A DNA stretch of 64,000 nucleotides from Asterias amurensis (Eukaryota > Echinodermata > Asteroidea > Forcipulatida > Asteriidae). The notes under the pieces were generated by a model, which saw nothing but the letters and a program-made list of their open reading frames with translations, made no database searches and was not told the DNA's origin. The translations under genes and the position numbers were made by a program. How positions within the stretch are numbered: position 1 is the first letter of the stretch; each line of letters starts with the position of its first letter. The stretch lies in assembly GCF_032118995.1 (NCBI RefSeq), contig NC_092649.1:19095832-19159831 (forward strand). The letters run 5' to 3'. Of this stretch, positions 1 to 64,000 are shown one piece after another.

Positions 1-469
1 AAAGAAAAGTTACAGAATTGTAAGAAACAAAAATCGTGAAGATCACAAAATTACATAAAACTAACATGGTCTCTATGATCATGATAGTAGAAAAAACATC
101 AATTGAAATATTAATTCTGTCTGAAATGTCATATAAATATTTGATGAGAAATAGTTTTTTTTAATTCAATGTTTTATTTTGGCATTGATGCAATGCAAAA
201 AATTTGTAATCGTTTTTTACTGTTCTCTCGTGACCCAGCTGACCGATCAATCTCAAACTTCTACAGGTTTAGGGTTAGTTTGTCAGTTTATATGGTGGAT
301 GTTTACATAAAGTGGGTACACTGTACTGACAGCAACTGTTTTGTTAGCAAAAAACAAACTCTGCAATGTTCCTTTAATAATTAATTAACAATGGAATAGC
401 GGGCAGAACATGCGGAAAGTGCCAGCTACGGCTGATTCATTTCCGAATCAGAGGTAGTTTGCAGCGCAG
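1..469. other. AT-rich stretch, no gene recognised
   Basis: No coding exon, RNA gene or repeat family that I recognise. The one short open frame (169-384) has no domain, no splice context and ordinary AT-rich composition, so I treat it as chance. Confidence 0.6.
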
Positions 470-735
470 AAGATAATTATTAGCATAAAACCTTACTTGG
501 TAACGAGTAATGGGGATCGAGAGGGCCTGTTCTTTGCTCTATGGTATAATACATCGTGAGAAACGAAATTTAAATCCTCCATGGTGTGACATGGAAGTTT
601 CTTAAATTATTAGCTCAAATTTTCACAGGTGTGTGTTTATTTTATGCATGGCTAATTTATCCCTCCATGTTTTATGTACAATGTTGAGAAGACTGGTCTT
701 TGACAATTACCATTAGTGTCCAGGCCTTTAAAAGA
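470..735 (-). repeat. MITE family A, degenerate reverse copy
   Basis: Family A is the commonest repeat here: about 375 bp, ends resembling TTAAAGGCACTGGACACTAT, TTAA at the boundaries, with a central hairpin around GAGACCTCA/TGAGGTCTC. This copy is reversed and diverged. It keeps the 'cataaaaccttacttgg' block at the left and 'ccattagtgtcc' near the right end. It has lost the central hairpin. Confidence 0.7.
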
Positions 736-1654
736 GTTTTGTGTAGTGAATTCCTTTAAGAATGAATACAGCTTTCTTAGCGCACAGAAGACGCACGCTT
801 TTGTTTCCTTCTTTTGAAAATCACTGAGGTGCGTAGCGACAATGAGGGGCGCTTAGACTTGATTCAAGTTTTAGATTGCGGTTATTCTTCTACATCTCAG
901 CCACGAAAAACGCCTCCACATTGTTAGCTATCACGCGCCTACGAAAGTTCACAAGAGGGCGCTGTTTGTAGCGGCTATCAGCAGCAGGACGACTTGGAAC
1001 CAAGTCTAAGGGGCGCATAGCAAAATCTCGTCCACTTCACCGTCAGCTCTTGTCAGAGAAGGTTCTTGCGAAGACAGTTTTCTTCACTGCTATTTTCTTT
1101 CTTTCTTGGTGGTGTTTGCCCCTGACAGGGAATAACCTGTTCATTGGTTACAGTTGTAAGTAACAAGTATTAATTATTACGCCTAGGCAGTTGCAGGCAT
1201 TTTTTTTCATTAATGTTAGGCCTGGGCATTTGCAGGCCGACCAAATCTAAATAAAATTGTTGGAAACGTTATAAATTTATCTAACTCTTACCGACATTTA
1301 ACATTAACAGTGTTATGATAAGATATGTGTGTGTTGTTGATTCTAGAGGCAGTTTTCCAAATATTATTCTAAGCCTAAATATAGAGGCATTTCATTTCAT
1401 GAAAGCCATTTGGTACTCAAGTGTGTTTTTATGTGATGCTGAGACAGCACATGCCTTCATTGCATCCTATATTTATACCTTAAATTATTTCACATTATAA
1501 AACTTAATATCATAATTTAACGCAAAACGAGGCATCTACTGGGATTGTATCGGGATCGGGATTGCTTGAAATGTTTTTAGAACTAAATTTAATGGAGGAG
1601 CGGGCTGAACGCGGAAAGTGCCAGCTAGGGTGATTTGCAGCTTTGAAATAAGGA
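736..1654. other. intergenic, nothing assigned
   Basis: Contains a moderately GC-richer patch (about 790-1140) with a possible donor-like 'gttgtaagt' at about 1155, but no open frame supports an exon. The following 500 bases are AT-rich with no recognised repeat. Confidence 0.5.
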
Positions 1655-1745
1655 TACCCTGATACACTGGACATTATTGGTAAATTGTCACAGGTCTTCT
1701 CACTTGACGTTTCCCAACATAATGCATAAAATAATAAACCTGTTA
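1655..1745 (+). repeat. MITE family A, 5' fragment
   Basis: Matches the family A left end (cactggacattattgg, then the 'cataaaataataaacctg' block) and stops at a run of G at about 1748. The rest of the element is missing. Confidence 0.6.
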
Positions 1746-2876
1746 TGGGGGGGGGGGGCGTACACATCATTGGTTGGGCCCAGCACGGAGGTAGATCCAT
1801 CAATAGAGTCAGGACAGATTTATAATAGAGGGCAGAGGGGCAGGGGGTGGGAGGGTGGTGCAGGGAAAGGAAAACCCCCAATTACAGCCATTTGGTACAA
1901 AAACTTTGTTTTTAATATTTAATGCATAAGACAGCACACGCCTCCATTGCATCTTCTATGTATATCTTTGTAAAATATTTCACCTTATAAATATCATAAT
2001 TTCCACATGATTTCCAGGATAAGCAAACAACAGCTGGATACCACTAACAAGCAATATGCAACAAATGGTAAATTGGTTGGTAATCCTGTTTTTATCAAGG
2101 AAGAAATTTCATGCTAAACAAAATGTTGTGTGCTTACAGGTTTTATGTAAATTTTGTAATAGTGTTGTATAACAGGCTGAAATGGATTTCCCATCGTGGA
2201 TAATAAAGTGAATTGAAATGGAAATTGAAATTGAAATTGCATTGCTCACATTTTGTGTTGTTACACAACATTCCCGGGACGTCCAACGCCCTACGGCCAG
2301 CTGCCCCTGCCGTGTTTCGGTAAGTTTGCTTTCTTATTATTCAATCAATCAATGTACATTTATTTTCCATGTCGACAATAAAAATTTAAGCATACTTAGA
2401 AAAGAAATATCGATGAGTATTGAAGGACGGATGCCAGATAATTTAACAGTCATACAATGTGTAGAAATTTAAAGATAACGACTACAGACGTTAACGTGCT
2501 AGTCAACATGCAAAGGTTTAAGCATAATGCTTTTGTATATTTCCCTGAGACAGACAAGGACTTGGACGACAAGGAAAAAAAAAAACAACCAAAAACAGAA
2601 CAAAAAAACAGAAAAACAGTGACACGGACCAGACTAATCAATAAAAATAACTATTGACAAAACAGTCTTTGTACAATTAGTGTATAATATTATACTACAG
2701 TTATATTCAAGAGGTGCTGTTTCAATTTCTTTGAGAATGAATTAAGTGAACGAGACTTTTTATTTATATTTGTAGGCCTAATTAATGGCTTCCTTTTTGT
2801 ATTCATGTGTTTAGAGTTCTCGAATTATAAAAGACCTTGTGTCTCCTGTGTCTATTTCCTATAAGGAAATCAATGT
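1746..2876. other. intergenic with simple-sequence patches
   Basis: Holds a G homopolymer (about 1748-1757), a short run of GAAATT units near 2215-2240 and an A-rich tract near 2572-2620. Short open frames on both strands lack domains and overlap each other. I see no gene. Confidence 0.5.
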
Positions 2877-3070
2877 GTGGTGAAGAGGTTTTCAACTAGT
2901 GGTTTAATCCCAACGAGGCCTGGTTCTTGATAATTTTACCGAGACGAAGTCGAGGTAAATTATAAAGAACCAGGGCTCGGCGGGTTTAAACGACTAGTTG
3001 AAAACCGATTCAACACACTTTGATTCCCATTCATAAATACCTTTTCGGTCAAAAACATCATCACTTTTTG
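2877..3070. repeat. hairpin repeat (foldback family)
   Basis: Contains inverted arms: 'ggcctggttcttgataattt' at about 2918 pairs with 'aaattataaagaaccagg' at about 2956. The same block recurs at about 43378-43530, so it is a dispersed element and not a unique regulatory hairpin. Confidence 0.65.
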
Positions 3071-3339
3071 GTTAAAAAGTAAAATAAATGCAAAAATTAG
3101 ATGATTTCTTTCAACACAACACCCCTCCAGCTACGAAATGGTAAAGCCCTCTGCCGCCCTCGGGTAAACAACTCCTTAAGGGAATGCTGTGCGCGTCGCG
3201 CGTATAGCGTGATGTGGGACAACTGTTCCAGCCATTGCTCTCGACCAATAGGAATGAAGAAACTGTCTTATAAGAACAGGTGCAAGTGTCACGCCCATGA
3301 ATTAATATGGAAATATTGACTGCTATGAGGGACACAGTT

Positions 3340-4135
3340 GAAATTATAGGCCCAAGGTGATGTCAAAACCATGACTATGCCCGAAGCGAAGCTGAGGGCA
3401 TAGTCATGGTTTTGACATTACCGAGGGCCTGTAATTTCAACTGTGCCCCGAATATTAAGCAGTCAATATTACTTTTATATACCAAATAATATAGATTCTT
3501 CTAATCTGATTGGTTAAAAGATTTCATGCACTAGGCCTTGATTTTGAAATGTATAAAGGTGTAATAACTTACCAAAATCATGTCTTCGTGTTCGCATACA
3601 CGGGTAAAATATACCATTCCGACACTGAACAAATCTAAGTACGAGAGATAATAGATGCCGCCGACAGCAAAAGCACAAAGCAGCTGATAAAATACGCCGT
3701 CAAAGTCTTTGAAGACTATCTAAAGCTCATTAACAACCACATGAAATCAACCCGATTTTTCTGTTGACGTAGATGAAATCTTGCTTCATCCATTTTACGT
3801 TGCGAGTTTGACATGAACACAAACAATTAAATTTCCCACACAAACAACTACGTTGAAAGGTCGTCTGCGAATAAAGGTCACAGCTATAGTTCATGTAGTT
3901 CGCGCCGTGACACGACGAACGTATACAACGCATCAAACACTTGCGCGACCTACATGTAGGAATACAGTGTATTGAGACGGATCCATTATTTTCCAGGCTG
4001 GCATAGTCGATTGACTATGCCCCGGGCATAGTCAATATGACGTCATCTTGAAAGAAAAAGCGGGCATAGCTATTTACATGACTCCTGTTTTAACCAATCA
4101 GATTAGAGGATTCTATACATGAGGTATATAAAACT
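3340..4135. repeat. dispersed repeat with 'gcatagtc' hairpins
   Basis: A strong inverted repeat lies at about 3363-3417 (tgtcaaaaccatgactatgc and its complement). Related 'ggcatagtc' palindromes occur at about 4005-4035. Both lie close to 'accaatcagattagagg'-type sequence, so the two ends may belong to one mobile unit of about 800 bp. No coding capacity is recognised. Confidence 0.5.
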
Positions 4136-4284
4136 TTTTACCGGTCATAAACAAAGGTTTATACACACCCACGTGACGAGCTCTGATCTCCGCCAATAGG
4201 AATAGCAAAACTGTCTTAGGTATTATTTTATGAATAGCCTGTAAAACCGGGTTTATGCTCAGTGTCTAAATTATAATGTTGTGT

Positions 4285-4660
4285 TTAAGACAATGGACAC
4301 TATATTGGCAACGTTCAAAGACCAGTCTTCTCACTTGGTGTATCTCAACATATGCACAAAATATCCAACCTGTGAACATTTCAGCTCAATTGGTCGTCGA
4401 AGTTGCAAGATAATAATGAAGAAAAAAAAACACCCTTGTCACACGATGTTGTGTGCTTTCAAATGCTTATTTCGAGACCTAAAATTCTAAATCTGAGGTC
4501 TCGAAATCAAGTTCGTGGAAAATTCTTCTTTCTCGAAAACTACGTCATTTCAGAGGAAGCCATCTCTCACACCATATTACTATCGACCTCTCCCCTTATC
4601 ACGTAAGGTTTATGCAAATAATTATTTTGACTAATTACCAATAGTGTCCAGTGTCTTTAA
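4285..4660 (+). mobile_element. MITE family A, near-full copy
   Basis: TTAA occurs at both ends (4285-4288 and 4657-4660). It has the full set of family A blocks, including the central GAGGTCTCGAAATCAAG hairpin arm. It is non-coding. The open frames inside are shared by all family copies and are not genes. Confidence 0.85.
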
Positions 4661-4904
4661 TGGAGTAATAGCTAAATACCACTTATCATTTTCAGGTCTG
4701 AAATATTCAAGCCAACCAGAGGAAAATATTGATGAGTTTGTTGCTGTCACAGAGTGAAATAAAATTAGCAAAACTACTCCAGATCTTATGGTAACATAGT
4801 AACATAATATAATTTGTGTATGGCCAGAGTGCCTGTGTATAGTTCTTTAAATTTTTAATAGATGTTAAATTTGCATCCGGGACAAAGAATATTATTTTTA
4901 TTTG

Positions 4905-5010
4905 TTTACCCATACACCGATGTGTGCTAGTACTGTTACTTTCCCGAGTCCTGTGAAAAAAATCACAGGCATGTTACTCGGGTGGGATTCGAACCCACGA
5001 CCCTCTAAAG
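4905..5010 (-). mobile_element. tRNA-derived SINE fragment
   Basis: On the minus strand it has a B-box-like 'ggttcgaatccc', followed by the 'cacaggactcgggaaag' type segment also present at about 44400-44470 and 50570-50600. The tRNA fold cannot be completed, so this is a SINE and not a tRNA gene. Confidence 0.65.
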
Positions 5011-5694
5011 TTGTTCTTGTAAGATAATAGATAACACGTTTTTTTATGTTGAGTGGCCAAACCGCGCCCCCAAATTCCTTAAACTTGGTGAGCCATCTTA
5101 TAGTATTCAAAGAAGTAATGTGATTTCAACATACTTTTTTATATGGTTTTGATTGGTTAAGGTATGTGATATTTTGAACAATGGATATTCATGAGCAGGC
5201 TTGAGCGAGCAGGCATAACAAGTTAAGGGGGAATACAAACAAAACTCATAAGATTCTTTTCTGGTTTGGGAGGGTGTGTTGGCCGTATGGGAGTATAATA
5301 TTTTTCATTCTACATTAGAGTTTCATGAGGAGAGGGTGTGAAGCCAGCCTCAAAGATTGAATTGCGAGCCATAGGAGGGAGGGCGTAGCCAGCCTTTGGC
5401 AGTGAGAACTTATGAGAGTTCAACCAACAATATTTTGATTGGAGTGTCGCTTGCTGATAAATAATTTATTGAGCAGAACTTCAGCACAGCCAGGATTCGC
5501 CAGTATTCATGTAAGTTAAACGTTGTATTAAATATTGTTAAATTTAAAGTGGAATATTGCGATTATTATACATTTTTAGAGAATTTATTTTATCTGTTGT
5601 TGTCACAAAGAGTATGTGGTTCAAGACGGGCGAGTTAGCCAACCGAAGTTATAATTAAACCACTCGCTCTTTGCACCATTAAAGGTGTAACAAC
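5011..5694. other. intergenic, nothing assigned
   Basis: No exon or domain found. A degenerate local duplication is visible (gagagggtgtgaagccagcc near 5331 and a related 'gggagggcgtagccagcc' near 5376). Confidence 0.45.
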
Positions 5695-6200
5695 TTGGGC
5701 AATTCCATGGTCAGTCGCATTCTACTTTTCTGTGTCATTTCTTGATCTTGGTGCTAGAAGTTCTATGTGATATATCCTTTCCACCAAGTCTCAAGACTGA
5801 TTTGTACCCAAGGCTTTGAATTGGTGATATTAGGAATGTTGTGGGCTTTGTGATATCGATGCTATAACGTTGTAAAAAGTGATCAGTCGCATTTATACAA
5901 AAAAGGACACGGTAAAAAATACACTTGTCACAATTCAAAAAATGTCCTCTAACCAAAAAACTTGTGCAAGTGTTACTGGATGTAGGCCTATCACACAACT
6001 CTTAAACATCAGTACATGTATTCAAAAGGATACTTATAAATTGTCAGCAACTTGAACTTTTAGGTATAAATGGCAAAACCATGGCCAGTCGCATTACGGG
6101 CAGTTGCATTACAGTTTTCCAGTCAACTTAGCCAATCCTATATGGAGCCCAAGCTGAGTTCTTATTTGGCAAAATTGGCTTCATTCCTTGTCAACAACTA
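5695..6200 (+). repeat. dispersed ~500-bp repeat with spaced CAGTCGCAT motifs
   Basis: Inverted relative to a second copy at about 28185-28680. Shared segments include 'ccagtcaacttagcc', 'gagttcttatttggcaaaat' and 'ccttgtcaacaac'. Several copies of a CAGTCGCAT/ATGCGACTG motif are spaced through both. No coding capacity. Confidence 0.65.
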
Positions 6201-6392
6201 AAAGAAATTGGGTTTCATGTTAGCTATTACTTTTAAGTGGCGAAGGCTATGACAAAAACTTGATTTGTTGGTGTCGTGTCCATTGCTTGGAATTGTACAC
6301 TTTCATCCAGTGATAATAGATAAAATAAATTCTCTAAAGATGTACAATAATCGCCATGTTCCCCTTTAAATGTAAAAATATTGAAAGACATG

Positions 6393-6762
6393 CACCGGAC
6401 ACTAATGGTAATCGTCAAAGACCAGTCTTCTCACTTGGTGTATCTCAACATATGCATAAACTAACAAACCTGTGAAAATTTTAACTCAAAATTGGTCGTC
6501 GGAGTTGCGAGATAACTATGAAAGAAAAAACACCCTTGTCACACGAAGTTGTGTGCTTTCAGATGCTTGATTTCGAGACCTCAAATTCTAAACTTGAGGT
6601 CTCTAAATCAAATTCGTAGCAAATTACTTCTTCCTCGAAACCTACGTCACTTCAGAGGGAACCGTTTCTCACAATGTTTTATACTATCAACCTCTCCCCA
6701 TTACTCCTTACCAAGTGAGGTTTTATGCTGATAATTATTTTGAGTAATTACCAGTAGTGTCC
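6393..6762 (+). mobile_element. MITE family A copy
   Basis: All family A blocks are present in order. The left end is 'ggacactaatggtaat' and the right end 'ccagtagtgtccac'. The terminal TTAA has decayed on both sides. Confidence 0.8.
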
Positions 6763-6880
6763 ACAAAGTTTATAATTATGTTTAATAGAAAGTTTATAAC
6801 AATGTTTCTCTATTCCTGGGTATTTAACCATTGAGCTCGAGTGGAACAAAGGCTCTAAGAAATCAATTTAAAACTCCTGT

Positions 6881-7253
6881 GTGATATTATGAGATGACTT
6901 GTTGTAAATATACCGAGTAGTTAGAATGGTGTTCATTGTGTATTTATGTACAGGGCTTGTGTCTTGGGAGAAGCACCGCACAATGGTAGTACTTGAGAAG
7001 TTGAAGGTGGACTGGGATCTCACCGCGAGTGAGCGTACTACTGTTAGATGAGAAGGACGGAACACGCCCCTACCAAGACAGAGGCAGGCAGAACAACAGT
7101 AACGTTAATGAGAGAGCTTATAAATATTGTAGAAATTAAAATGTAAATAAATTTGTAAATATAAATGAGAAGCGTCAACATTGTTTTCTTGTGTGTGTGT
7201 CGAGGGGGTTGGGTGTACACTGAAGATCTATAGGTGGAGTCCTGGGTATGTGA
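6881..7253 (+). mobile_element. probable 5' LTR of a Gypsy-like retrotransposon
   Basis: A TG...CA bounded segment of about 373 bp, followed at about 7259 by 'tggtgaccacgaag', which looks like a tRNA primer-binding site of Ty3/Gypsy elements. A gag relic begins about 500 bases downstream on the same strand, separated by a MITE. The matching 3' LTR was not found in the window, so the boundaries are inferred from the TG/CA ends and the primer site only. Confidence 0.55.
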
Positions 7254-7439
7254 CAATATTGGTGACCACGAAGGGATTAGACACGTCTTATTTTGTCTAT
7301 TGAAATTGGACCAGTAGTCACTCACTCCAACACACAGCATGAAAATCTATGTTTGGTTGAGTAAATGTGATTACTTGAATGAAGGTTCCTTAGGAAAGTT
7401 GCGCCTTAAGCTATTACAACTGTATAACTAGTAGTCCTC

Positions 7440-7790
7440 TTAAAGCCATTACACTTTCTGAACAAAACAAAAATTAAAAGTTCACAGATTTACAAATAAC
7501 TTACAGGGTTTACAGAAGGTAATGGTGAAAGACTTCCCTTGGAATATTATTCCATGAAATTCTTTACTTTTTGAGAAAACATTAAAACAATTATCAATTC
7601 TCGATATCGAGAATAACGGATTTTAAACACATGTCGTGACACGGCGAAACGTGCGGAAACAAGGGGGGATTTTCCCGTTATCTTCTCCCGACTCCGATGA
7701 CCGATTGAGCTTATATTTTCACAGGTTTGTTATTTTATATATAAGTTGTGATGCACGAAGTGTGGACCTTTGGACAATACTGTTTACCGA
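7440..7790 (-). mobile_element. MITE family B copy
   Basis: Family B is about 360 bp, with TTAA ends followed by AGCCATTGGACACTTTC-like termini, a GATATCGAGAA palindrome and a 'catgtcatgacacggcg' block. Here TTAA is at 7440-7443 and the right end is eroded. Other copies lie at 35160-35461, 38236-38604 and 44849-45209. It has landed between the LTR and gag of the Gypsy relic. Confidence 0.75.
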
Positions 7791-8148
7791 TGTTGTGCGA
7801 TTGCTTTAACAGTTTACAATGTGGAATTTGAGAAGTATGTAAACATGGGAAAGTCCATGCTGGGACTAGCGGGGGACTTACTTCAATTTGTTCAAAGTAG
7901 AAAAGCAAAAGATGAAGAACGTGAGGAACGAGCAAAAGAAAGGGAACATGTGAAAGAAATGAAAGTTAGAGAACTCCAGAAGAGACTAAGAAACAAGCCA
8001 AGGCTTAAAACATGAGGACAAACAGAAAATGAAGCAGCCCAAGTTACCTAATTTTAATGACAGTAGAGATGACATGGGTTTATTCCTGCGTCGTTTTGAG
8101 CGCTTTGCTACTGCCGCAGAGTGGCCAAAGAAAGACTAGGCATGTTCA

Positions 8149-8524
8149 TTAAAGACCCTGGACACATTGTCAAAGACCTGTCTCCTCACTTGGTGTATCT
8201 CAACATATGCATAAAATAACAGACATGTGAAAACTTGAGCTCAATTGGTCGTCAAAATTGCGAGTTAAATAATGAAAGAAAAAAACACCCTTTGTCACAC
8301 GAAGTTGTGTGCTTTCAGATGCTTGATTTCGAGACCTCAAATTCTAAACTTGAGGTCTCGAAATCAAATTCGTGGAAAATTACTTCTTTCTCGAAAACTA
8401 CCTGACTTCAGAGGGAGCCGTTTCTCACAATGTTTTATACTATCAACCTCTCCCCGTTACTCGTTACCAAGTAAGGTTTTATGCTAATAAATATTTTGAG
8501 TAATTAGCAATAGTGTCCACTGCC
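8149..8524 (+). mobile_element. MITE family A inserted in gag
   Basis: The left TTAA is at 8149-8152. All internal blocks are present, but the right end lacks a clear TTAA. It interrupts the gag relic just after the LRRFER motif. Confidence 0.8.
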
Positions 8525-8906
8525 AAGGCATCGATATCGGCTCACTGAAGAAGGTTTCAGGCTAAAACTCTGAACTTCTACACTCAGAAAAAGAATGGTA
8601 AAAAAAAGTTATGTTAAATGTGTTAAGTAAAAAAATACTTAACATAAGTAAAAATTAATGAAAAATTTAAACAAAATGTTTGTGTAAATAAAAAACTACT
8701 CAAAAAGTTAGTAAAACTAATAGTTTACATAACTTAGCAACTTTAAACACATATTATGTAAATTTTACTGAACTGGTTGTAAAAGTTTACATGGTGTTTA
8801 GTAAACCACAATGTTTTACTCAAGTGTTGTGCAAAATACGCAGCGTGTGACTTGTCTGCTGGGGTCGCGCTCTGCAGTACCACAGTGTAACCACACACAC
8901 ATTCAA

Positions 8907-8970
8907 ATGGATCTCATGAAGGAAAAACTTCTTGAGTGGAACTTCCCTCATTTAGTTGAGACGTTTGAAG
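8907..8970 (+). CDS. first exon of a SAM-domain-like protein (element-borne)
   Basis: ATG at 8907, then MDLMKEKLLEWNFPHLVETFEG up to a good donor (gaag|gtaagt). The W-x5-L-x3-F pattern is the first helix of a sterile alpha motif as found in multicopy SAM proteins of fishes and marine invertebrates. The exon ends in phase 1. No convincing second half of the SAM fold was found before 10022, so the middle exons are lost or too diverged. It sits inside the 3-kb TA-flanked element, so it is probably a transposon-borne gene and not a host gene. Confidence 0.5.
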
Positions 8971-9776
8971 GTAAGTACTATAACAGATTTCTGTATTGAT
9001 GTTATTATCTGTAGTGATAGACTATACACGACTCGTTAGCACAGATAAAGGGACAGTTGAACGTCATATTTAGACTGACAAAACTTTTGAACAGTGACTT
9101 GAATATCACAAATACATACGTAGGTCTGATCAATGGTCCCCGTATTGTGCACACATGCATCGTTGGAGACCATTGTACACATGTACATCGCCACTGTGTT
9201 AAAGCACCACCACTGCATACAGCCACGGTGCATCAGGCCAATGATTGGGCCAACTTTTTGTTCAGAAGTACAATCAAATAACTTTTCAACATTTTGTCTT
9301 TACAAGATACTGACAAATGATACAATTGACTTAAAATGCAAATTCTGGGAGAGGGGAATCGCACAAACACATCTACCCTTTGTTTATTTTAACCTTTTAA
9401 AGGAATTATTCAAGAAATCTCTCACCCCCCCCCCCACACACACACACAAAAAGAAAGAAAGAAAAAGAACAAAAAGAAAAATCAGATAAAGATCAAGAAA
9501 AATCAAAGTTTTCAGGTAGTCTACTGTTATGTGGGATTGAATATTCAGCACCAAAATTATCTCTCCTCCTTGGATCCTATCACCTTATTCCAGAACTGCA
9601 AGTATCCATCCTTGAACACTTTGTTAATTTGTTTAATTTTAGGCCCCTATGTGTTTGTTTATTTATTTTATTTTATTTCAATTTTTATTTGTACTTTTTT
9701 AAATTTATGTGCATGTACATCATGTACAACTTGTATTGCACATACATTGCAGTACTGGAACATTGTCTCTATTGAT

Positions 9777-9922
9777 CTCAAAGTGTTGTAATATGATAAT
9801 TAAACCACTATTTATATCAAATAATGATTTAATGTGACATTGTGTGTACCCCATCCTTAAGACAATCAGATTAAATCATTATTTTACAGCAAAATTGGTT
9901 TAATTGTACAACACTTTGAGTT
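9777..9922. repeat. small palindromic MITE
   Basis: Inverted arms: 'ctcaaagtgttgtaatatg' at the left and 'acaacactttgag' at the right, with 'taattaaacca' and 'tggtttaatt' also pairing. About 145 bp, non-coding, nested inside the 3-kb element. Confidence 0.6.
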
Positions 9923-10021
9923 CGATCGATCATTACACACAATATACACGTGTAATACAATTTGTACTGCACCCCCATTGAAATTTAACCTATTGTGTTT
10001 AATATTATTCCCCTTTATGCA

Positions 10022-10432
10022 GGAAAACACAAGTTTGGACCAGTATTTGAAAGACATCAACAGGGACACCAGATCGCAACCATATATGCTGATACTAGGT
10101 GGGTCTGCACTGGCTCCACAGCAAGTGTTCGTAATTTTTGAGCACAGTATGCATTTGAACAGTCATCTCTTGTGAAAGCACTGGATGTGTGTTTCAAAAC
10201 ACACTTTGTCTTCGACTTGAGCTACCAGGAGAAGTGTTCTGGCGTTTGGGAGTTCATTGAGTTGGTTGTGTTTGAACTCAAAGGCAGTGTGAAAGCAGCA
10301 CTATTCGAGAGTTCAGGGCTTACTGTTCATCTCATGATTCATCTGCACAAAATGTTTGCAAATACGTATCAAAATCATAAGAGATGTGATAGTTGTGATA
10401 GTTTGGATTTATGGACCAACCTTACAGTTTAA
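10022..10432 (+). pseudogene. C-terminal part of a SAM-associated protein, frameshifted
   Basis: A polypyrimidine tract and 'tgcag' precede 10022. The frame gives TSLDQYLKDINRDTRSQPYM, then QQVFVIFEHS. A frameshift near 10150-10160 follows, then in another frame SSLVKALDVCFKTHFVFDL and CSGVWEFIELVVFELKG to a stop at 10430-10432. The order (LxxYL, xFVIxE, LVKAxDxCFKxxFVFD, VWEF) is what I recall from the C-terminal region of SAMD3-like multicopy proteins in fishes. The family name is from memory and not tested. The frameshift and the missing middle suggest a dead copy. Confidence 0.5.
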
Positions 10433-10830
10433 AGAGGAACTCAAAGGTCAAATTTAAATTTGTATTCAATACCCTTCCAGTTTTGTCAAATTTGTGAAAA
10501 TGTCAAATTCAACGCCGTTTTAATTGCTTAACGACAATTAGGCTAAACCAACAATTCCCCATACAAATTGTTCAAACCCAAAATTGAATTTGACCTTGGA
10601 GTTCTTCTTTAAGCTGTGTTAGCCTGGAAGTATTTATTCTGACCTTGCCAATTAATGTTGACCATTCCAGAAGCATTGTAGTTAAAGAAGTTTTTGCACG
10701 TATTGTTTGCAAATAAGTATCAAAATCATAAGAGATGTGATAGTTGTAACAGTGTTGATTTATGGAACAACCTTACAGTAGCTGTTTTAGCCTGGAAGTA
10801 TTTATTCCGAACTTGCCAATTAGGTACATT
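10351..10830 (+). repeat. local direct duplication carrying a TTAA-flanked MITE
   Basis: 10351-10432 plus 10613-10660 is repeated at about 10703-10826 ('aatcataagagatgtgatag', then 'tagcctggaagtatttattc'). The first copy is split at 10430-10612 by an inverted-repeat element with arms near 'gaggaactcaaaggtcaaat' and 'atttgaccttggagttctt' and TTAA at its borders. The second copy preserves the uninterrupted site. Confidence 0.7.
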
Positions 10831-11099
10831 TTTTTTTTTTTTTTTAAATTCACTGAAATTGTTGATTGATTATGAAACATACAGAACACCCCATTTTGCA
10901 CATGTGATGTTTTGGATTGTTAATGTTGTTACCATTAAATTTTTATTAAAAAGTTGTTATCTTGAAATTCATGTTGTGGTCGCCAAGTCTCAGTATTTAT
11001 GATGTGTCCATTTATTACAGCCCTAAACTCCATGAAAGAACACTTTGCTAGTATTCAACCCAAGCATTGTGTATATTATTACCAGTTTTAAAGGCAAAC

Positions 11100-11580
11100 A
11101 GTTTACATTAAAAATCGGTAAATATTTTACTTCAAAATTAAGTAATTATTTTACATGAGTGGGTTTATACCCAGCAATTCAGTAAAGAAAACTACCCAAT
11201 ATTTATGTAAACTTTTACACAGCTAGCAAGCAAGATATTACCCAACGCCTGTTGGGTAAAGTTTTACCTAATAGTTATGGTGTTCGCCCACTACATCTAA
11301 AACAGGTAATATTTTTACTACCCAATATTGATGTAAAGTTTTACACAACTATTTACATTGTAAAGCGGTAAAGTCTTTACTTCAAAATTAAGTAATATTT
11401 TACATGAGTGGGTTTACCCAACAATTCAGTAAAGAAAACTACCCAATATTTATGTAAACTTTTACACAGCTATTAAGCAAGATATTACCCAACGCCTGTT
11501 GGGTAAAGTTTTACCTAATAGTTATGGTGTTCGCCCACTACATCTAAAACAGGTAATATTTTACACAAGTTGTGTAATCT
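11100..11580 (+). repeat. two tandem copies of a ~250-bp unit
   Basis: The block beginning 'ttcaaaattaagtaat' occurs at 11131 and again at 11381, a 250-base period. Both copies contain the palindrome ttacccaac-gcct-gttgggtaa. It forms the right subterminal region of the 3-kb DNA element. Confidence 0.75.
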
Positions 11581-11782
11581 TTTCTCTGTGTGTATAAGCC
11601 AGAAACAGGTGAAACATTTACAGAGTTTTCCACTCGATTACTGAGTTATCTATACCGATGAATTGAATTGGGTGAGGGAACTAAATCATATGATGGACTT
11701 TGTGATTTTATTCTTGGAGAGCAAATTCTGTCTGCTTGTGATAAAGATTTGGCTGTGTACTTGAAGGAACGAAAACCAAGTT

Positions 11783-12126
11783 ATAGGATTTTAGGCGTTG
11801 CATGGTGAGGTATCTGAGACGATGGTGAGGTATCTGGCGATGACTAGAGCAAGCTAGTCGAAACGTTTAGCCCAATTTAAGAACTGACTCCGCGGTAGTA
11901 CAGTTAATCACGATCCTATAAGCTAAAGTAGTTGTCCCACCCTATTTTCTATTCATCCGCCCGGGTAATTGTTAAAAAGCAGGACAGTTCTTTTCAGAAC
12001 TGAGAAGTCTCCCGAACCCTCGAACATCTAATTACGCGGTATAAAGCAAGACAGTTCTCTATAGCATCTATAATAAGAACAAACTCTACATGGTAAGTAT
12101 AGATACACACATGTGCAAACCAAATA
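11783..12126. mobile_element. SINE-like element, 11-bp target duplication
   Basis: Flanked by AAAACCAAGTT at 11772-11782 and 12127-12137. Removing it and one duplicate restores the gag frame. It includes the conserved core 'gatgactagagcaagctagt'. Related sequences occur at 35545-35905, 37270-37520 and (core only) about 46530. Non-coding. Confidence 0.7.
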
Positions 12127-12820
12127 AAAACCAAGTTGTTGTAAAGATATGACAGAGCTAGCAGATAGGTATATGGAAGCTCACAGAAGGCTTGGATCTG
12201 AAACCACAATAAGGTATCCTAAGATAGCTTATGACCATCCTAGAGTATAAACTAGTGACACTAAGGCTAGTAAGACTAGAGACTATGAACCTAGGACTCC
12301 TAGTAAACCTGGGTTTGTTGATAAAGATAGGGAATGTTTTGTATGTGGTAACAAAGGGCACATTGCTCGAAACTGTAAAATAATATAGAAATCAAAGTAA
12401 ATACCGACCTAACAAATTTCAGAGTTCAAGTTTACAGGTTCTTGTTGATGATGAAGAAGGAAAAACACAGACTACTAAAGGTGTTGACATGGTTGAGGGT
12501 GAAGTTGAAGTTGCTGGGTGCATCACAAAGAAATCTGCTCTGACTACAACTATAAGGACAGGTGATAATATAGGGGTTTGCGGCAAACTCAAGGGAGATA
12601 TTGACACCCCACTAATCAGCGCAGCTTGCACAGTTGGTAATTAGGAAATGCCTGTAAGGAATTGTTATGATTGGAGATGGTTAGCGTGCTCAGAGAGTGG
12701 CTGCAGTACCGTGGCAGTGAAAAGCGGCTTAGTGTGCGATAATCAGTTGCTATAAATCACTCAATCATGCGTCCTAGTTCGCTATTAGTGCTGTCTTGAG
12801 TTTTTACTTCTTTATCATAT

Positions 12821-13056
12821 TTTAGGCACTGGACACTATTGGTAATTACTCCAAATAATTGTTATCATAAAATTTGATTTCGAGACCTCAGATTTAAATT
12901 GTAAGGTCTCGAAATCAAGCATCAGTTCTGAAGCACACAACTTCGTGTGGCAATGGTGTTTTTTCTTTCATTATTATCCCGCAAGTTTGACGAGTAAATG
13001 TTATTTTATGCATAATATGCTGAGATACACCGTGAGGATAATGTCCAGTGTCTTTA
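12821..13056 (-). mobile_element. MITE family A, internally deleted reverse copy
   Basis: Left end 'ggcactggacactattggt', right end 'gtccagtgtctttaa' with TTAA at 13053-13056. The central hairpin is kept but about 140 bases of one arm are missing. Confidence 0.8.
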
Positions 13057-13193
13057 AATTTGTGGAACCATTTGCCGCTACCGTCGCGTAGGTTTATGGC
13101 ACATACAAAAATAAAAAAAATAAAAATTAACTCAGTGGAGCCCTTGCAAAGGGCTTTCCATAAGAGTTTATAAGTCAAATTTAAACGCATTTC

Positions 13194-13572
13194 AAGGCAG
13201 TGGACACTATTGGTAATTGTCAAAGACTAGCATTCACAGTTGGTGTATTTCAACATATGCATTAAATAACAAACCTGTGAAAATTTGAGCTCAATCGGTC
13301 ATCAAAGTTGCGAGATAATAATAAAAGAAGAAAACACCCTTGTCACATGAAGTTGTGTGCGTTTATAGATGGTTGATTTCGAGACCTCAAGTTCTAAGTC
13401 TCGAAATCAATTTCGTAGAAAATTACTTCTTTCTCCAAAACTATGGCACTTCAGAGGGAGCTGTTTCTCACAATGTTTTATACCACCAACCTCTCCCCAT
13501 TACTTGTCACCAAGAAAGGTTTTATGCTAATAATTATTTTGAGTAATTACCAATAGTGTCCACTGCCTTTAA
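13194..13572 (+). mobile_element. MITE family A copy
   Basis: Complete set of blocks from 'gcagtggacactattggta' to 'gtccactgcctttaa'. TTAA at 13569-13572. Confidence 0.85.
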
Positions 13573-14252
13573 GGTAGGAGCCTACTTATTAAGAGGTGTC
13601 AAGGGCAAACAAGGTGTCAGCAACAACAACCAACATCATCAACAGCAACAGTTACTGTCATTATATAAGGAAAAGATTTTCCTGTGAAGTTGGCTTTACG
13701 AATAACATTAATTGTCGATTTTTTGGTAGGAATTGTGCATGCCAAGTGAATATTTAGGTGGCTTTGAAAATGTGCCACCACGAACAATGGCAAAATCAAC
13801 CATGACGTTATATTGTGAATGAAATGCGTGGGAAGCATTCAAACCGCTCTCTCCTGTGCACAGTATGCTCAGCTTGTTATTGCAAGTGTAGAATGAAAAT
13901 ACTAAAAGCAAATGCATTTTCAGCTTGATTAACATTGACCTTGATGACGTGGTTCAGTGTGTGGGTTCGATTGGTTATTTGCTTTCACATGACATAAATA
14001 GCTAAGATAAGTTCCATACGTGGTGGGTGTAGCCATGTTCAATACAATACTAGTGGACATAATTAAGTGAGCATGAAAGATTATAGCTGTAATATTGTAG
14101 TGTTTGACCAATTGTAACTGTTCGGAAAGCAGTCTATTTTATGCTACACAAAAGGTTCGATATCTACATGCCGTATAGAGCAACACCAGTGAGAATGTAA
14201 GCTAAAATCGGGACTAAAAACATTATACAAACAGCCGTTTATTGGTGCCATC
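13573..14252. other. 5' flank of the Ubl-NACHT-LRR gene
   Basis: No exon recognised. Short open frames on the minus strand lack domains. The promoter of the receptor gene should lie here, immediately upstream of 14253, but I see no clear TATA box or initiator. Confidence 0.4.
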
Positions 14253-14324
14253 ATGGCCGCGCTGCCTTTAACCGAAGGAAATGTGGCGGACATTCTCCAG
14301 CACCATGGACGATTTGCTGTAAAG
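14253..14324 (+). CDS. receptor exon 1 (start codon)
   Basis: Encodes MAALPLTEGNVADILQHHGR and four further residues up to the donor 'gtaaag|gtaagt', phase 0. The Met context is favourable. The residues look like an amphipathic helix that continues into exon 2. I do not recognise a named domain. The open frame that runs past the donor to 14459 is intron. Confidence 0.65.
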
Positions 14325-17300
14325 GTAAGTACCAGAGTGTACTGGCACCAAACAAATTATAAATTAAAACAAAACTCCCAGCGCATGTCATTTTTTGTTT
14401 ATCAAGCCAGGTCCACGAATCTCATTTATGATGTTATATCAAGAAATCGAGGTCAATAATGTTCATCAGTTTTGCGAAGTCTTTTATATTGGTATTTGTA
14501 AAAGACCAGTCTTCTCACTTGGTGTATCTCAACATGTGCATGTAATAACAAACCTGTGAAAATTTGAGCTCACTTGGTCGTTGAAGTTGCGAGATAATAA
14601 TGAAAGAAAAAACACCCTTGTCACACGAAGTTGTGTGCTGTTAGACGCTTGATTTTGAGACCTCAAAATATATTTCTGAGGTCTCGAAATAAAATTCGTG
14701 GAAAATTGTTTCTTTTTCGAAAACTGCATTACTTCAGAGGGAGCCGTTTCTCACAATGTTTTATTATACCATCAACCTCTCCCCATTACTCATCGTCACC
14801 AAGTTAGGTTTTATGCTAATAACTATTTTCAGTAATTACCAATAGTGTCCACAGCCTTTATGTATTAGTAACTAAGATCAAGAAATTGTGGTCAGTAATG
14901 TTCAGTTTTGCGAAGTCTGTTCGCCACAGAACCCCCCCCCCCCCTCACCTTTCCTTTTATAGTATAACATAACTTACTGTACGAAGGTCACTGCAATGTA
15001 TGTATGCATGTATGAACATACACATTGGTCCTGCCTTTTTGTACTACTGATTTTACGGTTCCGAAACTGGCATTTTAATGCTGAATTATTTTTTGCTGAA
15101 TTCACAAAGGTCTTGAAAATCAGCGTATGTCAGTTTTATGATTTCAATAACTGAATAAAATATCATGGTGACGTTATTAACAAACATGCTTTCTTTAGCA
15201 GGTCATGGAAAAACAAAAGTAACTCTTAGCCGGGAGCAGTGATGCTCCTCAGTGATGTATACAAGGCCATGGTGATATGAAAATGGTAATTGTTCACCTA
15301 CATTACTTTCACATTGTAATGTCACACTCAGTCGAATCCTACATACCAACATTTACAATCAAGTTCATGTACACTATGTGGACACTGCATGCAGACGACT
15401 GAAAATGAGCTTTCCATTATTATGTGTTTTGATTGGTCCGAGGCATAGAGCTAATAGCTCTATGGTCCGAGGTGATGTTTTTCAGCTGCACCCAAATCAC
15501 CCCCAGACCAATCAAAACACAGATATGTAAAGCAATTTTTCACTGTACGTTTATCCAATGACATCATTGTATCCAATGAAATCACTGGTTTTGAAAACCA
15601 AGGAACTGTCTTTATCCTAGTCTTGAAATCAAGTCTGCAATATTGTTAAGCGCGGTGCTGCTACGGGGACGGTACACTCATCCTCGATCCCAGCATGTGG
15701 TACCCTGCCACGCGCCTACCTACGACCGTTGCATGAATGCAATGACCGTCTGTGACTGTTGCATAAGCGGCAGAATGTGTGTTTGTAACACATAGGTAGC
15801 GCCTAACGACGTGTCATTAAGACTATTATCATCCTTGCGGATAAGGACAGGGGCACAGTTTAGACTATTAAACATGAAACCATCATCAAAAACGTTTATT
15901 TCATTATCTCTCTCTCGTAAAAGGAATTCCTTAGACCTCTGCTGACCCTCAAGGATTTCAAAGATGCTAAGAGGGCTGCAAGAGTCAACTATGACCACTC
16001 TCTATCGAAGGCGGTCCCGAGGAAAAGAAGCATCCGGAAATCGAAGAGAAACGCATTTCTGTCTGCATTTACAACGAGGAAAACTGAAGGAAGGGCATCA
16101 ACAAATCTTGACAAGAGGGAGGAACTCCCAGCGTCTGACCACGCCCTGCTTGAAGTCACACAGGAAGGCCCAAGCAGGAGGTAATCCGTGGACAAAGTAC
16201 TTTAACACCAAAATGATTTCCTTGACTCTATAAACAAAAACCGATTGGGGTTTTTTTTACTAAAAAATTATGGCTTGTGTATTCTGTAGCCTCTTTTTGC
16301 AACTTAAAAACGTTTTATTTTTAACTTTTGTTTCAGTTTGTTTCAAGTCAAGGAACGGCAGATCCAGATATTCATTTCGAATTCAGTGAAGGAGACCCTC
16401 TGCCTACAACTTCATCCTTCAACTTCCATCTTAGGCTTAAAAGAAATAATCCAAGAAAAACTAGGCATCCCACAAAAGAAACAGCATCTTGTCACTAGGA
16501 AAGGCTTAGAGGTACGAACATAAATCATGTAAACGGCTGTTTAGACAGTATTATTTTTTAGGCCCTTGTATCTGTTCAGAGAGTGTAAAACGAGTTGTGC
16601 ATACTCAAACAGCCGTTGTATTGGGCTGCTTGTCTCCCTTGTCAAAACACTGCTGTACATTTTATTCAAATAAAGCCATCAAGAGGTTGCCTAGGTAACA
16701 TTTTGTTTTATATTTGTGATAATGCCTTTATGAAATTTCAGCCTCTGGCTCATGGGATTATTTGTGGGGACCATTGTCTACAGCCTTTCTTCGTAATGGT
16801 CGATCCCCTCCGCGGAATTCGTCGAAAATTACTTCTTTCTCGGAAACTACATTACTATAAAGGGAGCCGTTTCTCACAATGTTTTATACTATCAACAGCT
16901 TTCCATTGCTTGTTACCAAGTAAGTTTTTATGGTAACAATTATGTTAAGTAATTACCAAACCTTCATTTAACATTCTCTGCTTTGCGTTCTGTGGGTACT
17001 ACTATGGATTAATTCAACCTGAAGTCTGAACCTACAATCTAGATATCATCCTGAAATAAAACAACTACAATTTCTTCTTCTAGTCCTGCCTGTTATAATG
17101 CTGTGAATCTTCCCCCCCCCCCTCCTAAACAGCTTTGTGACAGAGTCTCCCTTCGGGACTACGGTATTCAGCAAGACACCAACCTAGACTTGCAGCTTGT
17201 TGCTGGCTTAATGGGTGGCACTAAAAAGAAACATTCAGGTAAACCAATTACTAAAGCCACTGGACATAATAATAATATTGTCAAAAGACCAACGCACTTG

Positions 17301-20300
17301 TTGTATCCCAACATGTGTATAAAATAACAAATTTTGACTGAATTCGTCATCGAAGTTGCAAGAGAGAATGATGAAAGAAAAACACCCCTGTTGCACAAAT
17401 ACAAATTTGTGTGCTTTCAGATGCCTCAACAAAAAGGTCCTAAAGTATTTTATTGTTTAAGTGAGAAATTACCTCTTTCTAAAAAACTATGTTACTTCAG
17501 AGGGAGCTATTTCTCACATTGTTTTATACTATCAACAGCTCTCCATTGCCCGTTACCAAGGAAGGTTTATTGCTAAAAATTATTCTGAGTAATATTACCA
17601 ATAGTGTCCACTGCCTTTAGCCACTGGCGCATGAATTGATCACCCTTTTTCAAGTAGACATTATCGTTTGTACATCGCACTTCAGACAGTTCAAAGAGTA
17701 TTTTGTTTATAAACAGGTCACAAGAAAAACAACGAGACATCGCCAACGCCAAGGGAAATGATCGAAGCAATGTACACCACTGTCAAAGAAAATGTTAATC
17801 TTCATACAGTACCACAAGCTATACACAAGCCAACTTCTCGTAAGAAGGCCACCCGCAGGAGCAGGAAGCGAGACGGCTCGAAACTTTCACTCAGTCCTCC
17901 TTCCCCTAACGAAACAGGAGACAGCGGTGAGGAAAAAAGAAGGAAGACAAATGAACCGGGGAGGACATCCTTTCAAGACGTCGAACCCAGAGCACACAGT
18001 GACTCTCATGAGAGGCAAGAAGAAACTATGAAATCAAGGAGTGCTTCCCCTGCCTCATCGAACAACTCCAAAAAATCCAAAGGCAGGAAAGGAACGAGTA
18101 GATCATCCCAACACCATAATGAATCCACAAGACCTGCCGAGCAGAAAGATAACTTAGAGCAATCTATTCGATTTCCCGGGAAAGGTTTTCAGAAAAGTAC
18201 TGAAATTGAGCCGTGCGTGACTTCTGCATCAGAAAATATCTCCAAGAAACCGAGAGGAAGGAAGAGAAGACGTAAAACAACTCCATCTCAAGACGAACTC
18301 AAAAGCCAGCGTGTTTCTGCAGAGAGAGCCAATGCACCTGCTTTGACTTCGGCTTCAGGAGCCATCCCTAAGAAAAGTAGAAAGGAAATCGAATGTCACG
18401 AGCCGCAAGATGCATCCAGAAAACAAGACCTTTATTCCTCCAGCTCTTCATCAACCGCAGACCCCTTCTTAAGGAAGTGTAGAAGAAAGAGCAAGTGTGG
18501 TAAAGAGGCAACCAAGATGCAAGCTGCACAAGTCGACAGACAGATCGACTCAGAGAAGTCCTTGGATATTACTACATGCAGAGCAGGAGACAGCAAGAAG
18601 ACTCGTAAAAGAACAAGAAAGAGACGTCATAAAAAATCCCCTCTTCAGGAAAATCAGAGTGAATCGATTGAAAGTCGAACCGACCCGACTCAACCCCCTC
18701 GTGTTTTACTTGGAGAAGATCGACAGTCTGAGACTAAAGATATCAGGCAACATGCAACGCGTCACCTCTTAACTAGTCGTTGTAACCGTGGGAAGCAGAC
18801 ATGTAATGAGGAACCGAATAGGACATCTAATGTGGAAGCAAAGAAGACATCTTATAAGAAACCGAAGAAGACATCTAATAAGGAACCGAAGAAGGCATCT
18901 AATGAGGAATTAAAGAAGACATCTAACGCGGAACGGAAGAAGACATCTAATGAGGAACCGAAGAAGACATCTAATGAAGAACCGAAGAAGACATCTAATG
19001 AAGAACCGAAGAAGACTTTTAATAAGGAACCGAAGAAGTCATCTAGTAAGGAACTGAAGAATGATTCAAACAAGACATCGAATGCAGAACCGATGAAGAC
19101 ACCTATAAATGATGAACCAAAGAACACATCTAGTGAGAAGACATCTAATGAGGAACCTAAGAAGACATCTAATGAGAAATCGAAGAAGACATCGAATGCA
19201 GAACCGATGAAGACACCTATAAATGATGAACTAAAGAAGGCATCTAGTAACGAACCAAAGAGTAATGAGGGACCGAAGAAGACATCTAAAAAGGAATCTA
19301 ATAAGACATCTAATGAAGAACCAAAGAAGACATCTAATGAAGACCCAAAGACGACATCTTATGAGAAAATGAAGAAGACATCTAAAGAGAAACCGAAGAA
19401 GACATCGAAGGAGGAACCGAAGAAGACATCTAATCAGGAACCAAACAAGACATCTTATATGAAACCGAAGATGAGCCGGCAACAATTTGGAAACAGTATC
19501 AATAAAATTCAAACTCTTCAAATCCACGGAGCCAACAAGAGCCCTATCTTTGTTGGGCCATGCACTGGGAGCTCAATACATTACGGTACAGGTATGTACT
19601 GTTGATAACTTTCTTTAGAGAATGTACAATATAATATCGAAGTCTTATTAGTGCACATATCTACCAAACAAGGTACTCAATGCGCTGAGTATAATACAAA
19701 GATAGCTAACTGCAGTGATTAATTTTGAGACCCAATTATTTAGCACCTTATAATAGTTTACAAGGTGCTACGGCGCATACAGCAGCCACCGCCAAGAACA
19801 CCGGGGCGAACCCCTTCTCTTTTCGAAAAGTGCACTGGGTTATTTTACATGCGTTACACAACACATGGGACCAACGGCTTTACGTCCCATCCGAAGGACG
19901 AAGCATTGGTTAAGTGTCTTGCTTAAGGCACGTGTCACGGCTGGGGATTCGAACCCACACTCTGCTGATCAGAAACACCAGAGTTTGAATTTTTTAGAGA
20001 GTGCACAATAAAATAAGACATCATTTTAAGTTTTGATTTACCTATTATATCCAATCAATTAGCCAACCAATGATGATGGTGTATCTCAACATATGCAAAA
20101 ATAACAAACCTGTGACAATTTGAACTCAATTGGTTGTCGAAGTTGCGAGATAATAATGGAATAAAAAACACCATTGTCACACGAAGTTGTGTGCTTTCAG
20201 ACGCTTGATTTCGGGACCTCAAAATCTAATTTTGAGGTCTCAAAATCAAATTCGTGGTAAATTACTTCTTTCTCATAAACTACGTTACTTCACATTACTC

Positions 20301-23300
20301 ACAATGTTTTATACTATCAACAGCTCTCCATTGCTCATTACTAAGTAAGTTTTTATGCTGATAATTAGTTTGAGTAATTATCCAATAGACACTAGACACT
20401 AGACACGGTTGGTAATTGTCAACGCACAACGCACAGTGTGTGTATCTCAACATATGCATAAAATAACCAACCTGTGAAAATTTGAGCTCAATTGCTGTCG
20501 AATTTACCAAGTAAGTTTTTATGCTAATAATTATTTTGAGTAATTACCAATAGTGTCCGGTGTCTTCAAAGACACTGGACACGGTTGGTAATTGTCAACG
20601 ACTAGCCTTTACAGTTGGTGTATCTCAACATATGCAAAAAATAACCAACCTGTGAAAATTTTATCTCAATTCGTCGTCGAAGTTACCAAGTAAGTTTTTA
20701 TGCTAATAATTATTTTGAGTAATTACCAATAGTGTCCGGTGTCTTTAAAGATTTAAAGAAAGCTGACCTTGAGAGACGTGACATTGAAGGTAAGACCAAC
20801 TATACATCTGTGTGTTTGATTGTTTGTTTGTCTGTTGTATTCATTAGGTAGAGCCACAGGAGAAGCACACGATCGCAGAGTTGCTGATATGGCAGAGAAG
20901 GCTCTAAAGACGGCTTACATAAGCAGAGGGGGTTTCGTTCAGCTCATTCCATGGGTGAGTGACGATAAAATGCACATCATGGACATCTACACGGAACTTG
21001 AGTTAAACAAAACAGACAAGCGCGACGAGGGCAAGATAAAATCCTACGAGGAGATTTTCCGCAAGTCAAGAGAGGGCTTTCTAATTAAACGTATGGTTCT
21101 GACTGGCACGGCTGGTTTGGGAAAGTCCACCCTGGTTGACAAAATGGCGTACGATTGGGCGATGGGTTCATGCAAGAAACTTGGAGAGTACAAACTTGTC
21201 TTTGTCCTGAAAATGCACGCACTTGAGCAAACCTCTCATTTTCTCGATGCTGTTTTTGATCAGATCCTAGACGAAACTTGCATCGAGAAGGCTGCGTTGA
21301 GCTCCTACATCAATACGAATCCAGACCAGGTTCTGATTCTTCTTGATGGTTTCGATGAGCTGATAACCACCTCGCTCAATGAGTGCGAATTTGGTTCCAT
21401 TTTGAAAATCCTAAACAGAAGGGAAGGCGCAGAATTTAGCGTCATCGTAACAACGCGGCCCTCGCATAATGACAAACTAGTGAGTAGAATCCTGATTGAA
21501 GAACCCGTTACGCGGGTAACGGTTCTTGGATTCAGTAAAGAATGCATTATGCAATATGTGTTCAAATTTTACTCGGCAGATCCTGAAAAGGCCCGGGGGC
21601 TTTTGGAGATTATTTTTTCCTCCACTGCTCTCTTTGATTTGGCAAATAGCCCTATGCTCTTGCTCTTAATGTGTATTCTATGGCGAGAGGAAAGCAGGCT
21701 CCCCGAAACCATGTCATCACTCTACAGAGAAGCGATGAGGTACATATTCATGCGAAAGGCAGACAGTACACCAGAAGATATGTCAAACCTGATTTTAGAA
21801 ATCGGAAAGGTAGCATTAGATGGTTTGCTCGCACCGAAGCAGATTCTTTCCTTTCCGGAGAATCTTTTTAAAAGTGGTGTTCTTTCTCTTGCCATCAGTG
21901 CAGGTATACTTAGCAGCCAGCGGGTCATGAAGCAGCTCGATACCCATAACAGTCTCATGTTCATTCACAAAACTTTTCAGGAGTACTGCGCGGCAATTTT
22001 CTTCCAACATCTTCAGCGAACTGGTGATGAAGAGTTGCAAAGAGTGGTTGATAAGATAGACCAAAAAAAGGGCAACATTACAGATCTGGACTATTTGCTA
22101 CGATTTTGTTGTGGAGACAATGAGGCATGCACAGTTATAATTTTGCGGATCGTACATAAGTATTTGTACTATTTTTGTACAGACTTGAGGTGGTTGCTTT
22201 TTTCTTGTTATTTTGAGTGTCAATCAAATTTCATTCCATCTGAGAAATTGATCTGGTCAGTAATTGGCGATGACCGATTACAATTTAATTGGTGTGGCAA
22301 AGACTTCGTTAACGCATTTATATACTTTCTGGAGCATGTACGTGTTGACTCAGACGGCAATGGAAACCATTACCTTCCCGAAGTCGAGGAAATTAGGTTA
22401 CATCAATGTGACTTAAAAAGCTTTGACGAACGTTTCGGACATGTGTTGGAAAGAATGACAAATATCAAATCATTGAAACTATACAGCTGCTCGTTAACGG
22501 CGAGCAACTTTAAATATATTGTATCGTCGCTTGAGAACGCAGACGAATTGGTCCAACTTGAGGTTAAAGGGAACGAAATGCTGAGTGGTTCCGCAAATAC
22601 ATTGCCGTCCAAATCAAAATGCCTAAAACGTCTTGAGATATTAGACATGTGTGAATGTCTGATGAGAGGTAATGACATGGACTTGCTGCTGCGTGAGATG
22701 ACCAACTTGGTAACGCTGTTGTTGTCTGGAAACGAATTCGGCAACTCTGCATTATTATTTGGCCCTCACTTGCAACAAATGCAACAACTGCAGCAGCTTG
22801 ACTTGAGTGACTGTCGTTTAAGAGGTGTCGACGCCGGACATATTGTTGTAGCAGTGAGCAGCACCATCATTGATCTGAACCTCTCCAAGAATAAAGGGTT
22901 GTGCGAAACAGCAAGACTGTGGGCTCCTTATCTTAACCGATTGAAACGTCTGCAGAAGCTGGGCTTGGGTTACTGTGCGTTGACAGGTACAGATGTGAAG
23001 TACGTGGATGCAAGCAGCTTGTTGGAACTGAACTTGACAGGTAACAATGAACTAGGGGGCTCTGCAGAGTTATGGTCCCCCACTTTAAAATGTATGACAA
23101 AACTGAATAGTTTGGCATTAGGTGGTTGTAACATACAAAGAAGTGACTTACCACATCTGAGAGATTTAGTGTGTTGTCTTCCTTCTATCGAAGAGTGTGT
23201 ATCAAGGATGTTCAGTATTATTCAACTTTGTCACAATCACATTAGGCTTGATTTAAAGAAACCTCTGACTGGTGAAGATACATCCATTGCTTTGAAAGCA

Positions 23301-25976
23301 CTGGAAAACACAAAATGTGCTTATGTCGAAGTGTCTGGTTCCGGATATGCCCCAGGGATCCTACAGACAAAGATGTGGTCTTCTTCTTTGCCGCTTGTGA
23401 AAAACCTCAGCAAGTTGAGTCTCAAAGGATGCTCTTTGAAGAGCAGGAACATCAAACACATTGCGAAGTCGATTTGTGACGCAACAAAACTGGTGCAACT
23501 GGATCTGTCAGAGAACCAAACGTTGGGTGGTGATGCGGTGGTATGGTGTCGTCAACTGAAGAAGTTGAAACGCCTCCAGAAGGTATTCTTTAAAAAGTGC
23601 TGCTTGAAGGGCCAAGACATGGAGCACTTGCTGGTGTCACTTGGGAAGCTTGATCAGTTGGTTGAGGTAGACCTCTCCGAAAACGATCAACTGAGTTGTT
23701 CGGCAACATTGTGGTCCTATCATCTCAAACACCTGACCAACCTCCAAACGCTCAAACTGACAGGTTGTAAGTTTCAGCCGCAAGATTTAAAAAGTCTTGT
23801 CCCATCAGTTCTTGATATGGTGAGTCTTGAGACATGTCACACTGGCATGCTAGACGTTAAGAAGACAACAAGTGGCACGACCGTGCACGTGAATGGGTGT
23901 TCTTCATTAACTGGGAGAGACCTGGCAGATCTGTTGAAGGCAATGGGTAAAAGGAGTGACCTGGTTGAGTTGAAACTCACAGATGTGAGCAATGTCATGG
24001 GGGAGACTCAAGCTGCCATATGGGCCCCTTATCTGAAAGAACTTACACACTTAAATCGGTTGAGTCTGAACAAGAATTCCAACCGAGGCAAGTATATCAG
24101 ACACGTTGCAAAGTGCTTAAGTAGCATGCCGTCTGTTGTCGAGTTGGACCTCTCAGATAACCACGTTCTCGGCGGCTCGGCAAGCTTATGGTACAGATAT
24201 TTGAAGCAAATGAAGCACCTCCGAAACCTCAATATGAGCTCTTGTAGACTGACAGGTGAAGACGTAAAGAACATGGCTCCTTCGCTGTGTGATAACATAA
24301 CACAGTTAGACCTTTCAATGAATTCCACTCTGAGTGGTTCAACCAGATCATGGGCATTATCCTTGAGAAAACTGAGCAACCTTAAATGGCTTACGGTAGA
24401 CAATTGTTCTTTAACCGGTGAAGATGTTACCGAAGCGGCTATATCCAGCAGCGGTATGGAACAACGCGAATGTTTTTTTTCTTTTGACAATGAAGTGGAT
24501 CCCTTAAGGGGCCGTTATCACTACAGAGAAGAATGTTGCAGAAGGTTTTGTTTTAGGCAAACAGGGCATGGTTTTACTGGCATGGTCTTGGACTTAAGGC
24601 AATGCTTTCTATCTCCGAGGCAAATTGCTCGTATTTTGGAGGCGATGGGAAAAAGAAATGACGTCGTAAAATTGCATCTGAATAAAAACAGAAATCTTCG
24701 AGGCTCGGCCGCAGATTGGTGCCCGTCTTTGGAACACTTGCAGCATCTCCAGAAGTTTGACTTTAGCGCCAACACACTGACTGCAGAAGATCTCAAACAA
24801 GTTTTGTTGTCATGTAGTTCTATCCCCAACTTGACTAAAGTGAATTTCTCATACAGTGAGGGCCTTGGTGGATCTGGTCATATCTGGGCCAAACACATCC
24901 ACAAATTGAAGAAACTTCAGAAACTTAAACTAGTTAGATTGTCACTGCAAAGCTGCGATGTGAAACCCGTGGCAAAATCGTTAAGCCGCATGCCCGAGTT
25001 GGTCGAGCTGGTTCTTTCAGAAAACTGGTCACTTGGTGGCTGTGCTTCTACGTGGGCACGATACTTAAGCAGAATGGTACACATTAAAGAGTTGATTCTA
25101 CACGATTGTTCCTTAATTGGAGAAGATGTAGAATACATTGCTGATGCAGTAGCCACCATGCCTAACTTGATTAAGTTGGATCTCTCACTCAACTCAACCC
25201 TTGGTGATTCAGACGCCTGTTGGTTAGACTTACGCAACATGGAACATCTCCAGAGTCTTAAGTTGGAATCTTGTAAATTGGTGGGAGGCGACATTGAAAA
25301 CATCATCGAGTCTGTAAGTGCTATGCCCGCACTGCAAGATCTGTGTCTGTCTTGGACAGCGGAAAACATACGCATCAATGTTTGGTCTAATCTCCATTTA
25401 ATGGTCCACTTAAACATGCTTGCCTTACGGGTCAACTCACGTGAAGAATTGAAGAAGGTTGCTAAATCCATCGGTAAAATGCCAAACTTGAAAGAACTTT
25501 CTCTTGGCTGTGACGGTTCAAAAATTGAGGGTTCTCAGGCGTGGAGACATCTCAGAAAGATGATGCATCTGAAGAAACTAAGCTTGTGTTGTTCCTCACT
25601 GAGAGATGCAGATATGGTTTATGTTGCTGCCATGCCGAGCTTGGTCGAGTTGGACCTGTCCAACAACCGTAATCTAACCGGCTCATCCATGGTTCATTTG
25701 AAGAGTATGACACAACTTGGGAAGTTGAGCTTACGTGAAAGCGGTCTGAATGGTGACGATTTGACTGCTATCTTCAAATCAGTAAATGAAATGACCACAT
25801 TAAGGGACTTGGATCTTTCTATGAATTACCAGCACGGTCAACCTGATGCTGTTGATTTGTATAATTTGAAGTACCTGGATAAGCTTTGTTTGAAACAGTG
25901 TTATCAATGCGAAGGTAGAGAAAGCATTACTACAATCAAAGAAAACTTAGCCGAATCAATCGAAGTGGAACTCTAA
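14253..25976 (+). CDS. Ubl-NACHT-LRR receptor, whole gene model
   Basis: Predicted exons: 14253-14324, 15924-16180, 16337-16511, 17133-17238, 17717-19591 and 20848-25976 (7,614 coding bases, 2,537 residues). A 39-base micro-exon at 20751-20789 may be added. Each junction has GT-AG and matching phase (0, 2, 0, 1, 1). Layout of the model: 1-110 unassigned basic region, 118-197 ubiquitin-like domain ending Gly-Gly, 200-828 Lys/Arg-rich low-complexity region, about 905-1200 NACHT ATPase, 1365-2537 leucine-rich repeats. NACHT-LRR proteins are cytosolic immune sensors that oligomerise on ligand binding. That role is inferred here from the family. The start codon has A at -3 and G at +4. The joining of the Ubl and NACHT parts rests on splice phase alone, and two adjacent genes is the alternative. 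Confidence 0.75.
14488..14862 (+). mobile_element. MITE family A in receptor intron 1
   Basis: Near-complete copy ending 'accaatagtgtccacagcc'. The left terminal 20 bases are degraded. Confidence 0.8.
14863..15923. other. remainder of receptor intron 1
   Basis: Holds a C-run (about 14932-14944) and an inverted repeat at about 15424-15525 (tgtgttttgattggtc and its complement, flanking 'gagctaatagctc'). No exon support. The minus-strand open frame 15720-15998 is the shadow of exon 2 plus intron. Confidence 0.5.
15924..16180 (+). CDS. receptor exon 2 (basic linker)
   Basis: Acceptor after a CT-rich tract (ctctctctcgtaaaag), donor 'caggag|gtaatc'. The frame reads EFLRPLLTLKDFKDAKRAAR, then a basic stretch (PRKRSIRKSKRN), ending in phase 2. 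It joins exon 1 (phase 0) and exon 3 without a shift, which is the main reason for the call. The frame opens at a stop just before the acceptor and closes just past the donor. No named domain recognised. Confidence 0.6.
16337..16511 (+). CDS. receptor exon 3: first half of the ubiquitin-like domain
   Basis: The acceptor is the strong 'ttttgtttcag' at 16336. After one split-codon base the frame gives ERQIQIFISNSVKETLCLQL, then SILGLKEIIQEKLGIPQKKQ and HLVTRKGLE. This follows the ubiquitin beta-grasp pattern: beta1 (QIFI), beta2 (ETLCLQL), the helix (LKEIIQEKLGIP) and beta3 (HLVTRKGLE). Donor 'gag|gtacga', phase 0. Similarity to ubiquitin is clear in pattern but modest in identity. Confidence 0.8.
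16790..16965 (+). mobile_element. MITE family A, 3' half, in intron 3
   Basis: Contains the 'attacttctttctcggaaac' to 'aagtaattaccaa' half only. The 5' half is missing. Confidence 0.7.
17133..17238 (+). CDS. receptor exon 4: second half of the Ubl, ending Gly-Gly
   Basis: Acceptor 'cctcctaaacag' after a long C tract. The frame reads LCDRVSLRDYGIQQDTNLDL, then QLVAGLMGG and TKKKHS. It aligns with the ubiquitin tail (L-S-D-Y-x-I-Q-x-x-x-x-L then a C-terminal Gly-Gly). The predicted Gly-Gly is residues 196-197. Donor 'cattcag|gtaaac' ends in phase 1. A Lys-rich extension after Gly-Gly resembles the layout of ubiquitin or FUBI precursors, which are cleaved after Gly-Gly. Cleavage here is inference. 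Confidence 0.8.
17255..17620 (+). mobile_element. MITE family A in receptor intron 4
   Basis: All main blocks are present, from 'gccactggacata' to 'accaatagtgtccactgcc'. The GAGGTCTC hairpin is reduced. The copy ends about 95 bases before the exon 5 acceptor. Confidence 0.75.
17717..19591 (+). CDS. receptor exon 5: basic, repeat-rich disordered region
   Basis: Acceptor 'tttgtttataaacag', donor 'gtacag|gtatgt', phase 1 at both ends (1,875 bases). It encodes about 625 residues that are almost all Lys, Arg, Ser, Thr, Glu, Pro and Asn, with nuclear-localisation-like clusters (RGRKRRRKTT, KKTRKRTRKRRHKK). From 18790 to 19480 a 24-base unit encoding PKKTSNEE-type octapeptides repeats, roughly two dozen copies with variants (KEPKKASN, AEPMKTPIND). 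No globular domain. It links the Ubl to the NACHT domain. The long minus-strand open frames here are repeat shadows. Confidence 0.8.
18790..19480 (+). repeat. 24-bp coding minisatellite
   Basis: Unit close to acatctaatgaggaaccgaa plus gaag, 24 bases or 8 codons, so copy-number change keeps frame. The units are most alike around 18930-19010 and more varied toward the 3' side, where a longer sub-block (AEPMKTPINDE) is itself duplicated (19081 and 19195). Confidence 0.9.
19620..19995 (-). mobile_element. tRNA-derived SINE in receptor intron 5
   Basis: Contains the 'cttattagtgcacatatcta' block, the 'cccatccgaaggacg' block and, on the minus strand, a B-box-like ggttcgaatcccc. The same family occurs at 41680-41800, 61690-61920 and 63180-63485. 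Its minus-strand head resembles a Leu/Ser tRNA. Confidence 0.65.
20066..20392 (+). mobile_element. MITE family A copy, receptor intron 5
   Basis: Has the mid blocks and the GAGGTCTC hairpin. It is truncated at the left and lacks about 40 bases near the right end. Confidence 0.75.
20393..20750 (+). mobile_element. two tandem, internally deleted MITE family A copies
   Basis: 20393-20570 and 20568-20750 are near-identical ~175-base versions in which the family A ends are joined at 'gtcgaa(t/g)ttaccaagtaag', missing the central 200 bases. The last bases (gtctttaaag) touch the candidate micro-exon. Confidence 0.8.
20751..20789 (+). CDS. candidate cassette micro-exon
   Basis: 39 bases, phase 1 at both ends, strong donor (gaag|gtaaga). 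It would add DLKKADLERRDIE before the NACHT exon without changing frame. The acceptor is the 'tttaaag' end of a MITE and has a weak pyrimidine tract, so use is uncertain. Confidence 0.4.
20848..25976 (+). CDS. receptor exon 6: NACHT ATPase and leucine-rich repeats
   Basis: Acceptor after a T-rich tract (ttgtattcattag). Reads without a stop for 1,708 residues to TAA at 25974. NACHT features: P-loop GTAGLGKST (model residues 915-923), Walker B VLILLDGFDEL (990-1000), sensor-like VIVTTRPS (1028-1035), winged-helix motif FIHKTFQEYCAAIFF (about 1200). Such ATPases bind ATP/ADP and drive oligomerisation of the sensor. From about 22380 on come ribonuclease-inhibitor-like LRRs, mostly in pairs: LVxLDLSxNxxLGGSAxxW followed by LxxLxLxxCxLxxxDV. 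Non-LRR linkers near 23190, 23850 and 24470 split the array into blocks. No signal peptide or membrane segment, so an intracellular protein. Closest relatives by pattern are echinoderm and amphioxus NLRs. Confidence 0.95.
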
Positions 25977-26369
25977 TTATGCAACTTTTTGGGACGCTGC
26001 AGCGCGCTGTTGCCTGCAGACTTGCCAGATGAATGTATTGTTCTTGCTGTGCGCATGCTCAGAACTACATAAATAATGGAACTGCTGCCACCTAGCATTA
26101 CAAAGTACTCCATTCTGAATTTAATTTTGTTAGTCATTCATCAGAAACTTTCACTAAAACGGTGTCTATGAAAAGCAACGTAAAATTTAAATAATGTGAA
26201 AAAATGTTGTCCTTTGCCCCGAGCGCCTGCATGCTTCCCTTCTTCAAGACAAAAATAGTCGAGAATTTACAAGAGAAAAACAATTCAAGCTCTAAATGCC
26301 ATTGCCTCATAAAAAGTTGACCCGGAAATTGATTCAGAAAGCATCAGAGAGCATCTTCATCATGCATAT
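25977..26369. other. 3' flank of the receptor gene
   Basis: Presumed 3' UTR. I see no canonical AATAAA in the first 250 bases, only near matches around 26070 and 26190, so the transcript end is unknown. Confidence 0.4.
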
Positions 26370-26600
26370 TTATCCAGCTATGGGGATGGGCATTCAGTAA
26401 CCCTTCACCCCGCCTCTGGAAATCACTGCCTCAACATTTCAAGGACACACATCTTACGAATCCAACATCCTCTCAAACCCATCTCTTCAGATTAGCCTAT
26501 ATAAAGCTATTGGGTGAAATTTTCTTCTTGTTCTTGACCAGCGCCTTTGAACGTTTTACAGATAAAGTGCGCTTTAAAAATGCTGTGTTTTATTGTTAGT
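26370..26600 (+). pseudogene. 3' tail of a non-LTR retrotransposon reverse transcriptase
   Basis: One frame reads GRAFSNPSPRLWKSLPQHFK, then a gap and QTHLFRLAY. This follows the 'RxFSxxAPRLWNSLP ... FKxxLKTHLF' tail common at the C terminus of CR1/L2-type reverse transcriptases. A short conserved tail (FERFTDKVRFKNAVFY) follows. No upstream RT remains. Confidence 0.7.
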
Positions 26601-27248
26601 ATCATTATTATAAAGTAAATGATTGTTTTTTCATTGTTCGGCATATGAGTGACTGGGTGAAGCTGGTTCAATCCAATACCAACCATCCTTCAGGTCACCT
26701 GAGAGTTTTACTCCTGGGCGAAGGTTCGCATAAAGTGCTCCACCTCTAAAGTGGGTTGGGTGTTCTTGTCCAGGAGTGTTGAGAGAGGAGTGTCATGGGA
26801 CTGATTTCACAAAGAACTTAGACTTGATTCAAGTCCTATTCTCGTGTCAGAGGTCCCTAAGCTATCGCCCCAACTTACTATGAAACAACCCGTAGCATAG
26901 TACAGTGCGCGCTAGTCATCGCCGTCAAAATGTGGTCCCGAGAATGCGGAACATGTTGGGGAATGCAGAGCATCACAAAACAGTAGTTTCCTGGGGATGG
27001 CACGGGATTGGGACTTGAGTCAAGTCTACAAAGAACTTGGCACTAGTCGGGAGATATTTAAAAATTAAGGCTATAGTCCTGTGTTAGGACGAGTAACTTG
27101 TCCTGACTCGAGATAAGACTACATGTATTCTTAAATCCACACAAGTGTATTGCGAGAGGAGTGCCTAGTTGACACATTTAGTGGTCCACTGATTTCTGAG
27201 ACACCTTGGTTCAGTTTTCAAAAAGAGCTAATAATCCTAAGATGTTTG
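26601..27248. other. intergenic, nothing assigned
   Basis: Only weak repeats seen ('gacttgattcaagtc' palindromes near 26822 and 27013). No exon support. Confidence 0.4.
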
Positions 27249-27633
27249 TTAAAGACACTGGACACTATTGGTAATTGTCAAAGACCAGTCTTCTCACTTG
27301 ATGTATCTTAACATATGCACAAAATAACAAACCTGTGAAAATTAGAACTCAATTGGTCGTCGAAGTTGCGAGATAATAATGGAAGAAAAACGCCCTTGTC
27401 ACTGACTTGTGTGCATTCATGTGCTTGATTTCGGGACCTTAAAATCTAGATCTGAGGTCCCGAAATCAAGTTCGTGGAAAATTACTTTATTCTCGAAAAC
27501 TATACTTTACTTCAGAGGGAGCCGTTTCTCACAATGTGTTATGCTATCAACAGCTCTCCGTTACTCGTTACCAAGTAAAGTTATATTCTAACAATCAATT
27601 TGAGTAATTACCAATAGTGTCCACTGCCTTTAA
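27249..27633 (+). mobile_element. MITE family A, full copy
   Basis: TTAA at 27249-27252 and 27630-27633. Left end AAAGACACTGGACACTATTG, right end 'caatagtgtccactgccttt'. This is one of the best-preserved copies and a good consensus anchor. Confidence 0.9.
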
Positions 27634-27670
27634 TCGTAATTGCCAATGGAGCGAAATGTGGTGTCACAAT

Positions 27671-28023
27671 ATAAAGGCACTGGACACCTTATGAATGGTC
27701 CATGACCATTCTCACTTGGTGTATCCCACCATATTTTCATAAAAAACTAATCTGTGAAAGTTGGACTCAATTGGTCGAAATTGGAAGAGAATAATGAAAG
27801 GAAAAACACCCCTGTTGCATAATTTTTGTGCGCTTTCGGTTGCATAATCAAAGGCTTCTTGAGTAAGAAATTACCTCTTTCTCAAAAAACACGTTAATTC
27901 TCAGAGGGAGCTGTTTTTCACAATGTTTTATACTATCATAACAGCTCTCCATTGCTTGTCACCTAGTGAGATTTTTGGCTTTTGGCTAACTGGGTCATAA
28001 ACAATAGTGTATAATGTCTTTAA
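27671..28023 (+). mobile_element. MITE family A, diverged subfamily
   Basis: Shorter middle without the GAGGTCTC hairpin. It keeps 'aaaggcactggacacc' at the left and 'acaatagtgtataatgtctt' at the right, with TTAA at 28020-28023. Confidence 0.7.
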
Positions 28024-28184
28024 GATGAATTTTTGTGCTTTGTAAAATCATGCAAGGGTGCGAAAAGTTGCATGTTCGAGTAACCCGTATTAATTTATGC
28101 AAGCTTTATTAGGGACGGGTTAAACATTTTAAACATTTTTCTTTCCACTTAGAAATTATAGATAACATATGAAATAAATTAATT

Positions 28185-28680
28185 TTTTTAGTTGTTGACA
28201 AGGAATGAACCAAATTTTGCCAAATAAGAACTCAGCTTGAGCTCCATGTAGGTTGTCTAAGTTGACTGTAAAACTGCAATGCGACTGACCGTAATGCGAC
28301 TTACCATGGTTTTGCCATCTATACCTAAAAGTTCAAGTTGCCTACCATTTACAAGTATCCTGTTGGATACTCATGTATAAGAGTTGTGTGTTGCATGTAG
28401 TCAATTAAGTTTTTTAGTTAAAAAGGAAACTTTTGATTTGTGACTAGTGCATTTTGTCCATGTGATTTTTGTGTGAAGCGACTGACCGCTTTTTACAACG
28501 CTATAACATCCAGAGCTCAAAGCCCACATTTCTAATATCATCAACTCAAAGCCTTGGGTGTCAAGTACAAATCAGTTTATAAACTTAGTGGAAAGAATTA
28601 ATATCACACATGAAACTACAAGCACCAAGATCAAGACATGACACAGAAAAGTGTCATGCGACTGACAGAATGGACCGTTC
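28185..28680 (-). repeat. dispersed ~500-bp repeat with spaced GCGACTGAC motifs
   Basis: Inverted second copy of the 5695-6200 repeat. ATGCGACT or GCGACTGAC recurs at about 28279, 28296, 28478 and 28655. No coding capacity. Confidence 0.65.
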
Positions 28681-29059
28681 CGGCTTTCCACTAAGCTCCA
28701 CCCACCGCGCACGTGAGCAAGACACGTGTGTACGAGCACTCCCAATGACATTCTGCATGATTCTGCCGCGCGTGCCAAATATACGCGCACGCATGACCGA
28801 GTTTGTCCGACCACAATCATTGCTGTGATTGGTCAAATGGGTGAACGTGCACAGTTTGATTGACAGGCCGGATCGGTTCATTGCCCATAAGAAAATTGTA
28901 CATGCAGTACATGATTAATACTGTTTTCTACTGAGTACCAAATAAATGTATAAGTACACAATCATGTGTTTTTAGTCCATGAAAATTAGTTTTGAACTTA
29001 CAATGTGTGTGAAACACAGTGCCTAATGCGTCTACCACTTTCACAATTATTTTGGAGTC
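28681..29059. other. CpG-rich patch, no gene recognised
   Basis: 28680-28830 is clearly richer in CG dinucleotides than its surroundings (gcgcacgtgagc, ccgcgcgtgcc, tacgcgcacgc). It could be a promoter remnant or part of the adjacent repeat. No exon is visible downstream on either strand. Confidence 0.4.
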
Positions 29060-29840
29060 AATAGACCGATTGCGCCCCGTGCGTCACGTGATCTATAGTG
29101 GGTATTGGATGTAAACAAACAAGGCGTGTGTTCAAAAGACATGATTACTGTTGCAATTTTTGGCAAAAAAAGGGACTAAATTCTCGAAATCACTGAAGAA
29201 TATTCCAGAGTATGTAACATGCCGGTGGCTGCTGAACAATGCCAGTAATGGGTAAACACAGTTCCACCAAATAGGAAATTCCAAGAGAGTTTTCACAAGA
29301 TGTCATGTGTTTGTGCACGGAAAGTGTGGTTTTACAGTGCCCTCATTGAAATGATTTTGATGCCAATATTTTCAATAAAAATCTCATTAAGAAGCTGCAA
29401 ATCCCTTTGATTTCACCCTCAAAATGTTTCATTAGAAGGGGTAGCTGTCAGCTACGAGTCGGACATTCGCGATCTCCTTCATCACAGCCCAACTTCACGC
29501 CGTGCACAACGCAAAATCCACGCGTGAGCTCCCTCAAACCTCAGTAATTTACGTAGTCTAACCATACTCTCAAAAGAAACCTCTTTTGTAGTAGAATACT
29601 GGGCCGGGTACATCAAACAGCAAATGTGATTTAAATCAATGTCACAATATTCAACTTTATATAAAAAAGGCTCCGTTTTTCGTTATAATTGTTATTTATT
29701 GAAAACACAACCAATTATGGTCAATCGGTACGAGTCTTCCCATGTCTTTACTGTGTACATGTAGCTGGGTTTTTCTATATACCCACTATAGATCACATGA
29801 TCACATGTAAACATTGGTTGGTAGTGCAATCGGTCTGTTC
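29060..29840. repeat. ~780-bp element with inverted ends
   Basis: The left end holds 'agaccgattgc' and 'gtgatctatagtgggtat' (29063-29107). The right end holds the complement, 'tacccactatagatcac' and 'gcaatcggtct' (29780-29834). Non-coding interior. Likely a non-autonomous DNA transposon. Confidence 0.6.
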
Positions 29841-31059
29841 CTGTGTGTACAGTTTTCTCCTGAAGACGACTGTTCGAGACCAAACCAGCTCTCTTTCAGA
29901 GCAAAGAGCCAACACTCCCCTCTAGAGAGTTTTACACGGTTTGTAGTACCAGCAAGTTTACTATTATCTATAGTCATTCTTGTAGCACATGTTTTTTATG
30001 GCATTTGATAGTGTTGATTAAAGATGCAGATTCAATGTTTTTATAGTGGTCAGAATTTTTGTTGACAGATGGTATGTATAATATGTATTACAGAACGTAT
30101 TTATTATAGAAGGTATTTATAATATATGGTGTAAAACCATAGAGCTATATAAAAGAACTTATTATATAGCTAGCTCTATGTGTAAAACTGATTGGCTGAG
30201 CGCTTCATAGCACCTTTTTTAGTTTTGCGAAATGATACGCTTCTTAGCATCATGGACATACCATTTTGTAATGGGGACCAGACTACAGCGGACTATCTCG
30301 GATGCAATTAATAAGAACAGCTCATCATCAATGACTGGGCATATATGACCATGGAGAACACTGTAGGCTTTTTATTTGTCAACTAATGGGAACAAGCTTG
30401 TTTAAATCTCGAGCAACACCATGTAGTTCAGTAGCGCGTTCGCGTATAACCCCCCCCCCTCCCCACCCCGCGTTTTTTTGTGGAAAAAAATCACCCGTGC
30501 AAATAATGTTACAGTCCTACAGACAGGTGACTCGATCCTCCCTGTGACAAGTTTCTTTTGCAACATCATGCAGTACAAAATGAAAAAATAATAATGTTGG
30601 TTGCCTCAGTCTATTAGTAAAGTTGCCTGTAAAAGTTGGTTTCTTTGTTACAAAGTTTTTCTATGTTAGTATTTCTGGGTCTAGCCATGGTCTAGGTCAT
30701 ACAAACAATACCACGGTTTGATGTTAACAAACAAGGGGGCACACATCCCACATGCCCTTCAACACTATCCGCTACCCCCCCCCCCCTTTATCGGTTCCGC
30801 CCACACCACCTGTCACAACTGTCATTTCACAGCACGATCAACAGAGGGCGCTATTGTAAAAACAGCTCTTTGTTGCCTTTTAGCTTTCTGTCATTGGGTG
30901 GCACGCAGGATCTTTGTTAGCTCGATTGTGTAGCGTCCCCCAGCAGATCCAACGAACGGCACACACTGAAAATCACTACAACCCAAATACACACAAAACA
31001 GCTAACACGGACTCGCTGATTTCGACCAGCTCTTCTTCCCTTTCACAGTTGAATTCAGC
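29841..31059. other. 5' flank of the HMG-box gene
   Basis: Contains a hairpin at about 30138-30182 (catagagctatat / atatagctagctctatg) and C-runs at 30450 and 30775. From about 30870 the sequence is likely promoter and 5' UTR of the HMG gene. No TATA box is obvious. Confidence 0.4.
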
Positions 31060-32703
31060 ATGGGTAAGTTACGTTTATGTTGGACTTTGCTGCAAATGCA
31101 GTAGTGACAAGTAGTGAAGACTGTAACAACTAAAGGATAATCAGAGTTTAGACTTACATTTGTGAATAGTAAGACAAACAGAAAGTGAATGCTTCCTAAA
31201 AAAATAAAAATCATTTTGGGAAAAACAAATTCTACGACCAAACGTTCTATATAATCGTTTGCAGTTCTTCCTTTTAATACTGCTACCAAACTGAAGATTT
31301 CTAAACGATGCTGCAACAAGATAGACCAGTGTTTATTTAAATCCTCTTTTATGAATCCCCTTTTGTGAAGAATTCAGCTTGAACAATGAATGTCACCCGC
31401 CAAATCCAATATTAATTAGGCCATGTATGCCATGTGACTAAAAAAAAAAGCAGCATTATTTTGACTAGCGCCCTCTTGTGATTTTTTCTATTTAATTTAG
31501 TTGTTTTTATTGATGATTTTTATTTGGCTTTGAAAGAAATGGTGCCCAACCCAGCCTCGGCCACTGATACAAAAAATGTTAACAAAAATTGTAAATTTAT
31601 CCAAGATAAAACAAGGAGCTCCACATTTACAATGCCAATTTATTTTAGCTATGGCACTACTTGTTGGTCATAATTTACAGTATTTATAAAATCAAAATAA
31701 ACTGCAACAAGTACCGATATAACTACATACAAAGACTAGGCCCAATCAGAAGCACTCACGAACAATGCTATAATGCAAACTTCTTGAATTAAATGTGTTT
31801 AATATTTCTTGTTACCCTAACAGCATCAAAGGCAAAGCGTGCAAAGAAAGTTGTGGCAGCTGAGGCACCCGAACCAGAGGTTGAGGTCAGTATACACATG
31901 GGGTGAGGGCAGGGGGTTGTAGAATGGCACTGCAGTGCATAATGGCCCTGCCCATGGGTCAGTATACAATGGGCGAGGGCAGGGATTGTATAATGACCTT
32001 GTAGGGCAACTCTTACCTCTACTCATTAATGGCCCTGCAGTGCATAGTGGCCCTACTAATAGTCTACCAGTTTACATTGGCCCTACCCAACAACTGATAG
32101 TGGTACTCATGATATGGCCCTGCAGTGCATATTTGCCCTGCAGCCCATAAGTGCCCTTATAGTCTTACAGTCTGTAAAAGGCCATGCTGAACGTACAGTA
32201 ATGATGGCCTTTAGCAGTGTTAGTGTATAATGACCCATCAGCTGCTACCCATGATATGGCCTCGCAGTGCATAAAGGCCCTTCAGGGCATAATGGCCTAT
32301 ATGTGGTCCAATAATGTACACTAATTCTCATAGAAATTTTCTACAACAAAACACAACACCAAGGCAAAGCTAGCCAATGTCCAATCCATCCTTGCAGTTT
32401 CTACAAACATTATACCAGGTCCACTCTCCTTAATTGTTTTTTTTAAACTCATAACAGGATGGAGAAGCCGAGCAGGTAGAGAAACCCAAGCGCCCGTACA
32501 CTGCCTACTTCGCTTTCCTGGCCGACTTCAGGATCGAGATGAAGGACAAACTGAAGACCGGACAGAAGATTCCGACGCTGGCTGGCGAGAGATGGAGAAG
32601 CATGACCGACGATGACAAAGAACCGTACATCACGCAAGCTGCGACACTCAAGAAAGAATACGAGAAGAAGATGGAAGACTGGAACAAAAAACATTTAAAG
32701 TAG
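31060..32703 (+). CDS. single HMG-box protein, 103 residues
   Basis: Exons 31060-31063 (ATG plus one base, donor gtaagt), 31824-31885 and 32458-32703 (stop TAG at 32701). Phases match. The N-terminal 25 residues are Lys/Ala/Glu-rich (MASKAKRAKKVVAAEAPEPE). The rest is one HMG box: KPKRPYTAYFAFLADFR, then AGERWRSMTDDDKEPY, ending KKMEDWNKKHLK. The Pro-Tyr, Phe, Trp and Lys-x-x-Tyr landmarks of the L-shaped DNA-binding fold are all present. Proteins of this kind bend DNA non-specifically in chromatin. Size and layout recall NHP6-like or single-box HMGB proteins. No acidic tail follows the box, unlike HMGB1-3. Splice motifs are canonical, and A at -3 with G at +4 supports the start. Confidence 0.93.
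31890..32315 (+). repeat. degenerate minisatellite in HMG intron 2
   Basis: Loose repeats of 'ataatggccctgcagtgcat' and its variants, unit about 20-45 bases, filling most of the intron. Non-coding. Confidence 0.8.
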
Positions 32704-33540
32704 AGATCGGAACCCGATCCACAAGGGATTAAACTCCGGTGCTTTACAAAAGCGTGGGTGACGCTTTACAAAAGCGTCTGGGTGACGCTTTACAAAAGTG
32801 TCAGGGTAAGCAGTGCTCCTGTTAGATTTATGAAGGACACTGTCACGTGGGTAGGATGTTTACTTTAAGTGTGTCGTAGTATTTTGTACAAGTTTAAAAC
32901 TTCTTCATTGTCAGCAGTCTAAACCATCTTAAAATTCCGATCAAACTATTTGCAACAAAATCAGATCAAATCAAGATTGATTATATTTACAAGAAGATGG
33001 AGGACAGGAACAAGAAACATTTAAAGTAGAGATCGGACTCGAGATCTACGAGGGATCCATGACGCTTTACAAAAGTGTCCGGATAAGCAGTGCTCCCATT
33101 AGATTTGTAAAGGACACTGTCACGTGGGTAGGGTGTTTACTTCAAGTGTTTTGTAGTATTTTGTACAAGTTTAAAACTTCTTCTTTGTCGACAGTCAAAG
33201 ATCCCCCTTAAAATCCGATCAAATTATTTGTAACAAAATCAGATCAAATCAAGATTGATTAAACTTACGAGAAGAAGATGGAAGACTGGAACAAAAAACA
33301 TTAAAAGTAGAGATCGTACTCGAGATCTATGAGGGATCCATGATGCTTTACAAAAGCGTCTGGGTAAGCAGTGCTCCTGTTAGATTTGTAAAGGACACTC
33401 ACGTGGGTAGGGTGTTTACTTAAAGTGTGCCATAGTATTTAAAACTTGTTCCTTGTCGGCAGTCAAAAATCCACCTTAAATTCCGATCATGTTATTTGTA
33501 ACAATATCAGATCAAATCAAGGTTGATTATTATTTAGTTA
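32655..33540 (+). repeat. tandem copies of the HMG gene's last coding bases and 3' UTR
   Basis: The segment 'agaagatggaagactggaac' through the stop and about 250 bases of UTR occurs three times. The stop-like TAG is at 32701, 33027 and 33308 (spacing 326 and 281). The second and third copies keep the codons for EDW/RNKKHLK-type residues but lie in the UTR. Internal 'acgctttacaaaagcgtc' sub-repeats explain the longer first unit. Confidence 0.9.
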
Positions 33541-33582
33541 TACATGTATCTATGAAGGGCAGGCAATCTTACAATTAGTAAT

Positions 33583-33725
33583 CAAATAATAAACCACAAG
33601 GGTAACTGACTGGGTAAATTTGAAATGGTTTGGGGTTGAGCAAAAACAATTAACAAGAGCAGGATTTGAACCAAGGACCTAAAAGGTCTACTAACTGAGC
33701 TTTTTAGCCCTATGTCGACAGCCTC
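33583..33725 (-). mobile_element. tRNA-derived SINE copy
   Basis: Minus strand: 'gctcagttagtagacc' A-box region and 'ggttcaaatcc' B box, then a body ending 'cttgtggtttatt'. Same family as 51350-51510, 51598-51690, 55905-56030 and 56070-56180. Confidence 0.65.
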
Positions 33726-33939
33726 TCTGTTTTGTCACTGAACAGTATTGACTGCCACCCTAAATCCAAATTAACAATTCAAATATAAACTTGTTTTATG
33801 ATCGTTGTATGTTATATATTTTAGTCAAGTACTTTTTGGAAATGGACAATTAAATTGTCACGATGAAGTTGGAAAGTATATTTTTCTATTTATTCTTTCC
33901 AAAAAAAGATTAATAGTACATTCACTGCCAGCCTCTAGT

Positions 33940-34470
33940 TGACTTATGAGGCCAAACAAAATGGTCGCCTCATAAGGGAGCGTCTTAAAATGTGGGTTTC
34001 AGTTCTAGGCACAAAAGAACATTTTCCTGCAATCCATTGGACCGCCATTGCATTGCAGTACGGGAGCAATCCTACACAAGTGAATTTGAGCATTTTAAAA
34101 AGTTCTTACGGTCCAATGGATTGGTCCATGAGCACGCGTTCGATTAGCTTCCCTGTGTTGACCTTGCGGTGCTCATTCGGGTGAGCCCCTGACAAGAGTT
34201 AATCGGAACGATCACTCGCCCTCTTGTGGTGTCGTCATGCACCTGGGGCAAGCCCCCAAGTGACCCACTCCACAAGCAGGGCACTTGTGGCTGACCCAGG
34301 TGAGCCCCTGGAATGAAGTCGAAGCTATTTGAACGTACTGCGGGCAGACCGGGGTCGACCCAGGAAAGCTAATCGAATGCACCCTGTATCGGATCCGATT
34401 GGATCATTCCTACCATTTTGAATTTTGAAAACGCTCCCATTAGGTGTATGAAATTTCTGGTATTGCCCCA
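33940..34470. repeat. nested inverted-repeat element
   Basis: Inner arms: 'cgttcgattagcttccctg' at about 34137 and its complement near 34360. Outer arms: 'ggagcgtcttaaaat' at about 33979 and 'ttttgaaaacgctccc' near 34423. Reads as one MITE inside another. The open frames here have no domain. Confidence 0.6.
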
Positions 34471-34857
34471 GGGCTTGTGCTGTAGGCAATGCCTTAGTTG
34501 TTTGTTTGGATGATCTTCCAATCAAGGGAACTCTCACAAGGAGATAGAGCCAATCTCTCTCATACAAACATTGGTTTAACGTCTATAATTATGAGTTGTA
34601 CAAATCAAGAAACTGTGAGTCGTTGTGAAATCACAACCTTGTGATAGTAAGTCATTTTACAAATTATGCTTTCAAATTAATAACGATTAGATTAAACATT
34701 CTGTCACCGACTATTTAGAGTTTGTAAACAACTGAGAAATAAAAGTTTATTTATGTTGTAATACCACTATAGCTACTTACAAATAAATAACAAATCTGAA
34801 TAGAAATTTAAGCTTTGTCTATCTAGTTTATTCACATTGTTTACAAATATACAAAGT
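34471..34857. other. AT-rich stretch, nothing assigned
   Basis: No exon, RNA gene or known repeat seen. Confidence 0.45.
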
Positions 34858-34858
34858 G

Positions 34859-35051
34859 GGCCCAATTTCATAGAGCTGCTTAAGCAGAAAAAATATTTCT
34901 TAACAATTCCTGCTTAGCGTATGTGAGCAGGATACCAGTCATAAATAGTACATGTTATAAAGTATGTTGGCTGGTAACCTTATTCTGGTAAGCATAATTG
35001 TGTGTGGTAAGCTTATTTTGTTTGCTTAAGCAGCTCTACGAAACTGAACCC
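34859..35051. mobile_element. MITE family C copy
   Basis: Family C is about 190 bp, palindromic, with ends GGGCCCAATTTCATAGAGCT and 'agctctatgaaattgggccc', and inner pairs around 'gctggtaaccttattctgg'. This copy is well preserved. Other copies lie at about 39442, 43139, 45700, 45913, 46118, 48422, 51928, 52150, 59150 and 60078. Confidence 0.8.
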
Positions 35052-35159
35052 TCGGTGAGTAATTCATTATAGCAGTATACATTTACTTGGATTTCAGTAA
35101 CGCCATCTGTAAATCTACTTGGTGGTTGGAGATTTATTATAATAATACCCCCACCCCCA

Positions 35160-35461
35160 CCCTTTTATATAAAATAACAAACCTGTGAAAATTAAGCCTC
35201 AAAAGGTCATCGGAGTCAGGAGAAAATAACGGGAAAAACCCACCCTTGTTAACGCACGTTTCGCCGTGTCATGACATGTGTTAAAATAAATCCGTAATTC
35301 TCGATATCGAGAATTGATATTGTTATGTTTTCTCAAAAAGTAAAGCAATTCATGGAATAATATTTCAAGGAGGTCTTTCACCATTACCTTCTGTTAACCC
35401 TGTAGGTTATTTGTATCTCTGTGAACTTTTTTTTTTGTCCCGAAACTGCCAATGGCTTTAA
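35160..35461 (+). mobile_element. MITE family B, 5'-truncated
   Basis: Starts within the 'ataaaataacaaacctgtg' block, contains the GATATCGAGAA palindrome, ends 'ccaatggctttaa' with TTAA at 35458-35461. Confidence 0.8.
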
Positions 35462-35544
35462 CATAAAATATGGACTAGTAACAACCCTGAAGAATGACCA
35501 GTGAAATGACAAGCCAACTGATCCGGCTGGCTTATCACTGGGCA

Positions 35545-35905
35545 AAACCTGATAAGGTCAGTCCCCTGACGATGACTAGAGCAAGCTAGTCGAAACATTG
35601 GGACCAATTAAGAACCATAGTAGTAAAGTTAGCAATGACCCTCTACGTTATAAACTAAGAGTAGTACCAGTACTCCCGGCTGATTTCCTACATTCCGCCC
35701 AGGTAGTAGTTAAAAAGCAGGACAGTTCTTTTCAGAGCTGAAAAGTCTCACAAAAACCTACTCCGAGTTAGAAGACTATAACGCAAGACAGTTCTCTAAA
35801 GAACAAAATCTATCTGGCAAGTAGACGCACACATGGTGTTACCGCAAACCAAATGCATGTATATGTATTGATACCTCACCCTGCCATGCCTCAAATCCTA
35901 TAAAC
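35545..35905. mobile_element. SINE-like element ('gatgactagagc' family)
   Basis: Same layout as the 11783-12126 element, from the 'gatgactagagcaagctagt' core (35571) to the 'cctcaaatcctata' end (about 35904). Confidence 0.7.
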
Positions 35906-36061
35906 ATGCTACTTACAATACCAACAATACTTTGTGGTTTAGTGAATGATAAACTATACCAGCCTGCAATAGGTTACACTTCAGAGAAAGTATCTACACA
36001 ATAATACACAATCAACCCACCCTCCTACTAACTGAACATTCAATGTTTTCTATGTGGGAGT

Positions 36062-36513
36062 TTAAAGACACTGGACACTATTGGTAATTATCAAAGACCA
36101 GTCTTCTCACTTGGTGTATCTCAACATATGCATAAAACAACAAACCTGTGAAAATTTGAGCTCAATTGGTCGCCAAAGTTGCGAGATAATAATGAAAGAA
36201 AAAACACCCTCGTCACACAAAGTTGTGTGCTTTTGTAGATGCTTGATTTCGAGACCTCAAAATCTAATTCTGAGGTCTCGAAATAATAGTAATAATAATA
36301 TCCAAGTCTTATATAGTGCACGTATCTACCAAACAAGGTACTCAAGGCGCTGAAACTTACGTCCTTCTTGAAAACTACGTTACTTCAGAGAGAGCCGTGT
36401 TTCACAAGGTTTTATACCACCAATAGCTCCCCATTACTCGTTATCAAGATAAGGTTTTATGCTAATAACTATTTTGAGTACCAGGTTATTACCAATGTGT
36501 CTACTGACTTTAA
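36062..36513 (+). mobile_element. MITE family A with a nested SINE fragment
   Basis: TTAA at 36062-36065 and 36510-36513. At about 36287-36360 the element is interrupted by the 'gtcttatatagtgcacgtat' piece of the Leu/Ser-type SINE, placed directly after the GAGGTCTCGAAAT hairpin arm. Confidence 0.85.
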
Positions 36514-37269
36514 CTCTTGATAATTATATTAACATGTCAAGACTCGGAATGCTTCATGGGCCAGAATCATGCGACATGGAAAGGTTATTGTAACGTCAGT
36601 TTACCTCTTAATATTGCACACGACATAAACATTACTATTATTTTTCTCCTGGAGAAGTATACTGATCGAAACTTTAGTCGTTAACCATTGATTCTTTTCA
36701 GAACCAACACTACTCAAAACGAGATAATCACATGATGTAACCGTAAACTCCTCTGATTCCATCATGCAGAGTTTCAAAATCCGACATTGATACTAATTTG
36801 TTTAGTTTTACTTGAGAGTAAATCCTGTCAGAGACAATTGATTTGACACAAGTCTGTAAATTTCACAAACACAAATCCTTCCACTGTAAATGAGCCCAAT
36901 GTGCAATGCAGTGGCGTTACCAGACATTTTAGTATGGGATGGAAGTAGGAAACAGTGACAATTTCTTTTTCTTCCTTGTGTGGTGTCAGAGTGGGCCATG
37001 GGGGAGAGGGTTCTACTGCACCCCAGCCCTTGAATAATTATCCTAGGTTTTCCTCCAACATCTAAAACTGAAACTTCCTGCATTGTCTTCTCTCCACAGG
37101 GTTATTGGCTAGTACGGTGTTTAAGTTCGCTTTTCTGATAATAACCCTTTGGTTCACAACCAGAATGAATAAATGAATGAATTCCATAAATAAACACAAC
37201 AAAAATTTGGGGGTGGGGATTGGGCGTGTGAAGTATCAAACATTACTGAACTCAACCCACTGTAGTGAA
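36514..37269. other. intergenic, nothing assigned
   Basis: Overlapping minus-strand open frames have no domain. No repeat family recognised. Confidence 0.4.
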
Positions 37270-37520
37270 GTTAATAATGATCCACTAAAAGCGAAGTAGT
37301 AGACCCGGCTGATTTTCTACATTACACCCAGGTAGTATTTTAAAAGCAAGTCATTTCTTTTCAGAACTGAGAAAGCTCCCAAATTCCGAAAATCATCTCT
37401 CCGGTAGAAGAATATAAAGCAAGACAGTACAAACTCTACCTGGCAAGTAGACACACACATTGTGTTACCGCAAACCAAATGTATATTGATACCTCACCAT
37501 GCAATGCCTCAAATCCTATA
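37270..37520. mobile_element. SINE-like element, partial ('gatgactagagc' family)
   Basis: Body of the 11783-12126 family without the core 'gatgactagagc' part. It ends 'cctcaccatgcaatgcctca'. Confidence 0.65.
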
Positions 37521-37574
37521 ATCGTTCTTGTGTGCATTTGTTTTCTCTCGTTAAATGGGTAAGGGATCTAATCA

Positions 37575-37760
37575 GGCCTGACACTTCACGGAGGCAACAA
37601 AGACAATTGCCTCCATGCACCCTGGTCATTGCCTTGGTGCCCGTAAAATACTCCAGTAGAAATTTACAAATTCTCCATAGGGTGCCCTTTACCAGGGAGA
37701 AAATGCCTTGGTGACCTTGCCCTTTCAAAAACGAAGCATACAGGCCTTGCTCTAACCGGG
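37575..37760. repeat. dispersed repeat family D
   Basis: Block 'ggtcattgccttggtgcc' through 'gcccttttaccagggag'-like sequence to 'cgaagcatacaggcc'. An inverted copy is at 61140-61320, and a diverged piece at 37855-37935. Confidence 0.65.
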
Positions 37761-38235
37761 GCAGGAGGGCTCCCACCATCCTTACCCCCTTCTGGTTACG
37801 CCACTGGTGATACTGAGTAGGTAGACAATATGCTAACTAGCCAACCTGATTCTACATGGAGGCAAAAGAGGCAATTTGCCAACATGCCCCTACTCTTTGC
37901 CTTTGTGCCCCTACTCTCTGCCTACGTGCCCTTTAAAAAGTTTCCTAAAAAAATCCTAACCCACCTTTTTAAGGGTCTTGTAGTACGAAACAAATGTCCA
38001 CAGGTTTACATTAAACTTACACGGTTTAAAGATAATGATGTTAGAAAGCTTCCTCTAAATTATTTCTTGCTGGTGTGATTTAGTTTTTGAGGAACGAGTA
38101 AAACAATTTCACAAAAATGTTAGCACCTACAACGGATTTACACTACTCTGCTGAAAACATTGCTCGGTGGTTTTCACTTTTTTTTCTCAAAAACTTGACG
38201 ACTAATGAAGCTGAAACTTCTACAGGTATATTACA
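37761..38235. other. intergenic, weak family D similarity only
   Basis: Diverged family D words (gtgcccctactctctgcc) near 37885-37935. No gene. Confidence 0.4.
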
Positions 38236-38604
38236 TTAAAGCCGTTGGACCCTTTCGGTTCAGAAAAAAAAACAAAGTTCACAAATTTAAACACAACTTA
38301 CAGGGTTTAAAGAAGGCAATAGTGAAAGACTTCTCTTGAAATATTATTCCATGAATTGCCTTACTTTTTGAGAAAACAGCAAAACCTGAAAACAATATAA
38401 ATTAATTACGGATTTATTTTAAACACATGTCATGACACGGCAAAACGCGCGGAAACAAGGGTGGGTTTTTCCGTTGTTTTCTCCCGACTCCAATGACCGA
38501 TTGAGCCTAAACTTTCACAGGTTTGTTATTTGATGTAGAAGTTGTGGTACACAAAGTGTGGGCCTTGGGCAACACTGTTTACTGAAAGGGTCCAATGGCT
38601 TTAA
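38236..38604 (-). mobile_element. MITE family B, full copy
   Basis: TTAA at 38236-38239 and 38601-38604. Left end 'aagccgttggaccctttcgg', right end 'gaaagggtccaatggct'. Its central GATATCGAGAA palindrome is lost. Confidence 0.85.
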
Positions 38605-38679
38605 ATACATCTTTACTCACAGTGAGTAGGGATTCATGACAGGGCAACAAAATTGATTGACAAAAAGTACCAAAACCCT

Positions 38680-39047
38680 TTAAAGGTACACATTGCCTTG
38701 AACCGAACGAGTTGGTCTTTGAAAAGCATTTGGAACCGTTTGTTATGAAATGCATATGGTTAGAAAGATGTTTTAAAAGTAGAACATAATGATTCACACA
38801 AGTATGACTCGTAATTGCAGTTTTCCTTTTACGCCACAAACTAACACGGTCGGCCATTTTATGGAGTCATGGCCGACTGTGTTTCTTCGCAACGTAATAA
38901 GAAAACCAGGCAATTAAGAGGCATGTTCATGTGTATCATTATATTCTACTTTTAAATTATCTATCTAACCATTTGCATTTCTATCAAATGGTTCCAAACT
39001 GTTTTCAAAGACCAACTCGACCGATCCAAGGCAATGTGTTCCTTTAA
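38680..39047. mobile_element. MITE family E, long palindrome
   Basis: TTAA at both ends. The arms 'cattgccttgaaccgaacga' and 'cgaccgatccaaggcaatg' continue inward for about 100 bases each, around a centre with 'cggccattttatgg' and 'tcatggccg'. About 368 bp, non-coding. Confidence 0.8.
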
Positions 39048-39089
39048 GCATCAGTAAAATGCGAGGGAAGAAACTTCTAAGTGTTCTCA

Positions 39090-39668
39090 GCAGGAAGCAG
39101 ATCTTCATTCTAAAGACTTCTCAATCCAGTTTCACTTCCAAAGTGCAGATGGTTTTTCTTCAGAAGGTTGCACTAGAGCTGCATCGTCAAGATTTCTCAA
39201 TTCAGTGACACTTCTCAGTGCAGATTTTTTTTTTCCTGTGCCGTAAAGACTTCTCGATCCAGGTCGCACTAGAGCTGCATCGTCAAGATTTCTCAATTTA
39301 GTTTCACTTCTCAGTGCAGATTTATTTTCTTTCTACGTCGTAAAGGCTTCTTGATCCAGCCCCACTTCCAAGGGGGTGGAGATTTTGTCTTTGATGCGCA
39401 TCGTCAAGACATCTCGGTTCAACTTTTTTTGCCTTTCAACAGGGCCCAATTTCTTAAAGCAAATTTTTTTGCTTAACAAACAAATGCGTGGGTACCAGTT
39501 GCAACAATGTAAACTTGAGTTACGAGTATTGAATTTGGGCTGGTAATCAAATTCTGTTAAGCAAGTTTTTATGCGCTTAGCAAAATGTTATGCTTACAGG
39601 CTTTTTGAAATCGGGCCCTGGTCGCAGTTGATCTGCGTCTTAGAGACTTCTCGAATTCAGCTTCACTT
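39090..39668 (-). repeat. decayed tandem copies of STRIP's last coding segment, in its 3' UTR
   Basis: On the minus strand the coding sequence 'gaagtctttacgacgcagat' (39705-39728 region) recurs past the stop as 'gaagtctctaagacgcagat' about 77 bases on. It recurs again in weaker form near 39400, 39335, 39282, 39240, 39183 and 39108. The units alternate 'tctgcactgagaagtg' and 'gagaagtcttt' blocks. A family C MITE (39442-39619) interrupts the array. Confidence 0.8.
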
Positions 39669-42600
39669 TTAAGTGCAGATTTTGTCTTTCAGCAACAGGT
39701 CCCAGTTGATCTGCGTCGTAAAGACTTCCCGATCCAGCCACACCTCGTAGAAGTGTCGGAACTCCTCCGATAGATCGATCTTCTGGCTGAGAACACTCTG
39801 CAGGTTGTTGTCGACCGGCATGTACTCCGGATCTTTCGTGTTGGTCTGATCGTAGCGTCTGGTGTTGAAACGATCGACGCAAACACGCAGGGCACACTCC
39901 TCCGCTTGGAAATCCCACGGCCGCGCATCCATATCTGAAAAAGGATTGGGAAGAAAACGTGATGAATTTCAAAACCTCCATCGTATTGCCAAGGAGGCCA
40001 AAAAAAACTTTAAGAAGTCGTAGACTTTATTCAAATAATTATTATAATCGGGATTGGAAAAATTCATTGAGCAAATTAAATGGAAGATTATTAACAACAC
40101 TAAGTATTCAAAATGAATTAAGATTAAAGACAAATAAACTAATATATACCTAAATGTATCATAAACAATACTCTACCTAAACAAGAAAAAAAAAAAATAA
40201 TAATAATAATAATAAAAATAATATTCTTTTGATGCAAATTTAACATCTCTTATAATACTCTACCTATTATATATATCGGTTCAGCATTGGTATACACCAA
40301 TGCTAATGATATAGTAATGCCTAAATACTAAAGTCAACAACAAATTAACATTACTAAAAACAGTCATAAAACTAATGTTAAGAGGTTGTAATATAAACAA
40401 TACACAGTGGGAAAAACTAAAAGAGAAACTGCAGTAAAAATCACAATAAAAATTGAAATGAAAATCACAGTAGAAATCACAGTCAAAACACATCAAAAAT
40501 CACAGCAGAAATTGCAGTAGATTCACAGTGAAAATCACAGTAAAAATCACAATTTAAATCACTGCAAAAATCACACTTAAAATAACAGTGGAAATCACAG
40601 TAAAAACACATCAAAAGTCATCAAAAAATTACAATGAAAATCACAGTAGAAATCACAGTAAAAAAGCACACCAAAAATCACAGTAAAAAACACATCAAAA
40701 GTAGAAATCACAGTGAAAAATCACAGTAAAATACACAATGAAAATCACAGCAAAAATCACATCAAAATCACAGTAGAAATCACATCAAAAATCAAAGTAG
40801 AAATCACATCAAAAATCACAGTAGGAATCACATCAAAAATCACAGTAAAAAACACACCAGAAAATCACAGTGAAAATCATAGCAAAAATCGCAGTAAAAT
40901 CACAGTAAATATCGCAGTAAAATCACAGTAAAATCACAGTAAAAATCTGAATAAAAATCACAGTAAAGTCACAGTAAAAACCTCAGCAAAAATCACAGTA
41001 AAATACACAGCAAGATCACAGTATAAATGCTAAAAAGTAGTTAATAACCTCATGTTCCGACCGTAGCAGAATCTTTCTCAAAGGCTCAAAAGAGAAAGAT
41101 TCTGCTAAGGTCAAAACAACAGGCCATACTAACTTTTTTGCATCTTAGTAGCCCCAACAAGAGAAAATATTCTCACCGTTGCCGTACACCCAGTCATCGT
41201 TCAGACGATGGCGGACCTTCTGATAGATTGCTGACATTGTCTTCATGTTGCTCTTCCGCCATTGTCTCCCGAGGTATTTGGTTTGCACCTTAAGGAGTTT
41301 GAGAACGTAAACCTGCATCATGGCTTGCTTGACCTTCAAGGCTCTCTTTAAGATCGGCGCAGACTTGAAGACAACCAGCATCTGGTAACGTCAAAGAGGA
41401 TTTATAATAATATACCGTTCTTATAAGTGTAGTGGTGACATGGCAGGTGGTTTAGAGCATTTTTTTTTTCCTCATTTTTTTTCCACATTTTTTTTATGCA
41501 AGTCTCCAGACACACAAGGTCTGAAGGCCACTTCAAGGTATGGGCTAAAATTATGTTTTGTCCAGAGACCGTTGCCACCTTCTCTTAGGTTTGAAACAGG
41601 GTTACACACTTTACAGTCCATACGGATGTAGGCTTGGGTATCATTGGTCCAAAGCCTGGCCGGTAGAGCAGAAAGCACTACCTCCCCAATTTTACGTAGC
41701 AAGTGTCACGACCAGCATTCAAACCCACACTCTGCTGATCAAACACCGGAGCTTGAATTCGGTGCTCTTAACCGCTCAGCCACGACACGCCACAGTTCTG
41801 CTGGATAAGTCATCAGAGTTTGGGTCTGAATCCCAGTCATGAGCAAAAACTATAATTGCTTCTCTTCACCCAGGGGTATGAATGGGTGCCTGCGAGGGTA
41901 GAGGTGGATCTGATGTATAAAAAAACCTCTGGAGCGCCGTGGCAGCCTAAAGCTGTATACTCCCTAGGAAGCTGAGAAAGATTAAAGGATGTTATTGCCC
42001 AATGACCAGGGCATTAATGTAAAGTGCATAAGCCTTTTTGAGGTATGGCGGACGTGATTGATGCCACTCTCACCATGTTGGTGGTCATTAGGTTTACATG
42101 TAAACAAACATAGTCCCACATACCTTACAGGAAAGTTCTGTATGTTCAAGCACCTTAAGTGTCACTGAATAACGGATATGCGCACTGTATAAGAAGCCAC
42201 TATTATTATTATGTTGCCAGCTTACCATAGTTCTGGAGTGTTTCCATTTGGTGAGTTTGTTGAGGATTCTCAGCAGGTTGATGCAAGAGAAGAGATTCCG
42301 CCAACAGTAAGGAGAAGTGTCACCAGCTTCCTATAAACAAAAAAAACAAGCAAATTATTTGGATGATTATATAAATTTGAATTTGTTTATTTAAAGGTCG
42401 GTACACCTTCGGTAATTGCCAAAGACCAGTGTTCTCACTTGGTGTATACCATCGTAAGCATAAACTAACAAGCCTGTGAAAAGTTGGGCTCAATCGGTCA
42501 TCCTCAAATCTTTTGGTCTTTCGACATAGTAGTCAGACCCTGCCTGAGTGATTTTGGATAATTTGAGGGTTCAGAGGGTGGCAAGGATCACAAAGGGTCA

Positions 42601-45600
42601 CATTGAACTGAGTCATGATGTAATCATTTCACTATCATCGTCAACCGCCAGCAGTAAACTGCCAATAACAGAAGTGAAATAAAGTTATTAATAAATACAA
42701 ATTTCATGTATAAAAATTATACTCAGAATTAAAGTTTGACTGACTGTTTTGTTCCAAATTCACAAAGATACCCCAATATCCTGTGGAAAAGTAACAATGA
42801 TGTACAAAAGAGACCTTGTCATATATAGGGATATTAAAGGGTGTCGTGGCCGAGTGATGAAGAGAATGGAATAAAAATTCTGGGCCCAATTACACAGGCA
42901 TGCAACTGCCCGTTGAAAAAAAAAGAGGAAAATTTTCACAGGCACAACGCAAGTGCGGAGTGAGGCAGCCGAAACGCCACGGGACATGATACCCACAATG
43001 ATACCCTAGAAAATGTTGAGGTTTATTATGCTCTTAGGTGCATTTTTAGCATGTACTAGGCTTATTTTACATGATTGTAGCTGTACACTGTTAATGCCAG
43101 GCATTATTAGGCTTAAAAAAAAAAAAAAAAAAAAGTTGCATGCCTGATTACAAAGAGCTGCTTCAGCAGAAAATAATGCTTAATCATTTCTGCTAAACAA
43201 AAATGAGCAGGACACCAGTCACAATTTGTACATGTGACATGGTATTTCGGCTGGTAACCTTATCCTGGTAAGCAAAATTGGCTACTTTTTGTGCTTAAGC
43301 AGCTCTATAGATTGGGCCTTGGTCTGAGTTTGAGTAAAAAGATGTACGTTATGTGATATCGTAGTTTCGTTTGAACAAGGGAATCAATGTGTGGTGAAGA
43401 GGTTTTCAACTAGTGGTTTAAACCCGCCGAGGCCTGGCTCTTGATAATTTTACCTTGACGAATTGAAAACCGATCAACACACTTTGATTCCCATTCAAAA
43501 ATACCTTTTCGGTCCAAAAACATCAACACTTTTTGGTCAAAAAGTAAAATAAATGCAAAAATTGTAATTGTTCAATGATTTCTTTCAACACAACACCCCT
43601 CCAGCTATGAAATGGTAAGGCCCTCGGGTAAACAACTCCTTATAAGGAGATTGCTGTGCCATCACGCATATCGCCTGATGTGGCACACTGTCCCGGCCAT
43701 TGCTCTCGACCAATAGGAATGAAGAAACTGTCTTATAAGCACAGGTGCAAGCTCGGGTGTCACGCCCATGTTTCAACACTTTTTACTGGTTCTATATCAT
43801 CTGTTTAAACACCCCCACGTGATGCCCTCTTGACCAATCAGAATGGATTAACTGTCTTAGGTATTTATGAATGAAAACGGTGATGACTTAATGACTTACC
43901 AAACTGTCTGCTGTTAGTTCTGTCTGATCCCCGATCACACACGATGGAAAATCAATCACATTAATACTGTAGAGAAATAAAACACTCATCAGGAATATTA
44001 TTGAGTTGTAGTATAAAGAGGGACTGTTGCCATGGTCACAGCAGGGCCTAAATTCATAGAGCAGCTAAGCGGCTGAATTGTGCTTACTGTGCGATTTCCA
44101 TTTCAAAGTGCTGCTAATCGTAAACAAAAATAGGCAAGCTAAGCTCTGGTGCTTACTGTATGAAAATGGTGAACGCCTGGGGTGGACACCGTATTTTCTT
44201 GCTAACCTGTGAAATACGCTTACACCTTAGCTGAGCAATTTGTCTGATACAGTAAGCAGGAATTGGGGCTTGCGGAAGCAAGGAATTCTGCGCTTATGTC
44301 AAGCGTATTTCATGGTCTTGCAGGGAATTTTGGCTTGTGCGCGACAGTCTCAGTGGTCTAGTTGATATGACACTGCACTAGAATTGCAAAGGTCATGAGT
44401 TCGAATCCCACCCAAGTAATATGCCAGTGATTATTTTTCACAGAAATCGGGAAAGTATTGAGTAACCAGGGCTATACACATCGGTGTAAGGGTAAAACCA
44501 AAATTAATATTTGTTATCTTCGATGCAAACTTAACATCTCTTAAAGGCAGTGGATACTAGTGGTAATTACTCAAAATATTTTTTAGCATAAAACCTTACT
44601 TGGTTATTAGTAATGGGGAGCTGTTGATAGTATAAAACATTGTGAGAAACGTTTCCCTCTGAAGTAACGTAGTTTTCGAGAAAGCACACAACTTCGTGTG
44701 ACAAAGGTGTTTGTTCTTTCATTATTATCTCGCAACTTCAATGACTGATTGAGCTGAAATTTTCACAGGTTTGTAAATTTATGCATATGTTGAGATAGAG
44801 CAAGTGAGTAGCCTGGTCTTTGACAGTTACCAATAGAGTCCAGTGTCTTTAAAGCCATTGGACACTTTCGGTAAACAGTAATATCCAAGGCCCACACTTC
44901 GTGTATCACAACTTATATATAAAATAACAAACCTGTGAAAATTTAGGCTCAATCGGTCATCAGAGTCGGGAGAAAATAACGGGAAAACCCACCCTTGTTT
45001 CCGTACATTTCGCCGTGTCATGACATGTGTTTAAAATAAATCCATAATTTTCGATATCGAGAATTGATATTGTTATAATGTTTTCTCAAAAAGTAAAGCA
45101 TTTCATGGAATAATATTTCAAGAGAAGTTTTTCACACTTACCTTCTATAAACCCTGTAAGTTATTTGTAATTCTGTGAACTTTTACTATTTTTTTCTGTA
45201 CCGCTTTAAAGTATCCTACCTGTTCTTAGTACTGATGTACGCCATGATGTTCTGATTGAAGTACTTGAGAACCAGTGGGATGCAGTTGGCAAACACTAGG
45301 TGCTGACTCATAAACTCAAACTGCAAAATATTTTTAAAATAGATCAATTAAAAACAAGAGGTATTGCTGGCCATTCCTGGCGTAGCAAAGAGGAACTCGC
45401 TTGGGATGCTCTACTTTGGAGACCCATCCATGGCAGACAAACACCAGGACGCCCAAGAAAGACCTGGTATATTGAACAATTGATGGAGGATATCGGATGC
45501 AGGTTAGAAAATCTACCAAATGCAATGAACGACAGAGAAAGATGGAAGAACCATGTCGAAGAAAGTCGAGCAAGCTCGACCTGGTGATGATGATGATGAA

Positions 45601-48600
45601 AAACAAGAATGGTGTGCTGGCAAACACAGATGCCTTGCTGAGATTTATCTATTCCTTATCACTTAGATATTTGCCTTGCTTCAGTGTCAAGACAGGGGCC
45701 CAATTTTATGAAGCTGCTTAGGTAGAAAATATTGCTGAACAAGTATCAGCTAGACAAAAATTAGAAAGATACCATTCACAGAAGGTACAACCGGCATGAT
45801 TTTGGGCTGAAGCATAATTTTGTAAAAGCTACTTTTGTGCCTAAACAGCTCTAAGAAATAGGGCCCTGGACTCGAACCCACATACATGTACTCTGCTGAT
45901 CAGAAATACAAGGGCCCAATTTCATGAAGCTGTTAAGCCAAAAAATACTGCTCAGCAAATTTCTTTACTAAGCAAAAATTTTAAGTGGGGAACCGGCTCC
46001 AAAAAAACATACAGAATTTTGGCTGGTACCCAGTTACTGTTCAGAAAGATTTGTATGTGCTTAACACATTTTTGTGCTTAGAGGCTTTATGAATTTGAGC
46101 CCAGAGCTTGAGCTCAGGGCCCAATTTCGAAAAAGCTGCTTAATCAGAAAATATTGCTAAACAATTTACTGCTAAGCAGAAATGAGCAGGATACCAGACA
46201 CAAATTGTACGTTTGACATGGTAGTTTGGCTAGTAACCTTCTTCTTGTAAGTGTAATTTTGTTATGCTTAGCCATTTTTGTGCTTAATCAGCTCTATGAA
46301 ATTGGGCCCTGTAGTCTTGATTGCATAGCTGCTTACCTGGTAGACGTGGTTCAGTTTGAAGTGTTTGAGAAGTAGTAGAAGCAGGGCAGATATTGCCTTG
46401 ACAATAATCTCCTTGTGACGGTTCACATCCACACCGAGCTTCATGGACTGCAAGACGGTGATTCTAAAATTAAAAAAATGACACAACAAAAATCATTGAA
46501 GGTGTGAGTAAATAGTTCAAAAGTAATGATGACTGGAGCAAGCTAGTCGAAACGTTCTTCTTTCGTTGATGAAAGGGTCTGGGTATTTTTTTTGTAGGAC
46601 AAAAACACAATGTCCACAGATTTACATTGAACTCACACAGTTTGAAGAAAATGGTGGTACAAAGTTTCCTTGCTGAGGTGCTGTAGTTTTTGCGAAATGA
46701 GTCATGAAAATAGTTTTTGTCTTTGTGATCATGAGGCGAAAATTATTTCAGCATGTAAAAACTTATTTTCACGACACTGTTTTACTCATTTCTCAAAAAC
46801 TGCAGCACCTCCCAAACTAATATTTCAACAAACACCCACCCACATTGATCGAACGAACCAACGCACGAAAGAACGAACGAACGAAAAAACAAACGATAAA
46901 CGAACAGACAAACGAATGAACGAACGAACAAACGAACAAACTAACAAACAAGCAAACAAACTTACGGCATTTCTTCTGGAAGCACATCAGCTAAGATGTT
47001 GATTGAGTCTGTCTTGGCTTTCGATGTTGGAGCTACTGCAAGCAGGATCTTCAGAAGAGAGATCTACAAGAAAACAAAATCACGACCAAATAAAGTGAAT
47101 CCATCAAAATCCATGATAGTAATAATCCACAAGGGAAACTAACTGGGTACCAGTGTAGTAGCCACGGCGGGCAGTGCTTGGCGCGCCTGACCAGGACTCA
47201 CAGCACTCTGAGCAAAATACATTGTGCCGCCCAGCACAGATTTCAAAATATTGTCCACTGCACATTGATACGAGATGATGCTGATGATAAGAAGTATAAA
47301 ATGTCACAGAACTATAACACGGTCACAAGGCCATTCAACTTACTGCATGGCCCCATAACACAAACAGATTGGAAACCCGGCCCCAATTCAGAAGTAATGG
47401 ACCCATAATTGAACATGAATAATTTTGTTGATCTGCTCGCCCTTGGGGGAATCTGAAGAGAGAAAAAATGGATTTATCACCCACCACTAAAATTGGTCTA
47501 GCTACAACACTGCTGGGTACATTTCAACAAATAATTTGGGGTTGAACAAAGACAGAGCGGGAGTTGAACCTCAATCACAAGAATCATCTCTGCCCTTGCA
47601 CGTACCCATTTTACTCCTGGGTGAAGAGATACAATTATAGTTCAGTGTCTTTCTCAAGAAGACAAGAGTCATTGCTGGGATTGGAGCCCACACCCTAATG
47701 ACTTAAGGAACCCTAGAACTTGTATACAATGCACTAAACCGCTCATCAATAGAGAGGTTTTGTTTGTGTATGGTCAGCACAGCGACAAATAGTTTAGTGG
47801 CCGTGACATCAACACTTGTTGCGCATTTATGACGTTTTACACAATCTTGTTAAATGTAAAAGTTTTCTCGACACGAGTAGCAGTGGCACTACATGCAAGT
47901 AAAAAATTGAAAAGTAAAACTGAATAAATTCTGCAACATCCTGTTTTTGAGAAAAACAAAACAAGTTCAACCAGGGACAGATAATGTACGGTCCTTTATA
48001 ACTCATTTGCGGGTGGATTTCTTTGGTGATGTGTAGTTTTGGTTGTCTGTTTTGACTAAATTTGTGTGAAAATGTAACCGGGTTGTCATTGAAAACTGCA
48101 CAAAGCCGCATCAGCACGGCTATGCGTACGGATAGCTAGTAGTAGTAGTAGTAGTACACTTAACCAATCACAAACAATACCTCGCTATTGGCGCGCCATG
48201 GTACAGTAATGTATTGTATATAACATACCATGTACTGTGGTAGATTAGGTAGCATTGCCTGGTAAAGAACTTCAACTGCTGAAGGTGGGATGTCCTCATC
48301 TCCCTAAAGAAGGAACAAATAAGAAAAATAATACTTAATCTTTCTTGGTTTATTTCAACCACCTGAGATCAGGTACTGGCTGTACCCAGCAGTGCCTTTG
48401 CAGAAGTGGTATTGCTACTTCTGGGCCCAATTTCATAGAGCTGCTTAAGCAGAAAAACTAGCTAAGCCAAATTGTACTTAGCAGAATAAGGTTACCAGCC
48501 AAACTACAATGTCACCCGTACAGTTTGTGCCTGGTGCCCTGCTGATTTCTGCTTAGCACAAAAATTGTTCAGCAATATTATCTGCTTTAACCTTTGCCAT

Positions 48601-51600
48601 TCTAGAGCTGAAGTCTAACCATGAGACCATCAAGCTTGCCTGGTAGCTAAAAGCAGTTTGAACCCTATATTTTAGCAGCAGGTACCGCAAGAATTTCAAA
48701 GGTCACAGGGGGAGGGAAGGTACTTAGTATACTGTGCTATCAACACATAAATGTATCATAAAAACACAAATAATATTCGTTGTCCCCAGTGCAAAGTTAA
48801 ACAAAAAATTATACAAGTTTATTATTATTATTATTCTTTTTAACCCTGCCGCAAACTGCTTGGTAACTGGAATGAATTCAGACGTAAATTGAAAACACCA
48901 ATAAATGGCTGAATATTGTGGGCATTTTGAGGGCGAATGGGCAATTTGATACAAGCCATTTTTTCAAGATGGTTGAGTACAGATCGAGATAGGTCTATCT
49001 TTTGGGTGAAGAGCAGGATCAAGGAAATCCAAACTTGTTTTTGATTATTTTTTTATGCAAGTCGCCTGACACACATGGCCTGAAGGCCACTTCAAGGTGT
49101 AGGCTACAATTGTTTTTTTTTCCAGGGGCCGTTGCCACCTACTCCCAGGGCTTAAACGGGGTGAGGGGTCTTGTCAAAACTCATCCTGGACAGTCCACCG
49201 GACGAGGCTCACCCGATGTCAATTTTTTGTCGGACGGGCCAAAGGATGGGAGTTCCAATGATACAATGTTTCATATGCTGAATAGTGTCTTCCCGTCCGA
49301 TACACAGTGCCCAAGGCACCCCACTGAGCGCTCTCCGGTTTCACTGGCTGATTAAACACTAAACAAGCAAACCTGGGGTTTGAGTCTGCTCTGACTGTTT
49401 GGAGGTCACTGTAGTTTGGTGGAGTTTTTAACCCATTGTTTTTTCTGTTTTTCAATTTACAAAGTTACTAGCCAAGTTCCTGTAAACCTTGTTTCCCCTT
49501 TCTCCATTTTCAAATTTGATAGGTTACAAGATAATAATTACAGAAACTAATGTAGTGTAATGTAAGTGTCAAATAAAAGCTTATTCATGAGTGTATCCAT
49601 TTAAGGCCATGTCTTATGAAAAACTGTTGCATGAAACCAAAAACCTGCCCTCTGGGGAGACCCCCTGCTGTTTCCAGTAGATAGCAATCTTAAAGGCAGC
49701 GAACACTATTGGTAATTGTCAATGACTAGCCTTCACAGTTGGTGTATCTCAACATATACATAAAATAACAAACCTGTGAAAATTTGAGCTCAATCGGTCA
49801 TCGAACTTGCGAGATAATAATGAAAGAAAAAAACACCCTTATCACACGAAGTTGTGTGCGTTTAGATGGTTGATTTCGAGACCTCAAGTTCCGAATATGA
49901 GGTCTCGAAAACAAATTCGTGGAAAATTACTTCTTTCTCGAAAACTATGGCACTTCAGAGGGAGCTGTTTCTCACAATGTTTTATACTACCAACCTCTCC
50001 CCATTACTCGTCACCAAGAAAGGTTTTATGTTAATAATTATTTTGAGTAATTACCAACAGTGTCCACTGCCTTTAACACTCTTGGGTTTTGTAAACATAT
50101 GATCTCTGGTGAAGGCCAGTCATTGTGAGCTCGTCCTATGGCCCGTCCGATAAAGTAATCACTACAAGGGACGAGAAACCTGGTCCTGCACGGGCGCCGT
50201 CCGATGGCTGTCCAGGATGAGTTTTGACATTACCCCCTTTACAGTCCATACAGATGTAGGCTTTGGTATCATCAAACTCACCTTTGAGATCGGGTTTTTA
50301 TTAATTTCTTCTTCTCTTCTGATCTGTACCTCCGACAGCGACATATACACATGCTGTGTGGAATCAATTCAATTATCAATTAAAATATCAATTATTATCA
50401 CATACTAAGCTTGGGCCAAGGCATTTGAAAGAGCAATTAGGTGAGGTTTGCAGTGGCACCATGTGTAAATCTCTTGTGAGTGGTGTTGGTTCTGAAAAGA
50501 AACGTTGGTTGACATCAAGTCTTATCTATATAAGAATTCCACCCGAGTTTATATGCCTGTGAATTTTCTTCACAGGACTCGGGGAAAGTACCGCGTATAC
50601 AGTGCTAACACAGATCGCTGTATGGGTAAAAACCAATATTAATAAGTCTTATCTAACTTATACAGCAAAGTCCACTAGCCAACAGGGTAAGAATCTTGCT
50701 GATAACTTCTTCAGGTTGCAGCATTCTCCCTTACAGTGGTCCGCTGACTAAAGGCCAGTTAAAACACTTGAGGACCAGTCAAAAATCTCTCCAAGTGGTT
50801 CGGCTGACTAGTTCAGTGATGAAAAAATCCCAATTTCATTTGAAAACAAGACTTATGAAAAAGCTGGTCGATAAAAAAAAGCTAATGGACTAGTAAAAGG
50901 ACAAGCTAACTGGTCATGTTGGCCAATCACCCAAAAAAGTAAGGGCAAATCATGGGTTGGTATTCCAAAACAACTTCAGTGCCCAACCAGCAATGACTTT
51001 TATCCAAATATTTAGTGTACCTTCTGTAAAGTCATCACGCAGGCAAAAATGTTCAGGCTAAAGCACACAGCTTTTAGAGACCTATCACTTGATCAATAAA
51101 TGGCCTGTCCTAATATTCAGCGTACCTTCTTGAGGACATTAACTCCTTCATGAATGGGCTGAGGAAGGCCTGCAAGGGTGCTTCGATCACTGCATGGAAA
51201 TGAGAAAATGAAGAGTCACAGGGAATGGTCACAATGCATGTCTAGTCTACTAAAAAACTACACCAAAATTCAAGGCCGCATAATAAAGGTACACTTTCTT
51301 TGATAAGAAATGCTGAAGAATGTTGGAAATAAAAAGAAATTCAATACACAAACCTCAACGAAAACTAACAGGGTACATTTGTTAATAGCCAGGGAGAAGT
51401 CAGGTTATCAGAAGAAAACAGTTTGGGGGTTGAACCAAGACAAACAAACAACCTCTGAATTAATGTGTCTGTGCTCTACCAACTGAGCTATCCAGCCCTA
51501 TGTTTGCGGCCTACCTAGTTTGTCAGTATGTTGGTATGGGACTCCAGTCAAAAGCCATTAAACCTGTACCTGCCAAATAGCACACTAAGTAAACATTAAG

Positions 51601-54600
51601 TAATAAACTACTAGGGAAACTGACTGAGCCACTTAAAGATTATCATGCATGCATTCTACCAACTGAGCTATCTAGCCCTAAAGTAGACGGTCTCCCTATT
51701 TTGTCAATATCTGTGTTCGGGGTTGACAGTCCGAAGCCATTCAATCTGAAACTGTTGTGTACCCAAAAAAAAATTAAAGCAATCCCAAGAAAAACAGGTC
51801 CTTACCTTGGTACTTGAAAACCTACAAACTTTCTTCTGGTGTGGTCCAAAAAAATGTCCAAATCCTTTTGCCTGGAAAAAAACACACAAGTTTTTAATAG
51901 ACCCAAACTTAACCTTTAATGATTAAAGAGCTGCTTAACCACAAAAGTAGCTAAGCTTAAGAAGATTATGCTTACCAGAATAAACTACCCACTAAACTAC
52001 CATGTCGCATGAACAATTTGTGACTGATATCCTGCTCATTCCTGCTTAGCAAAAAATTTTTAAGCAATTATTTATGCTTACGCAGCTCTATGAAAATGTT
52101 GTAACAGTACAGACAAGTAAAAAGAATTTATGATAAAAATCTCAAGCCGGTTTTAGCCAGAATAAGGTTACCAGCTAAAGTACCATGTCACACCTACACA
52201 TTTGTGACTGGTATTCTGCTCGTTTCTGCTTAGCAGACAATTGTTAAGCAATATTTTCTGCTTAAACAGCTCTATGAAAATGTCAACAGTCAATACAAAG
52301 TGATTAGACCTAATGATAAAAATCTGAAGCCGGTGTTCCAAGGAATTCCATCTGCCGGAGATTCTGTTCCCCTCATGTGAAATTAACGTGGAAGAAGCAG
52401 GATGATTCAAAAGAGAGCGCTATTAGAATTAGATTGTACACAGTTCGCCATATGGGGGGATCAAATCTCAGGGGGGCTGTACCTCCTGCCACACCCATTT
52501 CAGCTTTTAGCGTTCTAACTTCCCATACCGAACTTTTGGTGTCCACGGCAACTGTCTGTTCTCCCTCGGGGACGGTGGTGGCTGCGAGCCGTTCTCATCT
52601 TCCTCCTCACTCCCTCCGTTGAGCTGTTCCTCCTTGTTCTCTTCCTCCTTCCGGTCTGGATCCTCGGGCATCGGCTCGTCAATACCGTTCTGTTTGACGA
52701 GGCCCTGATTTTCGAGAAAAGAAATCACTCAAATTATTCTCACATAACTTGTTTTTTCTTTCTAGAGAAGCTGGATATTTTAACGAAAATGATGGTTTTT
52801 TAAAATGAGGAACGGACAAAAAAGTGAGCGTGAGATGAAATTGAAATGGTGATGTATGAATGGTGGTTTGAATGTTAAAGTAGAGGTGAATGATAAAAAT
52901 GCAATGAATCAGGAGGACAAATAGTAAGATTGTCATAGTTTTGGTGTTACCCTTACACCGATATCAGGGTTTGCCCTTTAACTTTGTCAGTGACTAGCCA
53001 GCAGGACCAGTTAGCTTGTCAGTTTACTCGGGCCAAGTTCGCGCAAGGGTAACAAGTTCGCGCAAGGATAACAAGTTTGCGCAAGGATAACAAGTTTGTG
53101 CAAGGATAAATGGTTTAAGGCAGTGGACACTATTGGTAATTACTCAAAAGAATTATTAGCATAAAACCTTACTTGGTAACGAGTTATGGGGAGAGGTTAA
53201 TAGTATAAAACATTGTGAGAAACGGCTTCCTCTGAAGTGACGTAGTTTTGGAGAGTGACGTAGTTTTGGAGAAAGAAGTAGTTTTCCACATATTTGATTT
53301 CGAGACCTCAGATTTAGAATTTGAGGTCACGAAATCAAGCATCCGAAAGCACACAACTTTGTGTGACCAGAGTGTTTATTCTTTCATTATTATCTTGCAA
53401 CTTCGACGAAGGTTTGTTATTTTATGCATATGTTGAGACACACCAAGTGAGAGGACTGGTCTTTGACAATAACCATTGTGTCCATTGTCTTTAATGAGTG
53501 GTTGTTCAGTGACATACGTAGAGCATGTGCACAGAGGTTGAAGTGCAAACAACTCTTTACATGTCATCCCTGGGCGACCGGCAAATTAACGCATATTATC
53601 ATTTTGTTATAACTGGTCCATTCTGCACTGTTGAAAAACAGGTGTTTGGTTACCAGCGATGCGACCATACTCCGGTAGGCTGGTGGCAAATAGTTGACCA
53701 ACATAGACTTGACTAGATGAGTTTGGGCGATGTTAGTCAAACAATGGCCGACGATAGTCCTTGCGCGAACTTGGCCCTAGAATTTGAACTTTTCAGTGGT
53801 TTACAATTAGACAAATGATTTTGTGAGTGAAATGAAGTAAATGGGATGGGTAGATGGGTGTGAGAATGTGGGAAAGAGGGTAGGGTTTCAAGAAGGGTGG
53901 ATGTTAAAGGAATTAGGGTATAGAATGGTAGGCTACAAGGGATACAGAATAAAGCCAAAGAATCTGTTGTTGAGCCCTTCTTGTATGAAGTTAGTCATTT
54001 TGATTCTAACAGTACAGTAGGGATGTGATGGGATTATGCCTTTGATGATGAGCATAGAATTTGCCACACAGTCAGAGTATGTCATGAGAAGAGATTTGGC
54101 TATACAGCAACCCTTCACCGATCTTGAACTCTTGGTGGCAGCAGACACGCCTCCATTACTGCGGTGGTACCTGGGGTTGTACTGCACTGTCTAGCGACAG
54201 GTTTAAGGGTTGCGCTACACGGCGATCATCTGATCAGTCACAGGTTATTGAACTTTTACTTTGCAAATCGCTCGTACAAAAGAACGCTGGTCAACTCGTA
54301 CGGAAATTTTTCAGGGACAATCGCAGTGTCTGCTGCCACCAACAGTGCAAGATCGGTGAAGGATTGCTGTATAGGGCCATCACAAATTTGAATTTTGAAC
54401 AAATATTTTTGAAACTTTGAAAAAATTGCTTGTCAGTGTTAGTCTACGTATATTTTTTCAAAATTCAAATCTACGATGGCCCTACAGCTAAATATCCTTT
54501 TCATGACATACTCCGTTTGTGTGCCAAGTTCAAGGGTTGTACCAGCAAAGGCACAATTCCTCAAATATGTCCCCTATCTGGCCCACTATTCAACCCTCAT

Positions 54601-57600
54601 TACATTTTGACTCCCAAAATGGTGCATTGCATAGGCATATACAAAGTGCACTGAATGTGCAAGGCTTCTATGGGCTAATTTGTAAATGTTAAAAAAATCA
54701 ACGCCAAAAGATATACGCCAACCAGAACAGCAAAAAATGGTTACCGGTTAAAAGCCAGGTAATGACTAGTGTATGAGGCTGGTTCCCTGACTAATTTCTT
54801 GCTTAGCAATCAAGATTTCTTAAGAAATATTTACAGCTCAGATATTTCAAATGAAAAATAAAAAAGGCAAGGAGTTATGTTATTCTGCGGAATGTTAAGA
54901 GTGCATGGTTTGATGCAAGCATGATATTAATGCATTCAGTGATTATTTGAAAAATGTTTACTTGAATTCAAGACTGGAGCTTTATTCTGGAAGGTGGCCT
55001 TTTTTATTTCAAAATTTATAAAGCCGGCTCATGAACATAAGATCTTTAGTGCAGTTTATTTTGCAAATTGGCAAAAATTTTCACGTATCGACCAAATTAA
55101 TACGCAAACTTTCGCATGGAGAGAACCCAGACTAAAAGCACTGAGCCGACGATATGCGATTTTAAGTAACCAAGGCCACGCTAACAAACCAAAGTTTGCG
55201 CATATCAACCAAATACGCAAGCTTACGCATTGACAGAACCCTGACTGAGCCAACAATATGCCATTTTAAAGAACCAAGGCCACGCCAACGACAATAAAAG
55301 CCTCCAAGCTTGATAAAACATTGAATTCATATCTTCATGGCTATTATAACAAAACAATACTCACAAAATTGACCTGAAACCATTATATGATTGATGAAGA
55401 AAATGGTTAGTAATTTAGTCAATCTTTTTTTTGGTTCGTGTGAGGGTGTGAGGAACAAGTGGAGTCTAGGCAAGCAAATGATATAAGAACTATAAAGAGT
55501 GCACGAAAACAAATACTACATGTTTGTAGCTATCAAAACAGTTAAAGGAAATATTTTATATCATGACATTTGAAAAGAAATTGCCCTAGCAATCGTATTG
55601 TTTCTCTGTTTTAGACTAGACCGGATGTCTTTGAACACTTTAGATAACCTTGGGTTCCCTTGTACTTGTTTCAATGTCAGATGAAAGAAGCAAGATTATT
55701 GGTTTCCGTTGTGGTTTATTGCTTGATTTTTTAACCAAACATTTACATCCCATTAAGGTGATCTTCTTGCTGCCGCTCCCAAGGTTGTATCATAAACTTG
55801 GGTGTGATCCCTGGCTACACCGCAGCTAATAATTAAATGGATTCTGACTGGCACCCCAGGGAAAAAAAATATTGACAAAATAGGGATACTGCCAGCATAG
55901 GGCTATATGTAGATAGCTCAGTTGGTAGAGCACCGGCACGTTCATCTGGACCGCGCAGGTTCAAATCCTGCTCTAGTCAATTTGTCTTTGTTCACCCCAA
56001 ATTTGATCAAGTCAATGATACAAAATAAATGATTTCCTTTAAGTTTTCATGGCCCAGCACCACCAACATGGGGCTAGATAGCTCAGTTGGTAGAGCGCCT
56101 GCATGTTAATCTGGAAGTTACCATCCCACTCTAGTCAAATTTTCTTTGTTATTCCTCATGTCAATGATACAAAATAAATTCTTTCCTTCAAGTGTTCATA
56201 GACCTTTTCGCAAATACTCATTGCGCAAGCGCCAACTGTTGAATGAGGTGCACGCTGGTCTAGCTAGCGATCAAAGTTGGGGCAGTTTTGGCGGTCGTTT
56301 AACCTATTCGGTTGACTTGGCCATTGATTAAACACTAACCAGTGACCGGAAAAAATATTAGTTACTGCCGCCAAAAGGCACCTCTGATCGCTAGCTAGAC
56401 CAGCATGCACCTCGTTCCACGCCTAAAGCCCACGTAACAAATAACTATTTCGGTTGACTTGGCCGTTGGTTGAACACTATTATCAGTGACCGCCAAAACG
56501 CACCCTGATAGCTAGCTAGACCAGAATGCCAAAAGTGGGCGTACGGAGTATTTGCGATAAGGTCTACGGCCCAGCACCAAATAACGAAAGAAAAGAAACA
56601 AACTCGTTAAATGAAAAGACTGCATAGTAATCAAACTAGAGCAGGTTTCTCTTCAAATCTACAGCATTCTACTTCTCTCGTACATGGTGAAGGGGATGGG
56701 ATGGAGAGATGGTTTTCAGATGGACGATGGGGTTCATGTGACGGACGAAACGTGGACGAAAATGGAGATGCCACAGCGAGAGTCAGAGTACATCATTCGC
56801 AGATAAAAATCGGTTAAAAAAGTGACCGGCCATTAACATATATAAGAGAGAGGGGAGAGAGAAATATGTAAGGATTGCAACGATTGCAAAAGTTATTGGT
56901 AGAACTTTGTTTTCTTCTTGCACATAATGAAACAAATGTTTATAAACTGCTCACAAAAAGTAAGGAAACTTTTTTCAATACAGTATATTTGTTATTATTT
57001 AATACTCTCTTTGTATATGGTATATATCAATGGAAAGCTGAACTGTTCCTCTTTAAAATGATACCACATTTGCAATGATAACATGTTGCTGAACTTGGCT
57101 ACACGAATAATGAGGCAAAGTCAAAAATCAAATGTGCCAAAATTACCGTTGTCAGTGAATGGTCAATAGGTAATGCTCAATAATCGAACCGATCAAGCTT
57201 TTCAGAACCATTAATGGTTTACACGATGATTTGCACCAGTGAGCTCATCGGACACAATTAACCCTCATCTCATGAAAAACACCTTGTTTGATGGGAATTT
57301 GCAAGACGATATTCTACAGCCGAATGCAGTCCCATACTTGCAGACTCTTGGACCAAATGCCATATTTTAAGATGACAACGCTCGCCCCCATCGATCGCTA
57401 CTGGTGACTGACTACCTGAAAAATGTTGGGGTGCACTGGATGGATTGGCCCGCTAACAGTCCATACCTGAATCCCATGGAACATCTGTGGGACCAGCTTG
57501 GCCTCACTGTCCGCGCCAGAACCACCAACACATCAACTGTGGCTGACCTAACCAGGTTCCTTAAGAATGGAACGCCATCCCTCTTTATAAGCGCATCACA

Positions 57601-60600
57601 AGACTTGTGTGCAGCATGAGAAGAAGGTGCCATGCTGTCATCAACGCCTTCGGATCATCCACTTGTTACTGAACTTTTTGTATCAATAAAGTGTGTTAAG
57701 ATCAGTAAGTTGTCTTGCTCTATACCAAACTTCTTGTCTCAATAAAGTGGATTAAGATCAGTAAGTTGTCTTGCTTGTTTGAATTACAGTGTCAATTTGA
57801 TTGTTCACACAGTAACACAAAATTGCTAATTTTGGCACATTTGATTTGTGACTTTGTCTCATTCTCATTAACGTGGTCAAGTCCAGCAACATGTAATCAT
57901 TGCAACTGTGGTATCATTTTAAAAAGGAACAGTTCAGCTTTGCATTGATATATACCATATACAAAGATGGTATTAAATAATAACAAATATACTGGATTGA
58001 AAAAAGTTTCCTTACTTTTTGTGAGCAGTTTAGTACGACAAAATAAAATTCAAGAAATGTAGTCTTCAAGTGATGGTACAACATCCTCTTATAAAAAATA
58101 AGGGAATAACAGAGTTTAAAGCCAAACTGCTAGTGTCGTGGTCGTGCGATAGAGGACCGAGCCGAAGGTGAGGTTCTTTTATCAAACGGCCACGACCATG
58201 CAAGGTTTTAAACAGACGTTTAAGACGGTGTCACTACCCTTTTATGCCCATTCGTAAATACCCTTTTGATAAAAAGTGTGATAAAGTTTGAAAATATGTA
58301 AAACCAATCAAGAAAATTTTTGTTATCGGGCTCCGTTTTGCAAAGGGTAAAAATGGCATTGACGGTCAACTGTGTGTACATGCATGTACTAATAGTTTAT
58401 TTTAACAATGAGTACTGGCGTATTGATTGCGCTCCGCATAAAAAAATAACGCCACATGTAAACGCCTATGTTTAAACACTTCTTACTGTATTTATGTTAT
58501 CCGTTTAAACAACCCACGTGATGCCCTCTCAACCGATCAGAATGGATAACCTGTCCCTGGTATTTATGAATGAAATTTCTACAACTTGGTTTGTAAAACG
58601 ATGTTATGTCCGAGAAACCGATGTTGTACCATCATATCAAATATACTGGGGCATACAAAACAACACAATTTAGGAGATCTAGCAGAGGGGAAAAAAGTTT
58701 TATCAAAAACTTTAGAAACTTTTATCAGTTCACTAATTTTGAAAAAAAAAAGAATCAAGGGTTTTCTTTCTAGTTCAACTCCATTTTTGTCTCCCTCCAT
58801 TTTTCATGGCTAGATTTGTGACTGATTGTGATGGAAATAAATGAAATTAATACTGAACATTCTCAAGTAAATCATGTTGAATTTTGATAGATAAAAGCAA
58901 AGACAAATTATGATCGTTTTTATAACAAAAATTAATGAATGACTTTGAAAAACAGAAACTGCTCCAAAAGTTCAGTTTGTCAACATACAAATGTTTCTTT
59001 AAAAGGTATGGTCATAGATTGGTTTTGTTAACGTACTACTGATTTATCATCAAAATTATACAGCCACATGTGAAATTTTCAGCTGAAAAAAAAAGTCATG
59101 CTAATTTCACAAGAACGTTTAATCCATCCCATTTTAGTGAGCTGACACTGGGTACTGTCAAGCAGAAAATACTGCTAAACAATTTTCTGCTTAGGAGATA
59201 TGAAAACTTGATACCAGTCAAACATGATACCAGTAGTTTGGCTCAAAACCTTATTGTGGTAAACGACATTTTGTTGCGCTTAGCTTTTTTTTGCGCTTAA
59301 GCAGCTCTATGAAATTCAGCCCACATCTCTGGCTGCTGCTATTGTGAACGGACACCAACCCTCAGAAATCTGAGAAACTTTTTTTTTTATCAACAAGTTT
59401 TTAGATGAAAACTTATTCAAACTATTCTAGTACTTCGAAAGGAATACTTTCCCAAAATAACATACCATCGGTCCATTTGGTTGGTAAGTTGTTTGCAACA
59501 GCTAAGTTTATTCTCTCAAAATAGTATACTGTAACTTTCACAGCTGTGCTTTCCAAGTCAGTTTTTTGGGGGGGTCATTCAGTTTGGGAGTTGTTAACCA
59601 ATGTGTGACCAAACCTTTCAATAAACTATGTTTGATAAATTGGCATCATGCAAAAGATGTTAGCTGAATTCCTACAAATTAACTTCATGTTTATACATTC
59701 AAAGTCAAATAAATACAAAGAAATGAAAAATTGTTAATGAATAGAACACACACAAAAAAAGTACAGTGGAGCACCCAGCAACCTAGAAACACAGCAATTA
59801 TTTCAGTTCCTTTAGTTTTTTTAGGATTATGAATAAGATTGCCATGCATTTCTTTGAGTAAATTTTGCTGTTTCTAAACGTCTTGGGGTTATAATCATAT
59901 GTGGGGTGTCATGGCCTAGCGGATAAGAGCACCAAACTCAAACTCTTGTGTTTCTGTTCAGCTGAGGGTTGGTTTGAATCCAGTTTTCTTAACCAATCAG
60001 CTACGACACGCCACAAAGTAAAAATTTTAATTACAAACATAAACTAACTTGAAGAACATGCAATACATTGGTCATTCTGGGCCCAATTTCATAAAGCTGC
60101 AGAGAACACTTCTCAACAATTTTCTGTTAAGCAGGAATGAGCAGGATACCAGTCACAAATTGTAGTTGTGACAAGGAAGTTTGGCTGGTAACCTTTTGCT
60201 GGTAAGCCTAATTTGTTTATGCATAGCTACTGCTTGTGCTTAAGCAGCTCTATGAAACTGGGCCCTCGTTTGGAATCTAATCTAAAGTAGGAGGTTGTTG
60301 TGAAGGGGGCGGGGGCGGGGGCAGGGGGATAAGATGGGGGAGGGTGGACTTACCCTACGTGGCTGACCTCTTGGGCGTCTCTCCTGTAGCCCATCCCCCG
60401 TGGAGGCGGGAGGGGAGGATGCTCTCATCGTCTTGGTTACCTGGATGGTGTCTTCTTTGACTGGGTCGAGGTCTGCAGCTGCTCTGGCCTTTTGCTTCAT
60501 CATCTTGTAGTCGTTCAGACCGCCGAGGGAGAACTGGAGAAGACAGGGGAAAATTAGGCGGTCATTTTAAGGGGGTCAACTTTGGAGGTCAATCTCGGTC

Positions 60601-63600
60601 AACTTTGTACTTCCTCTTGAGCTGAATTTCACAAGCACCGACGCCCGTTTCAGACAGGCACTACAGAGTCATTCCGAACCAACTTCTGAATCAAGAACAT
60701 GAAAAGTTTGACGTCTCAGACAGTAAGGAGCGACTGGAGGCACTAGAAGTTGGAAGAGCGACTGTTACAGGCGTTCGGTATGACTCTGGAGTGCGTGGTT
60801 TCAGATGTTTTATTTTGTTAAGATAGCCTGTCTAAAACCAAAATATATTTAACATAAAAGTGTAACATAAGCAGTGAAGAGTAAATACATGAATACAGAG
60901 AGAGTCAGAAAGCACAAAGCAAAGAGCAAGGGGTAAACAATAAATAGGGACACAAAGGGAGGGGGGGCTGAAGGGGTGGGGCTGGTTTGACCACAAGAAG
61001 ATGGAAACACAAGCAATATCAAGGGTGGGAAGAGGTGGAAAAAGAAAGCAATTAGTGAATGAAGCGCAGGCTAAAAAGGGTGGATAACTGTGGGGGAAAA
61101 GGAGAAGTCAAAGACAAAATGTTATTAGCAATTTCATTCTTGCAGGCCTGTATGCTTTGTTTTTGAAAGGGCAAGGACACCAAGGCATTTTTTCCTAAGT
61201 AAAGTGCACCCTATGAGGAAATTGTAAATTTCTACTGAAGCATTTGAAGGGCACAAAGGCAATGACCAGGGGAAATGGAGGCAAGCGCCCCGGTGACTCC
61301 GTGAAGTATCAGCCCTGCCTTCTTGGATGTTCTTGGGTGATAAAACTGAAACTTTGACTCACCAACATGGCTTTCCAGAGGAGCAAGAGAATCTTCTTGA
61401 TCGGAAAGTGTGGGGCGTGGCCTCGGCAGAACTTTGTGGCCATATTGAAGAGAATGATTGCCAGGGAATCTTCCCCACAGATTGGTTGACCTAAAAATTA
61501 TAAAGATCAAATTACTTCAATTCAAAACACATGACAATAATAATAATAATTAGAATATGAAACTTTTCATGGTGGAACTACGATATAGTAAGGTTTGCGG
61601 CAACACCATGTAATGGGTAATCTCTAAATGAGTTGGGGTGGTTCTCAAAATAGATGGTGTTACTGCAAACCTTAATAATAATAATTATATTAATAATAAT
61701 ACTCGGTTCTTATATAGCGGTTTATCACACCCCTAGGGACGTATATCAAAGCGCTCATTATTATTTCCTGCAAGGTGTGTGGAGCTAAATATTGAATTTT
61801 GAGACCTATATTCCTTTATAGCACCATGTAATGGTTTACAAGGTGCTGTGGCACAATTTGCTGCTGATCAGACAAAGAACACCGAGGCAATCCCCTTCTG
61901 TGCACTGGGCTCTTTTCAGCTCCTCTAATAGTTTTTCTTCTTGAGCTCCTTACCATGAGTGACTTTTTAGCCTCGTTTGGGGCAAACTTGCATACAAACA
62001 ATAATAAAAATTATAAAAATTATCAAAGCTCCAGATATAATTCCCTATTTCTATACAATTTTCTGAACCAGGGTGTATAGAAAAACCAAAACATGAAAAA
62101 AAGAAAACAAGGTATGCAAAAAGTTCCAAACTCACCCAACTCTGCCTTGAAGATTTCTCGCTGCATCTTTTCCGGCTCTGTATCCTTCTCATTGTCCATT
62201 CTTAATGTCTCAACCATGATGTACAGCACACTGAGTATGACCCTGGAATCGGATCGGTAGAGGAGGCAGAGATAGGTTAGGGGAATAAAGGAACCATAAC
62301 AACGTAGCTTAAAGACACTGGAAACTATTGTTTATTGTCAAACACCAGTCTTCTCACCGGGTGTATCTCAACATACATGTATGCATAAAATAACGAACCT
62401 GTGAAAACTAGAGCTCAATTGGTCGCCGAAGTTCTGAGATAATAATGAAAGAAAAAACACCCTTGTCAAACAAAGTTGTGTGCTTTCAGATGCTTGATTT
62501 TGAGACCTCAAAATCTGATTTCTCGGGGTCTCGAAATCAAAATCGCAGACAATTACTTCTTTCTCCAAACCGATGTCACTTCAGAGGGAGCCGTTTCTCA
62601 CATGGTTTTTTACTACTAACAGCTCTCCATTACTCGTTACCAAGTACGGTTCTATGCTTACAATTATTTTGAGTAACTACCAATAGTGTCCACTGCCTTT
62701 AAGCATCCAAGGCCCAATTTCACAGAGCTCTGTAACAGCCAATTTTGGCTCACTGTACTATTTCCACGAAAAGGCATGCTAACCTTCCAGTGTTTACTAC
62801 ACGAAAATGAATGACGTAACAATACAAATCCATGGTGAACATGCAAAATGGGCACCTAATTTTCTTGCTAACCTGTGAAATATGTTTACACCTTGGCAAT
62901 TTTGTATTGCTACAGTAAGCGCACAAATTTGTTTACCACTAAGCAGCGCTATTTAATTGGGCCCAGTTTATAACCAGCAGGGTCGAGGCCAAGTCAAACA
63001 CAAGGCCACGACCATGCAAGGTTTTAAACATACCTTGAAAACTGAGTAAACCACTCTTTTATTGCTCTTCATAAATAACTGGGCTCAATTTCATAAAGCA
63101 TGTAAGCACAAAAACTTGCTAATCACTTAGTGACGCTCAATGAGCTTCAACATTCAGTTTTGTGGATCTTAAGGTTTAAGATCAATTCCTTTACATAGCA
63201 CCATGTAATGGTTTACAAAATGCTGTTGCACAATATGCAGCAAACCAAGGAAAACCAGGCGACCCCCATCTCTTTACAAAAAGTGCACTGAGTTATTTCA
63301 TGTGCATTACACAACACACAGGACCCACGGCTTTACGTCCCATCCGAAGGACGCACTAATAATGTTTAAGTATCTTGCTCAAGGACACAAGTGTCACAAC
63401 TGGTACTCAAAACCAACACTCTGCTGGATAGAAATATCAGAGCTTGAGTCCTGTGCTCTTTACTGCTCTGCCACAACACGCCATTAAGAGTTTTAGAAAC
63501 TTGTGTTTGACACATAAAGTTATATATAAAAACTAGAGGGCGCACTGGTGATGCTATGTGCACAAATGCAACGGGACGGCAAGGAGATATGACCGCCATT

Positions 63601-63739
63601 TTTTAAGATGAACTTTGTACGTGCTATGCAACGCTGCTTTGTCAACTTAGAAAATTGCGCGCACACCTACCTTAAATCAGTGCTGTCTACAATAGACACA
63701 GCTGGTTTCCTCAGAGCAGTGGATGCTGCTGCGGAGTTC
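39669..63739 (-). CDS. STRIP1/2 (FAM40): STRIP (striatin-interacting protein), 3' sixteen exons
   Basis: Exons in transcript order: 63671-63739, 62136-62242, 61363-61490, 60354-60533, 52529-52704, 51806-51871, 51126-51189, 50282-50353, 48229-48303, 46966-47063, 46337-46463, 45220-45320, 43900-43966, 42226-42330, 41177-41381, 39669-39934. All have GT-AG borders and compatible phases (1,906 bases, about 635 residues). Recognisable STRIP stretches: NMATKFCRGHAPHFP, MRASSPPAS, LPWTPKVRQKDLDIFL, GLPQPIHEGV, KAKTDSINILADVLPEEMP, MKLGVDVNRHKEI, RQWRKSNMKTMSAIY and MDARPWDFQAEECAL. STRIP proteins are core scaffolds of the STRIPAK kinase-phosphatase complex (striatin, PP2A, GCKIII kinases) in cytoplasm and at membranes. 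The first about 200 residues lie beyond 64000. An acidic linker (EEENKEEQLNGGSEEEDENG) in exon 52529-52704 is lineage-variable. Single vertebrate-type STRIP1 and STRIP2 cannot be told apart here. Confidence 0.95.
39935..41176. repeat. STRIP last intron with 12-bp satellite
   Basis: 40430-41035 is a degenerate array of 'aaaaatcacagt' units (about 50 copies, with 'acatcaaaaatcacagtag' variants). 40190-40225 is an ATA/ATT run. The open frames in the array are a by-product of the 12-base period. Confidence 0.9.
41440..41810. mobile_element. SINE pieces in a STRIP intron
   Basis: 41490-41660 is a repeat ('ctgaaggccacttcaaggta', 'acagtccatacggatgtagg') shared with 49060-49150 and 50238-50275. 41685-41800 is the Leu/Ser-tRNA-type SINE on the minus strand (head 'gtcgtggctgagcgg'). 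Confidence 0.65.
42395..42500 (+). repeat. 5' fragment of a family A/B-like MITE
   Basis: TTAA, then 'aggtcggtacaccttcggta' and 'gtgttctcacttggtgtata'. It stops after 'caatcggtcatcctc'. Confidence 0.55.
43139..43530. mobile_element. family C MITE followed by the 2877-type foldback repeat
   Basis: 43139-43319 is a family C copy (outer end decayed). 43378-43530 repeats the 2877-3070 block, including 'gtggtgaagaggttttcaac'. Confidence 0.65.
44343..44500 (+). mobile_element. tRNA-derived SINE
   Basis: A-box region 'gtggtctagttgatatga', B box 'gagttcgaatccc', then the 'acagaaatcgggaaagtatt' body. The acceptor stem does not pair, so it is not a functional tRNA. Confidence 0.75.
44541..44852 (-). 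mobile_element. MITE family A (reverse), abutting family B
   Basis: TTAA at 44541-44544 and 44849-44852. The central GAGGTCTC hairpin is lost. The right TTAA is shared with the next element. Confidence 0.85.
44849..45209 (+). mobile_element. MITE family B, full copy
   Basis: TTAA at 44849-44852 and 45206-45209. 'agccattggacactttcggt' at the left, GATATCGAGAA palindrome at the centre. Its right end is 10 bases from the donor of STRIP exon 45220-45320. Confidence 0.9.
45334..45600 (+). pseudogene. C-terminal fragment of a non-LTR retrotransposon ORF2
   Basis: Reads GIAGHSWRSKEELAWDALLW, then GRQTPGRPRKTWYIEQLMED and NDRERWKNHV, ending in a TGA and a (gat)n tail at about 45585. The 'GRPRKTW ... 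DRxxWxxxV' tail is typical of the end of many non-LTR reverse transcriptase proteins. Only the last 85 residues remain. Confidence 0.8.
45697..46310. mobile_element. three family C MITEs in a row
   Basis: Copies at about 45700-45866, 45913-46103 and 46118-46308, each bounded by 'gggcccaattt' and its complement, with a SINE snippet between the first two. Confidence 0.75.
46845..46965. repeat. (ACGA)n microsatellite beside a STRIP donor
   Basis: 'gaacgaacgaac'-type repeats from about 46849 to 46960 run right up to the splice donor of exon 46966-47063. Confidence 0.9.
47480..48228. other. STRIP intron: SINE piece and unassigned sequence
   Basis: 47487-47760 resembles the tRNA-type SINEs (ggttcaactcccgctctg on the minus strand, then 'gattggagcccacaccctaa'). 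48133-48156 is a short (tag)n run. The rest is unassigned. Confidence 0.5.
48422..49685. repeat. STRIP intron: family C MITE and dispersed repeats
   Basis: 48422-48597 is a family C copy. 49050-49360 is the 'ctgaaggccacttcaaggtg' repeat with a longer body ('ggacagtccaccggacgagg') whose inverse appears at 50150-50235. No exon other than STRIP's. Confidence 0.6.
49690..50076 (+). mobile_element. MITE family A, full copy in a STRIP intron
   Basis: TTAA at 49690-49693 and 50073-50076. All family blocks are intact. Confidence 0.9.
50560..51125. other. STRIP intron: SINE 3' part and unassigned sequence
   Basis: 50560-50645 matches the body of the 44343 SINE ('cacaggactcggggaaagta'). 50650-51125 holds no recognisable feature. 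Confidence 0.5.
51350..51720 (-). mobile_element. two tRNA-type SINE copies in a STRIP intron
   Basis: On the minus strand each has 'gctagatagctcagttggta' or a close variant (51640-51680 and 51478-51500). The first also has a B box near 51430. Confidence 0.65.
51928..52300. mobile_element. two family C MITEs between STRIP exons
   Basis: Copies at about 51928-52094 and 52150-52279. The 'ctatgaaaatgt' to 'aaaaatctcaagccgg' flank is also repeated (52088 and 52273), so this is a local duplication of MITE plus flank. Confidence 0.65.
52705..53114. other. start of the long STRIP intron
   Basis: AT-rich. At about 53035-53105 there is a short tandem repeat of 'caagttcgcgcaaggataa' (about 20 bases, four copies). 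Confidence 0.6.
53115..53494 (-). mobile_element. MITE family A, reverse copy
   Basis: TTAA at 53115-53118 and 53491-53494, with the GAGGTCACGAAATC hairpin arm. A 20-base local duplication (gtgacgtagttttggagaa) sits inside. Confidence 0.85.
53495..54090. other. STRIP intron, nothing assigned
   Basis: Short open frames only. The word 'ttgcgcgaacttggcc' near 53760 is the inverse of a block near 53030, suggesting a larger inverted-repeat element spanning 53030-53775 around the MITE. Confidence 0.45.
54090..54490. repeat. inverted-repeat element
   Basis: 'ctatacagcaacccttcacc' at 54102 pairs with 'ggtgaaggattgctgtatag' at 54355. The pairing continues through 'gatcttg' and 'ggtggcagcagacac'. Arms about 55 bases, spacer about 180. 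The open frames here are by-products. Confidence 0.65.
54660..55900. other. STRIP intron, nothing assigned
   Basis: AT-rich. 55120-55285 holds a degenerate duplication ('taaccaaggccacgctaac' and 'gaaccaaggccacgccaac'). No exon or known repeat otherwise. Confidence 0.45.
55905..56195 (+). mobile_element. two tandem tRNA-type SINE copies
   Basis: 'agatagctcagttggtagag' at 55911 and 56075. The first has a clear B box (caggttcaaatcctg). Both are followed by 'tttctttgtt' and 'atgatacaaaataaat'. Confidence 0.8.
56198..56572. repeat. nested palindromic MITE
   Basis: Outer arms: 'atagaccttttcgcaaatac' and its complement at about 56546-56570. Inner perfect hairpin: 'ggtctagctagcgatca' (56259) with 'tgatcgctagctagacc' (56387). 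A third diverged arm ('gatagctagctagaccag') lies at 56507. Confidence 0.75.
56938..58035 (+). mobile_element. Tc1-type transposon with long inverted ends
   Basis: Left end AAACTGCTCACAAAAAGTAA, right end 'ttactttttgtgagcagttt'. The arms extend about 200 bases each (56945-57150, 57820-58032), sharing 'gtatatggtatatatcaat' and its complement. The size (about 1.1 kb) and end layout fit Tc1/mariner. Only the 3' third of the transposase frame is left. Confidence 0.85.
57290..57620 (+). pseudogene. Tc1-type transposase remnant
   Basis: Reads through a stop before DDNARPHRS (second catalytic Asp) to DWPANSPYLNPMEHLWDQLG, with the catalytic Glu in MEHLWD about 34 residues later, as in Tc1 DDE enzymes. 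Stop at 57617. The N-terminal DNA-binding half is missing. Confidence 0.85.
58110..58560. repeat. foldback repeat related to 2877 and 43378
   Basis: Arms 'cgtggtcgtgcgatagagga' and 'ggccacgaccatgcaagg' (58138 and 58190). The 'ctggtatttatgaatgaaa' right end is shared with 43860. A partial copy is at about 62985-63045. Confidence 0.6.
58561..59149. other. STRIP intron, nothing assigned
   Basis: AT-rich, no exon or repeat recognised. Confidence 0.45.
59150..59325. mobile_element. MITE family C copy
   Basis: Recognisable by 'aagcagaaaatactgctaaa' and 'cgcttaagcagctctatgaa'. The left end is replaced by unrelated sequence. Confidence 0.65.
59326..60077. other. STRIP intron with one SINE fragment
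   Basis: 59904-60015 is a Leu/Ser-tRNA-type SINE (gtcatggcctagcggataag, then ggtttgaatcc). The rest is AT-rich with no feature. Confidence 0.5.
60078..60266. mobile_element. MITE family C, full copy
   Basis: Both 'gggcccaatttcataaagct' and its complement are present, with the 'atgagcaggataccagtcac' core. Confidence 0.8.
60534..61362. other. STRIP intron with family D repeat
   Basis: 61140-61320 is an inverted family D copy ('ctgtatgctttgtttttgaa' through 'gccccggtgactccgtg'). 60890-61090 is purine-rich. No other exon. Confidence 0.55.
61491..62135. other. STRIP intron with SINE
   Basis: 61665-61700 is an (ata)n run. 61700-61925 is a Leu/Ser-type SINE ('ttatatagcggtttatcaca', 'agcaccatgtaatggtttac', 'tgtgcactgggctc'). 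No gene. Confidence 0.55.
62309..62702 (+). mobile_element. MITE family A, full copy
   Basis: TTAA at 62309-62312 and 62699-62702. Complete internal structure. Confidence 0.9.
62711..63670. other. STRIP intron: MITE variant, foldback piece and SINE
   Basis: 62711-62965 is a family C-related variant ('cccaatttcacagagctctg' to 'gcgctatttaattgggccc'), similar to 44044-44300. 62985-63045 is a foldback piece. 63180-63485 is a Leu/Ser-type SINE on the minus strand. Confidence 0.6.
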
Positions 63740-64000
63740 CTGCAGGAAAGGTACACAAGAAAATATAACTGATCTTAACTGCCTTAAAGGGGAAAGTATA
63801 CTTTTGGCAATCACTCTTAAAATTAATGGCAAAAAAAAAAACGTGGGTTAGAAGTCTACAGCAGCTTTCGATGGTATAAAGCATTTTGAGGAAAATTCAC
63901 TTTGAAGTAATGTGGTTTTATGTAAAAAGGTATCACTTTTTTATGCACCAAAATTTGAATCTGATAAGCGTTACTGTCAGTTGACGGACGTTGATGATGG
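63740..64000. other. STRIP upstream intron, edge of window
   Basis: 63785-64000 begins like a family A/B MITE (TTAAAGGGGAAAGTATACTT) and runs off the edge. STRIP's remaining 5' exons lie beyond. Confidence 0.45.

What the first reader, a model, noticed from the sequence alone, without database searches (positions are those of the whole stretch)
14253..25976. A ubiquitin-like domain fused to a NACHT-LRR immune sensor
Exons encoding a ubiquitin fold (16337-16511, 17133-17238), a long basic linker (17717-19591) and a NACHT-LRR (20848-25976) join with matching phases at all five junctions (0, 2, 0, 1, 1). Known invertebrate NLRs mostly carry death-fold N-terminal domains. I do not know of one with an N-terminal Ubl. 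The order suggests a sensor whose signalling module is a ubiquitin mimic.
Basis: partly seen in the sequence, partly recalled or inferred. Interest (0 to 1): 0.88.

Follow-up and report, generated by a model that had tools for sequence, protein, structure and literature searches.

The report
Sea-star immune sensor carrying ubiquitin domain
A sea-star immune-sensor gene appears to begin with a ubiquitin-like domain, as do other sensor genes in the same genome, and the domain keeps the short tail at which ubiquitin precursors are normally cut, so these animals may have wired pathogen sensing to the ubiquitin system.

Summary
Six exons splice with GT/AG sites in phases 0,2,0,1,1 into one 2537-residue frame: conserved N-terminal motif, ubiquitin-family domain (Pfam 33.7 bits), low-complexity lysine-rich linker, NACHT, LRRs. 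Contig lengths identify the genome as Asterias amurensis. The fusion is not a one-off: a query for the second Ubl exon finds 24 copies genome-wide, and 19 of 24 have a NACHT match within 10 kb downstream on the same strand, against 0 in both controls. Database predictions from four sea-star species agree (22 of 35 Ubl proteins also carry NACHT). New here: the last or only Ubl keeps LxGG, the cleavage-type tail of ubiquitin precursors, in 34 of 35 proteins (test blind to the tail) and in 23 of 23 other genomic exons; the first Ubl of tandem forms lacks it in 12 of 13. That favours a cut, perhaps conjugated, module over a plain docking mimic, but no processing is demonstrated, and several ubiquitin contact residues are changed. 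Exon 1 has no homologue support; no transcripts were available. In the paper listings seen, none described Ubl-NACHT receptors. A new sea-star variant of the NLR kind.

The parts
14253..14324 (+). Exon 1 (proposed start codon, 24 codons, phase 0 donor AAG|GTAAGT)
   Evidence: Open frame and consensus donor; no homologue support in the alignments. Some upstream coding exon is needed because exons 2-3 have no Met.
15924..16180 (+). Exon 2: conserved N-terminal motif (..VNYDHSLSKAVPRKRSIRKSKRNAFLSAF..)
   Evidence: Continuous alignment with P0001, P0012, P0130, P0129; similar motif by eye in Patiria and Acanthaster members; no Pfam match
16337..16511 (+). Exon 3: first half of the ubiquitin-like domain
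   Evidence: Pfam PF00240 and PDB ubiquitin matches
17133..17238 (+). Exon 4: second half of the ubiquitin-like domain plus GLMGG-TKKKHS
   Evidence: Alignment to ubiquitin runs across the exon 3/4 junction; 24 copies of this exon type in the genome, window included
17205..17219 (+). GLMGG at the end of the Ubl (LxGG cleavage-type motif)
   Evidence: LxGG after 34 of 35 last/only Ubls in the protein set, window included, and in 23 of 23 other genomic copies of the exon
17717..19591 (+). Exon 5: long low-complexity lysine/serine/threonine-rich linker, no Pfam domain
   Evidence: ends with the pre-NACHT motif
18792..19471 (+). 24-bp tandem repeat (28.2 units, 72% matches) within the linker exon
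   Evidence: Tandem Repeats Finder
19507..19587 (+). Pre-NACHT motif IQTLQIHGANKSPIFVGPCTGSSIHYG
   Evidence: Motif HMM finds it in 24 of 140 proteins (9 of them its seeds, window among them), 0 of 140 shuffled; sits before NACHT in related proteins
20848..25976 (+). Exon 6: NACHT and LRR region with stop codon
   Evidence: In a 1718-codon open frame; Pfam NACHT and LRR
21090..21578 (+). NACHT domain (Pfam PF05729 match)
   Evidence: E 1.4e-23, 83.9 bits against cut-off 26.7; Walker A and B present
22410..25970 (+). Leucine-rich repeat region (start by eye; the best Pfam stretches lie within about 24210-25961)
   Evidence: LRR_14, LRR_4, LRR_8, LRR_1, LRR_6 above cut-off

Best explanation
The window holds one gene for an intracellular NLR-type sensor of the sea star Asterias amurensis whose N-terminal module is a ubiquitin-family domain. 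It belongs to a multi-copy family seen in four sea-star species (gene structure and recurrence shown from sequence). Proposed mechanism: in the resting protein the LRRs hold NACHT inactive; ligand binding lets NACHT bind ATP and oligomerise, clustering the Ubl modules on long linkers (inferred from NLR biology). The module is a precursor of the ubiquitin/Fubi type: a deubiquitinase-like protease cuts after the conserved LxGG, either during synthesis or on clustering, freeing the N-terminal motif plus Ubl (plus a Death domain in some sister proteins), which then acts as a modifier or mobile signal (inferred; motif conservation shown, cutting and conjugation not shown).
For: Fusion: in-frame splicing with an intact 2537-residue frame; alignment with related proteins across the Ubl junctions; 19 of 24 genomic copies of the second Ubl exon, window included, followed by a same-strand NACHT match at 2,962-7,440 bp, against 0 upstream on the same strand and 0 downstream on the opposite strand. 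Ubl identity. Tail: with a Ubl core model that omits the last nine columns, LxGG follows 34 of 35 last/only Ubls and 1 of 13 earlier Ubls; background 36 LxGG in 130,409 residues of the 105 proteins without a core match. In 25 Ubls under 90% identical, picked from 34 full-length tailed ones, mean pairwise identity is 52% and 7 of 82 columns are invariant, 4 of them in GLxGG. The residue after GG is G, T, A or R in 36 copies, never Pro. Genomic exons: LxGG in 23 of 23. Short predicted proteins ending soon after LxGG: P0131, P0132, P0135.
Against: No transcript, peptide or cleavage data. In the alignment ubiquitin Arg72, an E1 contact (recalled), is Gly, and the stretch before the tail is two residues longer, so the fit to E1 or proteases is uncertain. 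The short proteins are gene predictions; in one subfamily the stop after APTRE lies in or next to the intron donor, so it may be an accident. GG could be a flexible hinge. 13 of 35 database proteins with the Ubl have no NACHT in their precomputed Pfam lists, and 5 of 24 genomic exon copies have no NACHT match within 10 kb; one of the 19 that do rests on a weak 40-residue match (E 7.6e-4). No close orthologue of the window gene was listed (best whole-exon match 37%). The genomic exons were found with a query containing GG and many are near-identical copies, so 23 of 23 is weaker than the blind count; the set was also drawn with a model holding the tail.
Confidence: 0.45

Rival explanations
1. 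Uncut docking module: NACHT oligomerisation clusters Ubl domains into an array that mimics a polyubiquitin chain and recruits ubiquitin-reading adaptors, as reported for the tandem Ubls of OASL with RIG-I.
Against: Docking does not need LxGG, yet it is among the best conserved parts; L8 and H68 of the usual binding patch are changed in the window copy (read).
Confidence: 0.33
2. The Ubl is a regulatory or stability element (for example proteasome or chaperone contact controlling NLR levels); signalling runs through the pre-NACHT motif or, in sister proteins, through Death domains.
For: The pre-NACHT motif is shared by NLRs with and without Ubl; several sister proteins add Death domains; the long linker separates Ubl from NACHT.
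Against: Does not by itself explain LxGG in the last Ubl and its absence from 12 of 13 earlier Ubls.
Confidence: 0.15
3. Non-functional relic or drifting copy of the family.
For: No close orthologue listed; no match to the family set in the rest of the window or in 10 kb on either side.
Against: All six exons open, all splice sites GT/AG, Walker motifs present.
Confidence: 0.04
4. Two separate genes or a mis-joined prediction: a Ubl gene lies by chance upstream of an NLR gene.
For: No RNA evidence available; exon 6 has an internal Met (residue 843) before NACHT that could serve as a start; exon 1 unsupported.
Against: Same order at 19 of 24 places genome-wide with 0 in both controls; 22 of 35 predicted Ubl proteins from four sea-star species also carry NACHT; matching phases.
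Confidence: 0.03

Closest known systems
Death-NACHT-LRR receptors (NLRD) of sea urchin and amphioxus (passages of PMC11508797)
   Same: NACHT-LRR sensor with an N-terminal interaction domain, expanded families
   Different: N-terminal domain is a death fold, not a Ubl; some sea-star sister proteins carry both
OASL (2'-5'-oligoadenylate synthetase-like; passages of PMC6019448)
   Same: Innate immune protein fused to Ubl domains that are not ubiquitin itself
   Different: Two C-terminal Ubls on an OAS-like domain, no NACHT; its tail was not compared here
Fubi-eS30 (FAU) (passages of PMC10611586; listing of PMC8354635)
   Same: Ubl made as an N-terminal fusion with a Gly-Gly joined to a partner; cut by USP36
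   Different: Partner is a ribosomal protein, not an immune NTPase; cutting shown there, only inferred here
Bacterial EAD1-Ubl fusions of FtsH-ternary conflict systems (passages of PMC7159879)
   Same: A death-like adaptor joined to a Ubl in an NTPase-based conflict system, with release by a peptidase predicted by its authors
   Different: Bacterial operons with their own Ubl-conjugation and JAB genes; a parallel, no homology shown here
Crinkler (CRN) proteins (passages of PMC5289972)
   Same: Ubl-fold header domain, in many of them in front of an NTPase
   Different: Secreted effectors; no NACHT-LRR; tail not compared here

Membership tests
NLR (NACHT-LRR, STAND NTPase) | NACHT domain | tested here: met
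   PF05729 83.9 bits, cut-off 26.7
NLR (NACHT-LRR, STAND NTPase) | Walker A and Walker B motifs | tested here: met
   GTAGLGKST and LLDGFDE present
NLR (NACHT-LRR, STAND NTPase) | C-terminal LRRs | tested here: met
   LRR_14, LRR_4, LRR_8 above cut-off
NLR (NACHT-LRR, STAND NTPase) | Ligand-driven oligomerisation | not testable with these tools
   Needs protein
NLRD (Death-NACHT-LRR) | N-terminal death-fold domain | tested here: not met
   No Death match at E up to 1 in the N-terminal part, the linker or exon 6 (Pfam only)
Ubiquitin family (beta-grasp) | Sequence match above the family cut-off | tested here: met
   PF00240 33.7 bits, cut-off 25.4; PDB ubiquitin fusions E about 1e-9
Ubiquitin family (beta-grasp) | Ubiquitin fold | tested here: met
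Processed or conjugated Ubl modifiers | Gly-Gly after the fold | tested here: met
   LxGG in the window at 17208-17219; 34 of 35 last/only Ubls
Processed or conjugated Ubl modifiers | Arg72 of ubiquitin (E1 contact, recalled) | tested here: not met
   Gly in the window by the alignment; other modifiers also differ from ubiquitin here (recalled)
Processed or conjugated Ubl modifiers | Cleavage and conjugation | not testable with these tools
   Needs biochemistry
OASL-type polyubiquitin mimic | Tandem Ubls | tested here: not met
   One Ubl in the window protein; two in 13 of the 35 database members
NLRs with amyloid signalling motif | Short motif next to NACHT shared with an effector protein | tested here: inconclusive
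   Motif conserved; the one effector-like candidate tested, P0134, scores weakly: 14 of 500 shuffles as good
NLRs with amyloid signalling motif | Amyloid formation | not testable with these tools
   Needs peptide

The most novel reading that the evidence does not exclude
Sea stars evolved immune sensors that are also precursors of a private ubiquitin-like modifier: the NLR carries at its N-terminus a Ubl (in some sister proteins with a Death domain) ending in LxGG, which is cut off and conjugated to targets on or before pathogen sensing. That would couple NACHT sensing directly to protein tagging, parallel to the bacterial EAD1-Ubl systems.
Probability: 0.3. Interest if true: 0.93.

Novelty: new variant of a known kind. 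Interest (0 to 1): 0.78.

Why it matters
Animal NLR signalling is mostly described in terms of death-fold domains (CARD, PYD, Death). A sea-star family that uses a ubiquitin-family domain instead, and conserves its cleavage-type tail, suggests another way out of the sensor: through the ubiquitin system. It is directly testable in sea stars, and it bears on how echinoderms signal from a large NLR set (63 NACHT matches to this query alone in this genome, some of them fragments).

Tried and rejected
Chance or mis-join: rejected by the same-strand pairing of Ubl and NACHT exons. Death domain hidden in the linker or N-terminus: no Pfam match. The single-sequence model of P0134 was poor (mean pLDDT 35.8) and not used; its TRADD-like match is below the Pfam cut-off (19.7 against 23.7 bits). 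The pre-NACHT motif in P0134 is weak (14 of 500 shuffles as good). Of the other PF00240 matches in the genome (29 matches), those in stretches of C19, C9, C15 and C6 were fetched and gave no match to ten family queries at E 1e-4; the rest were not followed. Family matches elsewhere in the window or in 10 kb on either side: none at E 1e-3. Eight other ORFs of 110 aa or more in the window have no Pfam match above cut-off; the rest of the window was not annotated. Plant or fungal Ubl-NLR precedents were not searched beyond the paper searches. Paper searches; I saw only their listed rows (for the Ubl-NLR question 1 of 1, 20 of 67, 20 of 70, 20 of 43, 15 of 23 and 10 of 18). Of papers I saw listings and the passages returned by find; none was read whole.
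Full report

Which organism. Contig lengths given for the window's genome (C19 15,767,093; C6 26,310,238; C18 17,110,720) equal the contig lengths listed for A. amurensis proteins P0004, P0021 and P0101. The window lies at C2:19,095,832-19,159,831. So I take it as Asterias amurensis. C2 is 30,808,926 bp, close to but not equal to the 30,813,796 listed for P0001; I draw no conclusion from that.

Is the fusion real. Residues 25-204 of the window protein align with P0001, P0012, P0130 and P0129 through the exon 2/3 and 3/4 junctions and up to 4/5. The end of exon 5 encodes a motif (IQTLQIHGANKSPIFVGPCTGSSIHYG) that in other sea-star NLRs also sits shortly before NACHT. The strongest test does not depend on gene models. 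A query with the window NACHT gives 63 matches in the genome (a lower bound, some being fragments of one place), and a query with the exon 4 equivalent of P0001 gives 24 (window included). Of the 24, 19 have a NACHT match within 10 kb downstream on the same strand (2,962 to 7,440 bp); the controls upstream on the same strand and downstream on the opposite strand both give 0. One of the 19, at C2:5,016,499, rests on a weak 40-residue NACHT match. The five without are two on C14 and three on C18; one of the latter has NACHT matches further away. Conversely 20 of 63 NACHT matches have an exon-4 copy upstream, so the Ubl type is a part of the family, not all of it. In 23 of 23 fetched copies the exon begins directly after an AG. 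The first Ubl half was seen upstream in 11 of 23; only 700 bp upstream (1,000 for one) had been fetched.

The family in other species. Of 154 homologues of exon 6, 120 were listed; the set reached 139 proteins, plus the window. A Ubl model built from ten members finds 49 Ubl domains in 36 of these 140. The 35 database proteins come from Asterias amurensis, A. rubens, Patiria miniata and Acanthaster planci, spanning Forcipulatida and Valvatida. By their precomputed Pfam lists 22 of the 35 also carry NACHT; the other 13 were found by the searches aimed at the N-terminal part and may be separate genes, short isoforms or incomplete models. Brittle-star, sea-urchin and sea-cucumber NACHT proteins in the list carried no Ubl by Pfam or by my model, but the searches were not designed to find them, so absence outside sea stars is not shown. 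Some members have two Ubls and Death domains.

The tail. In ubiquitin the fold ends in Leu-x-Gly-Gly, the site where precursors are cut. With a Ubl core model that leaves out the last nine columns, LxGG follows within 16 residues in 34 of 35 last-or-only Ubls, window included (exception P0133), but in 1 of 13 earlier Ubls (P0046). The 105 proteins without a core match hold 36 LxGG in 130,409 residues. Among 25 Ubls under 90% identity, picked from 34 full-length tailed ones (mean pairwise identity 52%), 7 of 82 columns are invariant and four of these are the G, L, G, G of GLxGG; that set was drawn with a model that includes the tail, so the blind count is the fair one. At the DNA level 23 of 23 other exon-4 copies encode LxGG, but the query held GG and many copies are near-identical within clusters on C2 and C18, so they are few independent events. 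The residue after GG is never Pro in 36 copies. Short predicted proteins stop soon after the tail (P0131 APTRE, P0132 GPKGRV, P0135 GSLGNYIGA). In one subfamily 10 of 11 genomic copies read APTRE or APKRE and stop if the intron is kept, but the stop lies in or next to the intron donor sequence, so I give this little weight.

How it may work. NLR biology gives the frame: LRR sensing, NACHT oligomerisation, clustering of N-terminal modules. For the module itself I rank cutting after LxGG above plain docking, because docking does not explain why the tail is so well conserved and why 12 of 13 earlier Ubls lack it. Against this, several ubiquitin contact residues are changed in the window copy by the alignment (L8 to S, H68 to D, R72 to G; K48 and K63 also lost), and nothing has been shown experimentally. 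Precedents: Fubi-eS30 is made as a fusion and cut by USP36 (passages of PMC10611586; listing of PMC8354635); OASL Ubls mimic polyubiquitin (passages of PMC6019448); bacterial EAD1-Ubl proteins are predicted to be released by a JAB peptidase (passages of PMC7159879).

What is known. The rows listed by paper searches hold no paper whose title or abstract start describes Ubl-NACHT receptors. A 2024 survey of metazoan NLRs has no occurrence of ubiquitin in its main text, the A. amurensis genome paper none of NLR or NACHT, and the 2021 TRADD-N paper mentions Ub-system domains with TRADD-N in marine invertebrates but not this architecture in the passages seen. Most subscription papers and all supplements were out of reach. 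The proteins exist in public databases as uncharacterised or NLRC-like predictions.

Verdict. A recurrent NLR architecture, seen so far in sea stars, with an unexpected conserved processing-type tail. Category: new variant of a known kind. The mechanism is open and testable.

Noticed in passing
19507-19587 and related proteins: Conserved motif of about 27 residues just before NACHT (roughly I-x-V-x-G-x-N-P-x-F-x-G-P-x-x-G-x-T-F), in NLRs with and without Ubl; its placement recalls the amyloid signalling motifs of fungal NLRs. 24 of 140 proteins (9 seeds included), 0 of 140 shuffled.
   Followed up: partly
L029-L039 (C18, C3, C20 copies): In 10 of 11 copies of one subfamily (not L039), keeping the intron after Ubl exon 4 gives a stop five residues after Gly-Gly (APTRE or APKRE), as in the short predicted protein P0131; the stop lies in or next to the donor sequence.
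   Followed up: partly
P0134 (Patiria miniata, 332 aa): LxGG-ended Ubl followed by a TRADD-like N-terminal region without NACHT (19.7 bits, below the Pfam cut-off of 23.7), a possible partner protein.
   Followed up: partly
P0041, P0055, P0033, P0044, P0028: Related sea-star NACHT proteins with a hydrophobic, membrane-anchor-like stretch before NACHT (seen by eye).
   Followed up: no
window 14500-14900, 16790-16990, 17330-17620, 20050-20750: Introns and intergenic sequence carry several copies of one repeat by eye (GTGTATCTCAACATATGCA.. to ..AATTACCAATAGTGTCC), including a 179-bp tandem pair at 20394-20751.
   Followed up: no
G000 C9:20053054-20055549: Polyubiquitin gene with 11 equally scoring ubiquitin units in an 851-codon frame.
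   Followed up: no
window 40432-41028: A 12-bp tandem repeat of about 51 units (CAGTAAAAATCA).
   Followed up: no
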